Source: an uncultured Actinomycetes bacterium
GTDB lineage: Bacteria > Actinomycetota > Acidimicrobiia > Acidimicrobiales > Microtrichaceae
Direction: 5' to 3'
DNA length: 38,274 nucleotides
Assembly: GCA_903852755.1 (NCBI GenBank)
Contig: CAINRS010000016.1
Span: 1-38,274 of the forward strand
Every line of letters starts with the position of its first letter. The first letter of the stretch is position 1. Below, in pieces: positions 1 through 38,274 of this stretch. The translations under genes and the position numbers were made by a program. The notes below the pieces were generated by a model. The model saw only the letters and a list, made by a program, of their open reading frames with translations. It made no database searches and had not been told where the DNA came from.

Positions 1-1
1 A

Positions 2-1177
2 ATGGACTTCCGGCGGATCAACCAGCTCCCCCCGTACGTCTTCACGATCATCGACAGCCTCAAGGTCGCGGCCCGTCGTGACGGCGAGGACATCATCGAC
101 CTGGGATTCGGCAACCCGGACCTGCCATCACCCCAGATCGCCGTCGACAAGCTCGTCGAGGCCGCGAACAACAGTCGCAACCACCGGTACTCGTCGTCGC
201 GAGGGATCCCCCGGCTCCGTGAGGCAGCGGCCGACATGTACCGCCGACGCTTCGGCGTCGAACTCGACCCCGAGACCGAGGTCATCAACACGATCGGGGC
301 CAAGGAGGGCTTCAGTCACCTGATGTGGGTGCTGGTGCAGCCGCACGACGCTGCGCTCGTGCCCGCACCGAGCTACCCGATCCACATCTTCGCCCCGCTC
401 TTCGCCGGCGCGAACGTCCGGGAGATCCCGCTCGGGGTCGGCGAGGAGTTCTTCGACAACATGGTCCGCGCCTGGGAGTACAGCCACCCCAAGCCGCGGG
501 TCATCGTCCTGTCGTTCCCGCACAACCCGACGACCACGTGCGTCGACCTGCCGTTCATGCAGCGGGTCGTCGACTTCGCCCGTGAGCGCGACGTCGTCCT
601 GGTCCACGACAACGCGTACGCCGACCTGGGCTTCGACGGGTACCGGCCGCCCTCGATCCTGCAGGCCGACGGTGCCAAGGAGGTCGCCGTCGAGCTCTAC
701 TCGATGACGAAGTCGTTCTCCATGGCGGGTTGGCGGGTGGCGTTCCTCGTCGGCAACCGCGAGGTCGTGGCGGCGCTCGCCAAGCTCAAGTCGTACCTCG
801 ACTACGGGACGTTCCAGCCGATCCAGATCGCCGCGACCGTCACGCTCAACGAGGCGGTCGACTACCCGAGCGAGGCCAACGCCGTCTACCAGGTCCGACG
901 TGATGCGCTCTGCGACGGCCTGGCTCGGATCGGCTGGGAGATCGAACCGCCGATGGGCACCATGTTCGCCTGGGCGCCGATCCCTGAGCCCTACCGTGAC
1001 CTGGGGTCGGTCGAGTTCGCCTCGATGCTCGTCCAGGAGGCCCAGGTGGCGGTGTCGCCGGGGGTCGGGTTCGGTCCGGGAGGTGAGGGACACGTCCGGT
1101 TCGCCCTGATCGAGAACGAGCAGCGGATCAACCAAGCGGTCCGCAACCTCAAGCGGGCCCTGCCGAAGCTCGGCTGA
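2..1177 (+). CDS. Class I/II pyridoxal-phosphate aminotransferase, AlaC-like
   Basis: A 391-residue fold-type I aminotransferase that probably moves an amino group between an amino acid such as alanine or glutamate and a 2-oxo acid in the cytoplasm. Visible marks are GFGNPD (35-40) near the N terminus, NPTT (175-178), the HDNAYADLGF loop (202-211) and SMTKSFSMAGWR (234-245), with Lys237 as the expected Schiff-base lysine. The length is usual for the family. The N terminus (FRRINQLPPYVF) resembles the usual start, so ATG at base 2 is plausible, but the window opens there and an upstream start cannot be excluded. In related proteins the substrate is often unproven (alanine, LL-diaminopimelate or aspartate-type), so no exact reaction is given. 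An ACT-domain protein lies downstream behind a hairpin. Confidence 0.88.
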   Translation: MDFRRINQLPPYVFTIIDSLKVAARRDGEDIIDLGFGNPDLPSPQIAVDKLVEAANNSRNHRYSSSRGIPRLREAAADMYRRRFGVELDPETEVINTIGAKEGFSHLMWVLVQPHDAALVPAPSYPIHIFAPLFAGANVREIPLGVGEEFFDNMVRAWEYSHPKPRVIVLSFPHNPTTTCVDLPFMQRVVDFARERDVVLVHDNAYADLGFDGYRPPSILQADGAKEVAVELYSMTKSFSMAGWRVAFLVGNREVVAALAKLKSYLDYGTFQPIQIAATVTLNEAVDYPSEANAVYQVRRDALCDGLARIGWEIEPPMGTMFAWAPIPEPYRDLGSVEFASMLVQEAQVAVSPGVGFGPGGEGHVRFALIENEQRINQAVRNLKRALPKLG

Positions 1178-1190
1178 CCGCCCGGCGCCC

Positions 1191-1217
1191 GTGACGGGCC
1201 CGAAACGGACCCGTCAC
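1191..1217 (+). terminator. Possible terminator hairpin after the aminotransferase
   Basis: An 8-bp perfect inverted repeat (GTGACGGG ... CCCGTCAC) with an 11-base loop lies 14 bases after the aminotransferase stop codon. There is no T-run, as is common in high-GC actinobacteria. It argues against GTG 1191, which sits inside the stem, as the start of the next gene. Confidence 0.4.
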
Positions 1218-1227
1218 ACCGTGTCGG

Positions 1228-1233
1228 TAGTGT
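1228..1233 (+). promoter_or_regulatory. Candidate -10 (TAGTGT) for the ACT-domain gene
   Basis: TAGTGT is followed by 8 bases and then GTG 1242. This fits a leaderless or near-leaderless transcript, as at several other genes in the window. No convincing -35 element is visible. Confidence 0.4.
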
Positions 1234-1241
1234 CGGAACCC

Positions 1242-1847
1242 GTGGCCGTCTTCGTCCTGCGTGTCTGGCTCCCCGACCGACCGGGCGGCCTGGGTGCCGT
1301 CGCGTCCCGGGTGGGTGCAGTCGGCGGCGACGTCGTGGGCATCGAGATCATCGAACGGGGTGGCGGGCGAGCGGTCGACGACCTGGTCGTGGAGATCCCC
1401 GGGGCCGAACTGCTCGAGCTGCTGCTCAAGGAGGTGAACCAGGTCGACGGCGTCGACGTCGAGGACGTGCGGGCGGTCGACCGTGCCCCGGTCGACCTGG
1501 CGGTTGCCGCGCTCGAGGTCGCTGCCCGTGTGGCGTCCACGACGTCTGCGGGGGCCCGGACCGACGAGCTCCTCGCCGGCGTCGTCGAGCTCGTCCACGC
1601 GGACTGGGTGGCGGTGGCCGACCCGATGGCGGGGGAGCTGTCGGCCTCGGTCGGTGCGGAGCTGCCGTCCGAGGCCTGGATCGTGGCCTTCGCCGCCGGC
1701 GTTCCCGCCGGCACCGACCCGGCCGGCGTGCCGGAGCTCGTGGTCAGCTCGCTCGGCGACGGCCGGGTCCTCGTCGCCGGGCGGTCCTCGTCGCCCTTCC
1801 GGACCCGCGAACGCGACCTCGTCCACTCGCTCGCCCGTCTGGCCTGA
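1242..1847 (+). CDS. ACT-domain protein with a C-terminal GAF-like region
   Basis: The first 75 or so residues form an ACT domain, a small-molecule (usually amino-acid) sensing fold: a beta strand VFVLRVWL, then the DRPGGLGAVASRVGAVGGD turn and helix, then strands IEIIE and DDLVVEI. The remaining 120 residues look like a degenerate GAF-type sensor domain with no catalytic motif. It may regulate or sense amino-acid metabolism, fitting the aminotransferase upstream, but the ligand is unknown. Start choice: the open frame extends back to GTG 1191, but that codon lies in a hairpin. GTG 1242 sits 8 bases after a TAGTGT -10-like element and begins exactly at the ACT strand; GTG 1221 and 1230 are alternatives. 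The gene ends 12 bases before the convergent glpK. Confidence 0.7.
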   Translation: MAVFVLRVWLPDRPGGLGAVASRVGAVGGDVVGIEIIERGGGRAVDDLVVEIPGAELLELLLKEVNQVDGVDVEDVRAVDRAPVDLAVAALEVAARVASTTSAGARTDELLAGVVELVHADWVAVADPMAGELSASVGAELPSEAWIVAFAAGVPAGTDPAGVPELVVSSLGDGRVLVAGRSSSPFRTRERDLVHSLARLA

Positions 1848-1859
1848 CCGGCCACGGGC

Positions 1860-3356
1860 TCAGTCCTCGCTCCACCCCCGGGACCGTTCGACGCCCGCCC
1901 GCCAGCGACGGTGGGCCTCGTCGGCGACGGCCCGGTCGCCACGCGGTTCCACCACGGCGTCCGGTGTCCAGGTCGCAGCGATCTCCCCGGCGTCGGACCA
2001 CACCCCGGCGCCGAGCCCGGCCAGGTAGGCCGCACCGAGTGCCGTGGAGTCCTGGGTCGCGGAGCGTTCGATCGTGACGCCGAGCTGGTCGGCCTGCACC
2101 TGGAGCAGCAGCCCCATCGCACTCGCACCACCGTCGACCCGCAGCCGGCCCAGCGGCCGGCCGGACGCGGCCGTCATGGCCTCGACGACGTCCCGGGTCT
2201 GGAAGGCCATCGACTCGACGGTCGCCCGGGCCAGGTGCGCCCGGGTGGTGCCCCGGGTGATGCCGAGCACCGTGCCACGGGCCCGGGGATCCCAGTACGG
2301 CGACCCGAGTCCGGTGAAGGCCGGGACGAGCACCACGCCGCCGCTGTCGGGGACCGACTCCGCGAGTGGACCGCACTCTGCGGCGTCGGTGAGCACGCCG
2401 AGCCCGTCGCGGAGCCACTGCACCGCCGAACCGGTGGAGAAGATGGCGCCCTCGAGGGCGAAGTGCGTCACGCTCGAACGGTCGGGCTGTCCGAGGACCG
2501 CTCCGGGCACCTGCCACGCGACCGTCGTGAGCAGGCCCTCGGTGGGCTCGGGGCAGGTCTCGCCGACGTTGAGCAGCACGAACGACCCGGTCCCGTAGGT
2601 GTTCTTTGCCATGCCCGGTTCGGTGCACGCCTGTCCGAACAGGGAGGACTGCTGGTCGCCGATGATGCCGCTGAGGGGGATGCCCTCGGGCAGCGGCAGC
2701 CCGGACCGGATCCGGCCGACCGCACCGGCGGACGGTCGGACCTCTGCGAGGGCCGACCGGGGGACCGAGAAGAGCTCGCACAGGTCGTCGGACCACTCGC
2801 CCCGACGGATGTCGTAGAGCATCGTGCGGCTCGCGTTGGACGGATCGGTGACGTGCTCACCGGTCAGGTTCCACGCCAGCCAGGAGTCGATGGTGCCGAC
2901 TGCAAGGTCGGCGCCCGGATCCAGGTCGCCGTGGCGCAGCAGCCACTCGATCTTGGTCGCGGAGAAGTACGGATCGAGGACCAGTCCCGTGACCTCTCGG
3001 ACCCGCTCGAGCTCCCCGGCGGCGGTGAGCTCGTCGCAGCGCTCGGTGGTCCGGCGGTCCTGCCAGACGAGGGCCCGGTGCAGCGGTTGGCCGGTGCGGC
3101 GATCCCAGACGACCACGGTCTCGCGCTGGTCGGTGATCCCGACCGCGACCACGGGTTCGTCGACGGAGCGGACCGTCTCGTCGAGGACCGCCAGGGTGGC
3201 GTCGAGGATCTCGGCAGCGTCGTGCTCGACCCAGCCCGGCCGGGGGAAGTGCTGGGTGAACTCCCGGTAGGTGGAGGCCACCGGTCGTCCCGAGGTGTCC
3301 ACGGCGAGCGCCCGCACCCCGGTGGTTCCCTCGTCGATGGCGATCACGACCGGCAC
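1860..3356 (-). CDS. glpK: Glycerol kinase
   Basis: Phosphorylates glycerol to sn-glycerol 3-phosphate with ATP (FGGY family; cytoplasmic). Seen in the sequence: N-terminal phosphate-binding loop IDEGTTGVRA, WVEHDA, the GITDQRE motif, WQDRRT, IIGDQQSSLFGQ, YGTGSF and the C-terminal VDGGASAM glycine motif. With GTG 3356 the product is 498 residues, the normal family length. The open frame continues about 100 codons upstream, but that part reads antisense to pfkA and is rejected. GTG 3347 is a second possible start. GTG 3356 lies 7 bases after TATCGT on this strand, which fits leaderless transcription. It diverges from pfkA across only 36 bases, placing glycerol entry and the committed step of glycolysis back to back. 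Confidence 0.92.
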   Translation of the reverse strand: MPVVIAIDEGTTGVRALAVDTSGRPVASTYREFTQHFPRPGWVEHDAAEILDATLAVLDETVRSVDEPVVAVGITDQRETVVVWDRRTGQPLHRALVWQDRRTTERCDELTAAGELERVREVTGLVLDPYFSATKIEWLLRHGDLDPGADLAVGTIDSWLAWNLTGEHVTDPSNASRTMLYDIRRGEWSDDLCELFSVPRSALAEVRPSAGAVGRIRSGLPLPEGIPLSGIIGDQQSSLFGQACTEPGMAKNTYGTGSFVLLNVGETCPEPTEGLLTTVAWQVPGAVLGQPDRSSVTHFALEGAIFSTGSAVQWLRDGLGVLTDAAECGPLAESVPDSGGVVLVPAFTGLGSPYWDPRARGTVLGITRGTTRAHLARATVESMAFQTRDVVEAMTAASGRPLGRLRVDGGASAMGLLLQVQADQLGVTIERSATQDSTALGAAYLAGLGAGVWSDAGEIAATWTPDAVVEPRGDRAVADEAHRRWRAGVERSRGWSED

Positions 3357-3392
3357 GACGGGGACGATACCTCTCCCCGGTAGCCTCCGGTC
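3357..3392. promoter_or_regulatory. Divergent promoter gap glpK/pfkA
   Basis: The 36-bp gap holds two outward -10-like hexamers: TATCGT on the reverse strand (3369-3364), 7 bases before the glpK GTG, and TAGCCT on the forward strand (3381-3386), 6 bases before the pfkA ATG. Upstream promoter contacts of each would fall within or across the other gene's start, so the two promoters probably compete for polymerase. Confidence 0.5.
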
Positions 3393-4427
3393 ATGCGCAT
3401 CGGCGTCCTCACCTCGGGTGGCGACTGCCCCGGTCTCAACGCCGTGATCCGGGCGCTCGTCCGCGTCGTGGAGCGGACCCACGGCGGGTCCGTTGTCGGG
3501 TTCCGCAACGCCTGGCAGGGTGTGCTGGAGGACGACTGGGAGGTGCTCGACGTCGCCCGGTGCCGGGGGATCCTGCCGCGGGGCGGGACGATCATCGGGA
3601 CCTCCAGGGTCCAGCCCTACGCGCGCGACGACGGGGTGGAGCTGGTCCGCCGGTCGATGGAGCGCCACTCACTCGACGGATTCGTCGTCATCGGGGGTGA
3701 GGGGTCCCTGAGCTGTGCCGCCGACCTGGTCGTCGACGGTGTGCCGTGCATCGGCGTGCCCAAGACGATCGACAACGACGTCGTCGGCACCGAGCTCACG
3801 TTCGGCTTCGACACCGCCGTGAGCATCTGCACCTCGGCCATCGACCGGCTCCACACCACCGCCGAGGCGCACGACCGGGTGATGGTGGTCGAGGTCATGG
3901 GCCGGAAGGTGGGCCACATCGCCCTGCGGGCCGGGATCGCCGGTGGTGCGACGATGGTCCTGGTCCCCGAGGTGCCCTTCGACATCGACGAGGTGGCCGG
4001 GGCGCTGCGCCGCCGTCACGACGGGGTGAGCTTCGCGTCGATCGTCGTGGTGGCCGAGGGCGCCGTGCCCGTGCCCGGGACGCTCGAGGTCCCCGAGTAC
4101 CGGACCGACGAGTTCGGCCACCAGCGCCTCGGCGGCATCTCGCACCTGCTCGCAGCGGAGATCGAGGAACGGACCGGCATCGAGACCAGGGTGACGATCC
4201 TCGGGCACGTGCAGCGGGGTGGCTCGCCGACGGCCTTCGACCGTGTGCTCGCCACCAGGTTCGGCGCTGCGGCCGCCGACGCCGCCGCTGCCGGCTCCTG
4301 GGGGACGATGGTCGGACTGGCCGCGGACCGCGTCGTCGAGGTCCCGCTCGCCGAGGTCGCGCGCCGGCGGCGGCCGGTGGACCTCCACCTGTACGAGCGG
4401 GTCGCCCGCCCGTTCTTCGCGTCCTGA
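3393..4427 (+). CDS. pfkA: 6-phosphofructokinase, actinobacterial ATP type
   Basis: Phosphorylates fructose 6-phosphate to fructose 1,6-bisphosphate, the committed step of glycolysis. The 344-residue protein starts with the nucleotide loop GVLTSGGDCPGLNAVIRA. GGEGS (101-105) and PKTIDND (123-129) match the E. coli numbering exactly. Gly104 with Lys124 is the mixed signature known from actinobacterial ATP-dependent enzymes; pyrophosphate-dependent enzymes have Asp104 with Lys124, and E. coli has Gly at both. Asp127 is the expected catalytic base. The signature favours ATP, but the phosphoryl donor is inferred. ATG 3393 is 6 bases after TAGCCT with no Shine-Dalgarno sequence, so it is probably leaderless. 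The gene ends convergent with the lipoprotein gene. Confidence 0.92.
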   Translation: MRIGVLTSGGDCPGLNAVIRALVRVVERTHGGSVVGFRNAWQGVLEDDWEVLDVARCRGILPRGGTIIGTSRVQPYARDDGVELVRRSMERHSLDGFVVIGGEGSLSCAADLVVDGVPCIGVPKTIDNDVVGTELTFGFDTAVSICTSAIDRLHTTAEAHDRVMVVEVMGRKVGHIALRAGIAGGATMVLVPEVPFDIDEVAGALRRRHDGVSFASIVVVAEGAVPVPGTLEVPEYRTDEFGHQRLGGISHLLAAEIEERTGIETRVTILGHVQRGGSPTAFDRVLATRFGAAAADAAAAGSWGTMVGLAADRVVEVPLAEVARRRRPVDLHLYERVARPFFAS

Positions 4428-4450
4428 GCGTCGGCGATCCGGCGGCTCAG
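4424..4450. terminator. Possible bidirectional terminator between pfkA and the lipoprotein gene
   Basis: An inverted repeat CTGAGC ... GCTCAG spans both convergent stop codons, with a further CGG/CCG pairing inside. There is no T-run. It is a weak but well-placed candidate for ending both transcripts. Confidence 0.3.
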
Positions 4451-5127
4451 CCGCAGGTGGTCTCGACCTCGGCCCGTCGTCGGGTGAGCTGGTCGAGGGT
4501 CTCCGGTGCCAGCGCCTCGCTGGCCAGTTCCTCGCCGGTGGGCAGCAGCGACGCGAAGTCGCACACCGTGGCGGCGTCGACGTCGCCCCGTTGCGGTGTG
4601 CTGGCCCGCACCGGCTCGCCGTCGACCAGGAACCGCACGGGCTGGTCGGCCCGGTCCTGGGTGGCGGTCAGGACCAGTTGGCCGAGTGCCAGCTGCCGGG
4701 AGGTGCCGGCGAGCTCGTCGAACGCCCCGGAGAGGTTCACCCGGATGCCGCTCGGGGTCTGTTCGACGCCGAGCAGCTCGGTGCCGATCGGGATCGAGTT
4801 GGACAGGTCACCCTCGAGGTTCGCCGACGGGTCGATCAGGGCGGAGAGGACCGTGGACAGGCTGCGGTCGGCCACGGGCCGGCCCGCCGGAACCAGGTTC
4901 TGGTCCTCGACGTACCACACGACCGACTCGAGCGGGCCGCTCGGCACGGTGGTCGTCGCTGGAGCGGTGGAGGTGGGTGCCACCGGGAGGGCGCGCGGCC
5001 GGTCGTCGGTCCGGATCCCGCACCCCGACGTGGCGGGGGACGCAGCCACGGTCATCGCTGCCAGCACCGTCACCGCCGCCGCCCGGAGTGGGCGGGGACG
5101 GTCTCCGCCCGGCCGAGTCGTCGTCAC
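4447..5127 (-). CDS. GerMN-domain lipoprotein, short LpqB-like partner of MtrAB
   Basis: A 226-residue exported protein. Residues 1-36 are a basic region, a hydrophobic stretch and a lipobox-like TSGC, with Cys36 as the expected lipidation site. A Thr/Pro/Ala linker follows, then a GerMN-like domain (about 70-180: VVWYVEDQNLVP, SALIDPS, SIPIGTELLGV, IRVNLSGAFDEL, LGQLVLTATQ). It is third in mtrA-mtrB-lipoprotein order, where actinobacteria usually carry LpqB, which modulates the MtrB sensor. LpqB is normally near 550-600 residues with a beta-propeller after the GerMN domain; that part is missing here. Its GTG start overlaps the mtrB stop by 4 bases (GTGA), implying coupled translation. The function is inferred from domain and position. 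Confidence 0.75.
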   Translation of the reverse strand: MTTTRPGGDRPRPLRAAAVTVLAAMTVAASPATSGCGIRTDDRPRALPVAPTSTAPATTTVPSGPLESVVWYVEDQNLVPAGRPVADRSLSTVLSALIDPSANLEGDLSNSIPIGTELLGVEQTPSGIRVNLSGAFDELAGTSRQLALGQLVLTATQDRADQPVRFLVDGEPVRASTPQRGDVDAATVCDFASLLPTGEELASEALAPETLDQLTRRRAEVETTCG

Positions 5128-6707
5128 GGCGGGCCCCCCGTGGGATCGGTGACCGGAACCGCCTGGTGCTCCCCGGTGAGCGTGAGGGCGCTGGCGGCCT
5201 CCGGGGTCGCCGCGGCCAGGTCCCCCTCGGGCTCGTCCTCGTCGAGTTCGATGTAGGGCAGTTCGACCACGAAGCACGCTCCCTCCCCGCCGTCCGTGCG
5301 GTCGCCGACCCACACCCGTCCGCCCTGGAGCGCCGCGTGCTCGGCGGCCAGCGCGAGACCCAGGCCCACACCGATGTCGGCACCACGGCTGCCTCCCTGG
5401 TCGCCGCGGTTGAAGCGGTCGAAGATCCGCTCGCGCTCGTCGAGGGGCACGCCGGGTCCGGAGTCCTCGACCCCCACCCGCACCGTCAGCTCGTCGAAGG
5501 GGTTGAACGGATCGGGGTCGTGGCGCTCGATCCAGACGTTGGTCGGTCCGTCGGCGTAGCGGTCGGCGTTGTGCAGGTAGTTCGCCAGGATCCGCACCAG
5601 CCGCCGCTTGTCGCACGAGATCACCAGGTCGTCGAGTTCCGGATCGGCATCCACGGTGAGTTCGGGGTAGCCCAGGTTGGACACCGTCGCCCGGACGAGC
5701 GGGATGATCGCAACCTCCTCCGGCTCGTAGCGGACCGCTCCGGCGTCGAACCGGGAGATCTCGAGGAGGTCCTCGACGAGCTGGGTGAACCGGTCGACGT
5801 CGGCGGCGAGCAGGTCGAGCGCGTGCTGGGCGCGTTCGGGCATCTCGTCGCGGTTGTTCTGCAGGACGTGGATCCCGGCGTTGAGGGTGGTGAGCGGTGA
5901 CCGGAGCTCGTGGCTGACGTCGCTCGCGAATCGGGCGTCGCGGTCGATCCGCTCCTGCAGGGCGTCCACCATCGCGTTGAAGTTCCGGGCCAGGGGAGCG
6001 AGGTCCCGGTCGCTCGCGTAGTCCCGCTCGTCGATCCGCGTGTCGAGTTGGCCGACGGCCACCGCCTCGGCGGCCTCGCTGATGCGTGACAGCGGTCGGA
6101 GCGTGAGTCCGCTCGCCCAGTAGCCGAGGACCCCGGCAGCGACGGTTGTGAGGAACGTGGCCAGGGCCAGGGCGACGATCAGGCTCCGCAGGCCGCTCGT
6201 GATGTCGTCGAGCCGGTAGACCTCGAAGTACCCCGACTGCGGTGCGGTGAGCGGGACGCCGACGGCGACGAGCGTCTGGTTCTCGAGTTCGAAGCGCATC
6301 AGTGCGGGGTTGCGCAGCTCGACCACCTGGTCCTTGAGCTGCCGGGGCAGCACGTCGAAGCCGAACCGCTGGTCCACCGACACCGAGACCGGGCGACCGT
6401 CCGCACCGCTGGTCACGATCGAGGGCTTGCCGGCATCCGACAGCGACGAGAGCACCGCCTGGGTGTCGGTCGACGAGCCGAGCGCCGCATCGACCACCGC
6501 GGCGTTGCCCACCGCCCGGCTCGAGACCGATTCCTCCCGCTGGTTCACCAGCGTCTGCTGGGTGATGGTGACGGTGAGGACCCCGAGCACGACCGACAGG
6601 ACGAGCGTGACGAGGACGACCGCCAGGGTGATCCGGCTCCGCAGTCCGGTCTCGAGCCCGGGTCCCGGGGCACCCGCCCGGGTCGGCTCCTCGTCGGTCG
6701 CGCTCAC
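5124..6707 (-). CDS. mtrB: Sensor histidine kinase, MtrB-like
   Basis: Membrane sensor of a two-component system, 527 residues. Order of parts: TM helix 1 (about 26-49), extracellular sensor segment (50-172), TM helix 2 (about 174-200), HAMP linker (201-255), dimerisation helix SHELRSPLTTL with phospho-acceptor His266, and an ATPase domain with N-box NYLHNADRYA (376-385), DSGPGVP (415-421) and GVGLGLALA (446-454). MtrB in actinobacteria links envelope and division state to MtrA. The start is GTG 6707, four bases after the mtrA stop, with GAGGAA immediately upstream. It overlaps the downstream lipoprotein gene by 4 bases. The MtrB assignment rests on layout and on the lipoprotein neighbour; another HAMP kinase subfamily is possible. 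Confidence 0.85.
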   Translation of the reverse strand: MSATDEEPTRAGAPGPGLETGLRSRITLAVVLVTLVLSVVLGVLTVTITQQTLVNQREESVSSRAVGNAAVVDAALGSSTDTQAVLSSLSDAGKPSIVTSGADGRPVSVSVDQRFGFDVLPRQLKDQVVELRNPALMRFELENQTLVAVGVPLTAPQSGYFEVYRLDDITSGLRSLIVALALATFLTTVAAGVLGYWASGLTLRPLSRISEAAEAVAVGQLDTRIDERDYASDRDLAPLARNFNAMVDALQERIDRDARFASDVSHELRSPLTTLNAGIHVLQNNRDEMPERAQHALDLLAADVDRFTQLVEDLLEISRFDAGAVRYEPEEVAIIPLVRATVSNLGYPELTVDADPELDDLVISCDKRRLVRILANYLHNADRYADGPTNVWIERHDPDPFNPFDELTVRVGVEDSGPGVPLDERERIFDRFNRGDQGGSRGADIGVGLGLALAAEHAALQGGRVWVGDRTDGGEGACFVVELPYIELDEDEPEGDLAAATPEAASALTLTGEHQAVPVTDPTGGPP

Positions 6708-6711
6708 TTCC

Positions 6712-7392
6712 TCAGGGCTGGAGCTTGTAGCCCAGCCCGCGCACGGTCACCACGTGCTGGGGGTTGGCGGGGTCGGTCTCGACCTTGGTGCGGAGCCGAC
6801 GGACGTGGACGTCGACGAGTCGGCTGTCGCCGTCGACCCCGTGCCCCCAGACCTTGTCGAGCAGATCCTCGCGTGAGAACACGGTGCCGGGATGGTTGGC
6901 GAGCTCGACGAGCAGGCGGAACTCGGTCTTGGTCAGGTGGACGGGTTCGCCGTCCATGGTCACGACTCCCTCCTGGGGGATCACCTCGAGGTTGCCGAAG
7001 AGCAGCCGGGGGTTCCCCGTCACGACCGGGCGCGCCCGGCGGAGCAGCGCCCGGATCCGGGCCGAGAGCTCCTTGGGTGCGAACGGTTTGGTCAGGTAGT
7101 CGTCCGCACCGGCCTCCAGTCCGGCGACGACGTCGTGGGTGTCGGCCCGGGCCGTGACCATGACGATCGGCACGTCGCTCTGCCGGCGGATCGACCGGCA
7201 CACCTCGAAGCCGTCCATCCCCGGCAGCATGATGTCGATCAGCACGACGTCGGCCGACTGCTCGGCGAAGGCGCCGATGGCCTGCTCGCCGGTCTCGGCC
7301 TCGGTCACCTGCCAGCCCTCGTCCTCGAGGGCGAGCTTGACCGATGTCCGGATGCGTTCGTCGTCTTCGACGGTCAGGATGCGCGTAGCCAC
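6712..7392 (-). CDS. mtrA: Response regulator, OmpR/PhoB family, MtrA-like
   Basis: A 226-residue DNA-binding response regulator. The receiver domain (4-118) shows acidic VEDDE near the N terminus, phospho-acceptor Asp53 in LIDIMLPGMDG, Thr80 in MVTARAD and Lys102 in LTKPFAPKEL. The C-terminal winged helix (about 128-226) contains LTKTEFRLLVELANHPG, SREDLLDKVWG and the VHVRRLRTKVE recognition helix. It is paired with the MtrB-like kinase 4 bases downstream. Two starts fit: ATG 7410 and GTG 7392. GTG 7392 is preferred because the receiver domain begins at once and a -10-like GAGAAT ends 6 bases before it; ATG 7410 would add six residues. Confidence 0.88.
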   Translation of the reverse strand: MATRILTVEDDERIRTSVKLALEDEGWQVTEAETGEQAIGAFAEQSADVVLIDIMLPGMDGFEVCRSIRRQSDVPIVMVTARADTHDVVAGLEAGADDYLTKPFAPKELSARIRALLRRARPVVTGNPRLLFGNLEVIPQEGVVTMDGEPVHLTKTEFRLLVELANHPGTVFSREDLLDKVWGHGVDGDSRLVDVHVRRLRTKVETDPANPQHVVTVRGLGYKLQP

Positions 7393-7404
7393 GGGGGCAT
7401 TCTC
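7393..7404 (-). promoter_or_regulatory. Candidate leaderless promoter of mtrA
   Basis: Reverse-strand GAGAAT (7404-7399) ends 6 bases before GTG 7392. The A at position 2 and T at position 6 of the hexamer match the most conserved -10 bases. No Shine-Dalgarno sequence is present. The rest of the gap to 7456 shows no clear motif. Confidence 0.35.
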
Positions 7405-7456
7405 GCCCATCGGAGACCCCGCTGCCCGCCATCGCAGCGTGGGCGACGCCGTGGAC

Positions 7457-8263
7457 TCAGTACCCGGCCTCCGACAGCACCTCGACGAGCTGCTCGGCGA
7501 GGACGGGGTGGGCGCACAGGACGGAACCGGGCCGGACCGGACCACCGTCGAGTCCGCACACCACGGCCCCCGCCTCGGCGGCCACGAGGGCTCCGGCGGC
7601 GTAGTCCCACTGCGACAACCCGGCCTCGAAGTAGGCGTCGACACGCCCGGATGCGACCGAGCACAGGTCGAGTGCCGCCGCCCCCATGCGACGCACGTCG
7701 CGGATCCGCTCGATGATCCGACCGAGCCGCTCCACCTGGAGTCGCCGTTCGGAAGCCAGGTAGGAGAATCCGGTGGCCACGAGCGCGTGACCGAGTGGCG
7801 GGGGCTCGACCACGCGCAGACGCACGTCGTCGCACCACGCCCCGCCGCCGAGCGAGGCCCGGTAGGTGCGGCCGTGGGTCGGGTCGGCGACGACACCGGC
7901 CAGGGTGACCCCGCCGAGCGTGGCAGCGACCGACACGGCGTAGCCGGGGTGGTCGTACACGTAGTTGGTGGTGCCGTCGATGGGGTCGACCCACCAGGTC
8001 ACCGCGTCGTCGGCCCCTGTGTGCCCACCACCGGTGCCCTCCTCGCCGCGGACGACGTCGTCCGGCCGGGCCCCGAGGATCACCTCGGCGATCAGTGCCT
8101 CGGCCCGACGGTCCATCTCGGTGACCAGGTCGGTGGGTGAGGACTTGGTGTCGGCCGCCAGGCGGACCGGTCGTTCCGAGGTGATCAGGTCGGCGGCCGC
8201 ACGGGCCGCCCGGAGTGCCAGTGCGAGCAGCTCCCCCGGTTCGGCGTCGTCCCCGGCGGTCAC
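7457..8263 (-). CDS. Inositol monophosphatase family phosphatase
   Basis: A Mg-dependent, Li-sensitive-type sugar-phosphate phosphatase of 268 residues. Metal-site motifs are GEE (73-75), WVDPIDGTTNY (91-101) and WDYAAGALVA near the C terminus. Possible substrates are inositol 1-phosphate, histidinol phosphate or fructose bisphosphate; the sequence does not decide, and an inositol phosphatase or a HisN-type enzyme would both fit an actinobacterium. The frame runs back to GTG 8290, but GTG 8263 overlaps the stop of the small membrane-protein gene in a GTGA junction like others in this window and is preferred. The two genes form one reverse operon that reads towards mtrA. Confidence 0.85.
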   Translation of the reverse strand: MTAGDDAEPGELLALALRAARAAADLITSERPVRLAADTKSSPTDLVTEMDRRAEALIAEVILGARPDDVVRGEEGTGGGHTGADDAVTWWVDPIDGTTNYVYDHPGYAVSVAATLGGVTLAGVVADPTHGRTYRASLGGGAWCDDVRLRVVEPPPLGHALVATGFSYLASERRLQVERLGRIIERIRDVRRMGAAALDLCSVASGRVDAYFEAGLSQWDYAAGALVAAEAGAVVCGLDGGPVRPGSVLCAHPVLAEQLVEVLSEAGY

Positions 8264-8520
8264 GAGCCCCGGTTCCGGATGGACTCCCACTCGCCGAGCG
8301 CCCGGAGGGTCAGGACGGCGACCACGGCCACGCCGCCCGCCGCCACCACGGCGCCTCCCAGCAGGAACAGGCCCGTGAGGAACGCACCCGACCCGCCCAG
8401 GTCGCCGAACGCGAAACCGATCGTCCCGCCGGCCATCCCACCGACGAGGATCGCGGCGAACGCCAGCACCCTGGCGCCGACCGGTGGGAGCGCCGACTCG
8501 GGACCGGTGGTGGGATCCAT
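8260..8520 (-). CDS. Small two-helix membrane protein
   Basis: An 86-residue protein with two hydrophobic helices, about 17-40 (ARVLAFAAILVGGMAGG) and 46-72 (AFLTGLFLLGGAVVAAGG), rich in Gly and Ala, and a charged C-terminal tail. I recognise no family. It leads a two-gene operon with the phosphatase, joined by a GTGA overlap. The ATG 8520 start is well supported: TAGCTT ends exactly 6 bases before it on this strand, and no Shine-Dalgarno sequence precedes it. Confidence 0.65.
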   Translation of the reverse strand: MDPTTGPESALPPVGARVLAFAAILVGGMAGGTIGFAFGDLGGSGAFLTGLFLLGGAVVAAGGVAVVAVLTLRALGEWESIRNRGS

Positions 8521-8668
8521 GCCCTGAAGCTACGGTCCGCCGTCACGGCCGCCAAGCCTGCCGGACACCTCCGGCGGTCGCGACTCCGATACGCTGTGAT
8601 GACTGCATCTCCCGTCGCCGCGAGCGACAGTGAGAGCACGGGACGGCCCGAGGAAAGGCAGGGCGGCC
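8521..8668. promoter_or_regulatory. Divergent regulatory region, small membrane protein / HTH protein
   Basis: 148 bases without a convincing gene. On the reverse strand TAGCTT (8532-8527) lies 6 bases before ATG 8520. On the forward strand TACGCT (8590-8595) predicts a transcript start near 8602 and a leader of about 67 bases to ATG 8669. Two short inverted repeats, GCCGG/CCGGC (8560-8575) and GTCGC/GCGAC (8614-8628), could be operators or small hairpins. The forward gene has a Shine-Dalgarno-like AGGAAAGG. Confidence 0.45.
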
Positions 8669-9412
8669 ATGGACAACCTCGTTCCACCGAGACGGCTCGG
8701 CGAACTGTTGGCCGAGAGTCGACGGCAGAGCGGCACGTCGATCGAGGTGCTCACCGAGGAGCTCGGTCGGCAGGGAGTCCACGTCGACCTGGCACAGGTC
8801 GAGCAGGGCAGGGTCCAGCTCGACGAGCACCAGCTCGCCGTGATCACCCGGGCCTACGGGGTCGAGACGAGCGCCCTCATCCCGAGCCGGAGCCGCCTGG
8901 TGGTCGACATGGACGAGGGCGTGATCCAGGACGAGCGCACCCAGGCTGCGTTCCAGGTGGCACCCGAGCGGGACGAGACGCTGCGCCGGTACCTGGCGCT
9001 GGTCTACGAGATGCGCAAGCAGCCTCCGGGGACCGACCTCTCGCTCCGGGTCGAGGACATGGAGGTGCTCGCCGACGTCTTCGACACCCGCGCCAACGAG
9101 ATCGAGACGGACCTCCGTCGACTCATCGCCGGCGCCGCTCCCGCCATCGAGGCCGAGCGCTCCTGGTTGTCGGCCCGGGTGCTGGTCCCGGCCGTCGGGA
9201 TCATCGTCGCCCTCACGGCGGCCGGGGCACTGGTGTTCACCCAGTCCTCGACCGAGGCCCCCGCACCCGTGCCGGCACCGGCGCCGGCGGCAGACCAGGC
9301 AGTCCCGCTCGACCAGCTGCCACCGGCTCCGGTGGCCGACGTCGGTCCCCCGGGCATCAGCCAGGAGCGGCTGCCGGACGGATCGGCCGGTCCGGAGATC
9401 ACCAACGACTGA
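8669..9412 (+). CDS. HTH-domain protein with one transmembrane helix, function unknown
   Basis: A 247-residue protein. The N-terminal 70 or so residues resemble an XRE-type helix-turn-helix (LGELLAESRRQSG, IEVLTEELGRQG, LAQVEQGRVQLDEHQLAVI, followed by YGV). A helical acidic middle region (78-165) has no known motif. One TM helix (about 169-191) is followed by an Ala/Pro/Val-rich tail (195-247). The HTH-TM-proline-rich order recalls RodZ-like cytoskeletal adaptors or membrane-bound regulators, but the middle region does not match RodZ as I know it, so no name is given. ATG 8669 is supported by AGGAAAGG 11 bases upstream; a start 13 codons earlier is open but lacks such a site. It ends convergent with a Nudix gene. 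Confidence 0.7.
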   Translation: MDNLVPPRRLGELLAESRRQSGTSIEVLTEELGRQGVHVDLAQVEQGRVQLDEHQLAVITRAYGVETSALIPSRSRLVVDMDEGVIQDERTQAAFQVAPERDETLRRYLALVYEMRKQPPGTDLSLRVEDMEVLADVFDTRANEIETDLRRLIAGAAPAIEAERSWLSARVLVPAVGIIVALTAAGALVFTQSSTEAPAPVPAPAPAADQAVPLDQLPPAPVADVGPPGISQERLPDGSAGPEITND

Positions 9413-9422
9413 GGTGCCCCGG

Positions 9423-9956
9423 TCAGGTCCCGTCGGGTGGAGTCCCCTCGAGCCACGGCGCGTCCTCGACCGAGATCGACCCCAGTTCGGTCCCGAGCAT
9501 CCGGTACGCGAAGCGCCTCGGTTCCTCCCAGCGTCCGTCGACCCATCCGAGCAACGGTTCCCGGACCCAGGGCTGGGTCGACGCGAGCCGGTCGGCGAGC
9601 CGGTCGGGCGTGGTCCACTCCGCCTCCACCACGATGCCGTCGGGGTCGTCGCCCGTGCACAGGTCGCCGGTGAAGGACCTGGCCCGGTGGACCTCGACGG
9701 TGAGGAGCCACCCCAGGTCCACCGCCTGCACCTGGACCTGGTAGCAGAGCCCGTGCCAGTGCTCGACGACCAGTCCCGTCTCCTCGGCGACCTCGCGACC
9801 CAGGCCGGTCAGCACGTCCTCGTGGGCCTCGATCACCCCGCCGGGGGTCGTCCAGTCGAACCGGCCGTCCCGTCGGACGTTGCGGACCAGTGCCAGTCGC
9901 CGATCGGACTCGACGATGGCGCCACCGACTCTCCAGCGGCGCACGTCCTCCGACAC
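9423..9956 (-). CDS. Nudix hydrolase
   Basis: A 177-residue Nudix enzyme that cleaves a nucleoside diphosphate linked to another moiety. The Nudix box is perfect: G-VIEAH-E-DVLTGLG-REV-A-EE-T-GL. The C-terminal half has many Trp residues and no recognised substrate motif, so housecleaning of oxidised nucleotides or sugar-nucleotide hydrolysis are both open. The GTG 9956 start is supported by TAGCGT ending 6 bases upstream on this strand. It diverges from dinB over 38 bases; adjacency to a damage-tolerance polymerase is suggestive but not proof of a shared role. Confidence 0.85.
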   Translation of the reverse strand: MSEDVRRWRVGGAIVESDRRLALVRNVRRDGRFDWTTPGGVIEAHEDVLTGLGREVAEETGLVVEHWHGLCYQVQVQAVDLGWLLTVEVHRARSFTGDLCTGDDPDGIVVEAEWTTPDRLADRLASTQPWVREPLLGWVDGRWEEPRRFAYRMLGTELGSISVEDAPWLEGTPPDGT

Positions 9957-9994
9957 GCCCCGACGCTAGCGCTGTCGTGTCCCACCCTGCGGTC
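9957..9994. promoter_or_regulatory. Divergent promoter gap Nudix/dinB
   Basis: Reverse-strand TAGCGT (9968-9963) lies 6 bases before the Nudix GTG. Forward-strand CACCCT (9983-9988) lies 6 bases before GTG 9995. A palindromic GCTAGC core overlaps the reverse -10. No SOS-type (LexA) box is apparent. The forward element is weak. Confidence 0.35.
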
Positions 9995-11266
9995 GTGGTG
10001 AGCGCCAGGCGGATCCTCCACGTCGACATGGACGCGTTCTTCGCGTCGGTCGAGCTGCTCCGCCACCCCGAACTCCGTGATCGTCCGGTGGTGGTCGGAG
10101 GTGGCGGTGACCGGGGCGTGGTCGCCGCCGCGTCCTACCGGGCCCGCTCCTACGGGGTGCGGTCCGCCATGGCCACGGCGCGGGCCCGGCGGCTGTGCCC
10201 GGACCTGGTCGTCGTCGCACCGGACCACCGGCACTACGTCGCCGTCTCCAGCCGGATCATGGACTGCTGCGCCGAGTTCACGCCGCTCGTCGAGCCGCTC
10301 TCCCTCGACGAGGCGTTCCTCGACGTGACCGGCTCCGGGGGTCTGTTCGGCTCCGACGAGGCGCTCGCCGGCGAGTTGCGGCGTCGACTCCACGAGCGGG
10401 AGGGCCTGTGGTCGTCGGTGGGCGTCGCCTCGTGCAAGCTCGTGGCCAAGCTGGCGTCGGAATCGGCCAAACCGGTCCCGGGTCCGCCCGGCAGCGCCGC
10501 TCCGGTCGACGGGTCCGGCGGCGTCCGGGTGGTCGATCCCGCCGATGAACTCCGCTTCCTGCAGGATCGTCCGGTCGGCGACCTCTGGGGGGTCGGGCCG
10601 GTGACCGGGGCGAGGTTGCGGTCGCTCGGCGTGGCCACCGTTGCGGAACTCGCCGGGTTCCCGGTCGAGGCCCTGGTCTCACACCTCGGGCCGTCCGTCG
10701 GGCGGCAGCTCCACGAACTCGCCAACGGTCGCGACGAACGACCGGTCGTGGTGGACGTCGAGGCCCGGTCCATCTCGCAGGAGGAGACGTTCGCCCACGA
10801 CCGGACCGACGCAGCGGACCTCCGTCCCGACCTGCTGCGCATGGCCGAGCAGGTCACCCGCCGAGCGCGCCGCCGGGGGGTCGAGGGACGGACCGTGCAC
10901 CTCAAGCTGCGATGGAGCGACCTGGGCACCACGACGCGGTCCCGGACCCTGGGGGAGCCGACGGCCGACGGCCTCGTCGTGGCGTCGGTCGCCTCCGAGC
11001 TGCTCGCCCAGCTCCCCGTCGACCGGGGGGTGCGCCTGCTCGGGGTCGGGCTGTCCGGTCTCGGGCCACCGGCTGACGCCACCCAGCTGCGACTCTCGCT
11101 CGAGGGACACGAGCTCGGGACCAACGTCACGTCCTCCAATCGGGCGGCGGCCCTCCGGGCGGCCGATGAGGTCCGGGAACGCTTCGGTGAGACGGCGATC
11201 GGACCCGTCGTCAGCCGCTCCCGGGAGGCCGGGGGTGACGACGCGACTGGTGACGACAGCCGGTAG
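9995..11266 (+). CDS. dinB: DNA polymerase IV (Y family)
   Basis: Error-prone translesion polymerase. The palm active site is clear: HVDMDAFFASVE (9-20, metal ligand Asp11) and SLDEAFLDVTG (103-113, Asp105 and Glu106). Fingers YRARSYGVRSAMAT and the GLWSSVGVASCKLVAKLAS segment follow, then a helix-hairpin-helix (LWGVGPVTGARLRSLGVATVAEL) and the little-finger domain. About 423 residues is slightly longer than the E. coli enzyme and usual for actinobacteria. The frame is open back to 9890; GTG 9995 is chosen because it directly precedes the conserved N terminus and has a -10-like CACCCT 6 bases upstream. GTG 9977 is the main alternative. Its TAG stop forms part of the next -10 element. Confidence 0.9.
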   Translation: MVSARRILHVDMDAFFASVELLRHPELRDRPVVVGGGGDRGVVAAASYRARSYGVRSAMATARARRLCPDLVVVAPDHRHYVAVSSRIMDCCAEFTPLVEPLSLDEAFLDVTGSGGLFGSDEALAGELRRRLHEREGLWSSVGVASCKLVAKLASESAKPVPGPPGSAAPVDGSGGVRVVDPADELRFLQDRPVGDLWGVGPVTGARLRSLGVATVAELAGFPVEALVSHLGPSVGRQLHELANGRDERPVVVDVEARSISQEETFAHDRTDAADLRPDLLRMAEQVTRRARRRGVEGRTVHLKLRWSDLGTTTRSRTLGEPTADGLVVASVASELLAQLPVDRGVRLLGVGLSGLGPPADATQLRLSLEGHELGTNVTSSNRAAALRAADEVRERFGETAIGPVVSRSREAGGDDATGDDSR

Positions 11267-11269
11267 GGT
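11264..11269 (+). promoter_or_regulatory. Candidate -10 (TAGGGT) overlapping the dinB stop codon
   Basis: TAGGGT begins with the TAG stop codon of dinB. It predicts transcription from about 11276, two bases before ATG 11278. Confidence 0.45.
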
Positions 11270-11277
11270 GTGACATC

Positions 11278-11337
11278 ATGCAGGCGCGAACCCGGGGTTC
11301 GTGTCGGCGTCAGACCACCGACCGGCACCGCATCTGA
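11278..11337 (+). CDS. Possible leader peptide upstream of the DUF3040 gene
   Basis: A 19-codon ORF (MQARTRGSCRRQTTDRHRI) rich in Arg with a single Cys. Its ATG is 8 bases after TAGGGT, so it would be read from a nearly leaderless mRNA. Its TGA stop overlaps the GAGGGG Shine-Dalgarno sequence of the next gene, and 13 bases separate the stop from that gene's ATG. The arrangement resembles small leader ORFs that control a downstream gene in actinobacteria. There is no homology evidence; chance is possible. Confidence 0.35.
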   Translation: MQARTRGSCRRQTTDRHRI

Positions 11338-11350
11338 GGGGTTGGATCAC

Positions 11351-11731
11351 ATGCCGTTGTCAGAGGACGAGCAGCGAATCCTCAGCGAGATCGAGTCGCA
11401 GCTCCGCGAGACCGACCCGGGTCTGGCCGAGCACGTCGGTTCCACGACGGTCTACTCCGACTCGCTCCGCAAGCTCCGGTGGGGTGTGGTGGCGTTCGTC
11501 GCCAGCCTGGTCCTCACCATCGTGCTGCTCACCCAGCACTTCGCCCTGGGGTTCCTGGGGTTCGTGGGGATGGTCGTCGCAGCCCTCGTGATCGAGTCGA
11601 ACGCCCGTCGCATGGGCCGAGCCGGGATCAACGAGGCCACCCGGGCCTTCCGGTCCTCCGGTATCCGCTCCTACTTCAACGAGGCGGGCGAGCGGGCCAA
11701 GGACCGGTTCCGCCGCGACGACGAGATCTGA
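11351..11731 (+). CDS. DUF3040 family membrane protein
   Basis: A 126-residue protein with the DUF3040 N-terminal signature LSEDEQRILSEIESQL, two adjacent TM helices (about 41-60, LRWGVVAFVASLVLTIVLL, and 64-82, FALGFLGFVGMVVAALVIE) and a basic cytoplasmic tail. DUF3040 proteins are actinobacterial, of unknown function, and are often found near mraZ and the dcw cluster, as here about 8 kb away. ATG 11351 has GAGGGG 9 bases upstream. It is probably expressed from the promoter at 11264 with the leader ORF between. It ends 3 bases from the convergent transglutaminase gene. Confidence 0.85.
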   Translation: MPLSEDEQRILSEIESQLRETDPGLAEHVGSTTVYSDSLRKLRWGVVAFVASLVLTIVLLTQHFALGFLGFVGMVVAALVIESNARRMGRAGINEATRAFRSSGIRSYFNEAGERAKDRFRRDDEI

Positions 11732-11734
11732 CGC

Positions 11735-13996
11735 TCAGCGCACCAGCTCCGCCAGACGTCGCCGTCGGGTGAGCTGCTCCACCGCCGCAGCGTGCACGTG
11801 GTCCGCGAGCTGGACCGACAGCTCGATCGTCTCCGCGTCGGGCGTGGTCGGTCCGTAGCGCCGGAACGTCTCGATCCGTGCCAGTGTCGAGAGGTCGGCG
11901 GCGAGGCCGCTGAGGTCGGCATCGAGCGCACTGCGGTCGACCTGCACGCCGTCGGTCGGCGGGGCGCCCCCGACCTCGTCGCTGATCCGGGCGGCGAACT
12001 CGAGCGGCGTCTCGTCGATGCGGATCGGTCGGCCGAGCAGCCGCACGGCGTCGGTGGCTCGCGACCAGGCGACGGCGACGGGACCCAGGTCGGGGTCGGT
12101 CAGGTCCCGGCGGCGGCGCCACCTGCGCCGCTGCAGGCGGAACAGGAGCGTCACGGTGGCGGTCAGCCCGACGAGTCCCGCTGCGAGGAGCAGTGGCAGC
12201 GCGCGACCCGCTCCCGGATCGTCCGACGCCGGTCCGTCACCGGCGGCCCGGGGGGCGTCTCCGGAGGCGTCGAAGGCCGGGGTGGTCGTCGCCGGTGACA
12301 CTGCGGTCGTGGTCGGCACCGTCGTGGTCGACCCGGACTGCGACTCCGGGGGTGGCTCCGCCTGATCCGCCGCAACCCCGGTGTACGCGGCCGTGCCGGG
12401 GTCGCCGCGCCCCGGTGTGGGTTCGAATGAGACCCAGCCGAGACCGGGCAGTTCGACCTCCGGCCAGGCGTGGGCGTGGCGGCCCCGCACCTCGTAGCGG
12501 TCGGGTCGGTCGGGGAGCGGGTCGCCAGGGGTGAAGCCGACGGCAACCCGGCTCGGGATCCCGAGACTGCGGGCCAGGAGCGCGTGCGCCGAGGCGAACT
12601 GCTGGCAGAAGCCTCGACGCGTCGCGAGGAACGCCGCCGCCGGATCGGGTTCCCCCCGGTAGTCGACGGTGGTGTCGTAGGTCGATCCCGGTCCCCGGAG
12701 CCAGTCCTGCAGCAGCACGGCCTGGCGGAACGGGTCGGTCTCGTCACCGACGATCCGGCGCGCGGTGTCGGCGACGGACGGGCTGGAGGGCGCGTCGCCG
12801 ACCGGATCCGGATCCGTGGTCAGGTCCTCGGTGGGCGCTGCGGTCACCCCGCGGACCGCCGACCGCACGCGGTAGGCGGTCCCCGGGACGTTCGCGTCGT
12901 CGCGTGCGATGAGCGACGATGACGACTCGTCGAAGCCGACGGGGATCTGCCCCTCGACCGCCACGGCCTCGAACGCCGCCGGGAGCCAGAGCCCGCCGAG
13001 TCCCGCGAGCTCGTACTCCTGCACGAGCGACGACGCGCCCTCGCCCGGGGCCCTGAGCGCCCCGTCGGTCGAGCGGTAGGTCCCCCGGGAGGTCCAGATC
13101 GCCCGTCCGGGGTCGTACTGCTCGAGCGCCGTGAGCCGCCAGTACGTCGGGGCCGGTGCCGTGACGGTGAACATCAGCTCGTCGCTCCGCTCACCGAGCA
13201 GCGAGGTCACGCCCACGAAGGGGCTCACGACGGTGCGCGGGCCCTCGCCGCGTCCGAGTGACCGCAGGTCGACGACGGCCTGCTGGTCGCCCGGCAGCAG
13301 GGGCGCCACGAGCACACCGGCGGCGAGGACCACGGCGGCGACGGTCGCGGTCGACCCGGCGACCGCCCGGATCCCGGCACCGGTGTCGCCCGGCCGCCAG
13401 GGGTCGGTGCTCGCCCTCCAGATCTGCTGGGTGACGGCGTACACGGCGAGTCCGGCCGCGAAGGCGACCGCTGCTCCCACCCGACCGGCGTCGCGAGCCA
13501 GCACTCCGCTGGCCACCACCATGGCGCCGAGCGGCAGGATCGCCTGGACCGGCGCCCGGTAGCGGATGGCGCTCGTGTCGGCGAACAGGACGAAGACCCA
13601 CACGAGCGCGGCGATGGCGAGCATGAACCCGTCCGAGGCGGGGACCGGGGCGACCTGATCCGCGAAACCGCCGAATGATCCGGACACGGCATCCGCGACT
13701 GCGGTGATCGTCCGCCCCGTGGGGAGCCCGTGGTTGGTCGAGTCGGGGACGAACCACCAGGTGAGCACGAGGACCCCGAGGACGAACGACGCCAGCGTGC
13801 TCCAGCCGGCGCCCACCCGGAGACGTCGCAGGGCGACCGCGGTCGCCCACGACGCCACGAGCGGCACGATCAGCGCGGCCAGGAACCCGGAGCCCTGGAA
13901 CAGCCGCGTGAACGTGGCGACCGTCCCGAGGGCCACGGCGAGGAGGCCGAGTTCGGCGCCCAACAGCGGCGCTCGACGGTCCCGGTCGGCCGTCAC
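11735..13996 (-). CDS. Transglutaminase-like membrane protein, TgpA/DUF3488 family
   Basis: A 753-residue membrane protein. An N-terminal block of several TM helices (within 10-235) is followed by a large exported segment with a transglutaminase-like domain: RRGFCQQFASAHALLA (Cys464), GRHAHAWPEVELPGLG (His509) and WVSFEPTPG, where Glu525 takes the usual Asp position, as is common in this subfamily. Then come a Thr/Pro-rich linker, one further TM helix near residue 600 and a cytoplasmic DUF4129-like tail. It is the last gene of the MoxR-DUF58-TgpA operon and starts in a GTGA overlap with the DUF58 gene. The set is widespread, and the substrate is not known for actinobacteria. The same frame stays open to 15628, but the upstream part is an antisense-free shadow of the next two genes. 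Confidence 0.87.
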   Translation of the reverse strand: MTADRDRRAPLLGAELGLLAVALGTVATFTRLFQGSGFLAALIVPLVASWATAVALRRLRVGAGWSTLASFVLGVLVLTWWFVPDSTNHGLPTGRTITAVADAVSGSFGGFADQVAPVPASDGFMLAIAALVWVFVLFADTSAIRYRAPVQAILPLGAMVVASGVLARDAGRVGAAVAFAAGLAVYAVTQQIWRASTDPWRPGDTGAGIRAVAGSTATVAAVVLAAGVLVAPLLPGDQQAVVDLRSLGRGEGPRTVVSPFVGVTSLLGERSDELMFTVTAPAPTYWRLTALEQYDPGRAIWTSRGTYRSTDGALRAPGEGASSLVQEYELAGLGGLWLPAAFEAVAVEGQIPVGFDESSSSLIARDDANVPGTAYRVRSAVRGVTAAPTEDLTTDPDPVGDAPSSPSVADTARRIVGDETDPFRQAVLLQDWLRGPGSTYDTTVDYRGEPDPAAAFLATRRGFCQQFASAHALLARSLGIPSRVAVGFTPGDPLPDRPDRYEVRGRHAHAWPEVELPGLGWVSFEPTPGRGDPGTAAYTGVAADQAEPPPESQSGSTTTVPTTTAVSPATTTPAFDASGDAPRAAGDGPASDDPGAGRALPLLLAAGLVGLTATVTLLFRLQRRRWRRRRDLTDPDLGPVAVAWSRATDAVRLLGRPIRIDETPLEFAARISDEVGGAPPTDGVQVDRSALDADLSGLAADLSTLARIETFRRYGPTTPDAETIELSVQLADHVHAAAVEQLTRRRRLAELVR

Positions 13997-15198
13997 CCGG
14001 TCACCTCCGCCGGGCGGGTGGGGGAGCCCCCCGTGGCTGACGCCCACACGACGTCCAGGTCGCCGTCGGTCCAGCGGACCAGGGCCGGTGGGTCGGGTTC
14101 GCCGGACGCCGACGCGGGACCGGTGGCCACCAGCACGCATCGGCCCCAGGCCCGCGTGGAGGCTGTCACCGCAGCGTGCGCCGGCCCTCCGAGTGCTCCC
14201 GTGCACACCACGATCCGGCCCTCCGGGTCGCGGGCGAGTTGGTCCAGCACTCCGGCGAGCGATCCGTCGGGGCGCCACGAGACCGTTGCGAGTTGGTCGA
14301 TCAGGGCCCGACGGGCCTCGTCGCCGACGACGCCGGAGTCGGTGCCGTCGGTGGTCACGAGTCGGATCAGGTCGCCCCGGGCGACCGCGGCCTCGACCAC
14401 GCTGGCCGCGGCCGACACGGCCCGTTCGAACGACCCCTCGTCGTGACACGACCGCCGCACGTCGAGCACGACCGTGGTGCGCCGGGTCCAGGGTGGGTCG
14501 TGCTGGCGGACCACCAGTCGGCCCTGTCGGGCCGAGCTGCGCCAGTGCACCCGGCGGAGGTCGTCGCCCGGCTCGTACGCCCGGAGCGACACGAGGTCGT
14601 CGTCGTGGCGCTCCCGGCTGGGCAGGGGGGTCCGACGGTCCACCGAGTGACCACCTGATGCGCCGGGCAGCGGCCCCAACGGCCACGTCCGCGGGAGGAC
14701 GAGCAGGTCGTCCACCCGGCTGCGCGGACGGGTGCTCCTGATGAGGCCGAACGGATCCTCGACCGACAGGGAGGCCGGACCGAGTCGGTGCAGTCCCCGT
14801 CGTCGCGCCGGGTAGCGGTACGTCAGGTCGCGGGAGGCTCCCGCGGGGACGGGCGCCAGGGACAGCTCGACGGTTCCGTGGACGTCCGCCCGCTCGGTGA
14901 TGCGTTGCACCGGAGCGCGCCGTCGGGCGCGATTGGTGATCTCGAGCCGGACGAGCACGTCCTCGCCGACACGGGTTCGTGCCGGCAGCAGGGCGCGCTG
15001 GACCTCGGTCGAGTCGGGCGCGGCGAGGACCCACCAGAGCGCCGCGACGAGCGCCAGTCCCGACGTTGCGGCCAGCGCGCTGAGCTCGGGCTGTCCGAGC
15101 AGCCACCCGGCGACTCCGGACGCCAGCGCGAGGGCGAGCACCAGGACGCCGCTGCGGGTGAGCCGGAGCGACCTGGCTCCCGGGGCCCTCCGGCTCAC
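13993..15198 (-). CDS. DUF58 family protein
   Basis: A 401-residue protein. Two TM helices lie near the N terminus (about 14-33 and 39-58), followed by a beta-rich exported-like section and the DUF58 signature YEPGDDLRRVHWRSSARQG. The C-terminal portion resembles a von Willebrand-type fold (TTVVLDVRRS). These proteins work with MoxR ATPases, probably as the adaptor or target that the ATPase remodels. It is joined by GTGA overlaps to moxR upstream and the transglutaminase gene downstream. GTG 15198 is chosen because of that overlap; the open frame reaches further back but only as moxR in another frame. Confidence 0.87.
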   Translation of the reverse strand: MSRRAPGARSLRLTRSGVLVLALALASGVAGWLLGQPELSALAATSGLALVAALWWVLAAPDSTEVQRALLPARTRVGEDVLVRLEITNRARRRAPVQRITERADVHGTVELSLAPVPAGASRDLTYRYPARRRGLHRLGPASLSVEDPFGLIRSTRPRSRVDDLLVLPRTWPLGPLPGASGGHSVDRRTPLPSRERHDDDLVSLRAYEPGDDLRRVHWRSSARQGRLVVRQHDPPWTRRTTVVLDVRRSCHDEGSFERAVSAAASVVEAAVARGDLIRLVTTDGTDSGVVGDEARRALIDQLATVSWRPDGSLAGVLDQLARDPEGRIVVCTGALGGPAHAAVTASTRAWGRCVLVATGPASASGEPDPPALVRWTDGDLDVVWASATGGSPTRPAEVTG

Positions 15199-16181
15199 CG
15201 GCCCGCCGGACCCGGTCCTCCGGACACCGGCACCGGGGTCGAGCCGAGCAGTTCCTCGAGCAGTCCGGCGGTGTGGTCCGGGCCGACGCCCGTCCGGGAG
15301 GCCGCCACCACTCGGTGTGCGAGCACCGGCTGGACGAGCGCCTTGACGTCGTCGGCGGTGGTGAAGTCCCGCCCGGCGGCCGCGGCCCGGACCTGGGCAC
15401 ACCGCACCAGGGTGATCGCCGCCCTCGGGGAGATCGGCAGCGCGAACCGTCCGTTGGTCCGGCTCCGTGCGGCGAGGTCCGCCACGTAGGCGGCCAGCGC
15501 CTCGGAGACGTGGACCGATGCGGCGTGGCGGGACATGGCCACGACGTCCTGGGCGCTCGCGACCGGTTGCAGCGACTCGGCGCGCTCGATCGACGGCCCG
15601 CCCCGGAGCAGTCGGAGTTCCTCGTCACGTCCGGGGTAGCCGAGCGAGAGCCGCATGGTGAACCGGTCGAGCTGCGACTCGGGGAGCGGGAAGGTGCCGT
15701 GGTGCTCGACCGGGTTCTGGGTGGCGACCACCATGAACGGGCGGGCGAGCTGGTAGGTGGTCCCGTCCACGGTGACCTGTTCCTCGGCCATCGCCTCGAG
15801 CAGCGCCGACTGCGTCTTCGGGGACGCCCGGTTGATCTCGTCGCCGAGCAACAGGTTGGCGAACACCGGTCCCGGCCGGAACTCGAAGGAACCGTCGCCC
15901 TGGTTCCACACCGACGCCCCCAGGACGTCCGAGGGGAGCAGGTCCGGGGTGAACTGCACCCGGGAGAACCTGGCGGCGATCGACTGCGCGAGCGCCTTGG
16001 CCAGGGTGGTCTTGCCGACCCCGGGAACGTCCTCGAGGAGCAGGTGGCCGCCGGCCACCAGACAGGTCACCGTCAGGTCGATCACCTCGTCCTTGCCCCG
16101 CAGCGCCCGGGCGACGTTCCGGCGGACGTCGTCGAACACGGACGAGAACGTCCGGGTCGGACCCTGGTCGGTGACGCTCAC
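15195..16181 (-). CDS. MoxR family AAA+ ATPase
   Basis: A 328-residue chaperone-like ATPase. Walker A is GVGKTT (54-59), Walker B LLLGDEIN (110-117, Asp114, Glu115), with the family motif EINRASPKTQSALLEAM, sensor 1 VVATQNPVEHHGTFPLPESQLDRF, and the C-terminal lid near SPRAAITLVR. It leads the reverse operon MoxR-DUF58-TgpA, a widely conserved trio thought to assemble or activate envelope proteins. GTG 16181 is 6 bases after CAGACT on this strand, a weak -10 that keeps the key A and T. It diverges from the ROK gene over 53 bases. Confidence 0.9.
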   Translation of the reverse strand: MSVTDQGPTRTFSSVFDDVRRNVARALRGKDEVIDLTVTCLVAGGHLLLEDVPGVGKTTLAKALAQSIAARFSRVQFTPDLLPSDVLGASVWNQGDGSFEFRPGPVFANLLLGDEINRASPKTQSALLEAMAEEQVTVDGTTYQLARPFMVVATQNPVEHHGTFPLPESQLDRFTMRLSLGYPGRDEELRLLRGGPSIERAESLQPVASAQDVVAMSRHAASVHVSEALAAYVADLAARSRTNGRFALPISPRAAITLVRCAQVRAAAAGRDFTTADDVKALVQPVLAHRVVAASRTGVGPDHTAGLLEELLGSTPVPVSGGPGPAGR

Positions 16182-16234
16182 CGGGTGAGTCTGCCACCGC
16201 CGTGGCCCCGATCACTCCCGGGTACCCTGCCGGC
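16182..16234. promoter_or_regulatory. Divergent promoter gap moxR/ROK
   Basis: Reverse-strand CAGACT (16193-16188) and forward-strand TACCCT (16223-16228) each end 6 bases before their GTG start. Neither gene has a Shine-Dalgarno sequence. Confidence 0.45.
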
Positions 16235-17095
16235 GTGGGGACGGTGCTGGCACTCGACGTGGGTGGCACGAAGCTCGCCGCGGCCGTCGTCCGGGACGAC
16301 GGCACCATCGTCTCGGCGGCGCGACGGCCGACCGAGGGTGGTGACGGGGAGGAACTGTTCGGTCACGTCGTGTCGCTGCTCGACGAGGTGGGCTCCCTCG
16401 CCGGGAGCGAGCGGCCCTCGGCGCTCGGAGTCGGCTGCGGGGGCCCGATGGAGCCGGGGGGTCGCAGCGTCTCACCGCTGAACATCCCTCAGTGGCGCCG
16501 GTTCCCGCTGGCCGACCGGCTCACGTCGGCCACCGGGCTCCCGACCCGGATCGACAACGACGCCAAGGCGCTGGCGCTGGGGGAGGGCCGCTGGGGTGCG
16601 GCCGTCGGGGTCGACGACTACCTGGCCATGGTCGTCTCCACCGGGGTCGGCGGTGGGATCGTGCTGGGAGGGAGCCTGCTCGACGGCCACGCCGGCAACG
16701 CCGGGCACATCGGCCACGTGGTGGTCGAGCCGCTCGGTCGGGTGTGCGCCTGCGGCGCCCGGGGGTGCCTCGAGGCCGAGGCCTCGGGCACGGCGATCGC
16801 AGCGATCACCGGCGCACCCGCTGCTGAGGCTCCGGTCGAGGTCCGGGTCCGGACGGGTCGACTCGTCGGCCGGGCCGTCGCCTCCGTCTGCAACCTGTTG
16901 GACCTGCAGCTCGCCGTGGTCGCCGGCTCCGTGGCGTTCGGGTTCGGCGCCGACCTCCTCGAGGCCGCCAACGCCGAGCTCGAGCGGTGCGCCCGACTGG
17001 ACTTCTCCCGGGAGGCGCGGATCGTCCCGTCCGGGTGCGGGACCGGTGACACCGGCCCGCTGCTCGGCGCCGCTGCGGTCGCGCTCCGGGAGTAG
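16235..17095 (+). CDS. ROK family sugar kinase, glucokinase-like
   Basis: A 286-residue ROK protein, probably an ATP-dependent hexokinase such as glucokinase. Seen: phosphate loop DVGGTK (8-13), catalytic DNDAKALALGE with Asp109, the zinc site GHIGH (157-161, His161) with CACGARGC (171-178) and the EAEASG motif. There is no N-terminal HTH, so it is a kinase rather than a repressor. Start: the frame is open to 16202, but GTG 16235 lies 6 bases after TACCCT and directly precedes the first beta strand. The next gene's -10 overlaps its TAG stop. With pfkA in the window this fits sugar phosphorylation feeding glycolysis, though they are not in one operon. Confidence 0.88.
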   Translation: MGTVLALDVGGTKLAAAVVRDDGTIVSAARRPTEGGDGEELFGHVVSLLDEVGSLAGSERPSALGVGCGGPMEPGGRSVSPLNIPQWRRFPLADRLTSATGLPTRIDNDAKALALGEGRWGAAVGVDDYLAMVVSTGVGGGIVLGGSLLDGHAGNAGHIGHVVVEPLGRVCACGARGCLEAEASGTAIAAITGAPAAEAPVEVRVRTGRLVGRAVASVCNLLDLQLAVVAGSVAFGFGADLLEAANAELERCARLDFSREARIVPSGCGTGDTGPLLGAAAVALRE

Positions 17096-17098
17096 GTT
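17093..17098 (+). promoter_or_regulatory. Candidate -10 (TAGGTT) overlapping the ROK stop codon
   Basis: TAGGTT starts with the ROK stop codon TAG and ends 7 bases before GTG 17106, predicting a leaderless mRNA for the next two genes. Confidence 0.4.
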
Positions 17099-17105
17099 CC
17101 CGTCC

Positions 17106-17393
17106 GTGGCGCGAACTACCGCACCGGTGGTCGGTCCGGCCGACCTGCGACCCGCCTTCGCCGCAGTGCTCCGCAGGTTCGACCTGTGGCCCACGGCGGT
17201 GCGCCAGTGGCTCCGGCTGGTCCCGTCGGGGTGGTGGCGCCGCTCCCCGTTCCTGCCGCTGCCATCGCGGGCGTACCTCGAGTTCCGGCTCCTCACCGCC
17301 TACGGCAGCGACGTGCAGCACGACGGTGAGATCGATCTCGCCGGCGACCTGGTCGCCTACCTCGAGTGGTGCCGCCGATGGCCGGGCCGGTGA
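17106..17393 (+). CDS. Small basic Trp-rich protein, unknown
   Basis: A 95-residue protein that I do not recognise. It is basic and Trp/Arg/Leu-rich, with the stretch AFAAVLRRFDLWPTAVRQWL, a central RRSPFLPLPSRAYLEFRLLTAYG and an ending DLVAYLEWCRRW. It has no TM helix and no signal peptide. Similar small proteins with a YLEFRL...AYG motif are, in my recollection, linked to uncharacterised actinobacterial families; this is not a firm match. It is transcribed with the MenC-like gene 13 bases downstream. The start is placed by TAGGTT 7 bases upstream. Confidence 0.55.
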   Translation: MARTTAPVVGPADLRPAFAAVLRRFDLWPTAVRQWLRLVPSGWWRRSPFLPLPSRAYLEFRLLTAYGSDVQHDGEIDLAGDLVAYLEWCRRWPGR

Positions 17394-17406
17394 CACGGGC
17401 GGACCG

Positions 17407-18525
17407 GTGACCTGGTTCGAGTCCGGACCGACGCCCGAGCCGCCGGAGCGGATCGGGCTCCACCGGGTCAGCCTCGCGATGGTCCGACCGCACCGCAGCG
17501 CCCACCACACCGTCCGCGAGCGCGAGTCGATCCTGGTCCGGTGGGAGCGCCGTGACGGACACGTCGGTTGGGGCGAGTGCCCCACGCTCACCCGGCCCGG
17601 GTACGCCACCGAGACCACCGATCGGGCGTGGTCGGCCCTGCTGGATCGGATCCTCCCCGAGGCGCTGGCATCGGGCGCGGTGCCCGACCTGTCGTCGACC
17701 CCGGCTGCGTGCGGTGCGGTGCGGGATGCCTGTCTCGACGCCCGGTTGCGGTCCGAGGGCACCGGGCTGGCGGCGCTCGTCGACTCCCGGACGAGTCTGG
17801 CCGGCACCGGGGTCGTCGCGGCCGTCGGTGACGAACCGACCGCAGTGGCGGCCGCGGCCGAGCGACTGGCCGCCGACGGCGTGGCCGCGGTCAAGGTCAA
17901 GGTCACGCCGGCATCGGCGACGGCCGTCGTCGATGCGGTCCTCGACGCGGTCGCTCCGCTGCCCGTGGCGCTCGACGCGAACGGAACCTTCGAGCCGGGA
18001 ATCCACGACGACGTGCTGGACCGGTTGCTCGGTGCGCCGTTGGCCTACCTCGAGCAACCGTTCGCGCCGTCGGTCCCGCCGGAGGTCTGGGCGGCGGCCG
18101 CCAACCGGGGTGGGGTGCCGTTCGCGATCGACGAGTCGGCCACGTCCCCTGCCGTCGTCCGGGACCTGGTGCTCGCCGGGGCGTGCCGGGTCGTGTCGGT
18201 CAAGCCGGCCCGGCTCGGTGGGCTCGCCGCTGCGGCCGCCACCGCGGCCGCCGCGGTCGGACTCGGTGCCTCGTGCTTCGTCGGCGGCATGTTCGAGCTC
18301 GGCGTCGGCCGGTCCGCTGCGCTGCGCCTCGCCGGGGCCGAGTGGTTCGACCTGCCCACGGACCTCGGGCCGAGCCGCCGGTACGTGGCGGTCGACCTCA
18401 CGGACCCGGTCGTCGACGAGGGCGGTCGTCTGGTGGTCCCCCCGGGCCCGGGATGTTCCCTCCATCCGCTGCCGGACCGGCTCGTGGCGGCCGAGGTCGA
18501 GCGGACCGAGGTGCTCCGGGGCTGA
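17407..18525 (+). CDS. menC: o-Succinylbenzoate synthase / enolase-superfamily enzyme
   Basis: A 372-residue enolase-superfamily protein, probably the dehydratase that makes o-succinylbenzoate in menaquinone synthesis. Seen: capping-domain start RVSLAMVRPHRSAHHTVRERESILV, the lysine pair VKVKV in the barrel, metal ligands in LDANGTF, LEQPFAP and IDESA, and the second catalytic lysine in SVKPARLGG. Members of this subfamily can also be N-acylamino-acid racemases, and no other men gene is in the window, so menC is likely but not certain. GTG 17407 is 13 bases after the previous stop; earlier codons overlap that gene. It ends convergent with a Nudix gene. Confidence 0.82.
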   Translation: MTWFESGPTPEPPERIGLHRVSLAMVRPHRSAHHTVRERESILVRWERRDGHVGWGECPTLTRPGYATETTDRAWSALLDRILPEALASGAVPDLSSTPAACGAVRDACLDARLRSEGTGLAALVDSRTSLAGTGVVAAVGDEPTAVAAAAERLAADGVAAVKVKVTPASATAVVDAVLDAVAPLPVALDANGTFEPGIHDDVLDRLLGAPLAYLEQPFAPSVPPEVWAAAANRGGVPFAIDESATSPAVVRDLVLAGACRVVSVKPARLGGLAAAAATAAAAVGLGASCFVGGMFELGVGRSAALRLAGAEWFDLPTDLGPSRRYVAVDLTDPVVDEGGRLVVPPGPGCSLHPLPDRLVAAEVERTEVLRG

Positions 18526-18549
18526 CCCGGGCCGTCCCGTGACCTCCGC

Positions 18550-19080
18550 TCAGTCCGGGCGACCGGCCCGGCGCCACAGTTCCACGTGGTGCTCCGCCGG
18601 GGTGATGTCGATCGGCTGGTCGGGGACCACGCCGCCCGCGAGGTCGGCGAGGAACTCGAGCATTCGGTAGGGGATGGTCCTCGGGCCGTGGTCGAGCACG
18701 TCCTCGACCGCCCACCACCGCTGCTCGCCGAACGCCAGTGCCTCGAGGTGCTCGAGCCCGGCCGGTCCGGACGAGGTCCCGTCGCAGCGGGCCACGTGGA
18801 TGAACTCGTCCTGGTCGAAGTGGAACCCGCCGAAGGTGTACTCGACGCGCTGGGTCCACACGCACGGGCCCACCTCGGCGTCGCGGATGCCGGCTTCCTC
18901 CCACAGCTCTCGGCGGGCGGCGTCGATCGAGTCCTCGCCGGGGTCGATCCCGCCTCCGGGGATCTCCCACCAGCGGCCCGGGACCCGACCCGCCGGGTCC
19001 CGGCCCTCGATGAGCAGGACGCGGTCCGAGGGGTCGAAGACCACCACACGTGCGGCGCGTCGCCGACCCCAGGAGCTCAC
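18550..19080 (-). CDS. Nudix hydrolase
   Basis: A 176-residue Nudix enzyme, the second in the window and not closely similar to the first. The box reads G-GIDPG-E-DSIDAAR-REL-W-EE-A-GI. RWWEIPGGG precedes it, typical of ADP-ribose/NUDT-like hydrolases. The C-terminal region (VPDQPIDITPAEHHVELW) has no known motif. The GTG 19080 start is 6 bases after TAGTCT on this strand. It diverges from the lipoate-ligase-like gene over 54 bases. Confidence 0.85.
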   Translation of the reverse strand: MSSWGRRRAARVVVFDPSDRVLLIEGRDPAGRVPGRWWEIPGGGIDPGEDSIDAARRELWEEAGIRDAEVGPCVWTQRVEYTFGGFHFDQDEFIHVARCDGTSSGPAGLEHLEALAFGEQRWWAVEDVLDHGPRTIPYRMLEFLADLAGGVVPDQPIDITPAEHHVELWRRAGRPD

Positions 19081-19134
19081 GGGGCCAGACTACGGCCTCG
19101 GGATCGGCGGCAGGATCGGTGGCAGGATCGGTCG
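19081..19134. promoter_or_regulatory. Divergent promoter gap Nudix/lipoate-ligase-like
   Basis: Reverse-strand TAGTCT (19092-19087) ends 6 bases before the Nudix GTG. Forward-strand CAGGAT (19123-19128) ends 6 bases before GTG 19135 and lies within a short tandem repeat. Confidence 0.4.
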
Positions 19135-19136
19135 GT
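19101..19136 (+). repeat. 12-bp tandem repeat, three copies
   Basis: Copies are GGATCGGCGGCA, GGATCGGTGGCA and GGATCGGTCGGT. They fill the promoter gap and run into the start codon of the lipoate-ligase-like gene. The copies could be operator sites or replication slippage. Confidence 0.6.
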
Positions 19137-19839
19137 GGGTGGGCTGTCGGACGGTGAACTCGACGTCGAGGTGCTCGGGGTGATCTCCGCCGGGTGGCAG
19201 GTCGAGCGGGTGCGGGGACCGGTGGCGGCACTCCACGCCGCCGACCTGCCGGACCGGCGGGTGGTGCGGATCTGCGAGGTGGTCGACGCCGCGGTGGTCC
19301 TCGGTTCCACCCAGTCCGACTCCCTGCTCGACCGGGACGCCCTCGACCGCAGCGGACTCGCTGCGGTCCGTCGACGCAGCGGCGGCGGAGCCGTGGTGCT
19401 CCGGCCCGGCGACCACCTCTGGGTCGACCTCTTCGTTCCGGTCGGGGACCCCCTCTGGGAGGACGACGTGGAGCTGGCCGCCTGGTGGGTGGGCGAGTGG
19501 TGGGTCCGGGTGGTGCAGGGTGGGGCGACCGTGCACCGGGACTCCCTGAGCGATCGCCGGGCCGGGTCGATTGCGTGCTTCGCCGCCCGTGGACCGGGTG
19601 AGGTCGTCGACGCCGCCGGGCGCAAGCTGGTGGGTGTCTCCCAGCGCCGGACCAGCGCCGGTGCCCGGTTCCAGACGCTCGCCTACCTGCGCTGGGATCC
19701 CGGCACCCTGCCGGGGCTGCTCACCGACCGGGCTGCGGCGCAGGTCGTGGCCCCGATCCTCAGGGACCGCGTCCGGGCGGTCCCTGAGGGGGGCGGACTG
19801 CTCGACCGATTCCTCGAGGAGGCGCCTGAATTCGGGTAG
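19135..19839 (+). CDS. Lipoate-protein ligase A/B family protein
   Basis: A 234-residue protein of the biotin/lipoate ligase fold. The motif RRRSGGGAVVLRPGDHLWVDL (near 79-99) matches the adenylate-binding RRxxGGGxV, and GRKLVGVSQRRT (near 162-173) holds the conserved active-site lysine. It may attach lipoate or octanoate to dehydrogenase E2 or glycine cleavage H proteins; members of the family can act on other acyl groups. The frame is open far upstream, but only GTG 19135 has a fitting -10 (CAGGAT, 6 bases upstream) and avoids the Nudix gene. A strong hairpin lies inside its 3' end. It is the last gene before the dcw cluster. Confidence 0.75.
   Translation: MGGLSDGELDVEVLGVISAGWQVERVRGPVAALHAADLPDRRVVRICEVVDAAVVLGSTQSDSLLDRDALDRSGLAAVRRRSGGGAVVLRPGDHLWVDLFVPVGDPLWEDDVELAAWWVGEWWVRVVQGGATVHRDSLSDRRAGSIACFAARGPGEVVDAAGRKLVGVSQRRTSAGARFQTLAYLRWDPGTLPGLLTDRAAAQVVAPILRDRVRAVPEGGGLLDRFLEEAPEFG
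19758..19789. other. Perfect 13-bp hairpin inside the 3' end of the ligase-like gene
   Basis: CCTCAGGGACCGC pairs perfectly with GCGGTCCCTGAGG around a 6-base loop. It lies 50 bases before the stop codon and 67 bases upstream of the mraZ -35 element. It could end or stabilise the upstream transcript; no T-run follows. Confidence 0.6.
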
Positions 19840-19840
19840 A

Positions 19841-19900
19841 GGTGGGTCAAAGTGGTTGCCAAGGGTAACTGAGTGCCATAGGGTGGCATGAAGTAGAGGA
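19841..19900 (+). promoter_or_regulatory. Candidate MraZ operator: GTGG-type repeats every 10 bp
   Basis: Six consecutive 10-base steps each begin with a related core: GGTGGG, AGTGGT, AAGGGT, GAGTGC, GGGTGG, AAGTAG. MraZ is known to bind repeated GTGG/TGGG boxes with about 10-bp spacing upstream of its own operon. The array overlaps both promoter elements, as expected for self-repression. Confidence 0.55.
19856..19884 (+). promoter_or_regulatory. dcw cluster promoter (mraZ)
   Basis: TTGCCA (19856-19861), a 17-base spacer and TAGGGT (19879-19884) form the best sigma-70-type promoter in the window, predicting a start at about A19891. The surroundings are unusually AT-rich for this DNA. Confidence 0.6.
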
Positions 19901-19929
19901 CGGGGGAGCGGCGTGGCTCTCCCGTCCTC
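19896..19929 (+). other. Hairpin over the mraZ ribosome-binding site and start
   Basis: A 13-bp stem (19896-19908 with 19917-19929, one G-U pair) encloses an 8-base loop CGGCGTGG. The GGGGGAG Shine-Dalgarno sequence is in the 5' arm and GTG 19913 is in the loop. It begins about 5 bases after the predicted transcript start. Confidence 0.65.
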
Positions 19930-20416
19930 CGTCCCAGACCACCCGGTCGCATGCCCTGCGACCCTGCCCCCGGACCGATACGTGGACCTGTACGACACGT
20001 TCGAACACACCGTCGACCCCAAGGGTCGACTGGTCATGCCGGCGCCCTTCCGCCCGGCGTTCGCGGACGGCGGGTTCCTGGTCAACATGCAGACCGCGCT
20101 CGGGCTCTTCCCGGCGGCCGAGTGGGAGCCCTGGGTGCGGCGGGTCGAGCAGAGCGGCAAGGTCGCTCGATCGAACCTGCGGTTCATGATCGCCTCGGTC
20201 TCGCCGATCCAGCCCGACAGCCAGCACCGGATCTCGATCAACCCCCGGCTCCGCCAGAAGCTGCACCTCGACCGCGACGTCGCGATCGTGGGGCAGCGCA
20301 AGTACGCGCAGATCTACGACCTCGCCGAGTGGGAGCGCTTCGAGGCCACCGTGGAGCAGCCACCCGCCGAGCGGCGTTCGCTGGTGGACGAGCTCGAGGA
20401 ACTGGACTTCCTGTGA
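19913..20416 (+). CDS. mraZ: Transcriptional regulator MraZ
   Basis: DNA-binding regulator that heads the dcw cluster and usually represses it. The two AbrB-like half-domains are visible: FEHTVDPKGRLVMPAPFRPAF and DSQHRISINPRLRQKLHLDRDVAIVGQ. Two starts are possible. GTG 19913 gives 167 residues, with GGGGGAG 4 bases upstream, but adds about 23 N-terminal residues not typical of MraZ. GTG 19982 gives the canonical 144 residues but has no Shine-Dalgarno sequence. The first is listed because of its ribosome site; if the second is true, the hairpin and 91-base leader are purely regulatory. Candidate MraZ operator boxes lie just upstream. rsmH follows after 42 bases. Confidence 0.85.
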   Translation: MALPSSVPDHPVACPATLPPDRYVDLYDTFEHTVDPKGRLVMPAPFRPAFADGGFLVNMQTALGLFPAAEWEPWVRRVEQSGKVARSNLRFMIASVSPIQPDSQHRISINPRLRQKLHLDRDVAIVGQRKYAQIYDLAEWERFEATVEQPPAERRSLVDELEELDFL

Positions 20417-20458
20417 TCGTCGACCGCCACCGTCCGGCCACGAGGTGCGGGGACCGGA

Positions 20459-21424
20459 GTGGACGATGAGCCCTTCGTCCACGTCCCGGTGCTCGTCGAC
20501 CGAGTGGTCGAGCTCCTCGCCGTCGTGCCCGACGGTCGGTTCGTCGACGCGACGCTCGGCGGTGGTGGCCACGCGGCCGCCGTGCTCGCCGCCCACCCCG
20601 GACTCGAGTTGCTCGGGATCGACCGCGACGACGCAGCGCTCACCGCTGCGGCGGAACGACTCGCTCCCTACCGGGACCGGATCCAACTCGTACGCGGATC
20701 GTTCGGCGACCTCGCCGAGCTGGTCCGCACCCACCCACCCGTCCGCCAACCCACCCCACGAACTGGAGTGACCGCCGTGCTGCTCGACCTCGGAGTCTCC
20801 TCACCGCAACTCGACCGTGCCGACCGCGGCTTCTCGTACCGGGCCGCCGGTCCGCTCGACATGCGGATGGACGAGCGCCAGGGCTTCACCGCCGACGACG
20901 TCGTGAACCACTACGACTACGCCACCCTCGCCCGGGTCATCCGGGACCACTCCGAGGAGCGGTTCGCCAGCCGGATCGCCCGGGCGATCGTGGACGCCCG
21001 GCCGATTCAGGACTCCGCTCACCTGGCCCGGGTCGTTCGGGACGCCATCCCGGCGGCGGCCCGTCGAACCGGGGGCCACCCTGCGAAGCGCACCTTCCAG
21101 GCGATCCGCATGGAGGTCAACGCCGAGTTGGACCAGCTCGCCGACGCGCTCGACGACGCGGTGGCGCTCCTGCAGCCGGGAGGCCGCCTCGCGGTGCTCT
21201 CCTACCACTCCCTCGAGGACCGGTCGGTCAAGGACCACTTCCGTAACCAGGAGACGGGAGGGTGCACCTGTCCGACCGGGCTCCCCTGCGTGTGCGGTGC
21301 CGAGCCGACCGTCCGGCTCCTCAAGCGCGGCGCGTGGCAGGCCGAGCCCACCGAGATCGACGTCAACCGACGCGCCGAGAGCGTCCGGCTCCGTGCGGTC
21401 GAGCGCCTCGGGGAGCCGGCGTGA
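20459..21424 (+). CDS. rsmH: 16S rRNA (cytosine-1402 N4) methyltransferase
   Basis: Methylates N4 of C1402 in 16S rRNA using S-adenosylmethionine. The 321-residue protein shows HVPVL at the N terminus, the SAM loop VDATLGGGGH, LGIDRDD, LLDLGVSSPQLDRADRGFSY, FQAIRMEVN and SYHSLEDRSVKDHF. A Cys-rich segment GGCTCPTGLPCVCG near the C terminus is common in actinobacterial RsmH. GTG 20459 has CGGAG immediately upstream. Its stop overlaps ftsL in a GTGA junction. Confidence 0.93.
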   Translation: MDDEPFVHVPVLVDRVVELLAVVPDGRFVDATLGGGGHAAAVLAAHPGLELLGIDRDDAALTAAAERLAPYRDRIQLVRGSFGDLAELVRTHPPVRQPTPRTGVTAVLLDLGVSSPQLDRADRGFSYRAAGPLDMRMDERQGFTADDVVNHYDYATLARVIRDHSEERFASRIARAIVDARPIQDSAHLARVVRDAIPAAARRTGGHPAKRTFQAIRMEVNAELDQLADALDDAVALLQPGGRLAVLSYHSLEDRSVKDHFRNQETGGCTCPTGLPCVCGAEPTVRLLKRGAWQAEPTEIDVNRRAESVRLRAVERLGEPA

Positions 21425-21990
21425 GCGCCGTTCACGCCGAGACCCTCGATCGTCGGCGTCCGCCGGCCGCTCCTCGGGCGCGCCGAGCCGACCGTTCGCC
21501 GGGCCGTTCCCCCGCAGGTCCACGCGCCGCCGGTCGCTCCCGCACGGAGCGTCCCACCCGTACTCGGTCCCGGGCCGTCGCCCCGTCCCCCCGGGCGGCC
21601 CGATCGTCGGCCCGGCCGCTCCCCCAGGAGTCGGCCGGGCCGCGAGCTCGTCGACGGACGCTCCTGCGCTGGCCCTCGGCGCTCTCGTGCGCCGTCGCCG
21701 GACTGCTGATCGTCGGCGGCACCGCCGTGTACGTGCAGGGAGAGCGCATCACCGCGCAGCGGGCCGCCGACGGGCTCGCCGCCGACATCGACGTCGCCCG
21801 GACGAAGCAGCGCGACCTCGTGGTCGAGCTCGCCCGGGCCGAGACGCCTGCTGCGATCGCCCGTGGTGCCGCCGGGGCCGACCTCGTCGAACCGTCCGAG
21901 GTGGCCGCCGTGCCCGCGGCCCCGGTGCCCGCGACCCCGGTGCCGCCGTTCCCCTCGGCGGGCCTGCCCGCTGCCACCGGGGTCGGATGA
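21421..21990 (+). CDS. ftsL: Cell division protein FtsL-like
   Basis: A 189-residue bitopic membrane protein in the ftsL position between rsmH and ftsI. A long Arg/Pro-rich cytoplasmic tail (1-84) precedes one TM helix (about 86-106) and a short coiled-coil-like stretch (109-142, ITAQRAADGLAADIDVARTK). It ends in a Pro/Val/Ala-rich tail. FtsL partners with FtsQ and FtsB to activate FtsW-FtsI. Sequence conservation is low, as usual for FtsL, so the call rests on position and topology. It is bounded by GTGA and ATGA overlaps on both sides. Confidence 0.75.
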   Translation: MSAVHAETLDRRRPPAAPRARRADRSPGRSPAGPRAAGRSRTERPTRTRSRAVAPSPRAARSSARPLPQESAGPRARRRTLLRWPSALSCAVAGLLIVGGTAVYVQGERITAQRAADGLAADIDVARTKQRDLVVELARAETPAAIARGAAGADLVEPSEVAAVPAAPVPATPVPPFPSAGLPAATGVG

Positions 21991-23924
21991 CCGCGACCCG
22001 GACCCGGACACGGCGCGAGGTCGTCGACCTCGACGCGCACCGGGCCCGGCGGCGCAGCGCGGCGCCGCCCCCCGGTCCGTTGCGCTGGTGGGTGCTGGTC
22101 GCGTGCTTCCTCCTGCTCGCCGGGGGCACGATCGCCAAGTTGGCGCAGGTCCAGTTCGGTTCGGCGGCCGAACTCGCTGCCAGGGGGACCGGTGATCGCA
22201 GCTTCTCCCAGACCATCCCGGCCGTCCGCGGTTCGATCGTGGACCGCAACGGGGTCGACCTGGCCGTCACCGTGCCCGAGGCCACGGTGGCCCTCAGCCG
22301 CAGCGCCCTCGTCGACGCGGGGATCGACGACCGCGAGACCATCGACCTCGTGGCGGCCTCTGTCGCCGGACCGCTCGGCCTGACCGAACGTCGTGTCGCA
22401 GCGATGCTCGCCCGGGCGACCCCGGACGACGACCACGTCGAGATCGTCGCCGGCGTCCCCGTGAGCGCGGCCGAGGCCGCCCGGCTCGCACTCGCCGAGC
22501 AGAACCTGCAGGGCATCATCGGCATCGACGTCACGCAGCGCCGTGTCCACCCCTCGGGCGAGTCGGTCGGCGCCGTGGTCGGTCACCTCGACCCCGACGG
22601 CCGTCCCACCGAGATGGGTGGGATCGAGAAGACCTTCGACGCCGAACTGTCGGGGGTCGACGGCGTCAGGGTGGCCGAGCGCTCCCGTCAGGGCAGCACC
22701 ATCGTGGGGTCCGAGCGGGTCCAGGAGCCGGCCGTCCCGGGTGACGACGTGGAGCTGACGATCGACCGGGCGCTCCAGTCCGAGGCCGAGACGATCCTGG
22801 GTGAGGGGGTCGCACGCTCCGGAGCCGCAGGCGGTATCGCGATCATCGGTCGTCCGGGAACCGGCGAGCTGCTCGCCGTCGTGGGCATGGAACACGACGA
22901 CCGCACCGACGAGGTGCGGCCATCCACGAGCCCGCTCGCCTTCGCCAACTCCTACCAGGCCGGATCGGTGTTCAAGCTGGTGACGGCCGCGGCGGCCTAC
23001 GAGCACGGTGTGGTCGACGACACCACCGAGTTCGAGGTCCCGTGGCGCATCGACGTGACCGACCGGACGTTCGAGGACCACCACCAGCACCCGACCGAAC
23101 GCATGGACGTCGACCGCATCGTCGCCGACTCGTCCAACGTCGGCACCATCAAGATCGGACAGCTGCTCGGGTCCGGACGCCTCGAGGGCGCCCTGCACGA
23201 CTTCGGGTTCGGGAGCCGCGCCGAGGTCGGGCACCCGGCCGAGAGCAGCGGGCTCCTCCCGGCCGCCGAGGGGTGGACCGAGCCCGACCTGGCAGCGGCG
23301 TCGATCGGCACGTTCCAGTCAGCGACCACCCTCCAGCTGTGGTCCGCCTACAACGTCATCGCCAACCGGGGGAACTACGTCGCCCCGCGGCTCGTCTCGG
23401 CGGTCGTCACTCCGGACGGAGGTCGTCGTGTGGTCGACGCTCCCGCCCCCCGACGGGTGGTCTCCGAGTCGTCGGCCGCCAGGGTCGACCGGGCGCTGCG
23501 GGCGGTGGTCGAGGGCGGGACCGCCGAGGGGCTCGGCATTCCCGGGTTCACCCTGGCGGCCAAGACCGGAACCGGACGGATGCCGAGCCCCGAGCGGGTC
23601 GATACGTCCGACAACTACGTCTGGGCCGACGGTACCTACCACTACGTCACGACCTTCGCTGCCTACTTCCCGGCCGACCGTCCGCAGGTCTCGATCACGG
23701 TGCTGTTGTTCGACACGCCGCCGGGGAGCACCGGGGCGACCACCGCGGGACCGGTCTTCTCGGAACTGGCGCGACTGAGCATCCGTGAGCTCGCCGTGGT
23801 CCCCTCCCAGGTCGCCGCTCCGAACTCGGAGCTGATCCGCTCGCAACCCGCACGGGCGACCCCGGCCGACGGCGAGGACGCGGCAGGATCTCCGGGCACC
23901 GAGACCGACGACCCGACCGGCTGA
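21987..23924 (+). CDS. ftsI: Peptidoglycan transpeptidase FtsI (class B PBP)
   Basis: Septal cross-linking enzyme, 645 residues. An N-terminal TM helix (about 34-52) precedes a dimerisation/pedestal region with RGSIVDRNGVDLA (81-93). The transpeptidase domain has active-site SVFK (Ser327, Lys330), SSN (382-384) and KTGTG (526-530). There are no PASTA repeats. The C terminus adds a disordered acidic tail (about 605-645). It works with FtsW in the same operon. The ATG 21987 overlaps the ftsL stop (ATGA). murE follows after 35 bases that show no clear promoter. Confidence 0.93.
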   Translation: MTATRTRTRREVVDLDAHRARRRSAAPPPGPLRWWVLVACFLLLAGGTIAKLAQVQFGSAAELAARGTGDRSFSQTIPAVRGSIVDRNGVDLAVTVPEATVALSRSALVDAGIDDRETIDLVAASVAGPLGLTERRVAAMLARATPDDDHVEIVAGVPVSAAEAARLALAEQNLQGIIGIDVTQRRVHPSGESVGAVVGHLDPDGRPTEMGGIEKTFDAELSGVDGVRVAERSRQGSTIVGSERVQEPAVPGDDVELTIDRALQSEAETILGEGVARSGAAGGIAIIGRPGTGELLAVVGMEHDDRTDEVRPSTSPLAFANSYQAGSVFKLVTAAAAYEHGVVDDTTEFEVPWRIDVTDRTFEDHHQHPTERMDVDRIVADSSNVGTIKIGQLLGSGRLEGALHDFGFGSRAEVGHPAESSGLLPAAEGWTEPDLAAASIGTFQSATTLQLWSAYNVIANRGNYVAPRLVSAVVTPDGGRRVVDAPAPRRVVSESSAARVDRALRAVVEGGTAEGLGIPGFTLAAKTGTGRMPSPERVDTSDNYVWADGTYHYVTTFAAYFPADRPQVSITVLLFDTPPGSTGATTAGPVFSELARLSIRELAVVPSQVAAPNSELIRSQPARATPADGEDAAGSPGTETDDPTG

Positions 23925-23959
23925 GCGTCGATCGAGTCCGGGCCGTCGCACCAGCAGCC

Positions 23960-25453
23960 GTGGAACCTCCTCCCGACTCACCGTCCGAATCGGCTCCCGC
24001 CGGATCGGGGTCCACCGTGGGCGCCGTCGCCCACGCCGTCGGCGGCCGGGTCGTCGGCGATCCGGCCGTGGTCGTGCGGTCGGTGGCGCAGGACTCCCGC
24101 CGGGTCACGCCGGGGGGACTGTTCTGCTGCATCCGGGGCGACCACCAGGACGGGCACGACCACGCCGCCGCCGCCGCAGGGTCCGGGGCCGCGGCCCTGC
24201 TCGTGGAGCACGAGCTCGACCTGGGCCTGCCGCAGGTGGTGGTGCCCGACACCCGGGCCGCCGTCGGACCGGCCGCGGCGACCGTCCTCGGGCAGCCGGC
24301 CGAGCGGCTCGCGACGGTGGGCGTGACCGGGACCAACGGCAAGACGACCGTGGTGACGCTCGTGGGCCACCTCGCCGAGGCCTGCGGTCGTCGCACCGAT
24401 GTCGTCGGCACGCTCACCGGGTCGAGGACCACGCCCGAGGCGTGCGAGCTGCAGGAACGCTTCGCAGCGGACGTCGACGCAGGGGTCGAGGTCGTCGCGC
24501 TCGAGGTCTCGTCCCACGCGCTGGTGCTCGGGCGGGTCGACGGGATCCGGTTCGACGTCGCAGCCTTCACGAACCTCGGCGTCGACCACCTCGACTTCCA
24601 CGTGACGCTCGAGGACTACTTCGCCGCCAAGGCGTCGCTGTTCACCCCGCAGCGCTGCGAGCGCGCCGTCGTCTGGGTCGACGATCCGTGGGGCCGCCGT
24701 CTCGCCGACGGACTGGTGGGCGCGGGGGGCGTCCCGGTGGTGGCGGTCTCCTTCGCCGACGCCGTGGACCGGTCGTGGGACGGGGCGGCCTGGCGCTGGA
24801 CGTGGCGGGGTCACCCGGTGGTCCTCGACCGGCCCGGTGAGCACGACGTCGCCAACGCCCTGGTGGCCTGTGAGGTCCTGGCCGCGCTCGGAGCGGACCC
24901 GGCTGCGATCGCCGGTGCGGTGGCCTCGGCCCCTGCGGTCCCGGGCCGGTTCGAGCGGATCGACGTCCGGGTGGCCGCCGAGGAGCTGCCGGTGGTCGTG
25001 GTCGACTTCGCCCACACGCCGGATGCGCTCGAGCAGGCCCTGCTCGCGGCCCGGCGCCTGATCGCAGGCACCGGACGCCTGGTGGTCGTGTTCGGCTGCG
25101 GTGGCGACCGTGACCGTTCCAAGCGGCCGCAGATGGGGGCGGTGGCGGCCCGGTCGGCCGACCTGGCGGTGGTCTGCGACGACAACCCCCGGAGCGAGGA
25201 ACCGGCCCTGATCCGCCAGCAGGTGGCCGCCGGTGTCGACGCCGCCGACCGGGCCCGCCTGGTCGAGATCGGCGACCGACGCGCCGCGATCCGCCACGCG
25301 CTCCGCTCGACGGGCCAAGGTGATGTGGTGCTGATCGCAGGGAAGGGCCACGAGACCGGGCAGACGACGGCGGGGGTCACGGTGCCGTTCGACGACCGGG
25401 TCGTGGCCGAGGAGGAACTCCGGGCCCGGCTCGACGAGGAGCGCTCGTCGTGA
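23960..25453 (+). CDS. murE: UDP-MurNAc-L-Ala-D-Glu meso-diaminopimelate ligase
   Basis: Adds the third residue to the peptidoglycan stem peptide. The 497-residue Mur ligase has the ATP loop GTNGKTT (124-130), Lys224 (the usual carbamylated lysine) and the specificity motif DNPR (408-411), which marks meso-diaminopimelate rather than lysine, in keeping with an actinobacterium. GKGHE is near the C terminus. GTG 23960 has no Shine-Dalgarno sequence; GTG 24016 is a shorter option that removes a disordered 18-residue N terminus. It joins directly to mraY by GTGA, with no murF between. Confidence 0.93.
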   Translation: MEPPPDSPSESAPAGSGSTVGAVAHAVGGRVVGDPAVVVRSVAQDSRRVTPGGLFCCIRGDHQDGHDHAAAAAGSGAAALLVEHELDLGLPQVVVPDTRAAVGPAAATVLGQPAERLATVGVTGTNGKTTVVTLVGHLAEACGRRTDVVGTLTGSRTTPEACELQERFAADVDAGVEVVALEVSSHALVLGRVDGIRFDVAAFTNLGVDHLDFHVTLEDYFAAKASLFTPQRCERAVVWVDDPWGRRLADGLVGAGGVPVVAVSFADAVDRSWDGAAWRWTWRGHPVVLDRPGEHDVANALVACEVLAALGADPAAIAGAVASAPAVPGRFERIDVRVAAEELPVVVVDFAHTPDALEQALLAARRLIAGTGRLVVVFGCGGDRDRSKRPQMGAVAARSADLAVVCDDNPRSEEPALIRQQVAAGVDAADRARLVEIGDRRAAIRHALRSTGQGDVVLIAGKGHETGQTTAGVTVPFDDRVVAEEELRARLDEERSS

Positions 25454-26508
25454 TCCAGCTCCTGCTCGCCTCGGGGGTCAGCGCCGTCGTCGCCTGGGTG
25501 GTCACGCGGATCCTGATCGGACTCCTGTCGCGTCGCGGCGTGTCCCAGCCCATCAACGAGGACGTCCCTGCGGGGCACGCCGGCAAGGCCGGGACGCCGA
25601 CGTTCGGAGGCGTGGCCATCGTCGCCGGCGTCGGGTTCGGGTACGTGGCGGCCAACCTCACCCCGAAGGGCATCTTCACCTGGACGGGGATGATGTGCGT
25701 CGCCGCCATCGCCGGTGCCGGACTGGTCGGGTTGATCGACGACTGGATGAAGGTCCGGGACGCCCGCAACGCCGGGCTGACCAAGAAGACCAAGAGCGTC
25801 GGGCTGGTGCTGGTCGGCGTGGGCTTCGCCGTGTCGATGCTGTGGCGGTCCGACGTCTACACGACGATCAGCTTCGCCCGGTTCGACGACCTGGGCTGGG
25901 AGCTCGGCGAGGTCGCCTGGGTGGTGTGGGCGGTGCTGGTGATCTCGGCCGCCGCCAACGCCGTCAACCTCACCGACGGACTGGACGGGCTGGCCGCCGG
26001 TTCGGGTGCCATCGTCTTCGGCGCGTACGTGTTCATCGGCTACTGGATCTTCCGGCACTACGGCGACTACGAGATCAACGTCGGCCTCGACCTGGCCATC
26101 GTCGCCGCGGCGATGATGAGCGCCTGCGCCGCCTTCCTGTGGTGGAACGCCCCGCCGGCCAGGATCTTCATGGGCGACACCGGATCGCTCGCCATCGGTG
26201 CCGGTCTGGCCGTCCTCGCCCTGAGCAGTTCGACGGTGATGCTGCTGCCGATCATCGGTGGACTGTTCGTGATCGAGACCCTGTCGGTCATCGGCCTCGT
26301 CGCCTCGTTCCGGTTGTTCGGCAAGCGGCCGTTCCACGCGCCGATCCACCACGACCTCGAGGCCCGTGAGGCGCGGGCGCGGGGGATCGACCGGGACCAG
26401 ATCGAACCGACCGTCACGGTGCGCCTGTGGATCCTGACGGCGGCCTGTGCCGTCGTCGGCCTGGGGCTGTTCTTCCGGGAGTACATCCGGAACGGGGGCA
26501 TCGGATGA
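25450..26508 (+). CDS. mraY: Phospho-MurNAc-pentapeptide transferase
   Basis: Integral membrane enzyme that makes lipid I from UDP-MurNAc-pentapeptide and undecaprenyl phosphate. About ten TM helices are visible over 352 residues. Catalytic motifs: GLIDDWMK with Asp97/Asp98, NAVNLTDGLDGLA (171-182) and FMGDTGSLA (240-248). The usual HHH cluster before the last helix reads HHD here (300-302), followed by a longer, charged loop LEAREARARGIDRDQIEP before VRLWIL. GTG 25450 overlaps murE and the stop overlaps murD. Confidence 0.9.
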   Translation: MIQLLLASGVSAVVAWVVTRILIGLLSRRGVSQPINEDVPAGHAGKAGTPTFGGVAIVAGVGFGYVAANLTPKGIFTWTGMMCVAAIAGAGLVGLIDDWMKVRDARNAGLTKKTKSVGLVLVGVGFAVSMLWRSDVYTTISFARFDDLGWELGEVAWVVWAVLVISAAANAVNLTDGLDGLAAGSGAIVFGAYVFIGYWIFRHYGDYEINVGLDLAIVAAAMMSACAAFLWWNAPPARIFMGDTGSLAIGAGLAVLALSSSTVMLLPIIGGLFVIETLSVIGLVASFRLFGKRPFHAPIHHDLEAREARARGIDRDQIEPTVTVRLWILTAACAVVGLGLFFREYIRNGGIG

Positions 26509-27872
26509 GCGCGCCGCGCCACCTGGTGTTCGGGCTGGGCGTGACCAACGCTGCGGTCGCCCGTGCGCTCGTGCGACGTGGCGGCGAGGTCGTGCTCGCC
26601 GACGACGACCCGTCGGACGCCGCCCGGGAGCTCGCCGTCGAGTTCGGTGTGCCGCTGCACGACGCGCCCGACGAGGCCGGCCTGCGGACGCTGCTGTCAG
26701 CGGCTGACGTGCTCGTGCCGGCACCGCTGCTCGGCGACCTCCACCCGGTCGTGCGACTCGCCGCCGAGCTCGGGGTGCCGGTCCGGTCGGAGTTCGACCT
26801 GGCCGCCGACTGGGACGACCGTCCCGTGCTGGCCGTGACCGGCACCAACGGCAAGACCACCGTGAGCGAGCTGGCCGCCGCCATGCTCGAGCGCTCGGGC
26901 ATCGCCTGCCGGGCGGTCGGGAACCTCGAGGTGCCGCTGGTCGAGGCCGTGGACGATCCGGAGCCGGAGTGGTTCGTCGTCGAGGCCTCGTCGTTCCGGC
27001 TCGGACACAGCGCCCGGTTCGCCCCCCGGGTCGCCGTGTGGCTCAACCTGACGCCGGACCACCTGGACCGGCACGCCGGCCTGGACGCCTACCGCAGTGC
27101 GAAGGCGCGGATCCTCGAGCACCAGTCCGCCGGGGACACGGCCGTCCTCGTGCTCGACGACCCGGTCGTCGCCGCGGCCGAGGTCCGACCGGGCGTGCGT
27201 GTCGTCGGGGTCACCTCGGGCGGACGGCCCGACCGCGACGTCGACACCTGGGCGACGGTCGCCGGGGACCGTCTCGTGCTCGTGCCCTCCGGTGGTGACG
27301 ACGAGCCGCTCGACCTGCTCGCCGTGGACGAGCTGCCCCGGACCCACCCGCACGACGTGACCAACTCACTGGCTGCGGCCGCGGCGGCGCTCGCCGCCGG
27401 AGCGACCCCCGGCGCCGTCGTCGCGGCCCTCCGGTCGACCTCGCCGCCACCGCACCGGGTCGAGTTCGTCGCCGACGTCTCCGGGGTCCGGTTCGTCGAC
27501 GACTCCAAGTCGACGACCCCTGCGTCGACCCTCGCGGCGATCAGCGGGTTCGACTCGGTGGTGCTGGTGGCCGGCGGTCGCAACAAGGGGCTGGACCTCG
27601 GGGTGCTGGCCGGTGCCGGCGACCGGGTGCGGGCGGTCGTCGGGATCGGGGAGTCGGCGGGCGAGGTCGTCGCAGCGTTCCCGGGGCACCCGACGGCGGT
27701 GGCCGACTCGATGGCCGACGCCGTGCGTCTGGCCGCCGGTCTCGCCGCACCCGGAGACACGGTGCTGCTGTCGCCCGGCTGCGCCTCGTTCGACTGGTAC
27801 TCGTCCTACGCCGAGCGGGGGGACGACTTCGCAGCGGCCGTGGGCCGTCTGGTCGGGGCGGACGGCCGATGA
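26505..27872 (+). CDS. murD: UDP-MurNAc-L-alanine D-glutamate ligase
   Basis: Adds D-glutamate to UDP-MurNAc-L-Ala. The 455-residue Mur ligase has an N-terminal Rossmann start HLVFGLGVTNAAVARALV, ATP loop GTNGKTT (in VTGTNGKTTVSEL), VVEASSFRL, LNLTPDHLDRH, DDSKSTTP and SPGCASFDWY near the C terminus, all typical of MurD. ATG 26505 and the stop at 27872 form ATGA overlaps with mraY and ftsW. Confidence 0.93.
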   Translation: MSAPRHLVFGLGVTNAAVARALVRRGGEVVLADDDPSDAARELAVEFGVPLHDAPDEAGLRTLLSAADVLVPAPLLGDLHPVVRLAAELGVPVRSEFDLAADWDDRPVLAVTGTNGKTTVSELAAAMLERSGIACRAVGNLEVPLVEAVDDPEPEWFVVEASSFRLGHSARFAPRVAVWLNLTPDHLDRHAGLDAYRSAKARILEHQSAGDTAVLVLDDPVVAAAEVRPGVRVVGVTSGGRPDRDVDTWATVAGDRLVLVPSGGDDEPLDLLAVDELPRTHPHDVTNSLAAAAAALAAGATPGAVVAALRSTSPPPHRVEFVADVSGVRFVDDSKSTTPASTLAAISGFDSVVLVAGGRNKGLDLGVLAGAGDRVRAVVGIGESAGEVVAAFPGHPTAVADSMADAVRLAAGLAAPGDTVLLSPGCASFDWYSSYAERGDDFAAAVGRLVGADGR

Positions 27873-29065
27873 CGGCGACCCGTGTCCGACGCGGTGGTCC
27901 CGCCCCGGAGACCTCTGCGCTGCCCGCACCGCGTCGGGTCCTCGTCGCGGCCGTCGCAGGGTGCTGCGCCGTGGGGCTGCTGACGGTCTCCTCGGCGTCG
28001 CAGGTCCTGGCCGTCGAGGCGGGCGACCCGCCCTGGTACTTCGTGGTGCGTCAGGCCCTCTGGCTGCTCGCCGGTGTCGCCACCGCCGCCGTGGCGGCGC
28101 GGATCCCACTGCGGACGTGGCGGGACCGGATCGCGCTGCCACTGCTGTGGATCACGGCACTCCTCCTCGGCTACATCGCCCTGTCCGAGGTCAGCCGCCG
28201 GATCGGCACCGGCGTGCTCCCGTTCGTCCTCGAACGCAACGGCTCGACCCGGTGGATCGGTCTGTCCGCCGTGCAGTTCCAGCCGTCCGAGCTGGCGAAG
28301 CTGTCGCTCGTCCTCTGCCTCGCCCGGTTGCTGTCCGAGCCCGACAGGGACCTGTCGACCCGACAGGGAGTGGCTGCGCCCGTCGGTGTCGCCGGTCTGC
28401 TCGCCACGCTCGTCATGGTCGGTGACGACCTGGGCACGACGGTGTTGCTCGGTGTCGTCCTGCTCGGGGTGCTGATGCTCGCCGGTGCACCGTGGCGCTA
28501 CCTGGCCGGCATCGTGGCCGTCCTCGGTGCCGTGGCGTTCCTGGCCATTCGGTTCCTCGAGGGATTCCGGGCGGCCCGGCTCGCTGCGTTCCTGGACCCC
28601 GAGGCCCACGCGGACGGCGCCGGCTACCAGATCATCCAGTCCCAGATCGGTCTGGCCACCGGCGGTCTCCTCGGCCTCGGGCCCGGATCGTCGCGCAACA
28701 AGTGGGGGTACCTGCCGGAGGCGCACACCGACTTCGTCGTCTCGGTGCTCGGGGAGGAGTACGGGTTCCTCGGCCTGGTCGGACTGGTCCTCCTGATCGG
28801 GCTGATCGTCCTGAGCGGTCTCGCGATCGCCCGCCGGTGCCCGTCCCGGTTCGGCCAGATGGCGGCCTTCGGGGTGACGATCTGGTTGGGCGTGCAGGCC
28901 TTCATCAACGTCGCGGTGACGGTGGGCCTGTTGCCCACCAAGGGCATCACGCTCCCGTTCGTCTCCTACGGCGGCAGTTCGATGGTGGTGTCGTTCATCG
29001 CAGTCGGCCTCCTGTACCGGGTCGCCGTGGAGGAGCCGGCCCCGGGGAGGTCGACCCGCAGGTGA
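27869..29065 (+). CDS. ftsW: Septal peptidoglycan glycosyltransferase FtsW
   Basis: SEDS-family polymerase that links disaccharide units at the septum, partner of FtsI. The 398-residue protein has about ten TM helices. Conserved loops: STRWIGLSAVQFQPSELAKL, GDDLGTTVLL, GYQIIQSQIGLATGGLLG, PEAHTDFVVSVLGEEYGFLGL (with the catalytic-type Asp in HTDF) and LPFVSYGGSSM. Its long cytoplasmic N terminus is short and basic. ATGA and GTGA overlaps bound it. Confidence 0.93.
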   Translation: MTATRVRRGGPAPETSALPAPRRVLVAAVAGCCAVGLLTVSSASQVLAVEAGDPPWYFVVRQALWLLAGVATAAVAARIPLRTWRDRIALPLLWITALLLGYIALSEVSRRIGTGVLPFVLERNGSTRWIGLSAVQFQPSELAKLSLVLCLARLLSEPDRDLSTRQGVAAPVGVAGLLATLVMVGDDLGTTVLLGVVLLGVLMLAGAPWRYLAGIVAVLGAVAFLAIRFLEGFRAARLAAFLDPEAHADGAGYQIIQSQIGLATGGLLGLGPGSSRNKWGYLPEAHTDFVVSVLGEEYGFLGLVGLVLLIGLIVLSGLAIARRCPSRFGQMAAFGVTIWLGVQAFINVAVTVGLLPTKGITLPFVSYGGSSMVVSFIAVGLLYRVAVEEPAPGRSTRR

Positions 29066-30210
29066 GTCCGGCCACGTCCACCTCGGTGCTGATCGCCGGT
29101 GGCGGGACCGCCGGACACGTCCTCCCGGCCGTGGCGGTGGCCCGTGCCCTCGTCGACCGCGGCGTCGAGCAGGACCGGATCGCATTCGTCGGCGCAGCCC
29201 GGGGCATCGAGTCCCGTCTCGTTCCCGAGGCCGGGTTCGACGTCACGCTGCTCCCGGGCCGGGGGATCCAGCGCCGGCTCACCTGGGCGAACGTCGGTGC
29301 GGTCGTCGGGTTGATCCGGGCCGTCGGAACGGCCGTCGTGCTGGTCCGTCGCCGACGTCCGCAGGTGGTGCTGGCGGTCGGTGGGTTCGCGAGCGCCGCC
29401 GGCTCGTTGGCGGCACTGCTCTGGCGGGTCCCACTCGTCGTCGCCGAGCAGAACGCCCGGGCGGGTGCCGCCAACCGACTGGCCGCCCGCTGGGCACGCG
29501 TGTGCGCCGTTGCGTTCCCCGGAACCGACCTGCCCCGCCCGGTCGTGACGGGCAACCCCGTTCGGGGCGAGATCCTCGACGTAGCAGCCGACCGCGATCC
29601 GGTCGCCGCCCGGGTCCGTCTCGGGGTCCCGGCGGACCGGACGCTCGTGATCGCCTTCGCCGGCAGCCTGGGTGCCCGCAGCGTCAACGAGGCCGTGTGG
29701 GGCGCGGTCGAGCGCTGGTCGGAGCGGAGCGACCTGGCGGTGTACCACGTGGTGGGTCGACGTGACGCCGACGCCCGACCGGCCACGGCCAGTCGAGCGG
29801 AGCAGTGCACCGCGGACGGTGGTGGTGGTCTCTGGTACCGCTCGGTGGCCTACGAGGACCACATGGAGGTCGTGCTCGAGGCCGCGGACGTGGCGCTGTG
29901 CCGGGCGGGCGGGACGACCGTGGCCGAGCTCACCGTGGTCGGTGTACCGGCGGTCCTGGTACCGCTGCCGATCGCGACCCGGGACCACCAGCGGGCGAAC
30001 GCCGCCGAGCTGGTCGAGGCCGGCGCCGCCGAGCTCGTCGACGACGCCGACCTCGACGCCGACGTGGTCGTGCGGCTCATCGACGGCTGGATCGCCGATG
30101 GCTCGCTGCGGCGTCGGGCCGCTGCGGCCCGCGCCCTCGGACGTCCGGATGCCGCCGACGCCGTGGCGGAACTCGTGCTGGAGGTGGCCGCCGGTGGCGG
30201 ACGCGGCTGA
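29062..30210 (+). CDS. murG: Lipid II synthase MurG (GlcNAc transferase)
   Basis: Peripheral membrane glycosyltransferase that converts lipid I to lipid II. The 382-residue GT28 protein has the N-terminal loop GGGTAGHVLPA with His19, then GFASAAG, EQNARAGAANRLAAR, VVTGNPVR, GSLGARSVNEAV, the UDP-GlcNAc site LCRAGGTTVAEL and ATRDHQRANA. GTG 29062 overlaps the ftsW stop (GTGA). Its 3' end overlaps murC by 17 bases. Confidence 0.93.
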   Translation: MSPATSTSVLIAGGGTAGHVLPAVAVARALVDRGVEQDRIAFVGAARGIESRLVPEAGFDVTLLPGRGIQRRLTWANVGAVVGLIRAVGTAVVLVRRRRPQVVLAVGGFASAAGSLAALLWRVPLVVAEQNARAGAANRLAARWARVCAVAFPGTDLPRPVVTGNPVRGEILDVAADRDPVAARVRLGVPADRTLVIAFAGSLGARSVNEAVWGAVERWSERSDLAVYHVVGRRDADARPATASRAEQCTADGGGGLWYRSVAYEDHMEVVLEAADVALCRAGGTTVAELTVVGVPAVLVPLPIATRDHQRANAAELVEAGAAELVDDADLDADVVVRLIDGWIADGSLRRRAAAARALGRPDAADAVAELVLEVAAGGGRG

Positions 30211-31600
30211 TCCCGGACTCGTGCCGGTGGACCTGTCCGCTCCCCGGCGGATCCACGTGGTCGGGGTCGGGGGTCCCGGGATGAGCGCGTGCGCCGTGCT
30301 GCTCGCCGAGGACGGCCACACGGTCTCGGGGAGCGACTGGCGTGAGACCGATGCGCTCGGGCGCGTCCGCTCCGCCGGGGTGGCCGTCTCGGTCGGGCAC
30401 GACGGTGGCCTCGTCGACGGCGCCGACTACGTGCTGGCCTCGACCGCCGTGCCGGACGACAACCCCGAGGTGGTCGCGGCCCGGAATCTCAACGTCCCGG
30501 TGCTGAGGCGGATCGACCTGCTCCCGGCGGTGGGGGAGCGACACACGTTCGTGTCCATCGCCGGCACCCACGGCAAGACGACCACCGCAGCGCTCGCGAC
30601 GGTGGCCCTGCGTGCCGCCGGGTGGGACCCGTCGTTCCTGATCGGCGCACCGGTCGCCTCGCTCGACGCCGCGGCCGGCATCAGGTCCGGGGAACTGCTG
30701 GTGCTCGAGGCCGACGAGAGCGACGGGACGTTCCTCGTGGGGCCGCGTGTCGCAGCGCTGGTGACCAACGTCGAGGCCGACCACCTGGAGCACTGGGGCA
30801 GCATGGACGCGCTCGAGGCGGGGTTCTCCGAGTTCCTCGCCGGGACCGACGGCCCCCGGGTCGTGTGCGCCGACGACCCGGTCGCCAGCCGGCTCGGCGC
30901 CGAGTTCGCTGCGACGACCTACGGCACCCACGACGATGCGACGTACCGCATCGATTCGCCGCAGTTCGAGGGCGTTCGGGTGCGCTTCGACCTGTGCGAC
31001 CCGACCGGTGGCCGCACGCCGGTGGACCTCCCGATGCCCGGAGTGCACAACGCCCGCAACGCCGCTGGGGCGCTCGCCCTCTCGGCCTCACTCGGCGCGG
31101 ACCTCGCGCGGGCGGCCGCGGCGCTGCGCGACTTCCGGGGAGTGGACCGGAGGTTCGAGGTGCTCGGCACCGCAGCGGGCGTGACCGTGGTCGACGACTA
31201 CGCCCACCTGCCCACCGAGGTGGGCGCTGCGCTCGCCGCCGGTCGCGACGGTGGCTGGGAGCGCGTCGTCGCCGTGTTCCAGCCGCACCGCTACTCGCGC
31301 ACCGAACGGCACTGGCACGAGTTCGGCGAGGCCTTCGGTGACGCCGACGTCCTCGTGCTGTGCGAGCTGTACGCCGCCGGCGAGGAACCGAGACCGGGTG
31401 TGAGCGGCGAACTGCTGCTCGAGGCGGTCGCTGGGACCGGGCGGACGGCACCGCTGGTGTGGCAGCCGACCCTCGACGACGTGGTCGGGTACCTGATCGG
31501 GGAGCTCCGATCCGGTGACCTGCTCCTGACCATCGGTGCCGGCGACGTGACGACCGTCGGTCCCCGTGTCCTCGCCGCCCTCGGGGAGCGGGAACGGTGA
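30194..31600 (+). CDS. murC: UDP-MurNAc L-alanine ligase
   Basis: Adds the first stem-peptide residue to UDP-MurNAc. The 468-residue Mur ligase shows the N-terminal GVGGPGMSACAVLL, ATP loop GTHGKTTT, EADESDGTF, NVEADHLEHWG, DDYAHLPTE and VFQPHRYSRT, all typical of MurC. GTG 30194 has GGAGG 9 bases upstream, the clearest Shine-Dalgarno site within the mur run, and overlaps murG by 17 bases rather than the usual 4. The stop overlaps murB (GTGA). Confidence 0.93.
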   Translation: MADAADPGLVPVDLSAPRRIHVVGVGGPGMSACAVLLAEDGHTVSGSDWRETDALGRVRSAGVAVSVGHDGGLVDGADYVLASTAVPDDNPEVVAARNLNVPVLRRIDLLPAVGERHTFVSIAGTHGKTTTAALATVALRAAGWDPSFLIGAPVASLDAAAGIRSGELLVLEADESDGTFLVGPRVAALVTNVEADHLEHWGSMDALEAGFSEFLAGTDGPRVVCADDPVASRLGAEFAATTYGTHDDATYRIDSPQFEGVRVRFDLCDPTGGRTPVDLPMPGVHNARNAAGALALSASLGADLARAAAALRDFRGVDRRFEVLGTAAGVTVVDDYAHLPTEVGAALAAGRDGGWERVVAVFQPHRYSRTERHWHEFGEAFGDADVLVLCELYAAGEEPRPGVSGELLLEAVAGTGRTAPLVWQPTLDDVVGYLIGELRSGDLLLTIGAGDVTTVGPRVLAALGERER

Positions 31601-32607
31601 CGGGCGTCGACCCCGCGCCGGTGGACGGGGCGTTGTCGTTCCTCGGTGACCGGCTCGAGCGCAACCGTCCGCTCGGTCCCGAGACGACCTACCGGGTGGG
31701 AGGCGCCGCTGCGTGGTTCGTGCAGGTCCGGGACCCCGATGAGCTCGCGTCGATCGCCGCGGCCGTGGCCGAGCTCCGGCGCTCCGGAGCGGACGTGCCG
31801 GTCCTGGTGCTCGGGAACGGGTCCAATCTGCTCGTGGCGGACCGGGGGTTCGGCGGTCTGGCCCTGCGGCTCGGCGAGGAGTTCGCCACCGTCGAGATCC
31901 CCGAGGTCGGTCCCCGGGCGAGCCGGGTCGTGGTGCGCGCGGGTGGCGCCACGAAGCTCCCGGTGCTCGCCGAGCGCACTGTGGCGGCGGGCCTGACCGG
32001 GTTCGAGTGGGGAAAGGGCGTTCCCGGGACGGTCGGGGGCGCTGTGCGCATGAACGCCGGGGGGCACGGGTCCGACACCGCAGCGACCCTGCTCGGGGTC
32101 CGCCTGGTGGACCTGGCGACCGGGGAGGATGTCGAGGTGGATGCCGCCGCACTCGACCTGGGCTACCGGACCTCGGGTCTCCGGTCGGAGCAGGTGGTGG
32201 TCCACGCCGACCTGCAGCTCGAGGTGGCGCCCGCCGACGACGGTGTGTCGACGCTGCGGGACATCGTCACCTGGCGGAGGGCCAACCAGCCGGGTGGCCG
32301 CAACGCAGGGTCGGTGTTCACGAACCCCCCGGGGGCCTCGGCCGGTGCGCTGGTCGATGGGGCGGGCTGCAAGGGACGCCGCATCGGCACGGCCGAGATC
32401 TCGCCCAAGCACGCCAACTTCATCATCGCCGGCGAGCACGGCTCGGCCGACGACGTGTTCGCCCTCATGGTCGACGTCGCCGCGGAGGTGCACCGGACCT
32501 CGGGTGTCCGGCTGCACCCCGAGACCTGTCTGATCGGCTTCGGTGACTTCGACGAGGCGCTGGACCGCGCGCTGGAGGGTTCGGGCGACCCGGACGGTCG
32601 CTCGTGA
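31597..32607 (+). CDS. murB: UDP-N-acetylenolpyruvoylglucosamine reductase
   Basis: FAD/NADPH-dependent reductase that makes UDP-MurNAc. The 336-residue protein has TYRVGGAAAWFVQ, the FAD loop LVLGNGSNLLVADRGF, GKGVPGTVGGAVRMNAGGHG, the catalytic serine loop RNAGSVFTNP, and EISPKHANFII. The domain pattern with GSVFTNP fits the shorter, class II-like MurB of actinobacteria. GTGA overlaps lie at both ends. Having murB after murC follows common actinobacterial order. Confidence 0.92.
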   Translation: MTGVDPAPVDGALSFLGDRLERNRPLGPETTYRVGGAAAWFVQVRDPDELASIAAAVAELRRSGADVPVLVLGNGSNLLVADRGFGGLALRLGEEFATVEIPEVGPRASRVVVRAGGATKLPVLAERTVAAGLTGFEWGKGVPGTVGGAVRMNAGGHGSDTAATLLGVRLVDLATGEDVEVDAAALDLGYRTSGLRSEQVVVHADLQLEVAPADDGVSTLRDIVTWRRANQPGGRNAGSVFTNPPGASAGALVDGAGCKGRRIGTAEISPKHANFIIAGEHGSADDVFALMVDVAAEVHRTSGVRLHPETCLIGFGDFDEALDRALEGSGDPDGRS

Positions 32608-33518
32608 CCGGCACGCTCACGTCGGATCGTGCCGCTGGGAGCGCCGAGGGCCACCGGTCGGTCGGACGGCCCCGCCCCGGGTCCCGACGAACCGGCCGCT
32701 GGCCCCGTCGGATCCTCGCCCTGGTTGCGGTGGCCGTGGTCGCCGGCGGTGCCGTCGCTGCGGTGGTCCTCGCCCCTGCGACCGCAGTGGACCGTGTCGA
32801 CGTTGTCGTGGCCGGAGCCGACGACCCCGAACTGGCCGCAGCCGTGCGCGAGGTCGCCGCCGTTCGGCCCGGTGACCCCTGGCTGCTCGTCGACCCCGGA
32901 GCGGTGCGCGAGCGTGTCGTGCGGCGTGTCGACCCCGCCTCGGTCCGTGTGCGCAGGGAGTGGCCCGGACTCGTGACGATCGACGTCGCCCCACGACGGA
33001 CGGTCGCCGTCCTCGTCGTCCCCGGACCCGGTGGGGTCCGGGCGGAAGTCGGGCCCGGCGAGGTCCGGGCCGAGGTCGGACCCGGTGGTCGGGTGCGCCG
33101 GGTGCTCCCGACCGGCGACGACCCGGCCGCACCGGTCGCTGTGGACGCTGTGGACGCTGTGGACGCACCCACGCTCCGCGTCGATGCCGGGTTCCTGCCC
33201 GGCGGTCTCCCGGCGCCGGGAACGGCCCTGCCCGAGCCCGTCCGCACCGCGGCGGTGGCGGTCGAGCAGCTTCCGGGATCACTGCGCGACCTGCTCACCG
33301 ACGCCCGCCTCGATCGCAACGGAGAGCTCGAGTTCCGACTGCCCGCCGTGGCCGGCCGGGCGGCCGTCCGATTCGGCCTGCCCGAGCAGCTGCCGGCCAA
33401 GGTCGCTGCGGCCGAGGCGATGCTCGTCGGCAACGTCGACCTGCGCTGCCTCGAGGTCCTCGACGTCCGGCGTCCCGACCGACCGACGATCGAACGGACC
33501 TGCGAGCCCGGGGGCTGA
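32604..33518 (+). CDS. ftsQ: Cell division protein FtsQ/DivIB
   Basis: Bitopic membrane protein that joins FtsL and FtsB at the septum. The 304-residue protein has a basic cytoplasmic tail (1-36), one TM helix (about 37-58), a POTRA-like domain beginning at VDRVDVVVAG (62-), the typical REWPGLVTIDVAPRRTVAVL beta segment, and a C-terminal beta domain. In its middle are two copies of VRAEVGPG and three Val-Asp-Ala steps encoded by tandem DNA repeats. Start GTG 32604 overlaps murB. It is followed by a 131-base leader with the ftsZ promoter. Confidence 0.87.
   Translation: MTGTLTSDRAAGSAEGHRSVGRPRPGSRRTGRWPRRILALVAVAVVAGGAVAAVVLAPATAVDRVDVVVAGADDPELAAAVREVAAVRPGDPWLLVDPGAVRERVVRRVDPASVRVRREWPGLVTIDVAPRRTVAVLVVPGPGGVRAEVGPGEVRAEVGPGGRVRRVLPTGDDPAAPVAVDAVDAVDAPTLRVDAGFLPGGLPAPGTALPEPVRTAAVAVEQLPGSLRDLLTDARLDRNGELEFRLPAVAGRAAVRFGLPEQLPAKVAAAEAMLVGNVDLRCLEVLDVRRPDRPTIERTCEPGG
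33033..33086 (+). repeat. 27-bp tandem repeat in ftsQ, two copies
   Basis: Two in-frame 27-base units encode GVRAEVGPG and EVRAEVGPG. The third positions differ, so the copies have diverged by silent change and are not recent. Confidence 0.7.
33141..33167 (+). repeat. 9-bp tandem repeat in ftsQ, three copies
   Basis: GTGGACGCT twice and GTGGACGCA once, encoding three Val-Asp-Ala steps. The near-identity suggests recent slippage. Confidence 0.75.
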
Positions 33519-33524
33519 GGATCG

Positions 33525-33554
33525 TTGCATCCACCTCTGCTGGAGCCGTAGTGT
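33525..33554 (+). promoter_or_regulatory. ftsZ promoter
   Basis: TTGCAT (33525-33530), an 18-base spacer and TAGTGT (33549-33554) predict a transcript start near 33561 and a leader of about 90 bases. Confidence 0.5.
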
Positions 33555-33579
33555 CTACCGGAACCGGAGGTTGAGTCCC

Positions 33580-33596
33580 GTCAAGCTCCACTTGAC
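33580..33596. promoter_or_regulatory. Palindrome in the ftsZ leader
   Basis: GTCAAG-CTCCA-CTTGAC is a perfect 6-bp inverted repeat; a flanking TTGAG (33571-33575) gives a third related half-site. It starts about 20 bases after the predicted transcript start, so it could be an operator or an RNA hairpin. Confidence 0.5.
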
Positions 33597-33649
33597 CTCG
33601 ACGCCCCGCCCGGGCGACGCGACCGACCGGCTGCCCCCAGGAGGAGCGC

Positions 33650-34744
33650 ATGGCCACCAACCCCACCAACTACCTCGCCGTCATCAAGGTGGTGGGGATC
33701 GGCGGAGGCGGTTGCAACGCCGTCAACCGGATGATCGACGCCGGTCTGCGCGGTGTGGAGTTCATCGCGATCAACACCGACGCCCAGGCGTTGCTGATGA
33801 GCGACGCCGACATCAAGCTCGACATCGGCCGGGACCTCACCCGTGGGCTCGGCGCCGGGTCCGATCCCGACGTCGGCGCCCAGGCCGCCGAGGACCACCG
33901 TGCCGAGATCGAAGAGGTGCTCCGTGGTGCCGACATGGTCTTCGTGACCGCCGGTGAGGGTGGCGGAACGGGAACGGGCGCAGCACCGGTCGTGGCCGAG
34001 ATCGCCAAGGGTCAGGGCGCGCTGACCATCGCCGTGGTCACCCGACCGTTCAACTTCGAGGGCCGCCGACGGGCCGTGCAGGCCGACAACGGGATCAACC
34101 GGCTCAAGGAGAAGGTCGACACCCAGATCGTCATCCCGAACGACCGGCTCCTGTCGGTGGCGAACGAGAAGACCTCGGTGCTCAACGCCTTCGGCATGGC
34201 TGACGAGGTGCTGCTGCAGGGGGTCCAGGGCATCACGGACCTGATCACCACACCGGGACTCATCAACACCGACTTCGCCGACGTGCGGATGATCATGACC
34301 GACGCCGGGAGCGCACTCATGGGGGTGGGCTACGCCAGCGGCGAGGACCGCGCCCTCAACGCCGCCCGCCACGCCATCTCGTCCCCGTTGCTCGAGGCCG
34401 CCATCGACGGGGCTCGGGGGATCCTGCTCAACATCTCGGGCAGCTCCGAGCTGGGTCTGCTCGAGGTCAACGCAGCGGCACAGGTCATCCACGAGGTCGC
34501 CCACCCCGAGGCCAACATCATCTTCGGGACCGTCATCGAGGACGATCTCGGTGACGAGGTCCGGGTGACGGTGATCGCCGCCGGATTCGAGCGGTGGGAC
34601 GAGTCCCGGCCGCCACGTCGTGGCGGATCCTCGAACGGCGCACCCGGCGAGTCGACCTCCGGTGGTCCCAAGGTCTTCGAGTCCGACGACGACGACATCT
34701 TCGGGGGCGACGACGACTTCGACGTCCCGTCCTTCCTGAAGTAG
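33650..34744 (+). CDS. ftsZ: Cell division GTPase FtsZ
   Basis: Tubulin-like GTPase forming the division ring. The 364-residue protein has the GTP site [14 protein letters not shown] (16-29), the tubulin signature GGGTGTG (104-110), NADNG-like ADNGINRL and the T7-loop region [12 protein letters not shown] flexible Arg/Gly/Ser linker (about 316-345) leads to an acidic run and the C-terminal binding peptide FDVPSFLK, which would contact SepF. ATG 33650 follows a strong AGGAGG. It has its own promoter although it sits at the end of the dcw run. Confidence 0.97.
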
Positions 34745-34773
34745 TTCCCCCGGCACCGTTGGAGTTCCTCACG

Positions 34774-35445
34774 GTGCCCGTCGGCACCCACGTCGTGTGC
34801 ACCGGTGCGTCCGACGGCGACCTCGGTCGGGCAGCGACGGAACCGGGACTGAGCCGCCGGCGGGCTCGGATCGCCCCCGGGGAGTGGACGTGGCTCGACC
34901 AGGTCCACGGCCCCACGACCGTCGTCGTCCGCCATCCGGGTGACCGCTGTGGGGCACCGGCCGACGCCGCGGTGACCGACGTCCCCGGTGCCGTCCTGTG
35001 CGCGCTGACCGCCGACTGTGCGGGAGTCGCCCTGTGGTCCACCGAGGGAGTCGTTGGGGTGGCCCACGCCGGGTGGCGGGGACTCGCCTCCGGTGTGCTG
35101 CAGTCGTGCGTCGAGGCCATGCGTGATCTGGGGGCTCGCAGGATCGGCTGGCGGCTGGGTCCGTGCATCTCGGCCGCCGCGAACGAGTTCTCGGACGGCG
35201 ACCTCGACGAACTCGTCGCCCGGTACGGGTCCACGGTGCGCGGCGTGACGGCGGACGGCCGTCCGGCGCTCGACCTCCGGGCCGGTGTGGGTGTGGCCCT
35301 GGCCGAGGTCGGACTCGAGGTGCCGGCCGGATCCCTCGACGTTCCCTGCACCGTGCTCGACGACGCGTGGTTCTCCTGGCGCGGCCGACGTGACACGGCC
35401 CGGCAGGCGACGCTGGTGTGGCGCGACCCGGTCGGGGTCGGATGA
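34774..35445 (+). CDS. pgeF: Peptidoglycan editing factor PgeF (YfiH/laccase-domain family)
   Basis: A 223-residue YfiH-family protein. In E. coli PgeF removes wrongly built muropeptide precursors; related proteins were also called polyphenol oxidases or purine nucleoside phosphorylases. Metal-site motifs: DQVHG (His45), TADCAGVAL (Cys82), HAGWRG (His98) and GPCIS (Cys131). GTG 34774 has GGAG 9 bases upstream; TTG 34759 is the alternative. It lies 29 bases after ftsZ, the common actinobacterial order ftsZ-yfiH-yggS-sepF, and overlaps yggS by ATGA. Confidence 0.88.
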   Translation: MPVGTHVVCTGASDGDLGRAATEPGLSRRRARIAPGEWTWLDQVHGPTTVVVRHPGDRCGAPADAAVTDVPGAVLCALTADCAGVALWSTEGVVGVAHAGWRGLASGVLQSCVEAMRDLGARRIGWRLGPCISAAANEFSDGDLDELVARYGSTVRGVTADGRPALDLRAGVGVALAEVGLEVPAGSLDVPCTVLDDAWFSWRGRRDTARQATLVWRDPVGVG

Positions 35446-36107
35446 GCGCGACCGGAGCCGGGTCCGGGACCGTCGAGGTCGTCCGGTCACGGCTCGCTGC
35501 GGTCCGACACGCGATCGCACAGGTCACCGACCGTGAGGTGTGCGTCGTGTGCGTCACCAAGACCCACGGTGACGACGTCGTCGCCGCCGCGCTGTCGGCG
35601 GGTCTCGTCGACCTCGGCGAGAACTACGCCCAGGAGCTGCGGGAGCGATCCGTGCCGCCGACGGGGGTGCAGCCGAGGTGGCACTTCATCGGTCAGCTGC
35701 AGACCAACAAGGTCCGACTGGTCGCCGACCGGGTCTGGTGCTGGCAGAGCGTCGACCGGCCCTCGTTGGTGGCCGAGCTGGCCCGACGCGTCCCGGGGGC
35801 GCGGGTCATGGTCCAGGTGGACCTCGCCGACCGGCCCGGCCGGGGCGGCTGTGCCGCCGGGGAGGTGCCCGGCCTGGTGCGCACGGCCGTCGACGCCGGG
35901 CTGGACGTCATGGGGCTCATGGGCGTCGGACCGCCGGGTCCCGCCGAGGAGGCCCGACCGGCGTTCCGGCGACTCGTCGGGCTCGCCGAGGACCTCGGCC
36001 TTCCCGAGCGCTCGATCGGGATGAGCGGCGACTACCTCGTGGCGGTCGAGGAGGGCTCGACCATGGTCCGCCTCGGGAGCGTGCTCCTCGGGTCGCGTCG
36101 TGGCTGA
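35442..36107 (+). CDS. yggS: Pyridoxal-phosphate homeostasis protein (YggS/PLPBP)
   Basis: A single-domain PLP-binding protein of 221 residues that buffers PLP and affects amino-acid balance; no catalytic activity is established. Lys40 in VCVTKTH is the expected PLP lysine. Other marks: LGENYAQEL, HFIGQLQTNK, MGLMGVG and IGMSGDYLVAVEEGSTMVRLGS. It is part of the ftsZ-pgeF-yggS-sepF neighbourhood. The start at ATG 35442 overlaps pgeF. Confidence 0.92.
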   Translation: MSATGAGSGTVEVVRSRLAAVRHAIAQVTDREVCVVCVTKTHGDDVVAAALSAGLVDLGENYAQELRERSVPPTGVQPRWHFIGQLQTNKVRLVADRVWCWQSVDRPSLVAELARRVPGARVMVQVDLADRPGRGGCAAGEVPGLVRTAVDAGLDVMGLMGVGPPGPAEEARPAFRRLVGLAEDLGLPERSIGMSGDYLVAVEEGSTMVRLGSVLLGSRRG

Positions 36108-36132
36108 GGGGCGCCGTCGACACGCACCCCAC

Positions 36133-36138
36133 TACACT
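36133..36138 (+). promoter_or_regulatory. Candidate sepF -10 (TACACT)
   Basis: TACACT predicts a start near 36145 and a 47-base leader. A small hairpin CCGGC/GCCGG follows. No -35 is convincing. The 84-base gap shows nothing else. Confidence 0.35.
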
Positions 36139-36191
36139 CCGGCCTGCGCCGGCACGGAGTCAGCGAGGTGCGCCGGGCGACGGAGAGCGAC

Positions 36192-36764
36192 ATGTCGAAC
36201 TGGATGAACAACGCCAAGTCCTGGTTGGGACTCGGGAGCGACCCCTACGAGCCCGTCGGACCGGTGGGCGGTACCCGCGCCGATGACGACGACTACGACG
36301 AGTTCACCGACGACGAGGACGTCGTCGTGACCGGAGGGGCCACGGTGACCCCGATTCAGGGGCGTGGTCGCGACTGGGAGGACGAGGACAGCGGCGTCAG
36401 GGTCCTCGAGACCGAGGACGCCCCCGAGGGCGAGGACCAGTACGACACACGAGGCGACTCGCGCGGCGTCGTCCGCCCGCTGCCCAGCACCGGGCAGCCC
36501 CACCTCGTGGTGCCGGACCACTTCAACGACGTGCAGGAGGTGGCCGACACCTTCCGGCAGTCGCAGCCGGTCATCCTCAACCTGCAGGGACTCGACCGCG
36601 AGGTCGCCCGCCGCATCATCGACTTCTCCTCGGGCCTGTGTTACGGGCTCGACGGCTCGATGGAACGGGTCGCTGACCAGGTGTTCCTCCTGTCCCCGGC
36701 GGGGACCCACCTCTCGGACGAGGAGCGCCAGAGGCTCCGGGACGGCGACTACAGCGGTGCCTGA
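36192..36764 (+). CDS. sepF: Cell division protein SepF
   Basis: Membrane anchor and aligner for FtsZ, essential where FtsA is absent. The 190-residue protein starts with an amphipathic membrane-binding helix (MSNWMNNAKSWLGLG), continues with a long acidic linker (about 18-95), then the SepF core domain (about 105-178: LVVPDHFNDVQEVADTFRQ, ILNLQGLDREVARRIIDFSSG, SMERVADQVFLLSP). ATG 36192 is chosen over GTG 36168 because it begins at the helix and has GGAGA upstream. No ftsA is in the window. Confidence 0.9.
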   Translation: MSNWMNNAKSWLGLGSDPYEPVGPVGGTRADDDDYDEFTDDEDVVVTGGATVTPIQGRGRDWEDEDSGVRVLETEDAPEGEDQYDTRGDSRGVVRPLPSTGQPHLVVPDHFNDVQEVADTFRQSQPVILNLQGLDREVARRIIDFSSGLCYGLDGSMERVADQVFLLSPAGTHLSDEERQRLRDGDYSGA

Positions 36765-36824
36765 TCCAGCGGCGTCCGATCCGGTCCTGACCCGGGTCCC
36801 GATCCGACCGGTGGGGTGGTCGAG

Positions 36825-37088
36825 GTGAGCATCGGCGGACTGCTGTACCTGGCCATCACCGTCCTGATCGTCCTCATCTTCGTGCGGATCGTGCTGTCGT
36901 GGTTCCCGCCCGGCGGCGATCTGCTCAACAGCGCGCAGCGGTTCACCTTCGCTGCGACGGAGTGGCTCCTCGGACCGCTCCGCCGGGTGCTGCCGCCGGT
37001 CCGGCTCGGCGGCGCGGCCCTCGATCTCTCGCCGATGCTGGTCCTGTTCATCCTCTTCTTCCTGCAGAACGTGGTCCGGGGTCTCTGA
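36825..37088 (+). CDS. yggT: YggT family membrane protein
   Basis: An 87-residue protein with two TM helices (near 4-25, LLYLAITVLIVLIFVRIVLSWF, and 68-87, MLVLFILFFLQNVV) and the typical RIVLSWFPP and TEWLLGPLRRVLPP elements. Family members sit between sepF and divIVA in many Gram-positives and may help osmotic or septal membrane functions. GTG 36825 is chosen because it forms a GTGA overlap with a small upstream frame; GTG 36816 is an alternative adding three residues. A strong hairpin begins at its 3' end. Confidence 0.82.
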   Translation: MSIGGLLYLAITVLIVLIFVRIVLSWFPPGGDLLNSAQRFTFAATEWLLGPLRRVLPPVRLGGAALDLSPMLVLFILFFLQNVVRGL

Positions 37089-37109
37089 TCCCCCCGGGAT
37101 CAGAGACCC
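37079..37109. terminator. Strong hairpin at the end of yggT
   Basis: A perfect 14-bp inverted repeat (37079-37092 with 37096-37109) with a CCC loop overlaps the yggT stop codon. No T-run follows. It is the longest perfect stem in the window and is a good terminator candidate, usable in either direction. Confidence 0.65.
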
Positions 37110-37125
37110 GCGAGGTCCCTGCGGC

Positions 37126-37131
37126 TAGCAT
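37126..37131 (+). promoter_or_regulatory. Candidate divIVA -10 (TAGCAT)
   Basis: TAGCAT ends 8 bases before ATG 37140, predicting a transcript with 0-2 leader bases. It follows the hairpin, so divIVA is probably a separate transcript. Confidence 0.45.
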
Positions 37132-37139
37132 CTCCGCCC

Positions 37140-38054
37140 ATGGAACTCACGCCAGAGCTGTTCGAGACCATCGAGTTCACCGAGCGTCGCAAGGGGTACG
37201 ACACCGACGAGGTGGAGACCTTCCTCGAGGAGGCCGGGACGGCACTGGCGCAGCTGCTCGCCCGTCACCGCCAGCTCGAGCAGACCGTCGCCGGAGCCGA
37301 CTCGCGGCTCGCCGAAGCCGAGCAGCGTGCCCAGGCCGCCGAGCAGCGGGCCACGCAGTCCGTCGCCGCTGCCGCTGAGGCCGGGGCGGCGGCGTCGGCC
37401 GCAGCCTCGGTGGCGGAGCAGGCCGAGGTCGACCAGGCGGCTCGGACGCTCCTGATGGCCCGTCGGACGGCCGAGGCGATCGAGGCCGACGCCCGCCAGC
37501 AGTCCCAGGTGGTCCTGGGGGAGGCGAAGTCCCGGGCCGAACGCCAGCTCGGCGAGGCCCAGGCCGAGGCCGACGAGCTGATCCGACGTGCCCGGATCCA
37601 GGCCGAGCAGGAGTACGCCGAGCGTCGGGTCCGTGCCCAGGACGAGGTGGTCGCGCTCGAGGATCGGCGGGCACAGCTCGGCGACGTCATCACGCAGCTC
37701 GAGGCCCGTCTCGCCGGTTATCGAGAGGACCTGACACGGACGTCCGAGGAGTTGGCCCGCATCGCTGCCGACCCCGACCGCCTCGGCGCCCGCCCGACGC
37801 TGTCGATCCCACCGGACGAGGTGCTCGAGGCCGGCTCCGGGGTCGTCGCCGTCGACGAGGTCGTGGTGGTCGACCAGCCCGCCGAGGGCGGCTCCGGTGA
37901 CTGGGCCCCCGGCTCGTGGTCGCAGGTCGCAGACGATCTCGGTGACGAGGGTGCAGCAGCGCCGGCCGGTGACGCTGCCGACGACGCCGCCATGGAGGCC
38001 TTCTTCGAGGGTGAGGACGGCGACGACAACCGTCGGTTCGGCTGGCGACGCTGA
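37140..38054 (+). CDS. divIVA: DivIVA/Wag31-like polar growth protein
   Basis: Coiled-coil scaffold that marks cell poles and septa and recruits the growth machinery. The 304-residue protein starts with the DivIVA domain (MELTPELFETIEFTERRKGYDTDEVETFLEEAG), then a long Ala/Glu/Arg coiled coil (about 38-215) and an acidic C-terminal tail (216-304), ending in FGWRR. The N-terminal FTERRKGYD is the membrane-binding motif region. Actinobacterial Wag31 is similar. It may be leaderless, with TAGCAT 8 bases upstream. Confidence 0.9.
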   Translation: MELTPELFETIEFTERRKGYDTDEVETFLEEAGTALAQLLARHRQLEQTVAGADSRLAEAEQRAQAAEQRATQSVAAAAEAGAAASAAASVAEQAEVDQAARTLLMARRTAEAIEADARQQSQVVLGEAKSRAERQLGEAQAEADELIRRARIQAEQEYAERRVRAQDEVVALEDRRAQLGDVITQLEARLAGYREDLTRTSEELARIAADPDRLGARPTLSIPPDEVLEAGSGVVAVDEVVVVDQPAEGGSGDWAPGSWSQVADDLGDEGAAAPAGDAADDAAMEAFFEGEDGDDNRRFGWRR

Positions 38055-38068
38055 GCCGACTGGCGACG

Positions 38069-38096
38069 TTGCGTCGTCGGGTCGGCCCGATAGGGT
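38069..38096 (+). promoter_or_regulatory. Promoter of the Lys-rich protein gene
   Basis: TTGCGT (38069-38074), a 16-base spacer and TAGGGT (38091-38096) predict a start near 38103, with a 35-base leader containing GAGAGAGG before GTG 38138. Confidence 0.45.
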
Positions 38097-38137
38097 GCCC
38101 CGACTCGATCGACGTTGCCTGAGAGAGGACCCCCGAC

Positions 38138-38274
38138 GTGGCGACCAAGAAGACCCCGGCCAAGAAGGCTCCGAGCAAGAAGGCTCCGGCCGCGAAGGCT
38201 CCGAGCAAGAAGGCTCCGGCCGCGAAGGCTCCGAGCAAGAAGGCTCCGGCCGCGAAGGCTCCGAGCAAGAAGGC
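38138..38274 (+). CDS. Lys/Ala/Pro repeat protein, N-terminal part (cut by window edge)
   Basis: The first 45 codons of a protein that begins MATKKTPAKK and then repeats KAPSKKAPAA. The window ends inside the repeat. Such basic N-terminal tails occur on actinobacterial HU-like, histone H1-like and TraR/DksA-type proteins; a DksA-type zinc-finger protein often follows divIVA in related actinobacteria, but nothing here shows the downstream domain. It has its own promoter and AGAGAGG 8 bases upstream. Confidence 0.65.
   Translation, partial: MATKKTPAKKAPSKKAPAAKAPSKKAPAAKAPSKKAPAAKAPSKK
38165..38274 (+). repeat. 30-bp coding repeat, about 3.7 copies visible
   Basis: Units of 30 bases at 38165, 38195, 38225 and 38255 (truncated) are identical. 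They encode ten-residue Lys/Ala/Pro/Ser steps. Identity between copies suggests recent slippage or gene conversion, and copy number may vary between strains. Confidence 0.85.

Follow-up and report, generated by a model that had tools for sequence, protein, structure and literature searches.

A covarying stem-loop in the 5′ leader of mraZ, built on a putative MraZ operator, in an uncultured member of the Microtrichaceae

Among bacterial transcription factors, MraZ is very widespread. The operators described for it in E. coli, Mollicutes and Burkholderia cenocepacia consist of direct GTG repeats, one per 10 bp, that lie downstream of or overlap the -10 box and the +1 position, and no covarying hairpin over the transcribed boxes is described in the available parts of the papers concerned (PMC7761207, PMC5282649, PMC8475190). 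The accessible text of PMC7761207 describes these operators as overlapping the start site. The mraZ promoter of Dietzia, another actinobacterium, is bound by MtrA as well, according to the available portion of PMC9602371. Thus MraZ need not be the sole reader of the operator.

A structured 5′ leader of mraZ is known from Rhodobacteraceae, where the UpsM/extended dcw leader precedes the gene; as far as the available text of PMC5089854 describes it, this leader is 268 nt long, has a Rho-independent terminator and involves an sRNA. The initial annotation of the DNA analysed here had named no described RNA control of mraZ of this kind, and to say that none is described is too strong. The leader at the present locus differs from UpsM in that it is predicted to be ~90 nt long, with one operator-embedded stem and no terminator.

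The window, i.e. the whole stretch of 38,274 nt that was analysed, is contig C16 of a 3.16-Mb assembly. Its features around the mraZ leader are collected in Table 1. The MraZ of the window (19982-20413) is divergent: it passes the Pfam cut-off and is under the NCBIfam MraZ cut-off (60.8 vs 98.35 bits). Stretches homologous to the upstream lipoate-ligase-like gene were found by tblastn in loci L004-L010, L015 and L017 and in many other loci.

Table 1. Features at and around the mraZ leader, in window coordinates
Feature	Position	Strand	Basis
Lipoate-ligase-like gene upstream, putative start, stop 19837-19839	19126..19839	+	PF21948
MraZ-box-like array, eight units	19842..19916	+	read from sequence; period over 114 relatives
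Predicted -35, TTGCCA	19856..19861	+	TTG 16-18 bp from TA...T in relatives
Predicted -10, TAGGGT, overlapped by box	19879..19884	+	leader comparison; spacer to -35 17 bp
Stem-loop 5′ arm; also operator spacer and box 3 (GGGG 19903-19906)	19896..19909	+	fold, covariation, period
Hexaloop GGCGTG; GTG 19913-19915 part of box 4 (GTGG 19913-19916)	19910..19915	+	10-leader comparison
Stem-loop 3′ arm, covarying with 5′ arm	19916..19929	+	covariation, RNAalifold
mraZ, GTG start, 144 aa + stop	19982..20416	+	alignment, upstream frame, Pfam PF02381 E 6.7e-19
mraW/rsmH, next dcw cluster gene	20459..21424	+	PF01795 E 6e-101

A start of the mraZ transcript near position 19891 is plausible, as predicted from TTGCCA, the 17-bp spacer and TAGGGT. 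The layout TTG-(17/18 bp)-TANNNT is found in all ten leaders that bear the hairpin described below. Of 114 anchored relatives, 79 have a TTG 16-18 bp away from TA...T, against 15 of 339 places in the background. No promoter was reported for positions 19700-20100 by a strict scan for the sigma-70 consensus; its threshold is four of the six -10 consensus letters, of which TAGGGT has three.

The units of the array are GTGG 19842, GTGG 19852, GGGT 19863, GTGC 19873, GTGG 19883, GTAG 19893, GGGG 19903 and GTGG 19913. They follow each other in steps of 10, 11, 10, 10, 10, 10 and 10 bp and extend across the -10 box and on into the leader. The period was assessed over 156 distinct loci, an anchor being obtained in 114 of them, at two in-register offsets that were not used for anchoring. 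At offset -20, 75% of loci (n = 114) match GTGG in at least three of its four letters; at +30 the share is 24% (n = 109). Offsets -26 to -21 and -19 give 1%-11%, and -18 and -17 give 37%-38%. The peak at +30 is modest, offsets 26-29 giving 2%-8% and 31-33 giving 12%-21%, and there are off-register GTGG peaks at -28 (38%) and -41 (34%). The array thus consists of GTG(G) direct repeats with a 10-bp period near the -10/+1 of mraZ, and by this layout the region 19842-19916 is a putative MraZ-type operator, at which MraZ would be expected to bind.

A GTGG array with a 10-bp period is also present upstream of a malate dehydrogenase gene (mdh) at locus L252 (G000:C47), at about 1885-1994 on the minus strand. 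The congeners L255, L256 and L258 (two with a full mdh, the third with its first 34 residues) have no such array before mdh, and therefore that of L252 is probably not a conserved MraZ site. At the same place upstream of mdh, L256 and L258 have a long palindrome built around ATGCATATGCAT, with CTTTGTGGTGCGAGC on one side and the reverse complement of CTTTGTGGTGCGAGC on the other.

In the mraZ leader, positions 19896-19909 pair with 19916-19929. The resulting stem has 14 bp, one of them G-U (G19905-U19920), and closes a loop of 6 nt, GGCGTG. The 36-nt hairpin has an MFE of -30.9 kcal/mol (z = -5.5), and equal stability was reached in none of 200 shuffles. The initial annotation had the sequence, the coordinates and the G-U pair right, but gave the size as 13 bp with an 8-nt loop; C19909 and G19916 pair too, which makes it 14 bp with a 6-nt loop. 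Its further statement that the ribosome-site-like GGGGGAG is held in the stem and GTG 19913 in the loop is borne out by the fold.

Stems of this length are not rare by chance somewhere in the window: on the plus strand there are four of at least 14 bp (G-U allowed, loop 3-8), as against a mean of 1.0 per block-shuffled window. Hence it is the place and the conservation of the mraZ-leader hairpin that carry the argument. A 14-bp hairpin, TCCTCAGGGACCGCGTCCGGGCGGTCCCTGAGGG, is at window positions 19757-19790, within the 3′-terminal part of the lipoate-ligase-like gene and 47-80 nt short of the stop codon. At 37079-37109, the sequence GGGTCTCTGATCCCCCCGGGATCAGAGACCC forms a 14-bp stem with a 3-nt loop and is possibly a terminator.

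A hairpin of 14-18 pairs just past the -10 box is present in all six genomes of the genus, in the one genome of g15 and in both genomes of g7; some of these contain small internal loops. In g5 there is a version of 7 pairs, in the one genome of two in which mraZ was found. Counting the T of TGG as 1, the first paired base is at position 9-13 in nine of the ten leaders and at 19 in L010. The loops are GGCGTG, GACGTG, GACGAG, GGCGCG, ATCGTG, AACGGA, AATGTG and AACGGG, and those of all ten leaders fit RNYGNR.

Covariation was assessed in alignment A4 (seven sequences) and alignment A8 (ten sequences from four genera). In A4, 89.8% of the cells pair and six of the 14 pairs are changed on both sides (shuffle mean 2.6; reached in 0 of 500 shuffles). 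The initial annotation had proposed covariation in homologous mraZ leaders as a check of the stem, and compensated pairing is indeed present there: two-sided changes occur at nine of 14 pairs in A8 (shuffle mean 4.4; 0 of 500). The covariation score was likewise reached in 0 of 500 shuffles for both alignments. Controls with slid partners give one to three two-sided pairs in A4 and three to four in A8; the shuffles leave relatedness in place and the slid control retains it. Of the five measures of covariation, “further pair types” is less clear-cut: 36 (A4) and 54 (A8) of 500 shuffles reach its observed value. RNAalifold returns exactly the 19896-19909/19916-19929 stem from A4, unprompted, and this stem is the shared feature in whole-leader folds of seven sequences. 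The mraZ-leader hairpin is conserved and is maintained by matched base changes.

Five of the six two-sided pairs in A4 are at operator spacers (19899, 19900, 19902, 19907, 19908), the sixth being the box base 19903. It is thus the pairing that is maintained, more than the identity of the boxes.

The codon GTG 19913 in the loop requires separate consideration. The conserved MraZ N-terminus (MDLYDTFEHT...) is encoded from GTG 19982, as seen with 14 aligned family proteins in an alignment whose rows were cut at the 19982 position by the analyst. The codon at the loop position is GTG in three of six genus members, and only the window has it both open and in frame with mraZ. Elsewhere in the genus, L005 is out of frame, L009 runs into a stop, L006 and L007 carry GAG and GCG, and in L004 the codon is displaced by a one-base insertion. 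The frame upstream of 19982 is thus not conserved, and the view that the loop displays the mraZ start codon is unsupported. From its register, GTG 19913 is most likely a piece of the operator, i.e. the eighth array unit at offset +30, and not a start codon; as an array unit, its presence needs no start codon.

Beyond the four genera, the other 20 loci of the family that have mraZ show no stem of comparable form at the same place; three of them (L021, L023, L038) have different hairpins in or near the mraZ leader. A covariance model made from A4 (R1) gives 67.1 bits at the site in its own genome, the window itself being part of the model, and the next non-overlapping place gives 17.8 bits. Of 397 order genomes, 31 have matches at E 0.01 or better, 20 of which were placed relative to mraZ. 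At least seven of these are at mraZ, i.e. the five built into the model, G009, which is absent from it, and G075 (E 0.0086); at least ten are elsewhere by coordinates, and three are in genomes without an mraZ match, among the matches listed. In a tree of 29 MraZ proteins, with the 7-pair g5 leader labelled as hairpin, the hairpin label needs three changes, which could be a single gain plus two losses. The tree may be compatible with one origin of the hairpin.

Among 91 long leaders, from the order and other relatives, 26 have a hairpin with z below -2 as compared with shuffled tails. Leader hairpins are thus commoner than chance and structured mraZ leaders may recur; of all these leaders, it is that of the genus, g15, g7 and g5 alone whose hairpin has demonstrated covariation. 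In family f45, six of seven loci (L161, L180, L197, L198, L202 and L221, members of the order) have by eye a short hairpin right after box 3, and the seventh, L222, was left out as it has no such hairpin. MAFFT and RNAalifold gave a consensus of only three pairs for the six, with no covariation, and this candidate was rejected.

The explanation favoured here, put forward tentatively, is that the 5′-terminal stem-loop locks an SD-like transcribed operator, a decoy ribosome site, with possible protection of the 5′ end. In the DNA, MraZ would repress its own promoter through the GTGG boxes spaced 10 bp apart. After passage of RNA polymerase, the operator letters would sit at the extreme 5′ end of the mRNA of mraZ (dcw operon). 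The transcribed boxes are purine-rich and, with GGGGGAG in the window and GGAGG in relatives, would resemble a strong ribosome site beside a GUG. The 3′ arm would fold back and lock the boxes in a very stable stem that starts 1-5 nt past the predicted +1. Ribosomes would likely be kept off the decoy and enter at GTG 19982 with its weak own ribosome site, and the stem would also shield the 5′ end of the mRNA.

This locking or capping model starts from the resemblance of the transcribed operator to a ribosome site. The best anti-SD energy of the array in the genus is -8.6 to -10.6 kcal/mol, and that at the true start is -2.2 to -3.2 kcal/mol in five of the six members (-8.2 in L009). The unpaired probability of the array in the genus is 0.00-0.10. 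In the short-leader relatives L056, L058, L061, L067 and L070, the third operator box is at Shine-Dalgarno distance from the mraZ ATG; it reads GGGGAG in L056, L061 and L067 (where the ATG is 33 nt past the anchor), GGGAGG in L058 and GAGAG in L070. The resemblance between operator and ribosome site is thus not idle.

Over the 91 long leaders, a greater SD advantage of the array goes with a lower accessibility of the array, with a small correlation (Spearman -0.23) whose p of 0.03 takes no account of phylogeny/relatedness or base composition. The array site beats the true site in just 55 of the 91. Masking of box 3 as a general rule was rejected, this box being paired at 0.63 vs 0.58 with shuffled tails over the same leaders. 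L006 and L007, which have no GTG in the loop, still have strong stems, and therefore the hiding of a decoy start codon cannot be the full reason for the stem.

The nearest rival is that the stem-loop is purely a stabiliser at the 5′ end of the mRNA, one that blocks 5′-end-dependent decay of the dcw transcript, with the SD-like content incidental. This is somewhat unlikely. It agrees with a helix that starts 1-5 nt past the predicted +1 (about position 8) in nine of ten leaders, and with stem letters that vary while stability stays high within the genus and g15. However, masking leads one to expect the same geometry, and the start site is a predicted one. Three further explanations rank below the stabiliser in likelihood, namely a palindrome acting at the DNA level, pausing or attenuation of transcription, and a switch bound by a protein.

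Covariation alone cannot separate pairing at the RNA level from pairing at the DNA level. The inverted repeat could accordingly place MraZ boxes on each strand of the DNA or form a cruciform, the RNA structure being irrelevant; the 5′ arm is operator, and in L005, L006 and L009 the 3′ arm repeats AGTGG on the bottom strand. This is rather improbable, however, as the two-sided changes are mainly in spacers: pairing is kept where MraZ boxes demand nothing, which favours an RNA helix over a mirrored DNA site. The ten folds have 10 G-U pairs vs three A-C oppositions (the latter counted by eye), a weak lean toward a plus-strand transcript. In addition, the described MraZ operators are direct repeats in the available parts of their sources (PMC8475190, PMC7761207, PMC5282649).

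About as doubtful is a promoter-proximal pause or attenuator, in which the nascent hairpin slows, releases or un-backtracks RNA polymerase, or ends transcripts of the lipoate-ligase-like gene. E. coli mraZ does have a sigma70-dependent backtracked pause with a 14-15-nt RNA, as given in the accessible portion of PMC7876045, but the mraZ-leader hairpin forms too late for a pause at +15. As for attenuation, homologues of the upstream gene are present at relatives' loci; against this, no U tract follows the stem and no terminator was called, so that the hairpin does not have the form of an intrinsic terminator. It is also downstream of mraZ's own predicted promoter, and other family loci carry the upstream homologue without the mraZ-leader hairpin.

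An autogenous or ligand-sensing RNA switch, in which translation is toggled by the binding of MraZ, or of some other factor, to the loop, was among the options of the initial annotation and is very unlikely. The loop does follow RNYGNR in ten leaders, with the box GTGG at the loop edge. Yet no conserved alternative structure was seen in these leaders, no Rfam model matches at gathering, and a second hairpin that the window's leader forms at about 19945-19963 was dropped, since it does not recur and the other leaders fold differently there. In addition, 66 nt separate the loop from GTG 19982 and the site of the real start is not sequestered, unlike in a translational riboswitch.

It is likewise highly improbable that the element is bifunctional, MraZ recognising it first in duplex DNA as its operator and then in the nascent mRNA as a stem-loop that carries a box. 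If this were true, MraZ would control its own operon at transcription and at a translation/decay step. Scarcely credible is a mraZ start at GTG 19913 that the hairpin controls or bars in favour of GTG 19982. Within the window no stop interrupts the reading frame between 19913 and 19982, but a GTG that is open and in frame is present in just one of the six genus members, and the conserved N-terminus is encoded from 19982.

Returning to the favoured locking of a transcribed operator, the nearest described elements can be compared. The mraW RNA motif (RF01746) is a candidate cis-RNA too, from the same gene cluster in Actinomycetales; it differs in being assigned to mraW and in having 107 positions, as described in the available parts of PMC2864571, PMC5784534 and PMC3890552. 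Identity with this motif was rejected: none of 33 family genomes is over its cut-off, nine of 33 giving sub-threshold matches (best E 0.0075). The control search gave matches in both Thermus composti and Corynebacterium glutamicum, one of which exceeded the cut-off. Rfam as a whole gave no family at gathering over the window; 14 weak matches (E 0.17-9.2), to microRNA models and far under their own cut-offs, were set aside.

The mraZ promoter of S. aureus is similar in having a G-rich region downstream and proposed structured control elements, and it has an inverted repeat upstream of the promoter and G runs that form a quadruplex, according to the accessible text of PMC11796246. Unlike in S. 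aureus, the G runs of the genus leader are downstream of the -10 box and are paired with a covarying C-rich arm.

In the available portions of the literature on mraZ, among the matches listed, no covarying hairpin over the mraZ operator is described. Stem-loops of the ompA type, which protect mRNA from its 5′ terminus, are likewise stable hairpins at the 5′ end of a leader; none of them is known to double as an operator.

The MraZ operator, structured dcw leaders, the mraW motif and the S. aureus G-quadruplex with its inverted repeat are thus known. What appears to be new is a stem-loop of a 5′ leader that is built on a putative transcription-factor operator, a modest but solid cis-element with a putative function. 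It is a candidate RNA element that heads a cell-division operon, is kept by compensatory change and is unmatched by Rfam. This case makes testable a neglected question, i.e. the fate of an mRNA when a G-rich operator resembling a ribosome site is transcribed.
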